The notes under the pieces are model-generated. The model was not told the origin of the DNA. It worked only from the letters and a program-made list of their open reading frames with translations, and did no database searches. The position numbers and the translations under genes were made by a program. DNA of 63,521 bases from Galdieria sulphuraria (taxonomy: Eukaryota; Rhodophyta; Bangiophyceae; Galdieriales; Galdieriaceae), in NCBI RefSeq assembly GCF_000341285.1, contig NW_005178466.1:1-63521 (forward strand), read 5' to 3'. How positions within the stretch are numbered: position 1 is the first letter of the stretch; each line of letters starts with the position of its first letter. Below are positions 1 to 63,521 of this stretch, one piece after another.

Positions 1-1446
1 TTTCAAACTGGTTCAACAACTATAGAAAAAAATTGAGTTAGCAAAAATATTTCAAAACATAACTTGTGTCCGTCGATCTTAGTGAAGATAAGTCAATCAA
101 ACTGAGAATCTTCGTGGTTTCGACAACTTCATGTTGGCAACGGGAACGGGAGAAACAAAGATTGAAGAACTTGGTCTCTCTAGCTGAATGTTGCCTGTTG
201 TCGAATAGAAAACAAAACTTACCACTTCACAGCGCTCTATTGCATCTAATACACCCTTTGTAGCAATAGCACTGACAACAATCCCAAAAACATGAGACTT
301 TTGAGCCTTTGAAATAAGAGCTAGTCTTCTTTTCAACGTTGTTGTAGCATTTAAGTTTACAGGAAACCAGTTATTCGTACTGTCATCATAGCAATCCAAA
401 ACAAACGGGTACAGGAATAGAGAGGCTCGCAAAAAAGAAGAAAAGAAGTACTTCCTAACCGCACAAACTGAAGCTGCTCTGTTGGCATAGATAGATCCAA
501 CTCAAACTCCAGATGACCAATTGAATATTTTCTACAATGAGTTTCCAGTTTTGGAGTCGGTTTTCAACGTATTCATGTTACTTGTTGTAAGTGAAGCCTT
601 GCGTAGATAAATTGGAATGAATTCTTTTCATTTTTTGTGAGAAAACTGAATAATCAACACCGTGTATGAGTGAAACTTCTCGAAGACATTACAGTACGTT
701 CACTTAGTTACTGTTTTGACAACCCAAATATATTTATTGGACTGGTTCATTTTTTGAAGGTGTTGAAAAGCATCGACACTAAATAAAATTCTGCTTGTGG
801 GAAGCGTCACTCAAAATATGATCCAGTAATTGTAGGTGAACTTTCCGAAACTGGTTATCTCCAATAAGGCAGGTAGGGTCTTCATACGTATCTTAAACTG
901 GTCTCTGAAGTGAATAGAAAAAATCGAGGCTGAGGAGTCGCTACTGCTCAAATAGAACTGAATGACGACTTGCACTTTTCCAAAGCTAGCAATTGTCGAA
1001 TTATTGAAGCTTTTTTGGTATATGTTGCTTTACCTACAAAAGACAGGGCGTGCAGTGAAACGAGAAAGAAAGTGGAGCAACTTGGAAGCGACCCAGCAGT
1101 TGTTGCAGTCACGAACCAACTGTTTCGAGTTCACAGTTCTGATCAAGAACAATGAGCCGCTGACAGTTTTGACCGGACAGAGCAAACCAGAACTGTTAGT
1201 AACACAGTTTTCGTTGATGACTCTTTTCCAACTATATACCCACTTCAACTAAACTGTCCATATAGTTGCTCACTTGGAAAAATCAACCATTTTGCTAGTT
1301 TTTTAAGAAATGAGTTCACGAGTTCTTCCTGTATTGATTTCATTTCGTATTTGTTCAGTCTAAACCTTTTCTCCGATACTTTGAAAATCAAAAGGAAGGA
1401 TATCCTGGTTTAGATATGCATAAATTCACAGTATCTTAAAAAGATA
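1..1446. other. Decayed region with weak coding-like traces, no intact gene seen
   Basis: No reading frame here makes a complete recognisable protein. On the minus strand, roughly 97-432, a stretch includes the peptide LKRRLALISKAQKSHVFGIV, which faintly resembles the segment of DPH1/DPH2 diphthamide proteins where a row of basic residues precedes a hydrophobic strand; this is a weak guess. On the plus strand, coding-like but interrupted peptides occur from about 440 to 1250 (for example LNIFYNEFPVLESVFNVF near 520 and RKKVEQLGSDPAVVAVTNQL near 1070). They are broken by stops and frame changes and I could not name the family. The reading is one or two old host pseudogene fragments, or an unresolved multi-exon gene. 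Confidence 0.3.
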
Positions 1447-3405
1447 CTATTCTTCTACAAGTCTGTTTCTAATAATTATTCCTCGAGGGTATTGGAGGAC
1501 AGTTCCTAGCTTGCCTCGTTCTGCGTCACTTTTGAAAATTCTCGAGCCACGAAGAAAAGTTTCCTTAACCTGATTTTGTTAATTACTACCGAATTGTCCA
1601 TAGAGCACAATAGACTTACTTCTCCGTAATATTGTTTTCCTAGGAAAGCAGACTTTTTATGTCTATGAAAACACCAATTCTCCGTAATGTTGACCAATGA
1701 CTCAGGATCCCATATTACAAAATCTGCTTCCATACCTGATGCTATACGACCCTTTCTATCATCAACATGGAATATTCGAGCAGCTGATAGACTAAGCCAG
1801 TAGGAGAGTTGCTCAAAAGTGACACCATAAGATCTAAGTGCAGTCCAGACTGCGGGTAGTCTATACTATGTTGACACTTAAAAAACTCGAAAAAACACAA
1901 GTTCATAAGCACATACTTGTAAGCCAGAAATACCTGCATATGCCATTCGTACATTTCCTTGCTCGAGACACTTTTCTTCGGGAGTCGCTGGAGCATGATC
2001 GCTTGCTATTAGGTCAAAAAGATTATCTTGCAATAGATAACGTAGTAAACGTTTTCGATTCCCGTTGGGACGAATAGGAGGAACACACTTAAACTCTGGA
2101 TGACCATCCGGAATATCATCTGCAGCAAATGCCAAATATTGCGTACAAGTTTCGGCAAAAATCTGTATGCCCTCTTCTTTTGCTTGCTTTACTAGTTCAG
2201 CTGCATCTGCCGACGAGATATGAACAATATACACTGGACAATGGGTCTTACGGCTAAGTTCGATTAATGCTTGGACTGCATTTACCTAAATGGGTGTTAT
2301 TGCAAGTTGAAAAACAACTTCAATGCTATAACCTCAAAAGAGTCTGGGCGTGACCTCATAAAAGCCATATAACTCATGGAGGGTCCCTCATAGTTGTTTG
2401 GTGAAAACTTTGACGAAGCAAGCTCAGCATGTATCATGTATCTTATCTCGCCATCAATAGACAGATTTCTTAAAGCACGCATAACTTGTTCAGCTTCTTG
2501 AATAGAGACTGGGGGGAAATCATATGCCTGTGAGTCAATAGTAAAGCTCTTAAGCGCAACTACACCAGCTCGGAATATCTGAAACAAATTGGTCATAATT
2601 TGCTCATCTTACTTCGAACATGAAAGGCAAACCTGATCACTCAAAGTTTCAAGGTTTCCAGAAATCATACCACCAATGAGCCCAACATCTACCCACAGCT
2701 GTCTAGAATTGGCAATTCTGCGCTTCTCCAAAATAGACTCATAAGTTGTGCAAGCTGGATGACTGTTCAGGGGCATATCGAAAATGAGCGTAGTACCTCC
2801 AGCAGCCGCAGCAAGTGTTGCAGTGTTAAATCCTTCGGATTTAGTTCTAACAAAATAATCAGAATAATAAAACTGGTGAAGATTGTTGTTACCCTGGTTC
2901 GTTGACGTGAACGTGAGGATCAATCAGTCCAGGCATAATTACCAAACTAACCCATCACAAAATTAAGAAGATACCACTTGAAGATATAATTCTTACTCTC
3001 CAACATCATGTAAGCAACCCCAACTCGAGTCTTCAACCAAACCTGGAACCACTCTAGAAATAAGACCATTCCGATCTACAAATATGGACGCAGGAAAAGT
3101 ACCTCGACACAAAATATTAGATGCAAAAGGGATGAAGAAAAAACAGTACCATTTTCAGTAACGACTCTTGTCGAACGTAACACGAATGGGAAGGAAACTA
3201 CAGAGAAACTTCCACATGGGAAAGAAACGTGTGATTGCGTCCCTTTCTGGACTATTTTTGCGTGTTGCCAAGATATGATGGAAGTTATCAGGATAGCAAC
3301 AACAACAACTAAAAAAGACTTCAGATAAGGTATACCTCCAGCAGACTGAGAAGAGGGAACTCCAAGAAAAGGCTGTTGGTTGGTTGCAGTCTCTCTTTGT
3401 GACAT
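1447..3405 (-). CDS. ALN: Allantoinase (amidohydrolase superfamily), multi-exon
   Basis: Allantoinase opens the hydantoin ring of allantoin to allantoate, letting the cell recover nitrogen from purines. The N-terminus carries a hydrophobic membrane anchor or signal (around residues 28-46), so an endomembrane location is likely, as for plant enzymes. Visible family motifs in order are MPGLIDPHVHVNEPG (metal-binding HxH), the GGTTLIFDMPLNSHP strand, MIHAELA, YIVHISSA, and ASDHAPATPEEK near the C-terminus with the metal-ligand Asp and His. Several short introns are needed. The last one follows the codons for QYYGE, after which the frame continues VKETFLRGSRIF and ends at 1447, further downstream than the unspliced frame suggests. 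The start is the first ATG of the frame (MSQRE). It is head-to-head with the CDC50 gene, only 49 bp apart. Confidence 0.9.
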
Positions 3406-3454
3406 AAGGAGAATGCCCAACAAAAAGACTCAATTATCATTTGGGTGAATAAGG
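3406..3454. promoter_or_regulatory. 49-bp divergent intergenic region between allantoinase and CDC50
   Basis: The two start codons point away from each other with 49 bp between them, so the promoters must be shared or lie within the neighbouring coding regions. No clear TATA box was recognised. The function is inferred from geometry only. Confidence 0.4.
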
Positions 3455-5105
3455 AATGGCTTCTAAAGGAGACAACGAGGACGCAAAGAAGACCAACAAC
3501 GTTCCCGGAACTGAGCCAGGTCAAGACGTTTCAGGTCACGTGACGACACGTTCACAAGATAGAGTAGGAGAGAGAGGCTCAAAGCGGTATCGTAAGTAGA
3601 ATTTTTAGAGGAAACTTCGGCTCAGGGAAATATCTCGTAGTTACCAACTTCAAACAACAAAAACTTCGCGCTTGGCAACCAATATTGACACCGGGATGGG
3701 TTATTTCAACTCTCTTTTTAGGAGGTCTCGTGTGTGTTATTATTGGTGGTATCATACTCGGATATTCGAATAGAGTAAGAAAGAAAGTCGCTTTATTTTA
3801 TTTTTTTTTACAAAACTAGGTTATTCGCTATTCGAAACGTTATGATAATATCCCTGATTGTGACGTTGGAGATGAAATTGCACAGCCCAATTTCTCAAAA
3901 ACTTGTTCTGTCTCAATAGATGTGACACAAAGAATGGCAGCGCCGGTTTTTCTGTACTATAAGTTGAATAATTTCTATCAGAATCATCGGCAAGTTGTCA
4001 GTGCCTCTCTTTCATATCTATAGTAACCAAAGAATAGGCGTTATGTTGCCAGTAGAAGCGACCAACAACTTCACGGAGACATAGTTAAAGTTTCTTCTCT
4101 TAAGAGACAATGCGCCCCTGGTAAGACTCGTTACCTTTTTTTTTCTTTCCGTTTCTAACATGCTTAGGGCCTTATGCTTTTAATACTAGTACTAATATGT
4201 CTCTTGATGGTCACTATTACATCCAACCAAACTATCGGAGTAATGTACGTTCTGGTTCTCATTTATTTTCCAAGACTCTAATAGTGGTTAGAGCTCTGAA
4301 ATTGACAGTGAGTTGGACTCGAGGCTAGTTATACCTTGCGGATTGGTTGCATGGAGCTTTTTCAATGGTTCATTTGTTTCTTTTCTTTGTTTTTCTAGTT
4401 TGACGAAGACAGTTTAGATACTATTGGAGTGAATGATAGCATCACGTTTGTAAGCAGCGATTCGAATTTTGTCAATATCTCGTTCTCCACAAAAGGCATA
4501 GCATGGTAAAATGTTGATGTCTTCATTGAATAAGTTCTAATCTAGCATTGCTTAGGAATTCCGATATTGATACCAAGTTTAGAGCTGGACCAGACCCACC
4601 GTTCTCTTCTGAGAATGACGATCTTATTACGGATGAGGCTTTTATGGTTTGTTTGTTTCTTTTGTTGATCAGCACTTTTGTGAACAAATGATAGGTTTGG
4701 ATGCGTGTGGCAGCTTTACCAGATTTCCAGAAACTGTATGGAGTTATCCGAAATGGAACTTTGGAACCCGGTCGATACATTTTTAACATTACAGCAAGTA
4801 AGAACTGTTAAGAGAGTCACGATATAATAATATTATCTATTCTCTATGTAGGATATCCTGTGGCATCTTTTGGTGGTGAGAAATATTTGGTTTTATCAAC
4901 GACCACCTGGCTTGGAGGTCCCAATCGATTTTTAGGAATTCTTTATATTGTTGTTGGTTGCATTGCCATATTTTTAGCTATAGGTTTCCTATTCCAATAT
5001 CTATTCGGTCAAAGAGCCATGACTGGAAAGGATGGACCTGTTGTTTGGAACCGCTACGAGGCAAATGATGGTAGAGTGCATATTCAGGGTACTTTACGAG
5101 CATAA
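3455..5105 (+). CDS. CDC50/LEM3-family (TMEM30) beta subunit of P4-ATPase lipid flippases
   Basis: CDC50 proteins bind P4-ATPases, carry them out of the ER and are needed for phospholipid flipping. Visible features: a cytosolic leader, the family hallmark [16 protein letters not shown], a first membrane helix ([17 protein letters not shown]), the ectodomain signature [17 protein letters not shown]-glycosylation-type sites, and a second helix ([20 protein letters not shown]) followed by a short cytosolic tail. This two-helix layout matches the family. At least five short introns are needed. One, 3990-4037, joins NHR to RYV exactly at a GC donor (GCAAGT) and an AG acceptor. The start is the only upstream in-frame ATG giving the leader. 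Which flippase it serves cannot be told from this window. Confidence 0.92.
3990..4037 (+). other. GC-AG intron in the CDC50 gene
   Basis: The coding frame before and after joins as the conserved NFYQNHRRYV motif only if a 48-nt segment beginning GCAAGT and ending AATAG is removed. No GT donor gives the same protein. GC-AG introns are a known minor spliceosomal class. Confidence 0.75.
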
Positions 5106-5676
5106 GGACAAGAAAGGAAATCGGTTGGTCTGCTTCGTTTGCCGTTTTCATGTTTGGATTCGACGTGAGACTTTTTGGTTGTATATAACGTGTAGATTCG
5201 TATAAACTGGAAAGTTTGTCGAACTTTTCAGTACTTGATAATCAATTTTTTTCAAGCAAACTTGCTTGTGTTTTGCATAGCTGTGATATCTAAACCATCT
5301 TTTTAGCGGAATAAGTTAATGTTGTTTTTTAGAGTAAATATAGCTTCCATTGTTTGCAAGAATTTGGTGGATATGAAACCATTAACCCTAACTTTCAAGT
5401 TTTTGAAAAGGCCTGAAACTAAAACTGGTATTCTGGTTAAGCCACTTCCAATAGCTCTTTAAGGAAAAGGGCAAGTAAAGCTTCTCAAAGTTTGTTGCTT
5501 TGCTTAGAACACCAGACATAAAAGACTGTGAATTCGTATGTATAGAGAGGAAGTGCTTCAAAGATGGTATTTTATCATATTCAAAAAGGAAAGAATTGAA
5601 AACAATCGGTCTTTAGGAGAAGAGAGAAAAGAGTAGACGAAAATCAAGTAATCAATTTTAACGATTGCCACATAGG
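5106..5676. other. Intergenic region, no feature recognised
   Basis: This stretch lies between the CDC50 stop and the PEX6 start. I see no reading frame of note, no RNA gene and no repeat. It presumably holds the 3' UTR of the first and promoter of the second. Confidence 0.5.
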
Positions 5677-8490
5677 ATGGATATGGTTTGTCCTTGCTCT
5701 TTCGTTTTAAAGGACACTTTTACTTGTAGAAATATTTTAGAGAACAGGAAGTGGTTTCCTTTAGCGAGAATTCCATTACAAGCTTATAGACACGTTAGAA
5801 GAAACCAGCCCAATTTGTCAGATGTCCGACACTTGGTTTTTCTTTCTGCAAATGTTCTTCGTGAATTGCAAATAACTTCAGGAGGCTGGGTCTTGGTATG
5901 GAAAAGAAGTGAAAAGGGCGCTGAACCTTTACAATTTGCAAAAATATTGGCTACTGAACTTGTATTTGATGTGACACTTTCGGAATACACTTTTTCGTAC
6001 AACGTAAAAAAGGTTGCTTTTCTTTCTCCTGGTTTATTCTTCTTTACTCGTGGCGCAGACTTGATTTCCGTAGAGACTTTACAAAGAAGAAAATCTTTAA
6101 CTCCAACTGATGTCTTTCCATTTTCGTTGTACAGCCGCAAGCTTCCCACTGCTTCGGAAATAGCAGTCGCAAGAGTAAAAAATGCGAAACCACTGAAAGA
6201 ATGGGAAGATCTTTTTGTAAGTTTCAGCTTGAAGAAATACTTTCAAAAACCTAGGCTATTAAGGCAAGGTGAAGTCTTTGCGATCGTTGCAACTCATGAG
6301 CTGTTGTTTGAATGGTGCCATTATTCTCTTGCACTAGAAAAAGTTCCCCTTATGAATAAGATAGACTTTTACGAATATTATATAACAGATATGGGTAGGA
6401 AGATTTTCTTTTTTCGAGTAGAGAAGTTATCGTTGGTTGGCTCTGTTACTTGTGTTGAAGAACCAGCTCTAATAGATCCAGAACTTACCAAAGTTTCGCA
6501 AATTTCCGGAGTATGCTCAATGATACCTCTTGACCTGCATTTGTTTGCACTTCAAGAACAACACTTAAAGGAAAATGTGGAAATGTTATCGAGACACTCT
6601 TCATGCATGAATCCAGCATTATTCTCTAGTTTAAAGTTACTTTTGGAGAATCATCTAATGAAGGAAAATATTGTCAGCATCATGTGGAAAACATTTAGTT
6701 GTGGTATTTTGCTTTACGGTTCAGACAATGACAGTAAGAATTTTCTTGTTCAAGACGTTTCCTATAGTTTGGGACTGCCCGTTTTTGATATTGATTGCCT
6801 GCGCTTTTTTGAATCTATGGAGGCTCAACATAACGGTTTCTCTCATTTGGAACAGTTCCTTAGTTTGTTGCATGAACGATACTTAGAGTTTCAACCTTGT
6901 GCTTTATTGCTTCGAAATCTTGATGTACTTGACATGAGTTCTGATAGGATAAGCATGAGCTCTACAAAAACCAATTGCAAAACGAGATTAGTGAGTAAAC
7001 TGGAAGCATTGATGAAGGATCATCGAAATAGACATTCGTTCAAGTGTAATGATTCACAAAGGTAAGCTAAAGAGAGGAGGCGTCTGTTCACTTGTTTACA
7101 AATTGTATAGTTCTTCAATTGTATTTGCTACGTGTGAGAGAGCAGAGGATTTGGACCCTCAAATACGATCTTTATTTGTTTATGAATTGGAAGTGAGAGC
7201 TTCTACGTTATATATGTTTCGCTTCACTCAAATTTTTACAAGGTCTCTGTTCCCAGCGAAGATGTACGCAAACAATACCTAGAAACTCTTTTGCATAAAG
7301 TGCCAATGGTTGATAGAAACTCATTAGAATTTGCGATGAAATATAGCAAGGCATTGCGTTCGTATTCATCTAAGATGTTATATTTTTGGTGTTCTCAAGT
7401 TGCACTGAATTGCTTAACAAGAGTTGGAATAGAAAAGGACCCTTGTGCTCTTTCGGAAGACGCAGTGGTGACAGCAACAAAGAATATGGAAGAACGAACA
7501 AATATGTCTATCATAAAAACAAGTTTAAGAGTACCGAAGATTACTTGGAAAGATATCGGTGGTTTGTCTAATGTACGAGAACTTATTATAGAAAGCATCC
7601 AGTTGCCACTTCTCTATCCAGAATTTTATGGAAACACTTCACAGGTTCGACGTCGTTCCGGTTTGCTTTTTTATGGTCCACCGGGTACAGGCAAGACTTT
7701 ACTTGCCAAAGCAATTGCAAACGAATGTGGTTGTAGTTTTCTAAGTGTGAAAGGTCCCGAGCTCATGAATATGTATGTTGGTGAAAGTGAAAAGAACATC
7801 CGAGACATTTTCTCCAAAGCTAGAGAGGCATCACCTTGTGTTGTCTTTTTCGATGAGTTGGATAGTTTAGCTCCGATGCGCGGTCAGAGTTCTGATGGTG
7901 GCGGTGTGATGGACAGAGTGGTTAGCCAATTGCTAACAGAAATGGATGATTTGCACAGTAATGGAAAGACAAAAGAAAAGGTTTGGTTCGATTTGACGAG
8001 AAGGTCATCCTGTTATTAAAATTTGTGATAGGGCTCATCATCATCTCTAGGTGTCATCGTGGTCGGTGCCACCAATCGTCCTGATTTGTTAGACTCTGCC
8101 CTATTAAGACCTGGAAGATTTGACAAGCTTATCTATGTGGGCTCACCTGAGACAAGAGAAGCCCGTTTCGAAGTTTTATCTGCTTTGACTCGAAAGTTTA
8201 TTATGTCTGATGACGTAGATTTGATGACAATAGCAAATTATTGCCCAAAGATTGTCAGTGGAGCGGATCTGTACGGACTTTGTGCAGATGCGTGGTTGTT
8301 TGCAGCTAAGAGAACAATTCGAATTCATGAACAGTATTCACAAAAGTCTGCCTCATCGAACGAGGGACTTGAAGTGATAGTATGCCAACAGGACTTTTTG
8401 GATGCTAATGCACGTCTCAGCCCATCACTTTCGGAAGAAATGCTTTTACACTACAAACAACTTGTAAAGCGCTTTTCATCGACGGAATAA
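5677..8490 (+). CDS. PEX6: PEX6, AAA ATPase of the peroxisomal matrix-protein import machinery
   Basis: PEX6 forms a hetero-hexamer with PEX1 that pulls the ubiquitinated receptor PEX5 out of the peroxisomal membrane. The N-terminal half is divergent and its first AAA module lacks a usable P-loop ([13 protein letters not shown] in place of a Walker A). The second module is canonical: [14 protein letters not shown], Walker [20 protein letters not shown], the PEX6-typical [18 protein letters not shown], Walker [30 protein letters not shown], and [19 protein letters not shown] with arginine fingers. Three short introns (7062-7110, about 7193-7241, and about 7981-8031) restore a continuous frame. 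The start is the first ATG in a frame open from about 5665. The degenerate D1 plus intact D2 is the known PEX6 pattern. PEX13 lies at the far end of the window. Confidence 0.93.
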
Positions 8491-9230
8491 GAGTCATCAA
8501 AGGTGAACCAGTCCTCGATCCAACTCTATGGCCGTTTGAATATGATGGAGTTTTTATCTCTCTCGATCTCACTTCACAATTTGTCTCGAACTTTTAGAAC
8601 ATAATGACTAGTTGTATTTTTCATTTTGACTTGCGGGAATATTGCACTTTATTTTTATGGAAACAGTTTGAGAACATCGTTTCAAATAGGGCTCTCTTAC
8701 AAGCGTTAAGATAGACTAGGTCCAATGATATTCTTATGTTTATAGTGCAGCGAGTGCATCGACGCAAAAAGCACAATGGCAGTTGAGGTACACAAAAGAA
8801 TTGTATCTTATCATCATTTTGAGGTGAAACCAAATTGAATGAAACCGTCGCTACTCTCAAGTTGTAGTTTTTTCTCGATTATTTTATAGCGTTTTTTTGT
8901 TGGTTTTGTTCGTAAATAGGTAAGTTGCAGATATTCTTCTTGTTCTTATTATCGTGAACAAATGATGATTGGGTATTGGTCCGTGTTTATGAACGAGCAA
9001 GAGTTCTTGAACAGAGCAAATCCCCGTTTTCTGATGCATTCCATAATACTCCTTTTTTTTGGGTAGCTTCTGACTTGCTGTTTTTGTTTCAGGGGGCCAC
9101 TTTGTTGTATAGATTCTTGTTATTAAAATACAAAACGGTCACGTGGATTGATTTGGAACCGAAGCTACTAAAGAAAACTTTATTGAACAAAGAGAATTGG
9201 AACTTCAGTCTACAAATCCCTTCTTGGAAA
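8491..9230. other. Intergenic region with unassigned small coding-like stretches
   Basis: Between PEX6 and COX6B there are short open frames on both strands, for example plus-strand 8976-9299 and a possible short start near 8774, and splice-like signals such as a pyrimidine-rich TTTTGTTTCAG near 9090. No frame or splice combination gave a protein I recognise. A small multi-exon gene cannot be excluded. Confidence 0.35.
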
Positions 9231-9537
9231 CTATACGGGGCCAGGGAAGGTACCACTTGCACGCTGCTCGTCCCAGTTTTCCAACTATACAAAGCTTAGT
9301 TGCTGCCAATAAACAACTGATAGCCAAACAAACCCATTCATTTGGACAGAGAGATTTATACCATCTCTTAAACTTCTGACACTCACTATCTTCCTCACCC
9401 TTCTGTTTCACACATGCGTGGTACTCTATATACCTCGACCAACAGTGCTTCGCTTGGTTGGTGGTTTGGAAACGAGGATCGTGAGGAGCTGTTTCCAGTT
9501 TGATTTCCATACCATCATTTTCTCCGTCTTCTGCCAT
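9231..9537 (-). CDS. COX6B: Cytochrome c oxidase subunit 6B (VIb), one intron
   Basis: COX6B is a small soluble subunit on the intermembrane-space face of mitochondrial complex IV that helps join the two monomers. The protein keeps the family core, TAPHDPRFQTTNQAKHC, and the twin-cysteine pattern: a CX9C pair starting at HCWSRYIEYHAC and a CX10C pair ending at SLCPNEW. A 49-nt intron at 9285-9333 leads to the second exon, LENWDEQRASGTFPGP, which matches the family C-terminus exactly. The start is the first ATG of the frame (MAEDGENDG), giving an acidic N-terminal extension. Its start is 85 bp from that of the Rab GDI gene on the other strand. Confidence 0.93.
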
Positions 9538-9622
9538 AGCTCTCAACAAGAAAAACTGCTTTCAAGAACACCCACAAAACACTAACCCAAAAAATGTAAA
9601 ACAATTGTAGAGAAGTGTGAAA
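9538..9622. promoter_or_regulatory. 85-bp divergent intergenic region between COX6B and Rab GDI
   Basis: Start codons on opposite strands face away from each other with 85 bp between. A bidirectional promoter is the simplest inference; no specific element was recognised. Confidence 0.4.
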
Positions 9623-11179
9623 ATGGATTCGTCACAAATAGAAACTGGCGTTTCCAGTATTTCCATTGACGAGAAGCCAACTAGTAAGAAACTAGCAGAT
9701 GGCAATTATGACGTTGTTGTTCTGGGAACAGGTCTCACGGAGTGTATCTTATCTGGTATATTTTCAGTGAGTGGATACAAAGTGCTTCACATGGATCGAA
9801 ATAGTTACTACGGTGGCGCCTGTGCTAGTTTAAGCCTCAACCAGCTATATGAGAAATTGAAAAGTGACTCTGAGCCTGATAGTGCCAAGCTAGGACGGTC
9901 AAGAGACTATAACATAGACTTGATTCCCAAGTTTATTTTGTCAAGTGGAAACTTGGTTCGTATTTTGACTTGTACGCAGGTGACAAAATACCTTGAGTTT
10001 AAACTAGTCGATGGTAGTTTTGTGGTGCATGGAGGAAAACCACATAAAGTTCCCGTAACTCCAAGAGAAGCTATGACATCGGGTTTAATGAGCTTGTTGG
10101 AAAAGAATCGTTGTAGACAGTTTTTTTCCTATGTGCAAGACGTGGCTGTGGGGGATCCTGGAACGTTTGGTAGTCTTGACCTAAAGAATAATACTATGCG
10201 TCAAGTTTTTGAATATTTTGGTTTGAGACAAGAAACGATCGATTTTATTGGACATGCTCTTGCGCTTTACAAGGATGACTCATATCTTGAGCTCCCTGCT
10301 TTACCAACAATTGAAAGAATACAGCTTTATGCCAATAGTTTGGCACGATATGGTCATTCTCCGTATATTTACCCTCTCTATGGATTGGGTGAGTTACCTC
10401 AAGCCTTTGCAAGACTAAGTGCAGTATATGGAGGTTCGTAGTGCTCCTTATATATGAAATTCGCTTTTATGACGCTTTTTAAAGGAACTTATATGTTGAA
10501 TCGAGGAGTTGACAAAATTGACTACAATCCAGAAGGGAAAGTTTGTGGAGTGTATTCTAATGAGGAATATGCAAGTTGTCGTTTCATTGTAGCGGATCCG
10601 AGTTATTTTCCAGAAAAGGCTAAACCCGTCGGAAAGGTAATTTATTTTATTTTTTTAGTTGAAGGTGAAAGACTGTAATCCAGGTTATTCGCTGTTATTG
10701 TATATTGAGGGAAGCGCCACCTCATACCAAAGATGCATCTTCGTGTCAAATAATCATTCCACATCGACAAGTATCACCTCCTCGTCGATCAAATATTTAT
10801 GTTTTGGTATTATCATATAACCATCGAGTATGTCCTCAAGGCTTCTATATTGCCTTGGTATCCACCACAGTGGAAACCAACCAACCCAAAGATGAAGTCA
10901 CTCCAGGGATACAACTTTTGGGTAACAGCGTTTTGGAAAAGTTCTATTCAGTGGATGATATATACGAGCCTTTGGAAAGTTCTCACCAGGACAATATTTT
11001 CCTGTCGAAGAGTTACGATGCAACGACACACTTTGAAAGCACTATGGATGATGTCTTTGAAATTTATGAAAAGGTAGGCGGATAAAAGATCTACTATTTC
11101 GTGTGATACTTAGTTAATTTAGATCTTTGGTAAATCTTTGGATGTATCTCATTTCAGTGCTGAAAGTGGACAAAAGTAA
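9623..11179 (+). CDS. GDI1: Rab GDP dissociation inhibitor (GDI)
   Basis: Rab GDI extracts prenylated GDP-bound Rab GTPases from membranes and keeps them soluble between rounds of vesicle traffic. The protein begins with a short extension and then the family FAD-like fold: YDVVVLGTGLTECILSG, MDRNSYYGGACASL, the Rab-binding region SRDYNIDLIPKFILSSGNLV, and the RQVFEYFGLR and YPLYGLGELPQAFARLSAVYGG motifs. Three introns (about 10434-10484, 10636-10683 and 11075-11124) are needed; the first has a GTTCGT donor. The C-terminus ends after HFSAESGQK. The ATG at 9623 is the only start that preserves the fold's first strand with a reasonable leader. REP escort proteins are related, but length and motifs favour GDI. 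The Nudix gene starts 43 bp downstream on the same strand. Confidence 0.92.
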
Positions 11180-11222
11180 AGTTTGATTTTTCTAAAATGG
11201 ATGAAGAATTTCTTATTTGGCA

Positions 11223-11789
11223 ATGTGTACTCCGAACAACGATGTTGGCTGCATGTCGAATGATGAAAAGGTCCTTTTGGTTGACTTGGATAACAATATA
11301 TTAGGCTCTTGTTTGCGAAAGGAAATGAGAGCCCAAAATCTTCCTCACCGAGCCTCCTACATTTTGGTTTTCAGTTCTGATGATAGAATAGTTGTTCAGA
11401 AACGAACGAAACACAAGGATTATTGTCCAGGTTATTATGAGGTGACTGCAGGTGGTGTGAACAGTTTTGGAGAAAGTAAAGAAGAGTGCGCTGAGAGAGA
11501 ACTTTTTGAAGAACTAGGCATACACAGTCCCTTGAAGCATTGCTTTTCTTTCTTCTTCCGAGATAGTCATACAACGGTTTGGGGTGACTTTTGGACCTGC
11601 CGGTTCGAAGGACGTGTTCCTGAAGACTTGACTCTTCAAGAGTCCGAGGTAGAAAGCGTGGAACTAATGACTATAAAAGAAATTCTACAAGATGCTGAAG
11701 GAGGAAAACATAAGCAGTTTACACCTGATAGTTTGTATGCGCTAAGAAAGTGGATCTCGATGAATAAAGACAACGTACAGGAAGTATAA
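11223..11789 (+). CDS. Nudix hydrolase, isopentenyl-diphosphate-isomerase-like group (YfcD type)
   Basis: This single-exon gene encodes about 189 residues with a Nudix fold. The region YYEVTAGGVNSFGESKEECA followed by ERELFEELGI matches the Nudix box GX5EX7REUXEEXGU, holding the metal-binding glutamates. The opening VLLVDLDNNILGSCLRKEMR and LPHRASYILVF are typical of the bacterial YfcD / IPP-isomerase-like group. Members hydrolyse nucleoside diphosphates linked to other moieties, or related substrates; the exact substrate cannot be told. The start is the ATG giving MCTPNNDVG. An upstream ATG is in another frame and soon meets a stop. There is no intron, unlike most neighbours. Its stop lies only 5 bp from the stop of the convergent glycerol-3-phosphate dehydrogenase gene. 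Confidence 0.85.
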   Translation: MCTPNNDVGCMSNDEKVLLVDLDNNILGSCLRKEMRAQNLPHRASYILVFSSDDRIVVQKRTKHKDYCPGYYEVTAGGVNSFGESKEECAERELFEELGIHSPLKHCFSFFFRDSHTTVWGDFWTCRFEGRVPEDLTLQESEVESVELMTIKEILQDAEGGKHKQFTPDSLYALRKWISMNKDNVQEV

Positions 11790-11794
11790 TTGGG

Positions 11795-13750
11795 TCATGT
11801 AACCTGCTTCAATCTCGGTTCTGTTCTTCCCCCAAGGAAAGAGGCAAGAAATCTTCTTCCTTGTTCTAACTCTTCTTCCCGTTTCCTGCTGCTCCAATCG
11901 TAAATATCTCCAAGAATTTCTACAACACGCGGTAAAGCCTGGTTCGCTGCTTCAGCATCTAAAAACGCCAAACGGCATCTTCTTGCAAGAAAATCAGCTG
12001 CTGTAAAACAATATTCGTTTTGAGCGCAGTACACAATTTCTGCTTCTAAAACTGGATAACCATGAACTAGCCGCTTCCCCCATCCCTGCTGTGCTAGTTC
12101 ACATACTTTATAGGCTTGATCTCCATAAGAAGTACTCAGGTGCTTTGCACAATCAATATCCAACTCGCCGATGGATGGACTCATCGACTTGGAAACTGTG
12201 TATTTGAGGCGTCGATAGTTCTGCACTAGAAAAGTGAAATAGGAAGGGTCCCAAGAATGAGAGCCTATCAGTTGAACATATGGAGTTTTGCATGAATCTT
12301 GGGGCTTCAGCTGTCCAACTTGGATAGCCTTATCGACAGTATCTTCAGCCATTCTTCGGTAAGTAGTCCATTTTCCACCTGCAACAGTAACCAGGCCTTC
12401 AGGCGAGGCAAAGACCAAATGATCCCTTAAAATATTTTGTGTATCTTTTGCCCTTGGATCTCTTGCTAAGGGTCTAATTCCACTCCATGCTGACTTCACG
12501 TCTTCTCTTCTTACTTGAACGTTCAAATAATCACGAATTGCTTCTAAAATAAATGCTATCTCGTCTTCATGTGGTTGAGGCAGTTCCGTGATTTCAGTCG
12601 ACGAGTCAGTCGTTCCAGCTATAGTGGAACCTAACCATGGAAGCATAAAAACAACCCGACCATCTTTCGTCTTCGGAACGATTAATCCCATTCCATCTGG
12701 TGAATAATACGAGGGTAACGTAACATGTACTCCTGAACTTGGTGCGATAATATCAGAAGATGTTGGATTGACCATATGATGAATATAGTCAGAAAAAGGA
12801 CCAGCGGCATTGACAACCACTCTGGCATGAATATCAAACTCTTCTCCAGTTAGGCGGTCTCTTACTCTTGCTCCATTGACCTTTCCATTTTTTGAATTCT
12901 TCAAGAGTCCAGTGACCTCCGTATGATTCGCAACTGCAGCACCATAAAGCGCAGCAGTTAAGGCTACAGAAACGTTTACTCTAGCGTCGTTCATCTGACC
13001 ATCAAAATAAACAATAGCTCCTCTTAACGGTTTCTTATCTGCTCGTAACGGTGAAAGTGTAGGAAATAATCTTCTGGCTTCTGCAGACGAATAATATTTT
13101 GAAAGATACAAGCTGCCATGACCCATTGCGGCTATGGCATCGTAAAACTTCAGACCTACCCAGTAAAAAGGAACTTCCCACCACTGATAACAAGGAAGAA
13201 TGGTTGGCAACGGATGCGTCAAGTGAGGTGCTTGTCTCAGCATAATGGCTCTCTCATGAAGTGCTTCAAATACAAGACCCAACTGCTTTGGATCTAAATT
13301 GAAAAAAGCTTTCTCTAAATAGCGAACTCCACCGTGAATAAGTTTTGTACTTCTTGAAGACGTTCCTGAAGCGAAGTCGTCCCGCTCTACAAGACCAACG
13401 GAAAGTCCACGAAGGGCAGCATCAAGAGCAACTCCCGACCCAGTTGCTCCTGTTTTAGTGCATAAGAACAAAACAATACAAAGTCAAAGTTTCTTACCTC
13501 CTCCAATGACCAGAATATCCAACGAATTCTGTTCTTGACTATAAGATCGCAAACTCTCCAACTGCTTCTGTCTGGGAGGAACACTCTCCAACGGTGGCAA
13601 GCGAACAGCATATTTTCCGTTGTTGGAGCTTTCGTCGATTCTTGCGAATGGCGCTGCGCTGGAAGAGGTTCCTATTATGGCTGCTCCCAAGGCACCCACC
13701 ACAAGCACACTACCACCAACAAACAACAGGGTCTTGCGAAAGGCTCCCAT
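11795..13750 (-). CDS. GPD2: FAD-dependent glycerol-3-phosphate dehydrogenase, mitochondrial
   Basis: This inner-membrane flavoenzyme oxidises glycerol 3-phosphate to dihydroxyacetone phosphate and passes electrons to ubiquinone. The N-terminus has a hydrophobic membrane segment (FVGGSVLVVGALGAAIIG). The FAD-binding motif DILVIGGG-ATGSGVALDAALRG spans the single intron, about 13437-13483. Further family motifs are SGTSSRSTKLIHGGVRYLE, VVNAAGPFSDYI, IVPKTKDGRVVFMLPW, GTTDSSTEI and SAWSGIRPLARDP, then the alpha-helical C-terminal domain. The animal EF-hand extension is absent, as in plant and fungal enzymes. The start ATG at 13750 opens the frame. It converges tail-to-tail with the Nudix gene at 5 bp spacing. 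Confidence 0.94.
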
Positions 13751-13902
13751 CTTCTCAACAATAACTTGTTAAATATCTTCAATTTTTACTAACAAAATGG
13801 CACTAGCAAATTGGACAAAGTATGCAAATGACAACTATGTTACATCAAATCAAATCATCCAAAAAAAATACAATAGGATAAATATTTAAAAAGAACAAAT
13901 AA

Positions 13903-16023
13903 CTATGAACCAATCGTAATACTCGATGCTGATTTGATGAGTTGGCGGAGGTTTGGAAAAGAAGATTGGTGGTTTGAAAAGTGTTGCGAACTTGAAGAAT
14001 GAATCAAGCGAGCAGAAACTGCATCGAATTCCTTATCAAACTCAAAGCCAAGCAATACTGGACTCTTTTCCTTGTTTACGGAACTTATTGCTGCCTCGAC
14101 TCCCTTAACTAAAGGACGAAAAATATTTTCAAACGCATGAAAGCCATGACCTGTAACTCGACGGGCACTGCTTCTCTCTTCTAAACTCTCGTCCTTCTTG
14201 TTGGAAGAAGAAACCTTTTCTCCATTCTTCCCCACTGCATGCCCTTCTACAGGACAAACAGAACGATTGGCAATATAGTTAACGTCAAAATTCTTCAGAA
14301 GTGACTTTGTATCTTCCGAATCAGATGCTTCCTCTCCTTCCGCAGTGACGCCTGCAAAGAGATTGTTCTCATTTGGAACACATTTCAGTATTTCATCCCA
14401 ATCGATATCCTTAAAGAAAGGATGCTGTTTTACTTCACTTATTCCTTCTGGACCACAACCAAGACGTTCAGCTGGGTCGCGTTCTAACAAACCAAGAATC
14501 AATGAGCGGGCCTCGGAAGACAATCCATCTGGGAAAGTTATAGGAAGCCGTTGAATTCTTCTATACATCTCCGCACGATTCTTATGATAAAAAGGTGACT
14601 TGCCACATAAAATATCATACAGAAGAACCCCCAAGGTCCATAAATCGACAGAGTAGCCATATGGTTGATTTCGTAGCATCTCTGGACAAATATAAGCTCT
14701 TGTGCCACAAAATGAATTAGCTTTTCTATGTGGAGCACCTCTTAAATAACGACAAAGTCCAAAGTCTGCAAGTCTCACGTGTCCTTCCTTATCTAAAAAC
14801 ACATTCTCTGGTTTAAGGTCACGATATACAAATCCAAGCTTATGAATATGCTCCAAGCCTAAAATAATCTCTGCGGCTATCCTTTTGGCTTTTTCTTCTG
14901 CTATACGACGAGAGCCTTTATGATGTAAGAAAAAGAACAAGTCTCCTCCACCACAAAATTCAGTTACAAGATAAAGCTTCTCTTTCGTTTGAAATGCAGA
15001 CTGCAAATGCAATATGAATGGATGCTCGCTTGCTAACTGCAAAAGCAAACGTTCATCTGCCGTGTGTCGCGCAGCGCCATTTGACTCAAAGACAGCAGCT
15101 TTATCAATTATCTTGATTGCTACATATTCACCATTCTTCATATCTTTCGCTAAATGCACCGAACCGGATGCACCTTTCCCTATGGGTGCCAAAACTTCGT
15201 AGTCTTGTACACTCGGTAATGAAGCCTTACTAACCAAAGACAATGCTTCTGCAACAGAATTTGCCTCTTCTACCGAGGCAGTTCGAATGTATACCCTTCC
15301 TGCATGTAAAATAAGCGCACCATCAGCCGCAAAACCATCTCTTGTCATCGTGAATCTGGTTTTGAACGTGTCTTCCTCTCTTGCCTCTTCCAAAGAGGAA
15401 TCTCGTATTTTCACCTTAACTGTAGTTGAAGATGCCAGAGTGACCTCTGTCTGAATAAGAGGTAACGCTAGTCTTATTCTTAGATTGTCTGTGTTTTGAG
15501 ACTTGTCAATTTCTGCCTTCAATTGAAATCCATTTTCAAGGAACTTATTTTCACCACGGTCAAACTGTAGGGCAGAACCTTCGTCAAGCGACTCGAGACT
15601 TTCTGTGCTACTATTTCTGAGTTTTCCCAGATTTGCTTGATATGGTGCTACTGGAAGACTTCTAATTAGCAACCAGCGTCCACGAATTTCTATCAAACCC
15701 TCTCTCCAGGATGACGCAGGAAATAGAGCAGATTTTCTGACTCTATATGCTACGTGAACAGGTTGTATGCGCGAAGGTATGCGTCTTAACAAGACTAAAG
15801 GATCCATGATTGGGTCTGAACCACCACTCATAAGAGCCTCTTCTTCGTTCTTCACTATATACTCCGTAAAGTCTGACTTTGAAGGTTTATAAGGCTCTTC
15901 AAGACTCCGCTTCTTCTCCTGCTTACGAGTAAAGCGAGCAGCAGTGGGAGTACCTCCTTTTGGAGGTCGAGCTGCGTTACCATATACACTTCCTTTTCGG
16001 TCCGGTCTGGGAACTCCAGCCAT
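13903..16023 (-). CDS. AGC-family serine/threonine protein kinase, 706 residues, single exon
   Basis: The C-terminal half is a complete kinase: glycine loop IGKGASGSVHLA, VAIKIIDK with the ATP-binding lysine, YRDLKPENVFLD catalytic loop, ADFGLC metal loop, activation loop ANSFCGTRAYICPEML, and the VDLWTLGVLLYDILCGKSPF segment. The order of motifs and the tail DPAERLGCGPEGISEVKQHPFF are AGC hallmarks (AKT/PKA/S6K group). An AGC tail follows (LLKNFDVNYI), then a long Ser-rich C-terminus. The N-terminal about 270 residues are basic at the start and then hold a beta-rich segment (KVKIRDSSLEE... DGALILHAGRVYIRT) that could be a PH-like or lipid-binding domain, which I could not name. The substrate is unknown. 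Confidence 0.88.
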   Translation of the reverse strand: MAGVPRPDRKGSVYGNAARPPKGGTPTAARFTRKQEKKRSLEEPYKPSKSDFTEYIVKNEEEALMSGGSDPIMDPLVLLRRIPSRIQPVHVAYRVRKSALFPASSWREGLIEIRGRWLLIRSLPVAPYQANLGKLRNSSTESLESLDEGSALQFDRGENKFLENGFQLKAEIDKSQNTDNLRIRLALPLIQTEVTLASSTTVKVKIRDSSLEEAREEDTFKTRFTMTRDGFAADGALILHAGRVYIRTASVEEANSVAEALSLVSKASLPSVQDYEVLAPIGKGASGSVHLAKDMKNGEYVAIKIIDKAAVFESNGAARHTADERLLLQLASEHPFILHLQSAFQTKEKLYLVTEFCGGGDLFFFLHHKGSRRIAEEKAKRIAAEIILGLEHIHKLGFVYRDLKPENVFLDKEGHVRLADFGLCRYLRGAPHRKANSFCGTRAYICPEMLRNQPYGYSVDLWTLGVLLYDILCGKSPFYHKNRAEMYRRIQRLPITFPDGLSSEARSLILGLLERDPAERLGCGPEGISEVKQHPFFKDIDWDEILKCVPNENNLFAGVTAEGEEASDSEDTKSLLKNFDVNYIANRSVCPVEGHAVGKNGEKVSSSNKKDESLEERSSARRVTGHGFHAFENIFRPLVKGVEAAISSVNKEKSPVLLGFEFDKEFDAVSARLIHSSSSQHFSNHQSSFPNLRQLIKSASSITIGS

Positions 16024-16185
16024 TGCGAGAACGTGTTGGATAGCCAGGTCTTCCTTTCAAACTTGAGAAATCCTTTTTTTCCTTAAAAAAATGGACGGCC
16101 GGTTGCCATTTGTCTACAGGACGATGCGCTTTTCCCATCTCTCTTTTTTTTTTTTATGAAGACGGTGATTTGTGGAGTCCAGAAT

Positions 16186-16897
16186 ATGACAACTATAAGA
16201 AGATTGAGTGCCGAAGACCTTTTACACTTTAATAGCGTCAATCTTGATCAGTTAACAGAGACTGTAAGTTGTGGAGACTGGTTTTTCGACAGCTTAAACT
16301 TTCACAGTTCAATCTTGGGTTTTATTTCAACTACCTTGCCCGTTGGCCTGACTATCAATATGTGGTTACTGATTCGCAGTCGACTACAGTTGCGTACAGT
16401 GAGTATGCTAGTATCACTATAAGTTTCTCCTTTTGAACTGGTTTAGTAATTGGGAAAGCTGAAGGTGCAGGTGACCTCTTTCACGGTCACGTGTCTGCTG
16501 TGACTGTGGCTCCCTGGTTTCGACGTATGGGTTTGGCCTCTTTGTTAATGGAGATCTTAGAAAACGTCTCCGAGAAAGTGTAGGAATTTTTTTAAGAAAT
16601 TTATGGAGTGACAAACAACTACTTAGTTACCAAGGGTACTTTGTCGATTTATTCGTTCGAGTCAGTAATCACAGGGCAATCGAGATGTACAAGAAGCTGG
16701 GCTATATTGTTTATCGACGCATTATTGGATATTACTCTGGAGAAGAAGATGCGTTTGGTTAGTTGGGCTCACATGTAAAACTTCAGTGCTCACTTGCTTT
16801 AGATATGAGGAAGTCGCTGTCGAAGGACCCTGAAAGGAAGGCAATGATTCCATTGGACAGACCAGTTTATCCCTCAGAGGTCTTACTCACAGACTAA
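16186..16897 (+). CDS. NAA20: N-alpha-acetyltransferase 20, catalytic subunit of NatB
   Basis: NAA20 acetylates proteins beginning Met-Asp, Met-Glu or Met-Asn at the ribosome, with NAA25 as partner. After splicing the protein reads MTTIRRLSAEDLLHFNSVNL, then FNFYLARWPDY-type sequence, a GHVSAVTVAPWFRRMGLASL block holding the acetyl-CoA-binding RxxGxA loop, and YFVDLFVRVSNHRAIEMYKK then LGYIVYRRIIGYYSG, which is diagnostic of NAA20. Four short introns are needed. At the third the exon must end at GAGAAAGT for the frame to reach GYFVDLF. The ATG at 16186 is chosen because it aligns with the family start; an upstream ATG adds an unrelated leader. Confidence 0.92.
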
Positions 16898-17715
16898 AGA
16901 TTCTCAAACTTGAAAGATAGATAGAATCATAGAAGAGGCTTTCCTGGTTCCAAATTGCTGAAGATGAAGAAGAGTAAGTGTGAAATCACTGCTTTAGTAA
17001 ACTTGTAGGACATCTTCAAGTTTCAATTTGATATGGCCAGTATTCTTAAGGTAGCGGTTATCTAAGTATTGCACTCTTTACAATATCTCTGTTCGATTAC
17101 ATTTGGAAAACAAACTAAGCGTTGTAAACTTACCCAAAAACAGTTTTCCAACTGCCTTAAATGATTTCAATTGGATAAATGGAAGCCCTTCGTACGTTTG
17201 GCTATCGTTGAATTATCTGCAGAATCCTTTGACTTTTAAAACATTCTCTTTGTGATCAATAGATCCTTTTATTTTCCGGTTCAAGACTCTAACCAGCGGA
17301 AAGTTTTTTCTTGAAACATTTCTGTATTACAAAGAGTTTTTCGTCCCAGCACCTTGGCAATATTTCTCATAGGAGTAGTATTTGACACAGTATCCTTGTT
17401 GCAAAAAAAACTAAATATATTCTATTATGGAATTAGAGATGCCATGTCCATTTTGTATCTAAATGAGCAATATCTGCAAAGTTACGATTGAGTGTGTTCA
17501 ATCTATAAAATCCTCACTGTAACTAGTAAAATGAGTAGCCAGCACATAAGAACGTCGACGTCATATAACTGAATTCGAACTCTTTATTGCCCTCAAAATT
17601 TACGTTCTGTGCTCGAGCAGAAAAGATCAGAGTCTGGCGGCAGAAATGTACATGAAAACCAAATTTAAGAATAAAGACTACCAATGACGCTGACAGAATA
17701 AAGAAATGTGTGAAC
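16898..17715. other. Intergenic region with an unassigned coding-like stretch
   Basis: A plus-strand frame near 17042-17240 reads VRLHLENKLSVVNLPKNSFP and continues with leucine-rich, LRR-like spacing (WLSLNYLQNPLTF). A second coding-like piece lies near 17260-17370. Stops separate the two and no start or family could be assigned. It may be a pseudogene fragment, a small multi-exon gene, or chance. Confidence 0.3.
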
Positions 17716-18381
17716 TTAAAAAGGACTCTGATGTTGGATTATCCAGTCCACTCCTGAAGATATTGTTTGACCAAGATACCAAACAACAACCAGTGGAAGC
17801 AACAGAAACAATATCATGACCATATATCCGTATAAGTTTATCTTTCCGGTCTCCTCATTCACCAACGGAAAGCCTATTACCTTCCCGAACATCAACAGAT
17901 TTGCATACAACTCTTCGTATTCTCTCTGAGTATCTAACTCCTCCTCTTCTTCTTGCTTTAGAAGTTTATTTCTTAACGCCTGAAATTTTCTATAGGTATA
18001 CCAGCGTGAAAGATCTTGACCAATCCACTCTTCTGCCAGTCGGTCCATTTCCTCAAGAGTTGCCTCATCTTCACCACTTTTATTTTCATGTTGACCAGTT
18101 TTTTCTGCGTCTTCATTTGAGTTGCCTTTACTGGGTTCACTAGAATTATGCTCTTCCTCTTTATCCTCTAAGCGAGCAAAGAAAGAAGACTGCAACGTAC
18201 GCATGGGAGCTTTCGTGAGGTTGTACAAACCATAACAAGAAGACTTCACCCCTTTTTGCTTTTCAAAAAAGGTGCGTTTCCGTTTCCCTTCGACCCAAGC
18301 ACAATGAAAACTTGAGAACTTCAGTTTCGAATACCATATGGCTCCATAAAAACAGCCAGAACACGACAAAATGAAAGCCAT
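17716..18381 (-). CDS. Uncharacterised protein with N-terminal leader and C-terminal membrane helix
   Basis: I do not recognise the family. The frame is open for about 221 residues without introns. The N-terminus is rich in Cys, Ser and basic residues and acid-poor, like an organelle targeting sequence. The middle (about residues 75-115) is highly acidic and Ser-rich, so probably disordered. A helical stretch (WYTYRKFQALRNKLLKQEEE) follows and looks coiled-coil-like. Near the C-terminus a strong membrane helix (YMVMILFLLLPLVVVWYLG) is followed by a short tail. Plastid or mitochondrial membrane anchoring is inferred only. The ATG at 18381 is the first ATG of the frame. It is head-to-head with the PDH beta gene, 180 bp apart. 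Confidence 0.65.
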   Translation of the reverse strand: MAFILSCSGCFYGAIWYSKLKFSSFHCAWVEGKRKRTFFEKQKGVKSSCYGLYNLTKAPMRTLQSSFFARLEDKEEEHNSSEPSKGNSNEDAEKTGQHENKSGEDEATLEEMDRLAEEWIGQDLSRWYTYRKFQALRNKLLKQEEEEELDTQREYEELYANLLMFGKVIGFPLVNEETGKINLYGYMVMILFLLLPLVVVWYLGQTISSGVDWIIQHQSPF

Positions 18382-18561
18382 TTCCAAATGAGAAGAAGAA
18401 GCTAGCTTTCAGTTATATCTTCTTGCATCATTTTATGAACAATTGCCATATACATGAAAGTATCTCTTCAACTGGAAAATAAAAGTTCATAAGAAGCTTT
18501 TATAAAAATAATATGAAATACAGCACAATTGACACAGTTCATTATTGATTTTTCTATTAAG

Positions 18562-19789
18562 ATGAGTGCCAAATATCTCAAAATCTTCAGAACCGGTTTA
18601 AAAAACTTTTTACTCAACGAGCCGAGAGGTTCTTGTCGACATTTTCACTTAACAAGTCTTTCTCAAGCTTCTAATGTTTGTAATCATGTGTGCTTTTGGA
18701 TGCAACACTGAACCATCCTTCAGGTTATGTGTCGTGACGCCCTAAACAGTGCTCTTGATGAAGAGCTTGAAAGGGACGAGAGAGTCTGCATCATTGGAGA
18801 AGAGGTAGGACAATATCAAGGTGCATACAAAGTTACCCGAGGTTTGTACGAAAAGTATGGTTCTAGGCGCATAGTTGATACTCCGATCTCGGAGATGGTT
18901 GGTTGGGTGAATTGATGACTGAAAGGGAGGTTCTAACTTTACTTTTAAGGGTTTCACTGGTTTGGCTGTAGGAGCTGCGTTTAATGGGTTGCGACCTATT
19001 TGTGAGTTCATGACTTTTAACTTTGCAATGCAGGCCATCGATCAGATCATCAACTCAGCAGCGAAGACGCATTATATGTGCGGAGGCCAGATCAAAGTTC
19101 CTATTGTATTTCGAGGTCCTAATGGAGCTGCTGCGGCCGTAGCAGCACAACACTCTCAGTGCTATGCTGCTTGGTACGGAGCCGTACCTGGTTTAAAGGT
19201 AGTTGCTCCCTATGACGCAGAAGACTGTCGGGGTCTTTTAAAGTCTGCGATCAGAGATGATAATCCTGTTGTGGTTCTAGAGAATGAAATTATGTATGGT
19301 AAAGCGTTTGATCTAAGCGACGAAGTTCTAAGCAAGGATTTCTTAATTCCAATTGGCAAAGCGAAGATTATGCGCGAAGGAAACCACCTTACTATGGTGT
19401 CATTTTCCAAACTGGTTGGTTTTTGCCTGCAAGTGGCAGATAAACTTGCATCAGAGGGCATAGAATGTGAAGTTATCAATCTTCGTTCAATTCGACCTAT
19501 GGATAGGGGAACCATTATTAGATCAGTTAAGAAAACTCATCGTCTTGTAACAGTTGAGGAAGGCTTTCCCTTCTTTGGAGTTGGCTCAGAGATTGCAGCA
19601 AGTATTTTTGAAAGCGATGCTTTCGATTATTTGGATGCACCAATGCAAAGAGTGACTGGTGCTGATGTTCCCATGCCATATGCTGAGAACATTGAGGCAT
19701 TGGCAAAGCCTTCCATCGAAGATATTACAAAAGCGTGTAGAATGGTTTTGGAGGGTGCAATTCCAAAGGAGAAAGCAAAGGCTGCGTAA
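18562..19789 (+). CDS. PDHB: Pyruvate dehydrogenase E1 component, beta subunit (mitochondrial)
   Basis: With the alpha subunit this forms the thiamine-diphosphate E1 enzyme that decarboxylates pyruvate for acetyl-CoA synthesis. Residues 1-40 form a mitochondrial-type presequence ([18 protein letters not shown]...). The mature part opens [18 protein letters not shown] and shows the beta-subunit motifs [74 protein letters not shown] and [13 protein letters not shown]. Two introns (about 18673-18723 and 18899-18949) are needed. The GQYQGAY motif and close likeness to the eukaryotic/alphaproteobacterial type favour the mitochondrial over the plastid complex. The ATG at 18562 starts the presequence. 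Confidence 0.93.
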
Positions 19790-19992
19790 AGTGAAAACGC
19801 ACTCTAACTTGTTTTCTCGTGAATGAAGTTGTTTTTGTATTTGTAGTTTTTGAAAAGTGCAAAACCATTGCCTTTCACTATTCTGAATGAGAGATGGCCA
19901 ATGGAATAGTTCGATATCCAAAAGCTGGTTGTTTGTTCACGATTACAAAGTATTTTGCTATCACAAAGAAACTTTGCGTTTTGAACAATTCT

Positions 19993-21112
19993 TACATTGA
20001 TTTCAAAGAATATTGAAGCTCATACAAATCGGAGCGACGCTGTTTAGAGAGGGGAATCGAAACCCTTGTCTTTTGCACAAGCTCCTTTTTCACTTCTGAA
20101 ATGAGAAGGTCCTATTTGAGTTTCTTAATCATTACGTTACAAGAATAGTACCCAAAAACACCTACTTCTTGAAACTCCGTGCTAATGACAATATCTCCCC
20201 AAGGACTTGCTATCATCGAATGACCCCAAGCTTGATAACTTGCACTTTCATTTCTAGCAGGTCCACATGCAGCAACGTACATCTGATTGTCGAGTGCACG
20301 AGAACGCATCAACAATTCCCAGTGAGCCGGACCTGTAGTCATGTTGAAAGCTGCCGGAAGGCAAAGTATGCAGGCACCTTCTCGTGCCATTGCCATGGAT
20401 AACTCTGGAAATCGGATATCATAGCAAATTGCAACACCAATATTTCCTAACTCAGTCCTCACAACAGTAATGCAGTTACCAGGAGATAAAGTTTCTGATT
20501 CAAAGAAACGAATTCCACCTGGAACGTCGACATCAAAGAGATGAATTTTGCGATGTTTGGCAAGTAACTCTCCTTTTGGAGAAAACACTGGGGAACAGTT
20601 GTACAGTTTGGAGCCATCTCTTTCCGGGATAGAACCCCCGACTAGGTAAACATGATTCTTCCTCGCTGCTTCTGAAAGTGCAAAGCAAGTTTTGAATTTT
20701 TCAGATATCGACGCTCCGGGCTCAGGAATTTCTTCAGCATAGACAAGAGAAAAGCAGAGTTATCATAAGGAGAATTGAAGCACTCTGGAAGAACAACCAG
20801 TTCAGCTCCTCTTTTAGCTGCCTCATCAACTGCCTCCAAGGCTTTCAATATATTGGCATCTTTATTGTCCGAAGATAAAATCTGACAAAGCGCTATCTTG
20901 AAATTCTTCATATTCGCCATCTCTTGTGAAGCGTCCAGGCAAATATGCTGCTTTCGAATAGTCGTTGAAAAATTTCTTAGACTGCTTGTGTTCTTTCTAC
21001 TAAGCTGAGTTGGAACAAGAAAAGTAATGCGCAGACCCTTTAGCGTCGAAATAACAGTATGACACCCAAAGGCCACCTTCGATGGTAGAAAAGAAACAAA
21101 GCCAAATACCAT
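19993..21112 (-). CDS. NIT2: NIT2-type omega-amidase (nitrilase superfamily), with an apparent frameshift
   Basis: NIT2 proteins hydrolyse alpha-ketoglutaramate and related omega-amides. The protein has a targeting-type leader of about 60 residues, then FKIALCQILSSDNKDANILK, AAKRGAELVVLPECFNSPYD (catalytic Glu nearby), GGSIPERDGSKLYNCSPVFS, LAKHRKIHLFDVDVPG (catalytic Lys), GVAICYDIRFPEL (catalytic Cys) and FNMTTGPAHWELLMRSRA. An intron at 20112-20165 joins STEFQE to DLLISEVKKELV, and the protein ends KQRRSDLYELQYSLKSM. Around 20745-20752 the frame jumps: CFNSPYDNSAF and YAEEIPEPG are in different frames and no GT-AG intron fits. A two-base expansion in a CTCT run would explain it, so this is either a sequence error or a true lesion. 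All catalytic residues are otherwise present. Confidence 0.85.
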
Positions 21113-21388
21113 TAAATAATCTAATTGTTCTATGGAGGATAAAATTCTAAGTTAGATGAACACCGAATCTTTATCAACTGCTTTCGGTGAATTCTATAGA
21201 TATATATTAAGAATATTCTGTGCGTTCAAGACTAAGGAATACGAAACCATTGCAAGATTCTGAAGAACAAATTTGGAAAATTTCGGAACCTTTTGGTTGA
21301 AGAAACGAGTCTCAGAAATTCATACCTAAAGGGAACCAAGTCAGAAGTCATAGATACCAAAATTTATTAGTGTAGTTAAGAAGAAGAG

Positions 21389-22102
21389 ATGGCGTTATCG
21401 TTTTTGGTATTTCCTGCAAGTTGCAAAAGTTTTGTTGGAGCTCAACTAAAAAAAGCTGTTCGCGTTGGACGGTTTTTGGGAAACGGAAATGGCCCTCGCT
21501 TTCCTGCTTACTTGCGACCACACGTACAGTGCAGTATATTTTCCTTGAACTTGTCTTTCCCCAAACTTTTTCTTTTTAGCTTTGACTTTCCTGCTATTGG
21601 TGGACCGACAGTCACAAGAGAATTGGGGGGTAAAAAGTTAAAGATGCCTCTTGTCGAAGCAAATGCTGGGAAGGACGCAAATGTTGTAGTTTCTTCCTGT
21701 GAAAAGACGTTCATTATCGAAAAGAGTGCACTTATTGCAGAGTGGTTACAGGACACTGAGAAAATTCTTTTAACAGAAGGGGAGAGAAATCTAGTACTAG
21801 AAAGACACAGAGAAGGAGTTTTGCATAATGGAACAGATTGGTGTCTTGAGTCTTCCACGAGACAAGAAGAGTCTTCTGTTCCTATAAAGTGGTCGAGTGT
21901 GCTTATCGTTTCGTTTGGGAAAGGAAACAGATTGCTTCTTGGCTTTTTGCATGTTGTTGCAACTGTGGTGGTTTTCTTTGTTTCAAATGTGTTTCAGTTG
22001 AGCAAGATAGCATACACTTTTGTATGCAGAGTAGGTGACGGTATATATTCGGTGTCTCTAAAGCTATCAAGCCATGGAAACTCAACAAATTTTGAAAGTT
22101 AA
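21389..22102 (+). CDS. Uncharacterised protein with leader and one membrane segment
   Basis: I do not recognise this 237-residue single-exon frame. The first about 60 residues are hydrophobic and basic without acidic residues, like a plastid or mitochondrial targeting sequence. The middle is mixed and charged (about residues 85-165). Near residues 175-205 lies a strongly hydrophobic helix (LLLGFLHVVATVVVFFVSNV). The short tail is Ser-rich. The ATG at 21389 opens the frame and sits 276 bp from the divergent NIT2 start. A membrane-anchored organelle protein is plausible; the function is unknown. Confidence 0.55.
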   Translation: MALSFLVFPASCKSFVGAQLKKAVRVGRFLGNGNGPRFPAYLRPHVQCSIFSLNLSFPKLFLFSFDFPAIGGPTVTRELGGKKLKMPLVEANAGKDANVVVSSCEKTFIIEKSALIAEWLQDTEKILLTEGERNLVLERHREGVLHNGTDWCLESSTRQEESSVPIKWSSVLIVSFGKGNRLLLGFLHVVATVVVFFVSNVFQLSKIAYTFVCRVGDGIYSVSLKLSSHGNSTNFES

Positions 22103-22320
22103 TACCGTTTGACCAGCGACATTGCGTTGAAAATATTAAGAAAAGGCTTAATAAGTTTTGAAAAAGACGGTCATTCGAACTATAGAATGGTTGATTTGTC
22201 AATAGCAAAACTAACATATTGTCCATAGTACAAATAAGGTTTGGGGGTTTGTGGCGTATGTAGGACTGGGATTCTTTTGTTTCAGGAGATTGAAAGCAAT
22301 TCATTCTTTGTTTTGATTGC

Positions 22321-22692
22321 ATGGTAGTTACCAGAAGGTTAACAAGAGTTGTGAATGGATCTAATAAAAGAGTTGTTGAGATACATCAGAAAGAATCAAA
22401 AAAGAGTGCAAAAACAAATTCGTCGAGAGAGAGGAATATTAGAAAGGGAGCTGAAACGAAGCGGTCAGTTGCGGTCAGTGTCAAGCCTTTGAAGAAGAGC
22501 GAGTTTGTCTCGTTACCGAGGGACAAGTTGAAAGAGCTCATAAATACTTTACCTGCTACAGTTATAGAACGTTTAGAGTATCGAGGAGGCGTCGAAAGTG
22601 GTCAGTGGAAGGTATACGTATCCGTTTCAGATACTACTCCACAGTTCCGTGTGACGCAGGAAGATAGCCTGTTGACTAAGCCCCGAAGTTAG
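22321..22692 (+). CDS. Small basic uncharacterised protein, 123 residues
   Basis: This short single-exon frame encodes a strongly basic protein. The first half is rich in Lys, Arg and Ser (for example KESKKSAKTNSSRERNIRKG) and is probably disordered. The second half has a more regular pattern, FVSLPRDKLKELINTLPATV then IERLEYRGGVESGQWKVYVS, which could be a small folded domain. No family was recognised. The base composition suits a nucleic-acid-binding or nuclear protein, but this is a guess. Confidence 0.45.
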   Translation: MVVTRRLTRVVNGSNKRVVEIHQKESKKSAKTNSSRERNIRKGAETKRSVAVSVKPLKKSEFVSLPRDKLKELINTLPATVIERLEYRGGVESGQWKVYVSVSDTTPQFRVTQEDSLLTKPRS

Positions 22693-23365
22693 TTTTGGCT
22701 AACAATTTGTTTACTGTCAGACGTAGAGTTTTTTTAGTCTATTTACGACAGGTACTTATGGTTAAATCTGTAGTCGTAAGACTTTGCCTTGGTTTTCAGT
22801 GTTTCCATACGGATTGCTCGTTCCGGTATGCTACGTTTCAAAGGTAGTCAGGAGACTTTTATATTCGAAATCGACCTTTGCAACTATCTTGAGGATTGAT
22901 ACACACCAATATGTAGATATTGTAAAAGTTATTTTGACTTTTTAAGGTTTCGCCATTAAGAAGTCTGCAGAACTCATATCTTGGTTACATGTTGGTCTCG
23001 TATTGTGTTTAGCGGACATGTAATTGTTAATATTTTCATATTTATGTGAAATGTTTTTGTTGGAGATATCAAACATATGCATCTGCAAGTCTCTGTATTT
23101 CTGCAGAATAAACTCATCTGCTGAGAAATGTCGTTTCTTGAGTAGAATAGTCGTGGCACTTTTTAAACCAGTACGTACTGTGGATTTCAAAATTTCAAAC
23201 GTTTTGTGTTCAAGTCTACCAAAATAATTTCTTTATTTGCGAAGGAAATGTTGATTATGGAAAGGTTTCTGTTATCACATTTTCCCTGAAAACCAACCTC
23301 CGCCATGAGAGAAGATTGCTATTGTGCTCTCCATAGCCATTTTCTGTGATTGCTATTTTGGTGTC
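22693..23365. other. Intergenic region, no gene recognised
   Basis: Between the small basic protein and AtpC. A minus-strand frame at about 22942-23190 and overlapping plus-strand frames are short and have no recognisable motifs. I see no RNA gene or repeat. The AtpC promoter is presumably at the right end. Confidence 0.45.
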
Positions 23366-24725
23366 ATGTTCAGTGAAGTAGCATTCCTATTAAACTCTTT
23401 CTATTCTGGAAAGGCTTTGAGAGGACAAGAAGGAACTTGGTAGGTTTGACCATATTTTTAAAGGTAGCTTATAGAGTTTTTTTTGAAGTTTTGCGTTTGG
23501 TTGCAGAAGACATCGTTCGTGCTTTACATACAGGACCCTCCGGCACACAACTTGTGTTCCGCGTGTCCTTAACGTTGACATGGATGGAAAGCTTGTGACC
23601 ATTCGCAGTCGAATAAGCTCGATAAAGAATACACAGAAAATAACAGAGGCCATGAGACTAGTTGCTGCAGCCAAAGTAAGAAGAGCTCAGGAGGCAGTGT
23701 TGAGTACGCGCCCTTTTTCGGAGAATCTTCAAAAGGTATTCTACTGTTTTGGGTTTTGGCTTGATATGAACTGTTTCTAGGTTCTAGGAGGGCTAATTTT
23801 AAGATTGAAGAAAGAGTTGGTAGATTTACCGTTGTTGAAGGAGCGAACCCCTCATACCTTGGTTTTGGTTGTAATTACTGGAGACAGAGGACTCTGTGGT
23901 TCGTACAATTCATATATTATAAAAAGGACCGAAAACAGGCTGGCGGAACTGAAGAAGGAAGGTATTAATGCAGAGCTCGTTTGTATTGGTGCGAAAGGAT
24001 ATCAGTTCTTCAAAAGGAGAGGATACCCTATTCGAAAATACTTGAGAGTAGGACAGTCTCCAACAGCAGAGAGCGCAACTGAGATATCAGAGTATCTACT
24101 GGCTGAGTTTTTATCTGGTGAAGTGGACCGAGTAGAACTCTTATACACCCGCTTTGTATCATTGATATCTTCGCAACCTTCCATTCGCACCTTGCTTCCC
24201 TTGAATCCCTCAGGTTTAGAGTCAAAGGTAGTTTTCGTTTAAGGCTGAAAATTTCCGATCTCAACATATTTAAAAAGGGTGATGAAATATTTCAGTTGAG
24301 AACAAGAGGTGGAAAGTTCCAGTTGGAGAGGTCTCAGATACCTGGGTCTGAACCACGAGATTTTCCCAGAGATATGATTTTTGAGCAAGATCCTTTGCAA
24401 ATCCTGAGTGCTATTTTACCACTTTATCTTAATGGCCAAGTAGGTTATTGCATATCGTGTTTTAAATACTCAATTATTGGCTGCAGATTTTAAGAACTCT
24501 TCAAGAGTCATTTGCATCAGAGTTGGCGAGTCGAATGAGCGCAATGTCTTCAGCATCGGACAATGCAAAGGAGTTGGCGGTGAGGACGCTTTGTTGTTTT
24601 TCTTTCTATATACATATTTATTTGAAACTCAGAAAACATTGACACTTGAATTGAATCGAGCCCGTCAAGCTGCAATTACACAGGAACTCGCAGAAATAGT
24701 GGGAGCTGCATCGGCACTTCAGTGA
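23366..24725 (+). CDS. ATPC: Plastid ATP synthase gamma subunit, nuclear encoded
   Basis: The gamma subunit is the rotating shaft of CF1CFo in the thylakoid membrane. A first exon ([20 protein letters not shown]) and intron (about 23440-23489) lead to a transit-peptide-like, Arg/Cys-rich stretch ending before [20 protein letters not shown]. Later motifs include [40 protein letters not shown], the plastid-type [40 protein letters not shown] and the C-terminal helix [20 protein letters not shown]. Four or five short introns are needed. The redox-regulatory insert with two cysteines found in green plants is absent between the LESKG and [13 protein letters not shown] segments, as known for red algae. 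This sequence argues for plastid rather than mitochondrial gamma. Confidence 0.92.
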
Positions 24726-24974
24726 GAAGATATTATTCTTAACTGATTGGGAAGTCAATTGGGTTGGATGAAATTTCATAAACTTTTGGTTTAAAGTTAT
24801 TTCTTATTTGTTCACAAATTTGCATGAACCATTTACAGAGTATTTCTAGTTTAAAATGTGTGAGCTTCTGAGACACTTGTATGTAAATGCTGATCCCTTT
24901 CACACACTGCTACTAGAGCAAACAAATGTTGATAGATTTACTTCGTTCCATGTTTCAAAAGTGTCTATAAAATT

Positions 24975-26129
24975 CTATCGAAGCCTACTTAAGCCTCGAA
25001 CGAAATTTTTCAAACGGTAATAGTAAGGTCTCCAGCTTAACGGCATATAATTCTGGACTAGCGGCTCCAAACGACTATCTACTATTCTCCATGCAAGTTG
25101 TGCATGTGATGAAAAGTTGAAACGCAATCTTAAGAAAAAAGAATAAGGAAATAGACTAAACAGATTTTGTGGAACTCTAGATATCACTTTAGTAAACTGC
25201 TCCATTTGAAGTATATCTGCTAGCACTTACTGGATGGATCGGAAAAGAATAACAGGGAACAGGATAATTTCCGTAATGGCTGAAAGTAGATAAATAGTGT
25301 CTCTACTGTGCAAAATGAACTGAAAGAGGTCAGCAAGGCTATAATATAAAGTGGGAGTGATAGAAGGAAGCAAAGTCGATAAGAGTTCACAAGCCGAGAC
25401 CGTTGCACGGCAGGCAATGGGAATGAGAGAAACTAATAAAGTCTCAAATAATCAATGTCACTAGTGCAAGAAACAACATACCTGTGCTCGGTGGCGTGAT
25501 TGAGCGTTGAACAAAACAATATAATATGAAGGCAAAGTCCTCATGATAGACAAGACTCTGGAACCACTGCCTACTTATTTGAGGAACCTTAGCACGTGTC
25601 AAAGATCATTACACTCTGGAGACGCTCAACTTACTCCAACAACCTGCAATAATGAACATATGTTGGCGAAAAACGCAAATTGAAAGGCTGCTAGGAAATT
25701 TTTCTTATTCTGGTCTAACAGAAATAAGAATGCTTTCCAGATAGTCAATAATTGTAGCAAACAAAGCAAGGTAGAAATAGCTCTCGGTAGAGAATTTGAA
25801 CTTGTGAACCTTCTCATATGCTGGACAAAATCTCTGGAAAACAGTGATCGCGCGTAATTGACAACACTTCTCCAATTCAACGAAGGACCTGCGGAGGATG
25901 AGTCTGGAGTGTCTGGAGAAGAACTCGTCGACAAAGTTTCTTGATTGTTTTGGGCTGTTTGGCTATTTCTCAAGGGAAGCTCGTGGTTGACATAGCGCCT
26001 GAAGTAAACTCGTTTTAAATGTTCCTCAGATCCAGTCGTCAAAGCGTTGTCTCTAAACACTTTCCATCTTTCGTCAGAATCAAAATCGTGCCGTTGAAAT
26101 TGTTCCTCGACCACTTTTACAGGATCCAT
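24975..26129 (-). CDS. TMEM33/Pom33-like ER membrane protein, multi-exon
   Basis: The family shapes ER tubules and nuclear pores. Visible parts are an N-terminal soluble domain (WKVFRDNALTTGSEEHLKRV followed by YFRRYVNHELP, seen in the plant and fungal branch), a Ser-rich linker, then hydrophobic segments (LLCLLQLLTIWKAFLFLLDQ; FQFAFFANICSLLQ; a segment near 25300). The last exon, ending ...SLFPYSFFLRLRFNFSSHAQ and then WRPYYYRLKNFVRGLSRLR, has the charged helical tail that fits TMEM33. Exons lie at about 26129-25626, 25570-25495, 25440-25250 and 25226-24975. Identity rests on overall pattern, not on a catalytic motif. It is head-to-head with the WDR33 gene at 91 bp. Confidence 0.65.
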
Positions 26130-26220
26130 CTATGGCAAATGAAAATAATCGTTTGCTACAACTGGTATTCCTTCTTCTCTGCGTCAAAATTGCGTCAATT
26201 CCCAGTTGTTGAGGGAAAGC
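26130..26220. promoter_or_regulatory. 91-bp divergent intergenic region between TMEM33-like and WDR33 genes
   Basis: Divergent start codons with 91 bp between imply a shared promoter region. An ATG at 26131 on the plus strand leads only to a short frame that stops, so the gene start is taken at 26221. Confidence 0.35.
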
Positions 26221-27909
26221 ATGTCAACGCCAAATGACTCCGCATACATGGAAACTAGACAACCTCACTATGCGAAAGCTCCTGTAAGTTACTCTGCTTT
26301 CTCTATTAATTGTATGGACTGATCAACGTAGGCTTCGAGGGAAATATTTGATGGGAAGCGAATGCGGAAAGCAGTGGTGAGAAGAACTGTCGACTTTAAC
26401 AATTCCTCAATGCGTTGGATGTTGGATAGAGTAAGTTTATGCCTGCAGTTTATAAATCTTCCTCATTTTTATAGCCTGGTCAAGAAACTGAAAAAGATGT
26501 TCCCGTAAGTAGATGTAATCCATCAAGTTCTAAATCTAAAGAGAAAAGACTTTACAACCCACGGCGGAGTATATTCCCAATTTATTGCCACCACAAGCAC
26601 CTTATATGGATAATATGCCAATTTCTTCTGTTTGTACCAAGTTTGTACATACTTCGATCAACAAAGTCCGCTGTCCTATTAATACTTGTCGTTGGACTCC
26701 AGAAGGTCGTCGACTTATTACAGGTCGGAAGTTTGTTTTGTTGTTGAAGATGTGTTTCACAGAATGTTAGGTGCGAGCACTGGCGAGTTTACTTTATGGA
26801 ATGGCTTTACCTTCAATTTTGAGACCATACTTCAAGCTCATGACTCGGCAGTATGTTTAAAACTATTTTTTTAGCCCTTCTAAACACACCGGAGAAGGTC
26901 AGGACTATGATTTGGAGCCATGATGAAAATTGGATGCTCACTGGAGATCACAAAGGAATTGTAAAATATTGGCAATCAAATATGAACAACTTGAAAGCTT
27001 TTGTAGCTCATGAGGAGGCCATTAGGTATGAAAGCTTCTCACTTATGCCAATTCTATGTTATATTTATTCTTTTAAGAGATATTACTTTTGCAGTTTCGG
27101 ACTTGAAGTTTGCTACTTGCTCTGATGATGGCACTATAAAGATATGGGACTTTTTGAGAACTGCAGAGGCAAAGGACTTTACAGCGTGTGATGAAGAAAG
27201 ACAATTGAAAGGACATGGCTGGTAGGAAGATGAATGAATGATATGAAGTAGTCGTCTGATTTTCTTATAAAGGGATGTACGCTGCATTGAATGGCACCCT
27301 CAATTTCCTATTATTGCTTCAGGCTCCAAGGCATGTCGCTAGTTCATTATCAAAGTAATTGGTTTGATTTGGTTGTATAGGATTCATTAGTTAAAATTTG
27401 GGATGCCAAAACTGGTCGCAACTTGACAACTTTACATGGTCATAAAAATACAGTTGAAAAAGTAAGATGGAATCGTAATGGTTATTGGCTGGCAACTTGT
27501 GGACGTGACCAACTTATAAAACTATACGATATAAGAATGATGCAAGAATTGCAAACTTTTCGAGGTCACAAACGAGAAGTATAGTTTAGCCTCCAATTGA
27601 TCGAACACGGCAATTGAACTTGTTGAATAGGTTACTAGTTGTCAGTGGCATCCATATCACGAAACTTTGTTTGTTTCGGGGGGTTGGGACTGTTGTATTT
27701 TCTTTTGGCTTGTAGGTGCAAACGAACCTGCCGCAGTTATTCCTGATGCACATGAATCAGCGGTATGGGACCTTAACTGGCATCCAATAGGTCACATTTT
27801 GGTAGGTTTCTTTATGGCTACTTTTGCTTTTTCGTTTATGCGGCTTTAGGTTTCTTCAAGTAACGATCACGCAACTAAATTCTGGACTCGTAATCGCCCC
27901 GGCGACTAG
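26221..27909 (+). CDS. FY: WDR33/FY/Pfs2, WD40 subunit of the mRNA cleavage and polyadenylation factor
   Basis: WDR33 (yeast Pfs2, plant FY) recognises the AAUAAA region and scaffolds CPSF. The spliced protein shows [20 protein letters not shown], the [13 protein letters not shown] segment, [60 protein letters not shown], then WD repeats up to [23 protein letters not shown], where it stops. About ten short introns are needed. The long Pro/Gly-rich C-terminus of animal WDR33 and plant FY is missing, so the length resembles yeast Pfs2. The ATG at 26221 gives [20 protein letters not shown]. The phosphatase gene begins 64 bp after the stop on the same strand. Confidence 0.93.
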
Positions 27910-27973
27910 GAAATGTAAACACGATACCATCTTCATTCTTTTTGAACCAATTATACTATAACAGACTAGTTGA

Positions 27974-30532
27974 ATGTACAAGATTCAAGCTATTCATATG
28001 TTATGTCAATTCCACTTCACATTGTCAAATTGGATAATCCATTGGACAAGTAGAGCAAAGCCTGTTTTTGGTATTGCCTTTGGTTTTGCACTTCAACTCT
28101 GTTTTTATAAAGATATGTGGAAACGTTTTCTTGCAAATGTGCAGCCAAGAAAGAATTCCCTACCAGTTCAAGGGAGTTTTGAAGAAGACGAAGCAAAAAT
28201 GGAACAAAACAGAGACAGTCGACGAAAACATACAGCAGAAGCGTTTGCAGAGCCGCTTGAAACAAGGGAGGGACTGGAAACCTTCACAAAGGTACACTAT
28301 TCTGTGTCTGTTCCGGATTTAAGACGATTTCAAGACAACTCTTCCCTGAGAGTATTGGAGGACCAAAGTGATGGAAGTGAACAAGACAGATTCTCCGAGA
28401 TTTTGGGTAGAATTTCGGACACGGAAGAGGCTTTTGAAGCGGTAGAACACGACTGGATAAATCATGTTGCCAACCATGAGCAAGAATTTATCCGTGAAAA
28501 CGATTTGTTCTTTTGGGAGGACTCTGAAGAACTAGCAGCGGAGGTATCAGACTGTGCGATTGACGATGGAAAAGTGGGGTTGGAAGGCTCTTATACAGAA
28601 CTTACACCAAAACTAGAAATATCAACGAAAACTTCTCAAGTCACGAAGGAAGAAGGAGATGCACGAGAATCTTCAGCGCAGCCGTTTGTTTGTCGAATTT
28701 TACCAGCTGGAACAATCCCTTACATTAGTTCTTCAAATATCGATGGGGAGTATATTCGCATAGTGTTAAGAAGATTTCAAGAAGTAAGAAGCACTGTCAC
28801 TCAGCTCTAGTCTTTTACTAAGAAATCTTGTACTAGTTGGGTTGGAGGGACGATGTTTCACTAACCAAGACTGTTATTTCAACGGTCGATGCGAAGAAAA
28901 TTATTAAAGATACCATTTCAGTCGTTGCTGCGGAATCCAACGTTTTAGATGTTCGTGTTCCAGAAGGTGGTGTTGTTCATATTATTGGTAAGGTTTATGG
29001 TTATTTTAAATTGCCACTTATTGGGAGAAAGGTGATATTCATGGACACTTATATGATCTCTCTAGTATTTTAGAGAATACTGGCTATCCCAATTGTAAGA
29101 ATACGCTGCTATTTAATGGAGACTATGTGGACCGAGGAAGTTGGGGAATAGAGGTTGGTTTGATATGGACATGTTGATATTGGCTTATTCCTTTCAAGGT
29201 TTTGTTGATTCTTTGTCTACTGAAGTTGTGGGAACCACGAAGAGTATTTCTTTTGAGAGGAAATCATGAGACGTCGTATTGCAATGTCATATATGGATTT
29301 CGAAAGGAGTGTATACAGAAATATAATGTAAAGGTTTATTTATCTTGTCAGCAGTTATTTTGTCATCTACCTGTTGCTGCTGTTGTTTCGAATCATATTT
29401 CATATATAGTCGATAGAGATTCTCCTGAACGCCATTCTGAGAGAGATGGAATGAATGCAAGTGAACGTGCTGGTTCTTTATGGAAAGGATGGTGGAAGAA
29501 CTCGACTATTCCCGTAGTGTCAACTCCAAAAAGTCGAAAAAAATTTGCTATATTGAAGACACCGTTAGGATCAAGTGTAGATATCGGACATTATTTGCAC
29601 AAATCTACTGTAGCCTCCAAAATTGTTCAACAGGATGTTATATGTGGTTCAGTGCCCGACACTTCTCCCAATAATTCTAGAGCAGGATCCGACGAAAGCT
29701 TTACTCAACCCCAAAAGATATCGTATCGCTTTTTGACTCCTTTGGAAGATAATGAAAGACGAGTTCTTGTTCTGCATGGAGGGCTGTTTCGTAACTCTTC
29801 TGGAAAGTTGGGTACCTTGAAGGTATGTCATTGTTTGTAAGAGTTATAATTGAAGCTCATCGTTCCATTTTTTAAGGAACTTGTACAGATTCCAAGAAAT
29901 CTTCCTGATCCTACCGGAACGCTGGAAGATATACTATGGTCAGATCCTGATTATATCTACGGTTTTGGACCAAACCGTATGCGTGGTGCAGGAATAGCAT
30001 TTGGCCCAGATATGACCAAACAATTCCTTCGCGATAATAATTTAAGTTATATCGTAAGTTATCATTTCTTGTCGATAACCTGCAGTTTTCTAATGATATT
30101 TTGAAGATTCGTTCCCATGAAGGTCCGGATGCCAGAGAGAAAAGGAAGGACTTTCCTAGTTTGAGACAAGGTCATTCTATCGATTTCGTCACAATTGGAA
30201 GAAGAAAGAAAGAAATTTTTTCTGAAAGCATACAGAAGGGAGCCTCAAGCTCAGATTGTGATTCCATTGAAACACTTCCTCTTCTAATTACAGTTTTTTC
30301 TGCTCCTGCATATCCCGAAGGTCCAAATGCAAGAAACAATTTAGGAGCTATCTGTACCTTAGATGAGAGTATGGAACCCTCATTTGAGACTTTTCATGCT
30401 AATCAAAGGCCTTGCAAGGCACAAACGACTGCGATGCTTGTAGAAGACGCAGTGAAGGATTTACGAGCAGCGGCATTAGAACGCTCTTCATTTGGCAGAG
30501 TAATTTTAAAGTTAAGTGGTCGAAACTATTAA
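27974..30532 (+). CDS. PPP-family serine/threonine phosphatase (PP5/PPEF-like) with long N-terminus and insert
   Basis: The catalytic core has all PPP motifs: GDIHGHLYDL, LLFNGDYVDRGSWGIEVL, LLRGNHETSYCNVIYGFR, VLHGGLFR, ILWSDPDYIYGFGPNRMRGA with GIAFGPDMTKQFL, and IIRSHEGPDA. An insertion of roughly 130 Ser-rich residues sits between the CQQLFCHLPVAAVVSNHISY segment and VLVLHGGLF. The N-terminal exon of about 278 residues begins with hydrophobic segments and then a long acidic Glu/Ser-rich stretch. No TPR or EF-hands are evident, so it is neither classical PP5 nor PPEF. The core resembles PPEF/PP7 in the FNGDYVDRG and YGFRKECIQKYN pattern. Five to six short introns are needed. The true start within the first exon is uncertain; the ATG at 27974 gives the longest frame. 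Confidence 0.8.
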
Positions 30533-30857
30533 ATAATAAATGTATAAAATGGATTTCTTTAACAAAGATTGATTGGAGACTCGTGAACTCTCCGATGAAG
30601 ACAGTTGTTTTCGTTATTCTCCTCGCAGTTCATTTTCATTAGGCATCACCTTTTCTCAAGGAATAGCCTTGTTCAATCTCTTTAGAAAATGAGTCTCTAT
30701 CAGAAAAGTTGCACAATATTAGAAAATTCCAAATTCATGTTGGTTGCTTCGTTTTCATATTGAACGATCCCATTTTCTTTCCATTGAAGAGAGGAATTGC
30801 TCTTCAAGTACTTGGAATACTTTGCCTTTTCAAGTTGCTTTCAACGACGCTTCTTCT
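30533..30857. other. Intergenic region before NDUFV2, nothing recognised
   Basis: Holds the 3' UTR of the phosphatase and the promoter and 5' UTR of NDUFV2. The NDUFV2 frame is open upstream of its chosen ATG, so part of this stretch may be coding if a non-ATG start were used. Confidence 0.4.
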
Positions 30858-31744
30858 ATGGCGCGCAATGTGATGAATCTCTTCCATCTGTACAAGCAAA
30901 CTTCTTCGTTTCTTTCTGGTTTCAACGGATTTCAGATTCTATCCAAACAGCGGGGTAGCAACAGTTTCGGAGTGTTTTCCGTTCTCAACTGCAGAAAAAG
31001 CCCTCCAAGCAAGTCCTTTAGTACAGGTTCTTTATCTGTAGGTTTCTCAACTTTTCAACCGAATTTTATTCTGTACTAACCCGTCCATTGCAGCACGTTG
31101 ATAGGGAAGGCAACACTGCAGAAACCACGTTTGACTTCACAGACGAGAATTATGAGAAAATTGAGAATATTCTAAAAAAGTATCCAAGGAATTACAAGTC
31201 ATCAGCAGTTATTGCACTTTTAGATCTAGTACAACGACAGTGTGGTGGTTGGATACCATTGGCTGCTATGAATCAAGTGGCAAAAATTTTGGAAATGCCC
31301 CCCATAAGAGTTTATGAAGTTGTAACATTCTATTCAATGTTCTATCGTGAACCGATAGGGAAGTTTAATGTTCAGGTTTGCTGCACTACTCCTTGTATGA
31401 TACGTGGCGCATATGATATTCTTCGTGCTATCCAAAGCAAGTTTAACCTCGAACCGGGCGGAAACAGTCCAGATATGATGTTTCACCTTGAAGAAGTGGA
31501 GTGCTTAGGTGCTTGTGTCAATGCACCTATGATGCAAGTCAATGACGATTACTATGAAGACTTGACAGTTGAAAGCGCGATACAAGTACTGGAAAATCTG
31601 CGTGATCACAAAGCTGTCAAAGTTGGTCCTCAAAATAGTCGCCACCAATGTGTAGGTATTCAAGGAAAGACAACTCTGTTATCGGAACCACCTGGACCTT
31701 ACTGTCGTTCTTTGGAGACGGAACAAGTCAAAAAGGCTTCCTAG
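30858..31744 (+). CDS. NDUFV2: NADH:ubiquinone oxidoreductase 24-kDa subunit (complex I, NDUFV2)
   Basis: This matrix-side subunit carries the 2Fe-2S cluster N1a next to the FMN subunit. A presequence starts MARNVMNLFHLYKQTSSFLS and is followed by a single intron with a clear CTAAC branch point (about 31040-31094). The mature part has AVIALLDLVQRQCGGWIPLA, VYEVVTFYSMFYREPIGKFN and the four cluster cysteines in VQVCCTTPCMIRGAYD and EEVECLGACVNAPMMQVND. The start is the first ATG giving a mitochondrial presequence. The stop is 7 bp from the stop of the convergent wax-synthase-like gene. Confidence 0.94.
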
Positions 31745-31751
31745 TCATTAT

Positions 31752-33032
31752 CTATCGTTTCAAATAGCGCTCCAAGTGTTTTTCATCTATTGCGAATAAA
31801 GAGACCGCCTTTGCAACCAAACCACTATCTATTATAGGACGCCAAAAGAAATATTCAGATGTGATTATCAATAGACAAAGACACCATATTCGTCCGAATA
31901 TAGAACCAAACATGCCAGAACAACGAAACATCATCTAATATCGACAAGCAACAGTCAAAAGACACAATGTTGTTTCATTCCTTAATTACCTTTTTGCCAA
32001 TTTTTTCAATAACTAGTAAGAAACCATGTAACGAAAAAAATATAAACCAATGTCCAGTCACCGTTCCATTTATTCGGAATAATAACTTGGCAAAAGGTTA
32101 TTAGACAATAATAGAAACAAACAGAATAAAAAATTACCAGTTCATGCATAATGCCACTGACCATAAAAGTACTTATTACTGCAACTAGTTTTCTCCATTG
32201 AGGATAACGCTGATTATTGGGACAAATACTTAAATAAACTGTATAATACAGAGTCTTCGCAGCTTGAACATTCCAACGCCTGGACCAAAAATCGGATAAA
32301 CTATTAGATAAAAACGGTCTATGAAGAGCAACATTTGTACAATGAATAATAAAAAGACTCTATGGAACTTACTTATCAAAGTGAATATCCAAGGGAAACC
32401 ATGGCTTGCAGATGGCAGCACAGAGATCCAATAGAAGAGAACAAAAAAGATATAACAAAAACGCATAAATAATATGACAAATGAGTGAAGAGGGAATAAA
32501 GACAAGACTATTAACAAAGCCCCAAACCAGGACTAACTTGAGAGCAAAACGAGACAGAAACTGAGAAGTAGTCTCTGAAACCTAGAAAAGAATTGAAAAA
32601 CTTTTCCTCCAAAATAAAAGATATTAACGGACTTTTTCCTTATCTAAATTATCGTTCATAGTCAACGGGAACCACATCCAGAGTAGAAGGGATAGTGTAC
32701 TTGCATTCTGCAAAGGTTGTTGACCCAATAAAACAGCCAAAGCTTTGAAACTACTCCACCTAAACGCTCATTATTCAATACAAGTGATTGCAATAAGTGA
32801 GATTCAGTTACCAGGAAACGACAGCATAACAGAATATATACGCCACTATTTGATCGTCTTTGTTAAAACAAAAGTCGGGTACGAGAAGGAGTAAGATAAA
32901 GCAAGGTACCCAACAGAAAAAGGCTATAGTTTTATATTTTTTCGTATTCCATTTCTTTACAGAATATAAAACATAAAGACTGGTGATAACTTCAATCCAC
33001 AACGATAGTGCTATTCCTTGAATAACCAACAT
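31752..33032 (-). CDS. Wax synthase-like membrane-bound O-acyltransferase (MBOAT superfamily)
   Basis: Relatives in plants esterify fatty alcohols or sterols with acyl-CoA in the ER. The first exon is hydrophobic (VIQGIALSLWIEVITSLYVL; FFCWVPCFILLLLVPDF) and aligns from its start with plant wax synthases through SSFKALAVLLGQQPLQNAST. The diagnostic block DFWSRRWNVQAAKTLYYTVY and the active-site-type STFMVSGIMHEL with the conserved His follow, then FCQVIIPNKWNGDWTLVY. The C-terminus (YFFWRPIIDSGLVAKAVSLF) also fits. Five or so short introns are needed. Substrate (fatty alcohol, sterol or diacylglycerol) cannot be read from sequence. The ATG at 33032 lies 6 bp downstream of the site-1 protease stop on the same strand. 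Confidence 0.82.
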
Positions 33033-33038
33033 GTTTTA

Positions 33039-36000
33039 TTAGAGTGATGATGATCTTCTTCGGGTCCAATGATAAGAATGTGGTTCTAATAGAGTCCCAT
33101 TCCAGCTATTCATGGACATCTTTCCTGCTGATGGAAAACAAGTATTTCTATGAATGTACTCAACATGAGGAAATATGAGAGAAAGATTCAATTGAGATGT
33201 GACCAAACGAACAACTTGATAGAGATCTTCAATACAACTTGAAGAATCCTCTGAAAGTGAAGAGTCAAGGCAGTTACTATCTCCATAAACAATCAGATTT
33301 CCTTTTCCATGTCTGCGATATAAAAACACTGGTAGATCTTGTTCCAGAATTATTTCACAAGTAACGTTTTCCAAACTTGTGTAGTTGCCTTGTTCCTGAG
33401 ACAGGATTGGTATGCTTTCCATAGCACTATCGAAATCATTCCTATCATCTTGTGACCATATTCTACGAATATCCTTTTTGTTATGAGCAAACAATATTTG
33501 ACTACCTTCTTGTACAAAGTAGAAACCGTTTCCTGATTGGAAACTTATAGAATGGGTTCCATTACAAGGATCGTCTTGCGTGGAATAATCTGAAGCTTGT
33601 TCTCTCTCGTAAGATGTACACAACGAAGCGTCAAAAACAACATCACCAAACAAAAAACCAAATCGTCTTCCCAAACTGTTGATTCCTTGCATATTTGCAC
33701 CTCCCACAACAGGAGACCACCAACGAGAGGTACTGGCATCCCAATATCGCAAGTCATTCATAGTTTCCTCGTTAAACCATTCAGCAACAAGCAACAAACT
33801 TAAACCGTGATGAAATACAAGTCTATCTACAGCATCGATTTCTTCATCTTCCAACCAATCTTCGGGATCTACACAAAACAGAGCAGTTATTAAATCATCT
33901 GAACAGTTGTTTTCATTCCAAATTTTCTCTAAAGTCGTCCAGGGATAAGAAAATGTCTTCATATCAAAAGGTCCAGAGGTGAATCTTTGATACAGGTTCC
34001 TAAAGTTCGTGAATGGTAGGTCGCCAAACCTGTCCAATAATAACTGTGAATGTTGAATATCGTCAGTAGGAACAAAAGGAATCGGATAGGAAATTTGATG
34101 AAAAGCATCCCATAGTATTATTTTCCTATACAAATTTCGATTCCACTGCGACTTTTCTGCAAGTTGCATATTTACCTTTTCTCTTTCTGATGAACAGACC
34201 AATCTAAATGAACAAGAGTAGACAACTTCATTTCACTGGCATAAGATGTTAAAGTAATACAAAACTTTCCTCTTATCCTTCTCATATTATTATTATTATT
34301 ACCCAAAGACATATCATTCAAGTCAGTGGTATGAGGAAATGCAATAAACAAGTTTAATATACCAACAAAAGGCCAGAAAGAAGAGAGTTCTTTGACATCC
34401 CATAACGGTTTCTCGCCAGATTCCGAAACATATTTTATAGCTTTCACTGAAAATATGGGCGATAATGGAAAGCAAATGACAAGATTCAACTGCAATGATA
34501 AGGGAGGCTTGGCCTCTCCATCAGAGTCAAAGATACAGTGTGGCCACCAAAATGAACAACTTTCAAAGGAAGAGTTGAACAAGAGTCGGAAAGGATAGAC
34601 GGATGCCTCAATTCCTATATTGTTTCTGTGAAATGGTTTTGAAAATCTGTTGTTTCTAGATAAATGGATGCTTTCCAAACTTGCAATGATTCTCTTCTTT
34701 GCCAAACCAAATTCAAACAAACCCATTCCTTGCTCGTAAATACTATTGTTGGACAATGGAATACAACTTTCTCCAAGTATATATCGAACACCAGCCAAAT
34801 TCATATAGAAGAGACGATACTCAAATGGAATGGCAGAAAAGAGTAATGATAAATATCCAGCCAATATAGGTACACCATAAGAAGTTCTGACATCTTTCAT
34901 CATAATCATTTCAAAAAAGACAACTACATAATTACCCACTAAGTCCAACACAGTTTCCAGTCTTTGATTTCAGACCTGAAGATGCTATCGTAACAGCTTC
35001 AACCAGAACATCCGGTTTTGGTCGACCGATTATTTGCGTATATTCAAGAAATTGTTCTAAGGATAGCGAATCAGCAGTAATTTTGTTATAAGAATGATTC
35101 ATCAAAAGCAATGATGAGTCATCTACAATCTTTCGGAACTGTTGCTCTTCCAAAGTCATTCCTCTTGAAGAAAAGGAAGCAATCTTATGACGACTATCAA
35201 CTGCACCAATACTTATGGCTTCTTTCATGGAAGAAGGATGTGAATGTGTTCCAAATAAAGGTCCATCATTGCCTGCAGCTGTGAGTATTACGACTCCATT
35301 GGCGACTACTTCTCGAATCTATCAAAAGTGAACATGAAATAAAAAGGGGACTGTACCGATATACTTGCCTTATCTATCAGAGGTTGATCCTCATAATCAC
35401 CACCACCTATTGACATGCATATAATATGTACATTAGAAAGCAATACATCATTCAAAGCATCTAAGATCCAGGAAGTATACGTTAAACCGTCTCTATTCAT
35501 TATCTTATGTATGAATAGTTCGACTGCAGGAGCAACTCCAGGACAGTCTTTATCTGAACTACCAAGAATACTGGCTATGTGTGTCCCATGACCCAAATAG
35601 TCATAATTATCCTGGTCACTAGTCCAGTCAATCATACGAATGACACGTAAAGAGTCTAACTGTGAAGCCTCCACTCCAGAGTCTAAGATGGCTACTCGAA
35701 TACCATCTCCTCTCGAATATTTGTTCCAAAAATTTCTGATCTCGTCGTCAACTATTCTCTTTGCTTGACCAAAAGAAAGATATGAAACGTCAACCCTTTG
35801 CTATGCTACTTGTTAGTCTTTCCAGGAAAACAATTTGTCTCTATGACTACGTACACTAAGACGATACGCACTTCCAAGATATCTTGTTGTATTATCAACA
35901 CTCAACGTATTACTGTTATTATAAGCTAAACTAATGTCAAAAATTCTTGTGAGGTATCAGAGGATATGCCAACCTCCGCTAGATCCGCAGTCAATACATT

Positions 36001-36119
36001 TCCTATAGAAAAGAAATCAGTCGAAAACTATAGAAAGATGTCCTTGCGTACTTGTTCCCAGTAGTGAATACTTTGACCAAGCAAAGTATTCCTAGAATAA
36101 TCAAAGCAACTTTGGCCAT
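33039..36119 (-). CDS. MBTPS1: Site-1 protease (membrane-bound transcription factor peptidase, subtilisin family)
   Basis: S1P (SKI-1) cleaves ER-derived transcription factors and other secretory proteins in the Golgi lumen. A signal peptide (MAKVALIILGILCLVKVF) precedes the catalytic domain, in which the Asp lies in RVAILDSGVEAS, the His in YDYLGHGTHIASIL, the oxyanion Asn in LTAAGNDGPLFGT and the Ser in GLSGTSYGVPILAGYL, the last spanning an intron. The S1P-specific second half is clear: IILWDAFHQISYP, WWSPVVGGANMQGINSLGRR and LIVYGDSNCLDSS. The C-terminus ends WTRRRSSSL with no membrane helix, unlike animal S1P. The N-terminal exon joins (35960-36119) and the join near 34185 are uncertain. 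The span may be slightly off at the 5' end. Confidence 0.87.
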
Positions 36120-36899
36120 AAGTTTTTTTGAAAAAACACTGATAGTGATTAGAGTAGAGATAGTACAATGTAAAGCCAATTGAACCAAGTCCTTCGGAAA
36201 CATTCCCATAAAGATGACAACGTATCTTAGTTTTATGAGCAAACAATTGGATTTAAAGAAAATAAGGATTCAATTCTTTCGAGTCTGGCCACTATCATGT
36301 TTGACTCTTATTCAGGTCATATTTCAATAGCCAAGTTTGAACGATTCTACTCCAACGAAATTTACAATGAAAATAAAGTAAGTATTCATTCATCCAATGC
36401 CTTTATGTATGGTAAATCGTCTTTTAAGGAAAGTTATTAATTTTGTTTGCTAAATTCAGTATAATCTCTAAGAATTCAACTTTGAATCAACCATAGAGGA
36501 CATTTCACTTACTTATGCACAAGAGAATGACGGCGGTCAAACTTTTCATGAACAATCTATATTTCTCGGAACTCTCTCTACTCCTTTCGAAAGTTCTAAG
36601 AGAAACTTTCCAAGGAAAAACTCAAGATACAGAAATTGTTTAGGATAATGGAGAGAAGCAAGACTGACTATATTACCCAATGGGAAGCTTTCTTGGATGA
36701 AGTGAGAATATCCATACACATTATTCGAAAAAGGGTGGTCCTTGTATGACATTGATTTTAGGCGTCTTCATTTCTATTGGAGACTTTATTTATGGAACGA
36801 ATCAATGAGTTATTAGTAGAGCAGCGTTATTCATGCCAAAGGATCACAGTTTGACATCTGGAAAAGGAGTCTATGATAACTGGTTTCATGCTTTGAAGA
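36120..36899. other. Low-coding region upstream of site-1 protease
   Basis: Only short interrupted frames are seen. A few peptides near 36540-36770 could be remnants of the decayed transporter that is recognisable further right, but I cannot assign them. No RNA gene or repeat is apparent. Confidence 0.3.
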
Positions 36900-37880
36900 G
36901 GAGTTCTTGGAGCAAAAAGTAGTTGAAACATTTTCATACATGCCCATAGTTCTCAACTCTTGAGATATGAATGGCGAAGAGACTCTTATCAATTTATGAT
37001 TAGCTTTGGGCTGCTTTGTGCCTACATAGGTGCATCCATATTTGTGAATGATTCTTGGTCATCGAAGATACTTTGTTTTCTATTTTGCTCATTGCCATGT
37101 TCACCATGCCAGAAACTTATAGATAGTTAATCGAAAAGAAGGGAGTTTGAGAAACTTCAATTTTGAAGAAGATAGAAATGAGTAGTTTAACATTATGTGA
37201 AAGATGAAAACGACATTTGGATCTGAGTACATAGTTGTCATGATGATGTTACCTTTGGAGTCGTTGTTGCAATTCTCGAAGAGTGTTCTGATATGAACTC
37301 TATCCATTATTACATGTCTACCTTGAAAAAGTTGGACTGAATGGAGTTGATGCACTATATTTGAGCAAGAATGATAAAAAATGGTTCCCCTTTTTACTAT
37401 TCGAGTCATCTATTTGATGAGAAGAAGTGCTTTATGGTGGAGTATTTATGTATTGACTGCGTTAGCATTGGATATAGTTTAGGAGCCTCCAATATTCATA
37501 AATAGGAGAAATTATATACATTTTGGGTATTTTTACATGTTTTTTAGGAATTTGATAAGGAACTTTTTATACACACTGGTCATCGATTCTGAGATATTTC
37601 CAACCTGTATCCGTAGTAAAGGAATGGCACATAGAACGTAGTGGTGAACCTGTATTGGAAGTCACTATCACTACTTAACCATTTATACAAGAATGAAAAC
37701 TGCGATGACTGGTCCTGGCATTTGTTATCGGATTTTATTGGAGGCTTCGTAGTAATTTCTTGGTTTTTATGGAGTAGAAAACGTAAAGCAAGACTTGGAA
37801 GAAATAGAGGCACTTCCATGTCTACGTCTACTTTGGCAAAGCCAAAATGGAATCATGTCAAGAAAGAGACGGATGAATGA
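36900..37880 (+). pseudogene. Decayed MFS sugar-transporter-like gene
   Basis: In different frames on the plus strand, in the expected order, there are traces of a major facilitator sugar porter. These are TLFSILLIAMFTMPETYR then LIEKK (compare ...PESPRWLIEKGR) near 37070-37140, MNSIHYYMSTLKKLDMNG near 37290-37340, EIFPTCIRSKGMA near 37590-37625 and VENVKQDLEEIEALP near 37775-37820 (compare the terminal PETKGLTLEEI). They are split by many stops and frame changes, so this is an old pseudogene of a host gene family rather than a multi-exon gene. The left end is not clear. Two better-preserved relatives are on the right side of the window. Confidence 0.5.
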
Positions 37881-38411
37881 CTGCAATGGAAAATAATTAT
37901 CTCCATGTTGTCTTTTTGTTCACTGTCATATAATTTCCAACGAAAAATTGTATCCATTGTCTTTGCAGGAAATTGTGATCATATCTTCTACTTGAAAGAG
38001 GAGACTAGTACTGATCCACTACTGTGGCCTCGTCTCTAGTTGAAAAAACGAGTGACTAGTTGTGGATTACATATCTTGATCACAGAATAGAATAATAAAA
38101 AATGATCATTCATGGGAGGGGAGAAGGAAGAGGAGGAGGATTGAGAAAATGCTCGATTGTCACGTCATGTGGGAGAAGAGAAAGACTTCAAACGAGACTT
38201 GCTTGCAATATCTTTTTATCGTCGACGTTGGCAACAACTGCACGGTTTCCAAAGCAAACAAGTATTTTGCACCGCCTTTGAGGGATTGGAGGGTTGGCGT
38301 ATTTCAGAAGCCCTCGCCTTTTGTAAGTATGAACACAAGTTCTACATTGCCCTTTTAACAACTCGATGAAAGACTGCAACCTGGAGGCAAAAGTCTTCTA
38401 AATATATCCTT
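37881..38411. other. Intergenic region with an unassigned plus-strand stretch
   Basis: Near 38157-38369 a frame reads DLLAISFYRRRWQQLHGF and is followed by a splice-like GTAAGT (about 38321) and an AG near 38370. It could be a 5' exon of the next gene, but the join I tried did not give a convincing protein. Otherwise nothing was recognised. Confidence 0.3.
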
Positions 38412-39227
38412 ATGAATCATAGTTTGAATGACGTATGCATTAGACTCTGTAGGCGTTTTCAGCAGGATGGACTTGTGAGGCAGTCGTTGAGCCTTTGTAG
38501 AAGGGGTGTGTTGACTCTGGCTTCCGTTTGCACAGTGTTGTCAGCAAAACCTTTCTGTATGTCTGCTGAAACCAATCTTATGAGTCCCTCTTCTTTACTA
38601 GTGCCCCAGGAGACTTGTACAACAGCGGTGAGAAAGTTTTCAAGAAACAGTGACGATAGGAAGAGCATGCTTACTTTGGCGACAACAATACAGCCTATTC
38701 TTCGAACACAAGGAAAAACAGAAAAGTCACTTGATTTTAACACTCTCCTAGCTTTGTATTTCCTCACCTTCATAGCTTTGGTGCGTTTGTGTTTTTTGTT
38801 GGTTACTTATTTTCAACAACGTCGAAAGGAACAGCAGATACAAAGAGAGAATGAAGCAGGAGCAGAAAGTGTATCTACTTTAGCTGATGACAAGGATGCT
38901 ATTGAAAACTTTCGTCGAAGAATGAATGAATTCTCTGTAGAAACCGATGAAGATGAAGATGACGAGTTGGAAAGTGAAGAAGAGGAACTGAGGAATGGTC
39001 GTAGACGTTCCATTGACGGAAGAAGATTCTCTGGTGGCTGGAGAAAAGGTGGTATGGGAACTAAGCAACCATCTTCATCATCTTCCATAGTGTTTGAAAG
39101 ACCCAACGACCCAAAGGAGCGGCCTTCTTCAGGAGTTTCTCCTGAGCAAATCGAAATGCTGAAACGAATGTATGGCGGTGATATAAATGTCGATGACAAT
39201 GAAAAGGACAAGAAGAACCCCAAATGA
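38412..39227 (+). CDS. Uncharacterised protein with leader, one membrane helix and acidic tail
   Basis: I do not recognise this 271-residue single-exon frame. The N-terminal about 100 residues are basic with many Ser and Thr, like an organelle transit peptide. A membrane helix (LLALYFLTFIALVRLCFLLV) lies near residues 112-131. The rest is charged and probably disordered, with an acidic run (TDEDEDDELESEEEELRNGR) and an Arg/Gly/Ser-rich segment, ending EQIEMLKRMYGGDINVDDNE and a basic tail. The layout suggests a single-span organelle membrane protein with an exposed tail. It converges with MPDU1, whose stop lies 53 bp on. Confidence 0.6.
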   Translation: MNHSLNDVCIRLCRRFQQDGLVRQSLSLCRRGVLTLASVCTVLSAKPFCMSAETNLMSPSSLLVPQETCTTAVRKFSRNSDDRKSMLTLATTIQPILRTQGKTEKSLDFNTLLALYFLTFIALVRLCFLLVTYFQQRRKEQQIQRENEAGAESVSTLADDKDAIENFRRRMNEFSVETDEDEDDELESEEEELRNGRRRSIDGRRFSGGWRKGGMGTKQPSSSSSIVFERPNDPKERPSSGVSPEQIEMLKRMYGGDINVDDNEKDKKNPK

Positions 39228-39280
39228 TGGCAAAGAAAGATTACTCGGAATGTCATGTTGAAACTCTTCATTTATGGCAA

Positions 39281-40215
39281 TCATTCTTCCTTATTCTTTT
39301 TAGACTTGAAGTAACGATAATAAATGAGTTGTAAACATAGTATTCCATTGAGCAATGTTGAGACGACGTATCCAAAGAGTACTAAATTATCTTTGACATC
39401 TTGAGCAGTTGTCCAAATTCTCGTGCAAGCACCACCAAATATTCCTAAGCATGTAATAAGGCTCAATGTACCTCCAGACTTATTCTTGAAAATGTTATAA
39501 ATTTGTGGAATTCGAGAAGCCATTGCTGTAAGTATATTGCAAGTCACCAGTAGGCGCAACAAATGCAAAGGCATCCATAAACTCGTCATGAAGAATATGA
39601 GAGCAATAAAGAATACAACAATGCCTCAAAATAACTTGAGCAATTTCACACACCTCTCACGATACTTACCTATTGCCTGGATATCTAAATGACGATAGCG
39701 ATAGGATAAAAATAGAATGAACAAGTTTTGCAACGCCAGCAACGAGAAATCTCCGTAAGAAGAAAGAGGATACCCTTCTCTACGATGATAGGCAAGATTG
39801 TACACATAACCAAATGTTTCGATACAAAGAGCTGCAGTGCTAATTCCTTGGGCCGAACTTGCTCGTATTATGGACCATATTTGAGGAAGTTTAATAACCC
39901 CAGCAAACGCAACAACACAAAAAGCTAGAAAACTGGCCAAAAGGATAAACTTGGAACCAAATATTCTTTAAATACTCTACCGTGTAATAGTATCTCTACA
40001 AAATATTTTTACAACTCACATAATATCCAGTACAACATCTTACTTTAAACAAACAAGGTCGAAGAAAATAACTTCCAAATCTTTCAAACTATTTACTTCT
40101 CTACAACTAGGTGGAAGGAACCTACTCTGCAATTATTCAAAGTACTCGGCTCACAGAAGCATTCCAAAAACTTACCTACTTACGACAGTCACCAAAATAT
40201 TCATCGTTCCTCAAC
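39281..40215 (-). CDS. MPDU1: MPDU1/Lec35-type PQ-loop protein, N-terminal exons uncertain
   Basis: MPDU1 is an ER membrane protein needed to use dolichol-phosphate mannose and glucose in glycan assembly. The two PQ-loop repeats are visible: FAGVIKLPQIWSIIRASSAQ with GISTAALCIETFGYVYNLAY, and MASRIPQIYNIFKNKSGGTL then SLITCLGIFGGACTRIWTTA. The C-terminus NGILCLQLIYYRYFKSKKNK matches the family. The first exons are inferred: an upstream exon reading SLKDLEVIFFDLVCL (about 40050-40100) fits the family, and a possible start lies near 40215. Stop and the two main exons are secure. It is head-to-head with TRAPPC4. Confidence 0.78.
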
Positions 40216-40267
40216 GAATTATTGCGAACTGTGGCGCCATTTTGTTTCTTTTTTTTGTGCGTGTGAC

Positions 40268-40794
40268 ATGTTGTTGAGTTTATTTGTGGTCAACAAAGCT
40301 GGCGGTCTCATTTATCAACAAAACTTTTCAGACACTGCAGCAAAACTATCTTCCAATGATTATCTCCGATTAGCTTCTACATTTCATAGGTAACGCCCTA
40401 TCCATAGTCTGTTGTGGTTGATTCTCACGATCCACGTCCAGTATACAAGCTATTTCTAGGCAACTTTCTCCCGCACACTCTCGTTTTGGGTTTGGAATTG
40501 AAAGAATAGAAACGGATACTTTTGTTTTACAAGCCTTTCAATCACAAACAGGAGTGAAGTTTGTTGCAACAGCGTCACCGGAAACGAAGAACTTGAAGAA
40601 CTTTTTGGTATGAATTTTTCACAGAACCTTTTTTGGCTTGCTTACAGATGGGTATGTAAGAGACGTGTATATGATTTGTATGCAGACTATGTTTTGAAAA
40701 ACCCGTTTTATGAACTGGATATGCCGATTCGTTGTGAATTATGGGAAGTTATGTTGCAACTTGCAGTTGAGGAACACCAACGTTCCAATTCTTG
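40268..40794 (+). CDS. TRAPPC4: TRAPP complex subunit 4 (Trs23-like), short form
   Basis: TRAPPC4 is a longin-fold core subunit of the TRAPP Rab1/Ypt1 exchange factor for ER-Golgi traffic. The start MLLSLFVVNKAGGLIYQQ, the segment LRLASTFHSIQAISRQLSPA, GFGIERIETDTFVLQAFQSQ then TGVKFVATASPET, and RRVYDLYADYVLKNPFYELD MPIRCELW are the family signatures. Two introns restore the frame: the first ends at AG before TATACAAGC, the second at GTATGTAAG before AGACGTG. The PDZ-like insert of animal TRAPPC4 between the first and second longin strands is missing, giving about 140 residues. Confidence 0.88.
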
Positions 40795-40938
40795 AGTCAA
40801 GTTTGTCTCCGCAAATTTTTTATGTTGAAAGAGTAGGACAAGGATTGAAAATAACACAAGTTTTGAACATATTAAGGCTATGAGCTGATTTAAGAGATAT
40901 AAAAAAGTGAGTAAAAAATTGTTTTGGTTGGGTGGAAT

Positions 40939-41743
40939 ATGATTTCAACAGCGCTTTTTGTTACACACTTGAATATTCAATCCAAGCAATCAAGTTTTAC
41001 CTGTCGCGGTTGCTTGAGTTGGAAAAGCAAGGCTATTTTTCAATATTGTCTCTTTCGAAGGAGCTTCATCGGGAAACGAAACAAATCTCTTTCACTGTTT
41101 TCAGTACAGACAGGTTGGAATCGGAGGGTTTTATTGCAGACTGTAGCCTGTCTTTGCACTTTGCCTTTTTTTCATTCGTGTCTTGTTCATTCAGCTAGTA
41201 ATGATGAAGTTGTGCTTCCTGATGGAGTCCGGTTTTGGTTAGTGAAAAGAGGTACTGGGAAGGTACATCCAGCTTTAGGGTAAGAAGATATTTACCAACG
41301 ACTAAAACACGGGAAATATGTATTACTCTAGAGACCTTGTTGGTATCCGTTTTCGTGCCAAATATGGAGACTATGTATTTGACGACATTATGGAGTCTGA
41401 GCAGCCTTACTACTTGAGGATTGGCAGTAACATTGTGATCCAAGTTAGTACTGTTGTACCATCTGTTGAGAATACTGTTGAGTTTTAGGGCGTCGAGGAA
41501 GTGTTACCATTGATGAACGTGGGTGATTTGGTTCATATTGTGGTTCCAAGCAATGCAGCGTTTGGTTCCAAAGGAAGGAGAGCTAGTCCAGGAAAGAGAG
41601 CTATTCCGCCAAATGCGACCATTGAGGTATTGTTTGAATAGTTCACAGTTACGCCGCTCAAATATTTACTCTAGTACGACTTGGAACTTGCGGAACTCCC
41701 CGGAAAAGAGGATTTCACGCCGGAAGTACTTGATTCACCTTAA
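40939..41743 (+). CDS. FKBP-type peptidyl-prolyl isomerase, predicted thylakoid-lumen
   Basis: FKBPs catalyse proline isomerisation. A long leader (about 75 residues) is followed by a twin-arginine and hydrophobic segment, NRRVLLQTVACLCTLPFF, then the mature start after HSASNDEV. That bipartite form points to Tat-type import into the thylakoid lumen. The domain shows VRFWLVKRGTGKVHPALG, VGIRFRAKYGDYVFDDI, GVEEVLPLMNVGDLVHIVVP, then SNAAFGSKGRRASPGKRAIP, and YDLELAELPGK. The canonical aromatic active-site residues are only partly present, as in many lumenal FKBPs. Three introns are needed. The start ATG at 40939 opens the leader. Confidence 0.85.
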
Positions 41744-41826
41744 GTAGGAATAGAACAAAAAACCTATCCCTTATAGCAAGTAAATTTTTAGCTTTCCCAC
41801 TCGTTTATCTTTTGTACACGCTTCTT

Positions 41827-42508
41827 TCAAGTCCTATCCGAGATACGTCTCCAATACCAAGGATCGCTTTGTAGCTTTTCTTGAAACTTTTGAAACCATT
41901 TATCTACTAGTGCTAAACCACCTGGGCCCATAGACTGACCAAAAGATTCCACAAAACGAAAAAAATCTGTTGCAATGCCTCGAACTAGAAGCTGAAGATC
42001 CGACTGATCTAGAACAATGGTAGGACTGTTTGGAACTGCTAAAGCTGCTTCCGACATATTTTCAATAGAAATACCCAACTTGAACCAAGTTATCGAAAAC
42101 AAAATGTTTTCCATCGTACTTACTTCTATCATAACATTTTCGGAGGCTGACTGCGCTGGTAACTTTAAAGTGCACAATTTGCTTGGACAATCGTTCCCAA
42201 TCAAACCAACAAAAGACCAGTTTTCATACGGCGGAACGCTACAAAGCATTCGTTCAAGTATCACTTCAGTTTCACAGTAAAGGAACCAACCTCCAATACA
42301 AAGATGCTACTGTGTTCGCAGGAAGAGAAGCGCCAGGTAGCAGAAAGAAAAGAAACGAGGATCCTAAAAACTTGGCTGGAAACTGAGCTACGAATTTTTC
42401 TGGTTGTACCTAAGCATAATGACATTATTATATTCCAAGTACTTCTCATGAGCAAACCTGCTGAAACTGAGTGAATATCGGACAAGACGGGACTCCCAAA
42501 CCGAACAT
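41827..42508 (-). CDS. HIKESHI: Hikeshi/Opi10-like HSP70 nuclear import carrier
   Basis: Hikeshi carries HSP70 into the nucleus during heat stress. The start MFGLGVPSCPIFTQFQQ joins via an intron to VQPEKFVAQFPAKFLGSSFL, FFLLPGASLPANT, then VPPYENWSFVGLIGNDCPSK, GISIENMSEAALAVP, and the C-terminal WFQKFQEKLQSDPWYWRRI. These match the family's N-terminal jelly-roll-like and C-terminal helical parts in order and total length (about 200 residues). Two introns are required. The HSP70-binding FLLPG-type segment (compare FMLGTIPFP) is kept. It lies 80 bp downstream of the CPO-like gene on the same strand. Confidence 0.85.
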
Positions 42509-42588
42509 TTATCCTTTAAAGAAATTTTTCCATGACCCTTTCCACATAAGGAAATAGGATCATTTTACCACAAGACAATGAGCAATCT

Positions 42589-44052
42589 CTAAAACCACCC
42601 AATATAACCGAGAGGATCTATTTGTGAACTATTTCTACCCGAGCGAAGTTCTGCAATAACTTTTGCAGCAGCTGTACCTGGTGGAGGAAAGAGATTAAAA
42701 CGCCACATAGCCAAGGGTGCTTCTTCACAAAAAGAAGATTCCAAAACTGTGCCTCCTGATAAACTATACGTGTCCCAAGTATAACTGGATTCTGCAGATG
42801 GATCGAGATGAAAGAAACCCAAGTGAGGATTCCTACTCTTGTTTCGCTTCAGTTGCTTGAAAGACGGGCTTTGTTTGCGAGTCAACGGCAAATAGCTAAA
42901 ATTGGAACTTTTGTTGAGGAAATATTGCAAAAAGAATGCTTACTTACACAGATAACAAGGAATCCATGACATCATTCGTGAAAGCGAAAGCTCTGGATCG
43001 TCCACGTTCAACCGTGTCAAAATCTCCTAATAGGTTTCCAAAGGGAATGGGTTCTTGTGATGGGTCGCGAACGAAAGGAATGATGGAGCGGTGTTTCTCG
43101 CATAACTGTTTCCAATGACTATAAACAAGTTTTGCCTCCTAATGACATGGTATGAGATCATCATATTTGTACAAAGTTGTATAGTCACTAACTTTGGCAA
43201 ATATACTAGTTGAACTCGAGGCAGAAATAATCAAGTCGACGCTACCAACAAACCACCAAAGGCCTCCATGATTTAACTCAAAGTAACGTACTATCGATAG
43301 TAATGAAAGCACTCTTTCAAATTTATAGTCAACTTACAATCTGCACGAAATATTGGTGTATGCACGTTCCTGGGTTCTAAAAAGAGACTAACTCCGGCAA
43401 TGTCTAGGTTTTCAGTAAGTGGTGTTGCCGAGGTCACGTTCAGAGTTTGTACCCAAACAACGTGCGCATTTCTTCTTCCTTGATAGAACCTATATAACTG
43501 CTTTGAAAATACATTTGCACTCCAAGCACTAAGAAGCTACTACCTTCTGCCTATCAGTGGATGTCGTTCTTTTTGAGATGCTCTCCAGACATCGACAAAA
43601 GCTCTGGAGAATTTCCTACCACCCAGCATACGTGAACTTTTTCGGTCACTCCAAATGCTCTTGGAAGGTGGACACCAATTAAATAAGGAAGGAATCTCGT
43701 CTTTGCTCCAGTCACTATCCGACCCGCCCTGTATACTACTGTAGTCGGACAAACTACTGTCATCCTTGGCATCTCCACAACTATAAAATTTACCCAATCC
43801 GTCGACTTGTGCGGTATCTTTGCAGATGGATTCTTGTGCCCTTAGAGCCAAGAAGGTAAAAACGTCAGCTGCCGAGAAAGGAGCACCCGAGCTTTCCAGA
43901 CTCAAAGACGACTTGAGACTAGTATATTTTCCAAGTTTAGAATACACAGGTAAACGTTTTTTTCTGTGACAAAATGGGCAATGAAACGGTCTCTTCAAGA
44001 GGTAAACCTGAACTAGTTGTTGTTGACAGCATAAAAAAGCATTCCAGTGCAT
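42589..44052 (-). CDS. Divergent coproporphyrinogen III oxidase-like protein, catalytic His replaced
   Basis: The protein follows the aerobic coproporphyrinogen oxidase (HemF) layout. A leader is followed by AQESICKDTAQVDGLGKFYS, then AGVSLFLEPRNVHTPIF and CRYFEL, GGLWWFVGSVDLIISA, and a final exon GTVLESSFCEEAPLAMWRFN with a LFPPPGTAAAKVIAELRSGR tail. In true enzymes the third block reads PTxHFNYRYFE and WWFGGGxDLTP; here the His is replaced by Arg and the GGG and LTP residues are lost, while RYFE and one Asp remain. A Ser-rich stretch replaces the usual N-terminal half. Several introns are needed. It therefore looks like a former haem/chlorophyll-pathway enzyme turned into a non-catalytic or altered-function protein. 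The family assignment is from motif order and needs a structure-based check. Confidence 0.62.
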
Positions 44053-44250
44053 TTTCAATTCTTTTCAATTATCCATACAACATTTTCAAAATGGCGCTCA
44101 ATTGCATTTTTTTCTTTCCAAGCGAAACGGAATGGGACTCACTGCTACGAATCAGAGTTTAAAGGCACAAAGAAATTTCTATGTAGCCATATGTAGAAAC
44201 TTTATAGGTATCTAGAATATTAGTTGTTCTGGAACTATTTTAGTAATTCT

Positions 44251-45900
44251 CATCTGTTCCAATCCATGACTTGTTCATCATTCAAAACTTGTGGATATAT
44301 CCTTACAATTCTTCCATAGCAATGGTCAACCTCTTGACAGAATGATTCCAATCTTGCGTCCCACTGAACTATCTATATCACAGAAAGATATATTAGAAAC
44401 TAAGAATAATGGAAATAGATAAAAAGTACTTCAACTGAATGTTCAAATTCCACCAAGCGATTGACTTGGTCTATCGTACCCATTAGTCTACCTTCATCTT
44501 GTACAAAATGAGAATACATCAAGCAGAAAGAAATAGTAAACATACATATCATTTTAGCTGCTAAACTTTCTGCTTCGTCACTGGAGATCTGCAATAGATT
44601 ACCCAGTTGGTCCAACTTAATATTACTGTAAATTTTCGAAACAGCTAATAAGTTGTGCTCCATAAAAGATTGTTCAAATATATCCTTTCCATCTACTAAT
44701 ATCAACATGTAGTGATAAACTTGCAATACGAATACCATTATCTTACCTTGAAAAGGATAAAATTGGTATTCATTCAATAGCCTTGCAAATGTCTCCCTAT
44801 GTGGTCTTCTTAAAAGACGATCCATATAAACTGCTTGTAACATTTCAAAGGATATAAGAGAATGTGTCCTGTCATCCCGAAATAAGGCAGCCAATATTCG
44901 AGACCGCTAAGATGATCAACCTAATCAACAAACCCAAAGCAACAAGAGCTTACCTGAGGTCCAGCAGGTGAAACTATTGCACAAATAACTGCATGATTCA
45001 AGAAATCCAAGTAACCATATTGTGCATTGGTCTACGTTGTCACTTGCTTTTCAGAATATCCAAAATTCAAGGGAACACTTACTTCCATTACTTCAGGGTT
45101 CAAGCTTCTTTGAGAAAGTTCATAATAATGCCAAGCAGCCTCAGAAAACTTTCCCTTTGCCTCTAAAATTCTGGTATGGCAGACCTAAACTATCAATCAA
45201 TAACGATGAAGTTAATAAAACTTCTCATATAGACCTTGAAGGCATATTTCAAATCGTCCCTATCAGTTACTGCCAAACCTGCACTTGCACGATTGAGATA
45301 CGACTCTGCCGAAGACACGTCTCCTGAAAGGAACAGCAAGTTTGCAATTTGAATGAGACTATAAAGTGTCACAAGAGTCGAATCTAAAGAAACTAATCAC
45401 CGACGTTTTTACTTTGTAGTCATCGTTTGTATTACGACTGCTTCCTTCCAAAGGTATTTGAATCAATAATCGAGCTGCTGAGGAAAAATCTCCTAAAGTC
45501 TCATATAACTTCGACAAAGTTTCTCTCACTTGAATATTCTATTATACAAAATAATTATGTTGTTGAACCCATTCCAGCTTCACTTACTAGTTCTTCTGAA
45601 TTCAACGATCTGGCTTCAGTTCGTTCAAGTAAAAGAGACAACAGACTTTTTTGGGTTTCCAAAGGTAGTTCCTTTGACACTTCCTATCGATAAGTAATCA
45701 ATCATAACGTTAAAAGCTCAAATACCTTGCAAGAATTGAGATATCAGTTGTCGAACCCCATGGATAGTGATGTCTTCTTCAGTAACCAACGTTATCCACT
45801 CATATAAAGCTTTTTCGTCCCTTCCTTTTATCGCCTTTTCTAAACTATTCTGATAAAGATTGAGTTTCTTTTTATCCTCTCGTGAGTGTGCAGTAGGCAT
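44251..45900 (-). CDS. CSN4: COP9 signalosome subunit 4
   Basis: CSN4 is a PCI-domain scaffold of the signalosome that removes NEDD8 from cullin ligases. Visible: MPTAHSREDKKKLNLYQNSL start, VRETLSKLYETLGDFSSAAR then LLIQIPLE, AESYLNRASLAV, SRILAALFRDDRTHSLISFE then MLQAVYMDRLLRR, EHNLLAVSKIYSNIKLDQLG then NLLQISSDEAESLAAKMI, RLMGTIDQVNRLVEFE (PCI/winged helix), and a last exon LIQWDARLESFCQEVDHCYG. The order matches CSN4 rather than the related proteasome subunit Rpn5. Many short introns are needed. It is head-to-head with the next gene, 108 bp apart. Confidence 0.9.
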
Positions 45901-46008
45901 AAGTTGCGATGGCCCACAAACAAAAAAAGAAAACTATTTTAGTTTTCGATATTAAAATGACTAAAACGACTTTGATGATGTTGGGTTAGAATAGGGTTTG
46001 GGTGAATC

Positions 46009-47089
46009 ATGAGAGAGCATCCTAAGAAAGGAATGCTTCATATCAACTTTATCCATAGTGATCCTTTCAAGTTGAAATATAACCATCAACTTGTTAGTTC
46101 CATACAAAGTTTTTGCAGTTCACGAAACTCGTATGTTAGACTATTCATAAGGAGGCGGTTGAAACTTTCTTTTCTACCTTTGCAGTGTGTTCTAGTTCCT
46201 TTGACTCCGGGAGCTATTGTAAATTAGCATTTGAGTAACTTTTGTTCTTCACTATTCACTTTTATTAGATCCGTGTCATTCCTTCCTGGTATTCCTGGGA
46301 ACAGTACAATTATTTCTGTTGGGATCCTCGAGCTCTTCTGGATAGAGCTACCATTGCCTCCTTTGGAGTATTCTGTGTGTATTTGTTGGTTGACTTGTTA
46401 GGAAAGTCTTTGGCTTTTCGAATTTCTTTATTATTTATAGTTTGGCCTTTTGTGTCTCCAGCTATTCACGCTTGTCTTCGCAACTTGAATTTACGCAAAT
46501 ATGCATACGTAGCTCTTATGAGTGGAAGGTTTGTGATAGATTCCAAACAAATACTTGTGACTCAAAACAACTTAGAATAACAAATATATATATTGCAAAA
46601 GGGAATCGATCGGAGTTACGATATCCTTTGAAAAACAGGTTCAAGTGTATTGTTTATTCTCTTAAGAGATATACTTATTGTGTTAGTAATATTTCTTGTT
46701 TGATGTATGTCACCGTTGAAGATGAAGGGGGTCGCAAAATTCAAACCAGAGCTTGGTTCCGAAGTATTTATAGGCACGTTGTATATTTCTTGAGAATATT
46801 CATATTCACTTTTCCCGTTAGTGACATTGATTTGCATATGAAAGCTCATCTTTTGATCTTTTCTCGATCAAAGCAATTTCATTCGGTTCATTTTGTATCT
46901 GAATTATATTTACCTCAATTAGGAATGTAAGTTGTTATCTTATTTCATAATCATTCCTTTGATAATCTACATAGTTTCTTTGGAGACTATCCTACCATCC
47001 ATCGACGTCATTTTCTTCAATTATTGAATCAACAAAGAGAGAATAACGAAAGCCAATCCTATGTTGGGAAGAATGGGTCTCAAGATTGA
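46009..47089 (+). CDS. Uncharacterised predicted plastid membrane protein
   Basis: I do not recognise a named family. The spliced frame has a leader of about 45 residues, then LSFLPLQCVLVPLTPGAI, RVIPSWYSWEQYNYFCWDPR and ALLDRATIASFGVFCVYLLV, a second hydrophobic segment (SLLFIVWPFVSPAIHACL), LRKYAYVALMSGR, a beta-rich section with VTVEDEGGRKIQTRAWF, and an end FFGDYPTIHRRHFLQLLNQQ. The aromatic WEQYNYFCWDP motif and the membrane segments look conserved and organelle-like. Four introns are needed. Plastid location is inferred from the leader only. It converges with the bZIP-like gene. Confidence 0.6.
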
Positions 47090-47153
47090 AAAAGAATATT
47101 CTTATCGTTTATTTCTTCTAGTTTTATATATATAAAATTTCTTCCAGTTCCAG

Positions 47154-47624
47154 TTAGCTTGGCTGAATATCCTGAATGGAAGGTAATCTATCCACACTTG
47201 TTCTAGTGATTGTGCTGTTGTTGAATAATAGTGGTTGTGAAGATATCATATACTTGCTTTCCATATTACTCCATTTTTCAGGTTCTCTTGTCGGCACTGT
47301 TGTTGTTCTCTCTCCACAGCATACCCATGAAGGGATAGATGACTTGACCTGGTTCTGACAAGGCATGGGAAAGATTGCCTTGGATGAATAAGACAATAAA
47401 GTTTTTAGTCTTTCGTTATTAAGGAAGAGAATTTGATTGGCTCTTTGAAGAGTTTCACAGTGTTGCCACAAATATTGTTTCAAACTCTTGGTTTCTTCCA
47501 ACTCGTGTTTGAGTCTTGTCCAACTCTCTATAGTCTTTTGTCTAGAACGTTTTGCATATTCTCGTTTCTGTATTTTTCTTTTGTTGTTGGTTATCTGTTG
47601 TGTTGGTTGGTGAATGCTGTTCAT
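47154..47624 (-). CDS. bZIP-like protein lacking the invariant Asn of the basic region
   Basis: The 156-residue single-exon protein has a basic region, KRKIQKREYAKRSRQKT, that aligns with bZIP NxxAAxxSR except that the invariant Asn is Lys (residue 20), with the partner Arg at 28. Leucine heptads follow at 10, 24, 31, 38 and 45 residues after that Arg (Thr at 17). So it is probably a bZIP dimeriser with changed or no DNA-binding specificity. The C-terminal half is Ser/Thr-rich and likely disordered. The start is the ATG giving MNSIHQPTQQITNN. No targets can be proposed from sequence. Confidence 0.7.
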   Translation of the reverse strand: MNSIHQPTQQITNNKRKIQKREYAKRSRQKTIESWTRLKHELEETKSLKQYLWQHCETLQRANQILFLNNERLKTLLSYSSKAIFPMPCQNQVKSSIPSWVCCGERTTTVPTREPEKWSNMESKYMISSQPLLFNNSTITRTSVDRLPSIQDIQPS

Positions 47625-47781
47625 TCAAAAGCTGTTTCAAACAAACGACAGTGGAATCACACATTGACAATCATCGTCGAATGCTACATGAGAGTGTCCC
47701 TTGGACTCATTTTGGATCGGTCTTCTGGAAGGAAGAAACTGAATCATAGCGTTTTTTATCTTTTTATCCAACTGTATATTA

Positions 47782-49597
47782 TTACTTTCGCTTCCATACA
47801 GCATATTCCCAACCAAAAGTACATAGTTCCCAACAAGGTCCGTTAGGATGCCAATCTCCTCTACCAATCTTGACAGCCACGTGTTTATCCACAAAAGCTG
47901 CATAATATTCTGCACAAGCACTGAATTGTGATAAAGTATTATTATTCATCGATCAATTCCTCTATTGAATATATTACTAACCTTTCAATATATACTGTAC
48001 TAGAAGCATGAATATGACATCCTCTACGAACTTGTATCAACTCTTCGATACCTTGTCTCCATCTTTCATCAAAATAATGGTCCTATATATATATGTATAT
48101 TTACAAAATGAGAGAGAAAATAAATAAATATATATATATATTCAACAGAGAATCCCAAAAAAGAAACGACGAATCATTACCCAATGTATACAAGGAATTC
48201 CAGGATGCGTTAAAAGATAAGCATAACCTTTGAGTATATGAGCATCAGGAAAATCACAACGTTGGGTTTTACATATCACCCAACCACCTCCTCCAGTTTC
48301 TACATATTCTCTTTCCATATTTGCTAATAAATCTACCATATTCAATACGGTAATAGCTCGGTCACTCGCACGTCCCAATAAACCAACCAAACGAGCTTCC
48401 TTATCTATTAATCTCCAATACTCTTTTCTCATCATTTACAACATTCTTCTTTTCATCTTCCTATTTTCTTACCTTGAAAGATAAGTGCAGTTTCCAATAT
48501 AGTTCTACTGACTGTATCTATCAATGCATAACTACGATGAGTAGACTGAATAAACTCAAACAATTGTTCAGTAGCTAAAGATTGGTCATAAGCTAAACGA
48601 CCATCACTATCTTGACTAAACTCTACTTTAACTAGTGCAATAGATAAATACTCATTAGGTGTGAGAGGCGAATAAATAAAAGGTTCCTTCCACTCTCTCT
48701 CTTGAGATGATGATAGAAATGATGGTTGCTCTACTTCTTCTTCTTTTTCTTCTTCTTCATATGTGGGAGAAGATAAGGAAAGCATAGGTTGTGGAGATAT
48801 TGCTTTCCATCTCGACTCTTCATGTTTTATCAATTCCAAGAGAAAAGGAATATCTTCCATTTGCACTCCATCACATACCACTCCATCCATACTCAACTGA
48901 TTTTCCAACCAACTTACCCACTGCAACAAGTCTTGACGTACTTTGCTATTATTCAAATCCACAGGAATGGTCGTATCCAATCCATTATGACTAGTAGAAC
49001 GAACCAACAACTTTGGATATCCGACATGGGATGTTGTTCGATGAAAACTTGAAAAAGCATATTTTAGACAATCTGCGGTCCATATAGGTCTCGTAACAAA
49101 CATATGACTGCGCGTAGTTGGATCCTACACGAACAACTAGTTACTCTAGAATCTAACAAACACCTCGATACAACTTACTTGTTCTTTTAAACATCGACGT
49201 TTGAGTGGCCAATCTATCCAAACTTGCAACCCACGTTCTTTCAATACAAGCACTAGTCGTTCCAACGATACTTGGGAACCATAAAAGGAGTCCAAATCAT
49301 ACAGACCACCTGGTAAATAACCTTCTAGTTGTACACTCTTACTTGGTGGAGGTAACCAAACACTCGTAAAACCACCTCTAGAAATATCGTGTAAAGACTC
49401 TTCTTTGAATAGGACTTGTTCATAAAAACTACAACTAACACAAATATCACAAAATAAACCAAACTCGGGCCATTTTGAACTTGCCTATCTTGTATTTGTA
49501 TGTTTTTAGGAAGTGCTTGGAGTATGACTTGACAAGTTGTGTTAACTGGAACGATCAAAGACGCAACAACCGACTGATAATAATTCGTCCAATTCAT
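47782..49597 (-). CDS. Alpha-amylase-like protein (GH13, plant AMY type) with eroded catalytic motifs
   Basis: The protein aligns end to end with plant alpha-amylases: GFTSVWLPPPSKSV, GYLPGGLYDLDSFYGSQVSL, LLQWVSWLENQLSMDGVVCD, GYAYLLTHPGIPCIHWDHYF and a C-terminal beta domain ending WEYAVWKRK. Yet the active-site motifs differ. The first (DIVINHR) reads IDWPLKRR; the nucleophile motif (GWRFDF) reads GVVCDG, keeping Asp but losing Arg; and the third (FVDNHD) reads VLNMVD, losing the His. It is thus probably non-catalytic, perhaps a starch-binding or regulatory protein. Several introns are needed. One at 49429-49484 has a GC donor and joins IQIQD to SFYEQVLFKEE. The ATG at 49597 gives MNWTNYYQSVV; no transit peptide is obvious. 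An acidic, poly-Glu insert sits near 48720-48760. Confidence 0.78.
48083..48142. repeat. TA-rich microsatellite inside an amylase-like gene intron
   Basis: Two TA runs (about 48083-48100 and 48127-48142) frame a short purine-rich spacer inside a predicted intron. No function suggested. Confidence 0.7.
49429..49484 (-). other. GC-AG intron in the alpha-amylase-like gene
   Basis: The donor on the gene strand is GCAAGT following GATAG, and the acceptor is TTGTAG before TTTTTATGAA. Splicing at these sites keeps the frame into SFYEQVLFKEESLHDI. No GT donor nearby does so. Confidence 0.7.
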
Positions 49598-49681
49598 AAA
49601 AAGAATATAAAATTGAATTGTGTTCAAATTCCTTTATGGATCCTATACTTGTATATGTCATAAAAAAGCTTCAAGTGTTCT

Positions 49682-52600
49682 TTATTCATTAGAGTTGATT
49701 CCAAAACCAGCTGCTTGAACCTAATACAAAATATACACTACTTTGGAAACTTATACTCGAATACTTACCATATTTGAGGAGGAAGAATTGTTGGATGCTT
49801 GTTGTAAAGAAGAAGTTGGTACAATAGAAGACTGTAATCGTTCTTGTTCTGATGCTGAAGTAGAATGATGATTGGCTTCATCATAAAGCTCTGAATTATC
49901 ACCACTACTAAATTCTTTGGTCTGTATTAAAAAGTCTCGTAAATGATTCTTCAATATTTTTTCATCTTGAGCTTGCAACATTCCTTGAATCACATTTTCA
50001 ATCTCAAAGAAAATGTCAACATATTCGAACTGAGAAATGGGATCGATATATACCTGTGATCTACTCATATTGGGAAAAGCAGACATCAACAGCACTCTCA
50101 AGTACCAGTTCACATAATCATAATTGTTCTGTAAAACAACTCCTGATCGACTAGCTTGAGTTGCTTCTTCTTCCGTCCAAATAGGCTCCTTTAAATATCC
50201 ATTGACGACTGTAAATAGACGCAATAAGATTTGAACATGATATTTGAAGCCTGGACGATGTAAAGTATCCGTAAGTACCACCAAAATATCATTAAGAATC
50301 AACTGGAAATAAGTTCGATAGAAATATCCTTCGTAACTAGATGAATCTACGTTCTTCAACAACTCCAATAAAGTTTGTAAGCCAGTTTCCGCAATATTCC
50401 TTTCCGTATGTTTCACTGCCCAAAGCTATATTCATAAATTAGAGTTACATCAAAATAACAAAAAATAGATAATATACTAACAATAGCATTGATAACCAAA
50501 CGGAATTCTGATTCTGCAAGAGATGGATCCTCATCCAATTGAAACAAGGAGGCAAATGAATATTGATTGATGGCTCTCAGTAGTCGAAATAGATTGTATC
50601 GAGAGTCGGGAAAGTCCTATCCCCAATATACATCAGTTCTCAAGATGGATATGCTTTCTCATTGGTATGACTTACTTCAAAATTGTTCTTGATCATTTCC
50701 AATGTGACATTGAAGAGTGACTTGAAGATATATCGAACCATAGTAACTGGAATCATTTCACCCATATAAGTCGTTATAACAGCAAATAAGGATAAAGTTT
50801 CTGGTTCCCTGGCTTCAGGAATGTTTCTATAAGAAAAAATAAAATGTGAGTATCCATTCTCTTTGAAGAATCTCTCTCTCTCTCTCTTTCTGTCTAAGGA
50901 TTTCTTACCTAAAATAATCACTTAGAATAGGTTCCAATAAAGGTTGAATAAATTCCGTTTCCACAGTCTTTCGTTCACTTTTATCTACAACATCGAAAAA
51001 GCTTTCTAATAATTTCAATAATTCCTTTTTCACGGAACGCATCAACCGAACATCGGCAGTTTTAGTAGCAAATACTCCCAAGTTGCCAATTGCTTGGATG
51101 ATCATTTCTGAATAGACTGAATAACAACTCATCAATTCCTTGGATAAGAGAATAAGCAATATGACTATATCCAACAATAGAAAATTTATACTTACAGAAA
51201 AGATACGACGCAGTTGAATCATATAAAGACTACCCAGATGAGTAGCTGCACCAGAGTTGGTTCTTAAAATGGATACCAATCTTTTCATTACATCACGTTG
51301 TTGTAATATTTGTTGTTCACGTGACGCTTGATATAAAATACTTTCCCAACTCGTATTGGGTAAATGAAACAACTCAAGTACCAACTGATTCTTCATTTCG
51401 GCATTTGGAAATGCAGCAACGATACGAGAAAGTGCTGGATACAATGCTTGTACTTGATGAGGCTCCAAATCTATTTCCAAATTTAGTTGCTCTATAACAA
51501 AACCTCATAAACTACTAACCAGATATAATGTCTTGCAGATTTTCTATAATTTCCATAATAAAAGGTTTGGTTTCTCCATACTAGAGAGATATTTAGTTGA
51601 TAATGATGATTTCTATAATAAACATTCACCTGAGTGACAACAAATTGATAATGACAATCCTGAACAATCTTTCGAAAAGTATCACAAGCCATATCTTGTA
51701 CACCAGGATGAGTTTCATGCATAAATTCAAATAATTTGTTGACAACGGTCTTTAAAAACTTCCAATGTGCTTGCAGAAACCTAATAGGACACAATCGCTC
51801 ATTTAGTGATTTGCAATATAAATACATCATAACGATATACTTACCGAGGATATTGACCCACTACATACATAATATTAGAGGCAACTACTGCTTTGTTATC
51901 TTTTCCTCTTTTCATCTCACAAAGATGTAACAAGTCTTTGATAACAGTTACTAGAAACTTTCTTTCTTCTTGCTCGGAAAGTGCATCGGAAACTATATCA
52001 AAAGTTAGAAATATATGAATAGAATATGTATATAGACCTACTTGAGCCTATAGCCCAACATAAAGTATTGATATTGTGCCAACTCCATTCTGTTCCACTC
52101 AATTGTAAAGACAACTTTTCCAACATAATATTCATCGTATCGACAGGATCAAATAAACAAAGACACCAAATGGTTTCCTTCATCGCTATATACAAGGCTA
52201 TCGTGTCAGTATCTTTCGTAGTTTCTCTCACGATCTCTCCATTCTCATCTTCTACAATCAACACTTCTTCAGGTTTGGCCATACGACTTATCATGACCTA
52301 AAAAAACATCCATCATAAGAAACTTTCTTCATTTCAGTCGCAACTTACTCTTCTAATGGATGAAAAAATAGGAGCATAAAATTGTAGTCGCTCATTCGCT
52401 ACTTGTCTATTATTAAAAAGTAAGACTATAGAACTGGTCCCTTTCTCCTAATGAAACACAAATCAATCCTATACGCCTACAACTCTTCTTCATCTTACAA
52501 TCGGATATTGTGCGTTATAAATCTCAGAAGCCAGTTTTCTCCACCATTCCAAACAAATCTTGAACACTTCCGTGTCAGGAACCATACTAATCTTTACCAA

Positions 52601-54038
52601 GTATTCCATGCCGAGCAGAAGAGCAAGCTATCAAAGTAAATAATAATATGTAATACGGCAAAACTCATTACTTACACCATTCGAACCATTATCTTCCAAT
52701 AGGCGTACATGCGACTTGAAAAATTCCGAAAAGAATAAAGCAAGATTAGAAATAAACTCCATAGAAATTTCGCCACTTTTATCCACTAATGAAGCAATGT
52801 CCTACAACATAATATTATTCACTGGCAAAGTTTCAAATCATTTAAAGTACCGTCTCAGGTGGAATAATACGACAGAGTTCCTCCATGAATGTTACAAATA
52901 AGAAACGCAGCTTGTCATGATAAGCTTCCACTTGAATTGTGGCCACCTAATACCAATCAATCCTTCACATTTTCACATAATATCCCAACAAACCTCAACG
53001 AGACATCTCAAAGCTTCATTACGAAAACGACTTTGTCCAAAAAATGACAAAAGACTTTCAATGACTTGAGTCTCAAACACATAACCAAGAGGAATCCAAC
53101 TTAGAAAACGTTCAAATGTCTTCAAAGCAGTACTGATCAAAGACGGACGACTTCTTTGGAGTTCTGCGGCCTACCCATAATATAAACGAAACGGCGAAAT
53201 AAAAGCAAGAAATACTTACTTGGTCAAATACCAACTGACAAAGTTGATAAACACTCAAAAATTCTGCATTGAACTGATTCTTCAACTCTAGGACTTTGTT
53301 CTGAGTCATCTCACCCCGTGAAAAATCAAAAACTTCTTCCGATAGTAACTGAAGAATATATAAATTGTTCTCGCAAAGAGACATGCTACTCTTAGACGCT
53401 CCAACAATGTCACTCACAAAGCTGCGCCAATTTGCTGGCCACTCCTTTGAAAAGTTGAGGTTTTAACTTTTCGAAGGAAAATTATCTTACCTGTTTCACA
53501 ACTTGAACAAGAATAAGGTCCAACTTGCCAATATAAACCTTCTCTCTTGAAAGATATTCGTCAGAACTGGAAAGTTCGATGACCTTAATGACAAGGATAA
53601 AAGGGGAAAACATAAACACTGAAAGTAACTTACTTTGTTAACAATATAATTCCTAATAGCTTCGCAAGTCCCACGTGGAAGCGTCTTCCAACGGTACCTT
53701 ACAGCTATTCAATCGAACAAAATAGCATACTAGGGTTATTCTTACTTGATTAGGTTCTCCAGGATTTGAAGGGCAAAAAACTTGACGTTGGGGTCGTTAG
53801 AGCGGTCAAGTATTTTATCAACACGAATCCAAGAGTCGGGATGTTCTTTGAGTTGGGTTAACGTGCTTTGAGCTGCGTTTCTCTTTATAGAAACAAGTGA
53901 TCAGTGGGTATGTACAATATAACGTTGTTGAAACCTCACCTGTGACGAATCGACTGAACTATACAGTAAAGAAACCGTTTGTTCAAGGAGGGGAAGGAAC
54001 TCGTCGTCGGATATGTTGAAGTTAAGCAGACGTTCCAT
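49682..54038 (-). CDS. XPO1: Exportin-1 (CRM1/XPO1), nuclear export receptor, many introns
   Basis: XPO1 exports proteins with leucine-rich signals, together with RanGTP. The protein begins [20 protein letters not shown] and shows the CRM1 blocks in order: [118 protein letters not shown] followed by MYVVGQYPR, then [20 protein letters not shown], and the C-terminal [20 protein letters not shown]. The Cys in [11 protein letters not shown] corresponds to the residue alkylated by leptomycin B in human CRM1 (Cys528), so sensitivity would be expected. Roughly twenty short introns. The stop follows a small last exon, [12 protein letters not shown]. Gap to the amylase-like start is 84 bp. Confidence 0.95.
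50871..50888. repeat. CT microsatellite in XPO1 intron
   Basis: A run of TC dinucleotides sits inside a predicted intron of the exportin gene. No function is suggested. Confidence 0.7.
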
Positions 54039-54650
54039 ATAACCGAAAGTTTTCGAAGGAACACAACAAAGGATTCACAAGTCCGACGTGCTGCACAACC
54101 CAAAAACGGAATTCACAGCCTTGATAATCGAAATTCTATTGGAAAGAAATGTTCGAGAGGAAGGGATGGGTTGCTGACTAGCTGTTCGTTTTGTAGTGAA
54201 ATGTGAACAGCAACTGAGTTGCACCCTTAAAGAAGACTTTGTTGTAGATTAGAGAAAGGAGTATAGGGCATTAGACTGAACGAACAATTTGGCGTTGTAA
54301 AGAACTTGCATATTGAGGAGACTTTTCCAAGTATTATTAACTTACAAACCCCTCTGTCATTAAGAAACATTGTCGTGAAAAAAGAATTCGATAAATCGAA
54401 ACGTTTAAGTATGAGACTAAGATTGCAACTACGAGAAAATTGGTTTGCTTTATTATCAGAGCTGAAAAAGAAATACAAAGATTGCCATAGAATATCTTAC
54501 AGTGACCAAATAGAGAATGAGGGTTTAGGAGAAGGTAAAGAACACTCAAAGACGACAATTTCATTCGCATCCAAACTCTTTTTGATCCAAAAGTTGGGTT
54601 GAAGCATGTTTTTCTCTTAGAATTTTATAAACGGAGCAACTGAAAAAAGA
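54039..54650. other. Region right of XPO1 with an unassigned small ORF (54306-54602, +)
   Basis: The frame reads 98 residues, including LRLRLQLRENWFALLSELKK. It could be the last exon of a small gene, since GT/AG signals to its left (about 54255-54302) keep a frame for a few residues. No family or start codon was convincing. The short frame near 53979-54206 antisense to XPO1 exon 1 is probably chance. Confidence 0.3.
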
Positions 54651-55980
54651 CGTACCTCCCTGTGAGTATAATACATTGTAGAATATTGCCAAAGAAAAGA
54701 AGTATTGCTTGTAGTGCGCAACCTAGAAGAAGCATTCCCCTGCATCTCGAAGTGGAAAAATAGATAAAGGACATATCTTTACTATGAATAAATGTGAGGA
54801 AATATTAATAACCATGTAACCAATAATGTGCAATCAAATTTGTGCCATTATTGACTATCATAATGCAAGTGACTTTACTTGGTTAACAAATGCTAACTTT
54901 TTCTTTGATTTAAATCCGACAAAGTTTACAATCTGAAAAAAATGCAATCAACGACTCGAAGTTTGACTTGGACTTTTTAAATGAAAAAATTTTTCGATAA
55001 GATTGTCATACTCAAATTCAAAAAAACTTCACAGGAACTCCTAAATTTTGCAGAAAAAATTAATTCTTATTTAGCGATTCTAGGATGCACCAAGTTGATG
55101 GTTTTGCTAAAGTCCATGACTATTTAAAAAATACTGGCACCATAACATTAAAACGATTGCTTCCAAATTAAATCAGAGCTAGCGTTTAAATGAAACTCAA
55201 AATTTCTTACAGTTCGGAAGAGAGTTAAATTTTTTTGAATAGAATTATAATTTTATGCCACCGGAATTTAATTTGATTCTTGTTAATATCTCTCTGAGCT
55301 TTATTTGTTGCTTTTAATTGAAATTTTTAATTTGTTGTTAAAAAAACTTTTTAGATTGATATAACTGACTCTTTTACTACTTTGTAAGATGGAGCAATTT
55401 GTTTTTTTAAAACTGCAACTTGCTGTGAAATATAATTGGTTGACGAATTGCTTTGAATTTTAATTGTTTTTTGGGGCTGGCTTGCAACTTTGTTTAGTGA
55501 GACAAATATGTAAATTTTTGATGTTATTTTCTTTCGAATTCTAAGCTTTGCGTCTCTTGTTACAGAAGATTCATGAATAATTTTTAAAGAATTTTTAAGT
55601 ATTCTCGTTAACTTTTGATTAGTCTTGCTCATTTTAAACTTTGAAGGCTGCAAGTGATAGTAGCAGTCTTTAACATGAGAACATTAATTCACTTGTTATT
55701 TACGAACATGCTTGAAGCATCTAGTTTTTTAAGCAATTGTGTTGAGAGAACAGCTTGTATGCTTAAAGAACAAAACTGACTTGTCATTGGTCTGCTTACT
55801 AATATCTGTTTATTACCCATGCAATTTGCAATTAATTACTGTGTTATTGCGAAAATTGAAGCAGTGAAAAGCTGCGAAACGCAAAATTCCCTGCTTTTAT
55901 TGGATTTCCGAGTCATTTGCAACTGGACTAGGTAGATTTTTCCTATCTATTTTCGAGGAATCGGTATCGTAATTATACTC
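54651..55980. other. AT-rich, gene-poor island
   Basis: About 1.3 kb much richer in A and T than the flanks, with long A and T runs and no multi-exon gene like those around it. The one notable frame (55351-55632, minus) is listed separately. No terminal repeats or transposase motifs were seen. It could be an insertion of foreign or mobile DNA, or simply relaxed intergenic sequence. Confidence 0.5.
55351..55632 (-). CDS. Small basic ORF, possible histone-fold (H2B-like) protein
   Basis: This 93-residue intron-less frame is basic and AT-rich in codon use, unlike its neighbours. The start is the ATG giving MSKTNQKLTRILKN. From LKIIHESSVTRDA onwards the spacing of hydrophobic and polar residues recalls histone H2B (LKQVHPDTGISSKA; then an I..I(F/Y) helix; then T.I...VA.L..QIAP near the C-terminus against TITSREIQTAVRLLLP). 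The identity is low and I give it only as a hypothesis. Histone-fold proteins occur in hosts and in some large DNA viruses, so an old virus-derived origin is one of several options. It could also be a chance ORF in AT-rich DNA. Confidence 0.25.
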   Translation of the reverse strand: MSKTNQKLTRILKNSLKIIHESSVTRDAKLRIRKKITSKIYIFVSLNKVASQPQKTIKIQSNSSTNYISQQVAVLKKQIAPSYKVVKESVISI

Positions 55981-56077
55981 GTGATAAGTGACTTGCAACG
56001 GAGAGATTTGGACACAAAACACAATCACTCATTTTATCAAGCAGCTACCTTACTACTCTACTACATTGAAAAGAAAC

Positions 56078-57773
56078 TCATTTCTGAAACCCAGGCAATA
56101 TCAAACTGGAGTCCTTCTTCTTGGATTGAATGTTTTTCCAATTGCGTTTGGCAATGGATGTGAGTCCTCCTTCAAACCGATCTCTCACACCTTCTAGAGA
56201 GACATTTCCTGTTTCAGGCAGAAAGAAAAACAGCAATATCCAGAAAATGGTAGATAGTGCTGCGTACAAACCAAACACACCAGGCAAGCTCAGTGCGGCC
56301 ACTTGTCTGGAGAAAGTGTAAGTAGAAACAAAAGCGGAACCCAACAGTGTAGAAGCACCCCAAGCCATTCCAATGTTTCTAACGTGGAGTTCATAGATTT
56401 CTCCGTTAAGAGCCCAAGCCAGAGGAGAAATTCCTTGTTCATATCCGATATAGTACAAAGCTAATCCAACAAAGAATCCGATAGCTTTTTTCTTTGGAGA
56501 GTGTTGAAGTATTGTTGTTCCTGAAATGATCAAACCGATGATGAATATGGGGAAAGTGAATAACAATGTTTTTCTTCTTCCCAGTTTGTCCAATAGAAAA
56601 TATGGAGGTATGGTCCATAACAACATCCAGAAACCGATGGGTACAGTCACATATACCGCTTGAAAAGTATCAAGTCCCAATTCCGTGAATATCGTAGGTT
56701 CATAATATCCCAATGCCGTTGCCCCGTTCCATTGTTGGGCCAGTGAGACGAGAAGGCCAATCATGAAAGTAGCCCGAACTCTTGGATTGGTAAATATATC
56801 CTTCCATACGATTCCTGAAGAGCTACTTTCACGTAGTTCCTGTTCTACTCGTTCGACCATTTCATTGTATTCTTGTTCTGAAATGGGAGTAGGTCGGCGG
56901 AAACTTGAAAATGCCTTTTGAGCGTCTTCCCTCCTACCATTTTTGAGTAACCACCTGGGACTCTCCGGAAAAAAGAATACACAAACGAGTTGAAGAATAG
57001 GCCCAATGGCACCAGAACCAATCATATATCTCCATGAACCTGGATGAACATGGATAAATATGGCATCGACCACATCACCCATAAGAACTCCCAAGTTTTA
57101 TAATGAATTGAAAATATTCAAATGAGCACCACGGTGAGATTTAGGAGCTACTTCGGATATATAAATGGGTATGGTCATTGCCTCTGTACCCATTCCAACT
57201 CCCATAATAACTCTTCCCAATAAGAGCACAATAAAGTTCTCTGCAGCAGTAGCCATAACGACTCCAGCAATATATAAGAGTGAAGATAACATCAGAACTT
57301 TTTTCCTTCCAATGAGCCAATTAAATGGCACTGCCCTAACAAATATTTGTATTGATGAAAAAATAGTCCAAGATGAAGGGAATGGTTGCTTACGCAATAG
57401 CTCCAAAAGTAGCACCCAAAGTAGCCCCCGAGGATATCCAAGACCATTCATTGGATGTTAGATGCAATGCTTCGGGAGCAAACAGAGCCACGGAAGACAA
57501 CAATGCTTGATCCATTCCAAACATACTGGAACCCACACATGCTACGAACAGAAAGAATTTTAATAAAGAAGTGGTTCCTTGGTCTTGAGAAACTGTTTCT
57601 TTTTTGCTGTTGTTCTCATCATAATCGACAGATTCCTTCCAGTCGAAATTCTTATACCCCAATTCCTTCTTAGAGGGACTTTGTTCTATCTCATGTGATG
57701 TATGATGCAACTTCCATGCAGACCGTCTGGGAGATTTTACAACCTCTTCGGAGGCAGGATAATGAACTTCCAT
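56078..57773 (-). pseudogene. MFS sugar-transporter gene with an in-frame stop
   Basis: A 12-helix sugar-porter protein: acidic leader MEVHYPASEEVVKS, FVACVGSSMFGMDQALLSSV, PFNWLIGRKKVLMLSSLLYI, LLLGRVIMGVGMGTEAMTIP then IYISEVAPKSHRG, FFFPESPRWLLKNGRREDAQ, LVSLAQQWNGATALGYYEPT, LLDKLGRRKTLLFTFPI, and FFLPETGNVSLEGV. One intron (about 57342-57402, donor GTAAGC) is required. Between HLNIFNSL and NLGVLMGD a TAA codon at 57098-57100 interrupts an otherwise perfect frame on both sides, in a place where the family has an uncharged residue such as Tyr or Gln. It is the only interruption, so this is either a very young pseudogene, an allelic null, or a sequence error. The substrate is unknown; hexoses or polyols are typical for the family. 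Confidence 0.8.
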
Positions 57774-58099
57774 CGTCGTGGAAATGCAAAATATTAATTG
57801 CGATCCAGGGACACAACTTTCGGCTTGCTATGTCATTCAGAATTTCTTCGTGATCCACCACCGAATTTGTATCTCCCAAAGAGGGACAATCGGATTTGCG
57901 TAGAAAATAGGGAGATCATTTTAGGAACGATGTATCCCTTCCATTGTTGTTGGATCGCACACTCTTTTCTTCTATATGCCCGATCTCCTAGGAGATCTCC
58001 TACATATTGACATCATACAATTATAGACAAGTTGGGAAGTGGGTTTAGTTGGAAGAAAGGAAGATCCCTAATACAAATACTGGGTGGAATTAGCTCTCT
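57774..58099. other. Intergenic region, nothing recognised
   Basis: Holds the promoter of the MFS gene on the minus strand. Short frames on both strands have no recognisable motifs. Confidence 0.35.
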
Positions 58100-59410
58100 A
58101 AAGTCCTTTGATTATTTATGAGAGCATCAGGACTTGAAATGACACAAGAAGAAAAAGGAATGGTCAAAATGGTGCTAGTTTCAAGTTCAGAAAACTCGAA
58201 CTCATTGTATTATGAGTTCTTTCTAATCTCATTGGAGTAGGAATACTAGCTTTGACATCCGCTTTTGTATCTTTGGAATGGATACAGGTAGCTAGCTTCT
58301 GTTCCTTGTAGAATTCATAATTGCAGTAAGAGGCTTCTATAAATGAATTCTTCCTATGAAATATCCTCGTATATATGAAATCACAACATCATGTGTTACA
58401 AATTCTTTGGTCAAAAACAGGTCAATATATTCATGAAACCCTTATGTATACTTACTTCTTTGGCATTCTTACCGATGATGTCACTATGCTGAGACACTTT
58501 GCCGATCATAATGTTTGTGTAAAAATTTGATTTGTAATATCAATCGTTGTCTTCTTCTTCATTCATTGGTCAAGGAAGAAGTCTTCATGTTGTGTCCCTT
58601 GGATTGTGATTTTCAGTTGTATGAAGTTCCTAAGCTAAGTGTTGGGACGATTGTCAACAGGGGATTGATTGCAGGAACTGACGGACATTGTATTTGCAGG
58701 TCATTTGTTATTTTATGAAATGGAAGATGTGAGAGATTTTCAAAGCACCTTTGACATCTCCATTGGTGGGTTATGCATATTTGGGACAATACAATTGTAT
58801 GACAAAGTCCGGTAACCTTGAGCAGCAATCATTCAACTTTTCGAGATGCGGCCAATATCGAGTAAATAAACCAGATAAAAACGGTCCAGATATTATTAAG
58901 TGAGAAGACATAGTGCTATCGATAGCTTTTCAAAGATGGTTTTCAAGCCGAAAAAGAAAAAAACGTGGTATCATCGTTCAAGCATTGAAATAGCGTTGAT
59001 CGTGGCTTTCTTCATCCATTCTTTATCGAATTTTAATAACTGCTGCATGGGTATCTTCCAATACTACTTTTGGAATGCTCACAATTATGTATTTGAGTTT
59101 AGGAACGAGAATCCTTGTATAGAGATGTATTTTCAAAGGCTATTATTCATCGCTTGGTTATCATCTATAGAGTCATTCAAGCGACTCCTGACCACGATCT
59201 TCTCTACTAGAGAAATAGAAGACTATCTAGAGTTGGATAAAAACAGAGAAAGAGAGCGAGCAAATATGTTTTCTAAACAACTCAGGATTCCTGTTACTGT
59301 TAGTATGATACAATTGGCTTTTAAAACAAGAAAAAAAGGAATGAAGAGAAAAACTATTCAAAACCAAGGAGATTTCCTAATACTTGGAAAAAAGCATCCG
59401 TTGCTATGAA
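58100..59410 (+). pseudogene. Possible decayed membrane-transporter gene, with a longer ORF at 58936-59409
   Basis: Interrupted plus-strand pieces include LIGVGILALTSAFVSLEWIQ (about 58230-58290), which fits the third helix region of a sugar porter, and SSIEIALIVAFFIHSLSNFN near 58980, which could be the remnant of the QxxQQxxGxN helix. The terminal 158-residue frame from the ATG at 58936 starts MVFKPKKKKTWYHR and ends LGKKHPLL; it could be a real protein with two hydrophobic segments, but I do not recognise it. The pseudogene reading is weak. Confidence 0.3.
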
Positions 59411-59470
59411 GATCAATAATACGCTTTGAAGAGTTGTTGCCTCTATATCCACTCTTATCATTCACTCCCA

Positions 59471-59490
59471 ATATATATATATATATATAT
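59471..59490. repeat. (AT)10 microsatellite
   Basis: An uninterrupted AT dinucleotide run between the 58.9-kb frame and the stop of the next minus-strand gene. Confidence 0.9.
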
Positions 59491-59504
59491 TACCAAAAGG
59501 CACT

Positions 59505-60267
59505 CTAGTCGATAACAACTTGACGAACATCAATCAACTTCCATCTATCGTTGTCATAGTCAGTGGTCCAATCATAGGCAAAACGTTCATTGTGCAGTCT
59601 TAAGCAGCGTCTCCAAGACTGTAACAACAACTCTTCTACTTGAAAATACTTCCAATCATCTGAACTCCACTACACCAGTCTTTGAATTCTTATAGATAAA
59701 TAAGATAGACTAACTTACTAGTTCTTCATTCGCGTTGACAAAGTCTTCTCCAAAGTCTGGTAACTCGGTTTCGCTCAACATACTGGGAACGGGACTCTGG
59801 GTATTGGAGAGAACTGACTGCGTAATATCTGAAGGTGGACTTTGTGGGTGCGTAGATAACCCATCTTGTAACTTTGTCTTTGCATGCATAGTAGGAAACT
59901 CATCATCAAATAAAGAGTCACCATCTTCCGAAGCACTTTCCATGAAATCGTTTAAAAGACGGGTTGCATTCTCAAGTTCTTTCCAATCCAAAGTTGTGGT
60001 TTCAGGAAACGTTTCGTTGGGCTGTAAGTTTTGTAGAAAACTTTGCGAGTTATCGAAGAAATGAACGGCAGGTAAAGAGTGTCGTTTCAAACGTCCATAG
60101 TGCTTGACGAAAGAAGGACCGGTTGACCAGCGTTGAGTCTCCTTGGCTAGTGGTTGTTGGAATAACTCACTCCTGGAAGAGTATATACCCTCCCCACTAA
60201 TATCGTTATTTGTTTCTTTCAGCAATAAACATAAAGGAAACCAATTGTGACAAGTACGAAAGCTCAT
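59505..60267 (-). CDS. Uncharacterised acidic protein, two exons
   Basis: I do not recognise this protein of about 235 residues. The first exon has a short Cys-containing start (MSFRTCHNWFPLCLLLKETN), a basic middle (VKHYGRLKRHSLPAVHFF) and a Ser/Pro/Asp-rich, probably disordered section with SASEDGDSLFDDEFPT. After an intron (about 59671-59719) the second exon has a folded-looking end, WSSDDWKYFQVEELLLQSWR followed by LHNERFAYDWTTDYDNDRWK. The Trp-rich end may be a small domain. The start is the ATG at 60267. Function unknown. Confidence 0.55.
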
Positions 60268-60340
60268 TCTCTCAACACAACTCTCTCTCGGCTCTTCCCC
60301 ACAGGAAAAGACAGCTCATAAAGAAATAAAACGGTCCATA

Positions 60341-60361
60341 ATGATGATGATGATGATGATG
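60341..60361. repeat. (ATG)n microsatellite
   Basis: Seven ATG repeats upstream of the MFS gene, in the intergenic region between divergent genes. Confidence 0.85.
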
Positions 60362-60632
60362 AGAAGGGAAGATCATTATCTTTGCTTCATGGAGTGAGTC
60401 TCTTCTCGTTTTAGACTATATCCAATACTAGTGAATATTCCTTTCACAATAAATAACCCGATTTCATATAGGTAAGATGATATAGAAGTTGTTTCCCTCT
60501 TTTTCAAGAAAAGGAAGGACCGTCCTTTGAACCAGGGACAATTTGTCCAATAGACAGCCTACTGAATACGCTCATCGGAAGAATCGATAAGAACAACAGA
60601 AATGAAGAGAGAACGTTTTCGTAGTTGTCCAT

Positions 60633-62259
60633 ATGATTTCCTTTATGAAGAAAGTGATGGGGTTACCACCCAAGCTATATGTCTTATTAGTAGTATGTAC
60701 CTTAGGAGGAAGCGTGGTTGGAATAGATACTGCTCTGGTTAGCGGAGCACAGTTATTTTTTATCACTCGATTCAACCTGGATACTTCTCTTCAAGGCCTT
60801 ACCATTGCGGCCACTTTGTTAGGAGCACTCGTTGGCGCTGTTTTGTAAGCAAGTAAAGAGATAAAATGAAGGTCTCCACTTACTATATTCTTTTTGTAGG
60901 TCAACTATACTGAATAAGTACGTCGGCAGAAAGGGCGCCATGTTCTTTGGTGGTATAGATGCCATTGCTGCCGGTTTGATTGAAGGATTCTCAAATATAT
61001 GGGGAATACTTTTATTGGGAAGGCTGATTCTTGGAATATGTTTTGGTATTATGACTAGCACTATTCCAATGTATCTAGCAGAGTGTGCACCGACGGATAT
61101 CAGAGGAGTATTCACCTCAGTCTATCAATTAGCATATGCATTTGGATATTTTATTGGTCTTATCGTTGATGTCATATTTGTACATGTCGAACACGGTTGG
61201 CGCTTTATGCTTGCTTCTGTCATTGTGCCTGCAGCACTGGTAACTTTGGGACTGTTCTTTGCTGCAGAGTCACCGAGATGGTTATTAGCAAAAGGTCGTG
61301 AAAATGCAGCATGGAATTCGTTAACTCAGTTGAGGTCTTCGGAACAAGTAGCTGTACAAGATTTCGATGCTATGCGCCAGTTCTTGGAGAAGGAAAGAGA
61401 GACAATGAAAATACAACCCGGTTTCTTTCGCACTTTTTATGAAAAGCCAAGTGCTCGTCGTCCTATCATGTTGGGAATTGCGTTGCAAATTGCTCAACAA
61501 TTTTGTGGTGTCAATGCAGTGATGTTCTATTTCGACTATGTTTTACAACTTGCTGGGATGACGGCTTCCAGAAGTATCGATGTGAGCGTTGCATTGGGTT
61601 TTGCTACTGTGTTGTTTACATTCCCTACATTTTGGCTCATTGACCGAGTGGGAAGAAGATTTCTTTTATTGAGTACGATGCCATTTCTATCCATCATGCT
61701 TTGGATATGCGGCTTTTCCTTTTTCGGAGGTACCCATATTCGTGAAGCATTGAACATTTCGGGTACTCTATTGTTTCGTTTCTTTTATGGACCTGGATTG
61801 GGTCCCGTTCCTTGGGTGATTGTAGCGGAAATCTATCCGTGGTATATTCGTTCCCAATGCTTAACGATGAATTCGTTTGTTAGTTATATGTTGAACTTTG
61901 TTGTCTCGTTTTCGTGGCCGACGATGCTCAGGTCGATGCATGCACAAGGAGCTTTTAGTTTCTTTGCTGGTTTTACGTTGTTGTCTACTTTGTTCATCTA
62001 TTTGTTTGTTCCAGAAACCAAAGGTGTCGAAATGGAAGCTATTCAACAACTGTTTCAATATCCATTGTATACTATTGCGAAGAAGAATCTAAGCGAAACC
62101 AAAGCACATTTGAGCAAGTGGCCTATTTTCCGCCGTTGTTTTGTATCACCTGAAGAAAAGGAAACTAGAGAGCAAGTGGATGATAACCCAGTTCGTACTT
62201 GTGAGAATGAACAAGAAACGATCAAAACTTCGTTCGAAGCATCGAGTAGTAAAGCATAG
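60633..62259 (+). CDS. MFS sugar-porter family transporter, intact
   Basis: This plasma-membrane-type proton-coupled sugar or polyol transporter has twelve predicted helices. Motifs: LGGSVVGIDTALVSGAQLFF, NKYVGRKGAMFFGG, LLLGRLILGICFGIMTSTIP then MYLAECAPTDIRG, LFFAAESPRWLLAKGRENAA, ALQIAQQFCGVNAVMFYFDY (sugar-binding QxxQQxxGxN), FWLIDRVGRRFLLLST, WVIVAEIYPWYIRSQ and YLFVPETKGVEMEAIQ. One intron (about 60846-60899) is required. The C-terminal cytosolic tail is Glu/Ser-rich. The ATG at 60633 gives MISFMKKVMGLPPKLYVLLV. Substrate specificity cannot be read. It has one damaged and possibly two decayed relatives in this window. Confidence 0.92.
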
Positions 62260-62424
62260 ATATATATATGTGTGTGTGTTTGTGCAGTGTAGAAATGTGA
62301 TCCTTTTTTGTAAAATATGTTTTTGTTGTATAATGTAGTATAGTCGATAAATGCGATGTGAAGTCGTCCAAATTCATCATCTTTTGTTTTCGATGAGAGA
62401 GGATGACGTTGCATACGTAGAACA

Positions 62425-63336
62425 ATGGACAACTTGAGAGAAACTCAACAGCAAGTACCTGAAATATTTCCTAGAAATGAGGGAACAACCAATGTTCCTC
62501 CTGTAAATGGAAACCAAGAATGGAATAGACCCCAAAGTACTTACTTACCGGAAGCAACTCCTTTTGGCTACAACAACAACAACAACAACAGTGGTCTTGG
62601 TTCTTGGTTTTCCTCCAGATGGGGTAACCCATTATCAGGTTACGGAGGCAACACTTATCCCTATTCCTCGGGTTTTGGTCCTTACTATTATGGGAATGGT
62701 GGAATAGGAAACAACAACATGATGTACGGTTCCCCATGGGGAGGTGGCTTTCCTGGCACCACCAACTTGCTAGGCTTCAACAACCCACTCGTTCAGAACT
62801 TTATTTCTCCAGGCCAAAATATGTTGGCTTCAGTACAAAATGCTATGCAAGTATTCGCCAGATTCTCGGGTTTGATGGAAGAAACCATGCGAAACCTACA
62901 CCTCGTATTTGACAGCATTTTTGGTTTGGTACAAATACTGGGATTGTTGAAACAAGTAAGTGTGTTTGATATGATTGAGGAATTATTTACGTGAGATAGG
63001 AAATGTTTCGTTTCGTAGCACCGAAGAGCAGTGTATTTCAACCTGTGATACGAGTGGCGGAAAAGTTGTTGCGTTTTTGGAAGTTGTTTTTGTTGTTTCT
63101 CATGTCGCCGTTGGCGGGTAAATATTCACCGGTAAGGGGTTCGTTGTTTTGTAGGTAGAGATATATTCCAATATGGGGATATGTAGGTTTCTTTGGTGTT
63201 GAAAATATTGGGTTTGGTACCTGAAGAGAGTGCAAGAATATCGTTGGATGAGAGTGGAACGAATCATATACAAGTGAGACCAGAGGAGGAAGGGCCGAGT
63301 CGTACACATAATGATGATCAAGAGTCCAATCTGTAG
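62425..63336 (+). CDS. PEX13: PEX13-like peroxisomal docking protein, short form without SH3
   Basis: PEX13 is part of the PEX5 docking complex in the peroxisomal membrane. The N-terminal half is rich in Asn, Gly and Tyr (GYGGNTYPYSSGFGPYYYGN), as in the family's low-complexity, pore-forming region. The conserved helix follows: NMLASVQNAMQVFARFSGLM then EETMRNLHLVFDSIFGLVQI. Two introns, 62957 to about 63000 and about 63134-63188, lead to EMFRFVAPKSSVFQPVIRVA, EKLLRFWKLFLLFLMSPLAG and SLVLKILGLVPEESARISLD. The frame stops there, with no SH3 domain, a state known in plants. The repeated AAC at 62571-62590 encodes poly-Asn. PEX6 lies at the other end of the window. Confidence 0.75.
62571..62590 (+). 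repeat. (CAA/AAC)n run encoding poly-Asn in PEX13
   Basis: An AAC trinucleotide run inside the PEX13 coding sequence gives a stretch of Asn residues, fitting the low-complexity N-terminus. Confidence 0.8.
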
Positions 63337-63521
63337 TAAATGTTGTGTTTTGGAAAGAGGATTGATGTTTCAAGATTGTAGAGAATGACGGGCCTTTTAG
63401 ATGTGATAATGACTTGAAGTATATAGGGAGTCGTAGTATCTTGAATCATGTGGAGATGACTTGAAAGTGATAAGGAAGAGTGTGCAAAAGGCACTGAAGC
63501 GATATATGCATCGTTACCAAT

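Follow-up and report, generated by a model that had tools for sequence, protein, structure and literature searches.

A diverged coproporphyrinogen oxidase paralogue that has probably lost its catalytic site in the red alga Galdieria sulphuraria

The window analysed here is a stretch of 63,521 nucleotides of Galdieria sulphuraria DNA (contig NW_005178466.1). On its minus strand, five exons separated by four GT-AG introns of 54, 47, 54 and 52 nt splice into one open frame that encodes a protein of 418 amino acids (47.3 kDa) belonging to the coproporphyrinogen oxidase (CPOX, HemF) family. The boundaries proposed in the preliminary description were exact, with the ATG at 44052 and the stop codon ending at 42589. 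The gene and its amino terminal regions are as follows:

42589..44052, minus strand: whole gene of the CPOX/HemF-family paralogue, 5 exons and 418 aa, from the GT-AG splice model and a PF01218 match (E 7.4e-12)
44052-43544, 43489-43338, 43290-43193, 43138-42948 and 42895-42589, minus strand: exons 1 to 5, spliced into one open frame
43888..44052, minus strand: N-terminal extension, residues 1-55, by its composition a putative transit peptide
43783..43887, minus strand: stretch with AQESICKDTAQVDGLGKF, residues 56-90, which resembles the HemF N-terminal helix and is aligned to it by hhalign
43645..43782, minus strand: Ser/Asp-rich insertion relative to HemF, about residues 91-136, from the alignment to HemF

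The first 52 residues contain nine Lys or Arg and no acidic amino acids, while residues 85-140 comprise 15 Ser and 8 Asp among 56 amino acids. The neighbours at 41827-42264 (minus strand) and 40924-41650 (plus strand) resemble, by eye, genes for an FKBP-type isomerase (the latter) and a protein of the Hikeshi/OPI10 type (the former) rather than tetrapyrrole genes. Two sugar-transporter-like frames were also recognized by eye at 56078-57094 (minus strand) and 60940-62259 (plus strand); together with the short introns and the bilin reductase genes described below, they fit a Galdieria-like red alga.

Membership in the HemF/CPOX family had been suggested from a series of motifs, all of which are present: AQESICKDTAQVDG (residues 72-85), PRNVHTPIFRADLRYFEL (209-226), WWFVGSVDLIIS (232-243) and LESSF...APLAMW (368-381). 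The assignment is upheld by the Pfam model PF01218 (Coprogen_oxidas), which matches residues 195-402 with 45.0 bits (E 7.4e-12) against a curated cut-off of 31.8 bits. Nine PDB sequences matched the paralogue at E ≤ 1, and all nine are coproporphyrinogen oxidases (E 1.1e-8 to 0.17). When residues 196-418 were shuffled, none of 500 sequences reached the true score of 41.7 bits. With a profile of 63 canonical HemF proteins, hhalign aligned residues 58-410 in one piece with a probability of 98.4. The family membership of the paralogue is beyond chance; its score of 35.9 bits against the NCBIfam HemF equivalog NF003727 lies below the cut-off of 297.

A long Ser-rich stretch had also been described as replacing the usual N-terminal half. 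The stretch itself is evident; the replacement is not, as the hhalign alignment runs continuously from residue 58 to 410 with about residues 91-136 as an insertion, and the stretch is better read in that way. The N-terminal half appears diverged and interrupted, and its homology to HemF appears weak: the true score was equalled by seven of 500 shuffles for residues 56-195, one of 500 for residues 56-95 and 21 of 500 for residues 137-195.

For the active site, 71 HemF proteins were aligned, of which 63 are canonical (including the alga's own) and eight belong to a divergent bacterial clade; they are what remained of 76 fetched proteins once two fragments and three duplicates were dropped. Human numbering is taken from the alignment to 2AEX with an offset worked out from the construct of PMC13071380, and the numbers may vary by source; the text of that paper names the catalytic histidine H256. 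The relevant positions are:

43375..43377, minus strand: Glu208 at human His248, a His in every one of the 63 canonical and 8 divergent HemF proteins
43345..43347, minus strand: Arg218 (CGT) at human His258, the active-site His, present in all 63 canonical and all 8 divergent HemF proteins
43339..43341, minus strand: Asp220 at human Asn260 from the alignment; judged by eye, it lines up with the central Asp of bilin reductases, a register to which the profile-profile alignment gives no support
43223..43249, minus strand: VGSVDLIIS replacing GGGxDLTP, with Asp239 (human Asp282) retained, from the alignment
42772..42774, minus strand: Asp358 at human Asp400, with a deletion of the three DRGT-loop residues that come next, from the MAFFT, hmmsearch and hhalign alignments

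The two changes singled out in the preliminary description, Arg for the His of PTxHFNYRYFE and VGSVDLIIS for GGGxDLTP, were seen in all three alignments. Human Arg332, found in 71 of 71 relatives, is Ile284 in the paralogue, and human Gly402 and Thr403, each found in 71 of 71, fall within its three-residue deletion of the DRGT loop. Other positions are retained: Arg222 at human Arg262 (Arg in 63 of 63 canonical proteins, Ser in the divergent clade), Asp239 at human Asp282 and Asp358 at human Asp400 (both 71 of 71), and the equivalent of Trp427. We take Asp400, Arg401 and Arg262 to be residues with a part in human CPOX function. Human Arg413, reported among the arginines docked onto the carboxylates (PMC13071380), is Val367 in the paralogue and is an Arg in just 47 of the 63 canonical proteins.

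A splice model that restores the active-site residues, a possibility raised with the original reading, found no footing in the DNA. The three minus-strand frames of 44200-42400 contain no DRG, GGGxDL or HRxE, and the four occurrences of HxN in them (44183, 44049, 43838 and 43059) do not fall at the active-site stretch. The Arg218 codon, CGT, is one base away from a His codon. Since the CPOX mechanism is described as still unclear (PMC10548856), the loss of one His is not proof of inactivity. Taken over the aligned positions, the loss of the CPOX active site in the paralogue is well supported at the level of sequence. Across the 63 columns conserved to at least 95%, the paralogue retains 21, and the commonest residue of the divergent clade agrees in 35. 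The retained columns include 10 of 22 hydrophobic and 6 of 21 polar positions (Fisher p 0.35), so that polar loss is not significantly higher and a kept fold with lost catalysis is not demonstrated by column counts.

The search for a second, canonical CPOX gene that had been suggested as a check was successful. A single canonical HemF gene (L001) is present on contig 14 as an uninterrupted 394-aa frame that scores 469 bits, and 402 bits against NF003727. The search covered 12.0 Mb in 102 contigs with exons read singly. This exon-wise PF01218 search missed the paralogue of the window itself, so absences from the genome searches are soft; a further PF01218 gene was not found in an exon-wise search that diverged, intron-rich copies could escape. 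With the spliced paralogue as the query, its own exons and the canonical HemF were recovered, the latter with 27% identity over residues 200-402. Among other tetrapyrrole genes, there is a HemN C-domain match of 30.2 bits, a PEBB gene whose 388 bits pass the PEBB equivalog cut-off (327), and an exon whose best model is PEBA at 205 bits. The PEBA score is under its cut-off of 263 probably because only one exon is involved. No third bilin reductase, PCYA included, was found with PF05996 in the exon-wise search of the genome. One HemF each is named for G. sulphuraria (Gasu_19740) and C. merolae (CMO136C) in the available published text, and none of the titles and abstract openings listed from the open-licence literature describes a second, diverged HemF in Galdieria.

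Close relatives of the paralogue were not recovered. A collection of viral contigs gave four pattern-matching stretches and a collection of genome contigs gave 21, none of them a relative; algal genomes as such are in neither collection, and records near the source genome may be missing from both. The RCCR model PF06405 gave no match, but its control gave none either, so that this negative carries no weight. Against the viral contigs, the canonical HemF had no match and the alga's own PEBB matched 154 stretches, none a relative, while PF05996 was found in none of 398 proteobacterial genomes. In a tree of 32 sequences and 208 columns, the paralogue groups with six Bacteroidota HemF proteins (SH-aLRT 80.6, UFBoot 92) on a branch of 2.98. 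Long-branch attraction is suspected, and no origin is drawn from this tree. PF01218 proteins of high divergence (80-103 bits) occur in 18 of 80 sampled proteobacterial genomes; eight of these proteins (L072-L079) make up the divergent clade of the alignment, and in them HFNYR is replaced by HIHxS and WWFGGGxDLTP by YWR(M/I)MADLNP.

It is reasonably probable that this is a real gene under constraint, nucleus-encoded and with a product probably targeted to the plastid, a CPOX paralogue in which the CPOX reaction has most likely been lost and the fold and tetrapyrrole binding have most likely been kept, making it either a pigment-binding pseudoenzyme or an enzyme with a new chemistry. A new function is likely. 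The CPOX reaction would be lost along with the active-site His, Arg332 and the DRGT loop, and the canonical HemF encoded elsewhere would cover that step; since the canonical copy performs this job, the paralogue could do without CPOX chemistry. The protein would retain the CPOX fold, would reside in the plastid and may bind a tetrapyrrole in the old cleft, where Arg222, Asp220, Asp239 and Asp358 occupy family active-site positions. The preliminary reading of a non-catalytic or regulatory protein is partly supported, by the family membership, the residue losses, the canonical copy and the intact frame; because the equivalents of Arg262, Asp282 and Asp400 are kept, another chemistry is possible.

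CPOX acts as a homodimer, and a canonical partner exists in the genome. The paralogue might then be a regulatory pseudoenzyme that pairs with the canonical HemF, tuning or blocking it to set tetrapyrrole flux when the alga grows on sugar or oxygen is scarce. Regulatory pseudoenzymes have been described in many other families. In Galdieria the pathway can back up at the CPOX step: G. partita excretes coproporphyrin(ogen) III when grown on glucose, and G. sulphuraria 074G does so at low oxygen (PMC4747464). The same paper, however, ascribes the excretion to oxygen limitation of the CPOX step alone. Heterodimerisation is also doubtful for a protein that shares 22-27% identity with the canonical HemF in the C-terminal half and keeps 21 of 63 conserved columns, and a role of this kind is considered unlikely.

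An active enzyme with a changed substrate, in the manner of the tolyporphin HemF2, is a fairly unlikely alternative in view of what has been lost, namely three DRGT-loop residues and a His that all 71 aligned relatives share. The active-site His and the DRGT-loop residues act in decarboxylation. On the other side, the equivalents of Arg262, Asp282 and Asp400 are kept and neofunctionalisation of HemF has a precedent, as the tolyporphin HemF2 is reported to decarboxylate protoporphyrinogen IX (PMC10548856).

A pseudogene in recent decay, its frame still open by accident, could account for the very long branch (2.98) and the many family-invariant residues that were lost beside a canonical copy. 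However, neither a stop nor a frameshift interrupts the 418 codons of the five exons in a protein that is 22-27% identical to the canonical paralogue. In neutral simulations to 60, 50, 40 and 27% identity, limited to substitutions, none of 200 runs at any level remained free of stops; the mean number of stops ranged from 11 to 19 (19.3 at 27% identity) and the minimum at 60% identity was three. Codon usage, expressed as log-odds after training on four further frames from the same genome, is positive for the spliced frame (0.124) and negative for the other five, and the GC content is 0.434 in the exons compared with 0.314 in the introns. The gene looks constrained; the stop-free frame, the codon usage and the GC content of the exons argue against a relic, which is very improbable.

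Least credible of all is that the paralogue is the missing phycoerythrobilin-to-phycocyanobilin isomerase of Galdieria and, more broadly, of red algae without PCYA, an acid-base tautomerase that uses Asp220 on the fold of CPOX and the bilin reductases. Phycoerythrobilin would be bound in the old porphyrinogen cleft, and a double bond would be moved by acid-base catalysis without electrons. In G. sulphuraria, phycocyanobilin is reported to arise from phycoerythrobilin through an isomerase activity that was confirmed in extracts, in a fraction of >60 kDa, and to which that paper assigns no gene (PMC13193486). PEBB and PEBA in the genome with no third bilin reductase found is a situation that calls for an isomerase, and the region after residue 55, at approximately 41 kDa, would be larger than 60 kDa as a dimer. 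The CPOX enzymes are reported to share the bilin-reductase fold (PMC13193486, PMC10151467), and a central Asp is critical in the bilin reductases (PcyA Asp105 and GtPEBB Asp99; PMC6755814). This Asp lies in P-x-x-G-x-D-L, where CPOX has P-x-x-H-x-N if the flanking FP/HP and D-x-x-P motifs are used to match up the two families by eye. The change of Asn260 to Asp yields PIFRADL, comparable to the P-x-x-G-x-D-L of the reductases and to PFFGADL in the alga's own PEBB, and the spacing of Asp220 matches by eye that of PcyA Asp105 on strand S4.

When scored with a motif matrix built from 22 bilin reductases, the paralogue is the highest of 72 CPOX-family proteins at this site (9.06, next 6.08), yet residues 55-67 of the paralogue, a non-homologous site, reach 13.2, and the reductases from which the matrix was made have scores of 24-35. 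Since residues 55-67 outscore the Asp220 site, the motif match is within chance. An hhalign comparison of the paralogue with the bilin reductases is not significant (E 0.51), and profile-profile alignment gives no register between CPOX and the reductases. The absence of PCYA is itself soft, as the exon-wise search with PF01218 missed the gene in the window. The published homology search of G. sulphuraria listed, besides PEBA and PEBB, a single CPO (PMC13193486). A ferredoxin-dependent bilin reductase was rejected as an identity for the paralogue, there being no PF05996 match at E ≤ 1 and the hhalign E value again being 0.51.

As a CPOX-family protein that lacks the active-site His and whose frame is maintained beside a canonical copy, the paralogue is a candidate source of new tetrapyrrole biology among Galdieria-like algae. 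It touches two matters in the literature, the gene for the phycoerythrobilin-to-phycocyanobilin isomerase (PMC13193486) and the way in which flux backs up at the CPOX reaction (PMC4747464).

Compared to canonical HemF/CPOX enzymes such as the human (2AEX) and yeast (1TKL) proteins, the paralogue is homologous in its C-terminal half (residues 195-402). It differs in the replacement of His258 by Arg, His248 by Glu and Arg332 by Ile, the deletion of three residues of the DRGT loop, the change of GGGxDLTP to VGSVDLIIS and the presence of a Ser/Asp-rich insertion. The alga's own canonical HemF belongs to the same family, and both proteins have, by eye, an N-terminal extension before the domain. Their C-terminal halves are 22-27% identical; the canonical gene is uninterrupted and encodes the HemF residues, whereas the paralogue has four introns. 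The bilin reductases PcyA, PebA, PebB, PebS and HY2, which are ferredoxin-dependent, are reported to share the CPOX fold and PIFRADL resembles their Asp105 strand motif, but they have no significant sequence or profile similarity to the paralogue.

It is not unusual for an alga to have more than one HemF-type gene: P. tricornutum has three (CPOX1-3), and several copies are also reported in Guillardia and Bigelowiella (PMC11914136, PMC5115734). In the available text of these papers, the copies are treated as pathway enzymes and the loss of an active-site His is not mentioned. The tolyporphin HemF2 is likewise a HemF paralogue with a changed role beside a canonical HemF; it is described as part of a cyanobacterial gene cluster and active as a decarboxylase (PMC10548856), whereas the Galdieria paralogue is known here from its sequence. 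The divergent bacterial clade is also distant from canonical HemF (branch 3.93) and has 10-13% identity to the paralogue in the C-terminal half. Unlike the paralogue, all eight of its members retain His248, His258, Arg332 and the DRGT loop including Thr403; Asp282 and Asp400 are kept in these eight as in the paralogue. The clade is thus a useful control, since it lies at a similar distance from HemF and yet has kept the active-site His.
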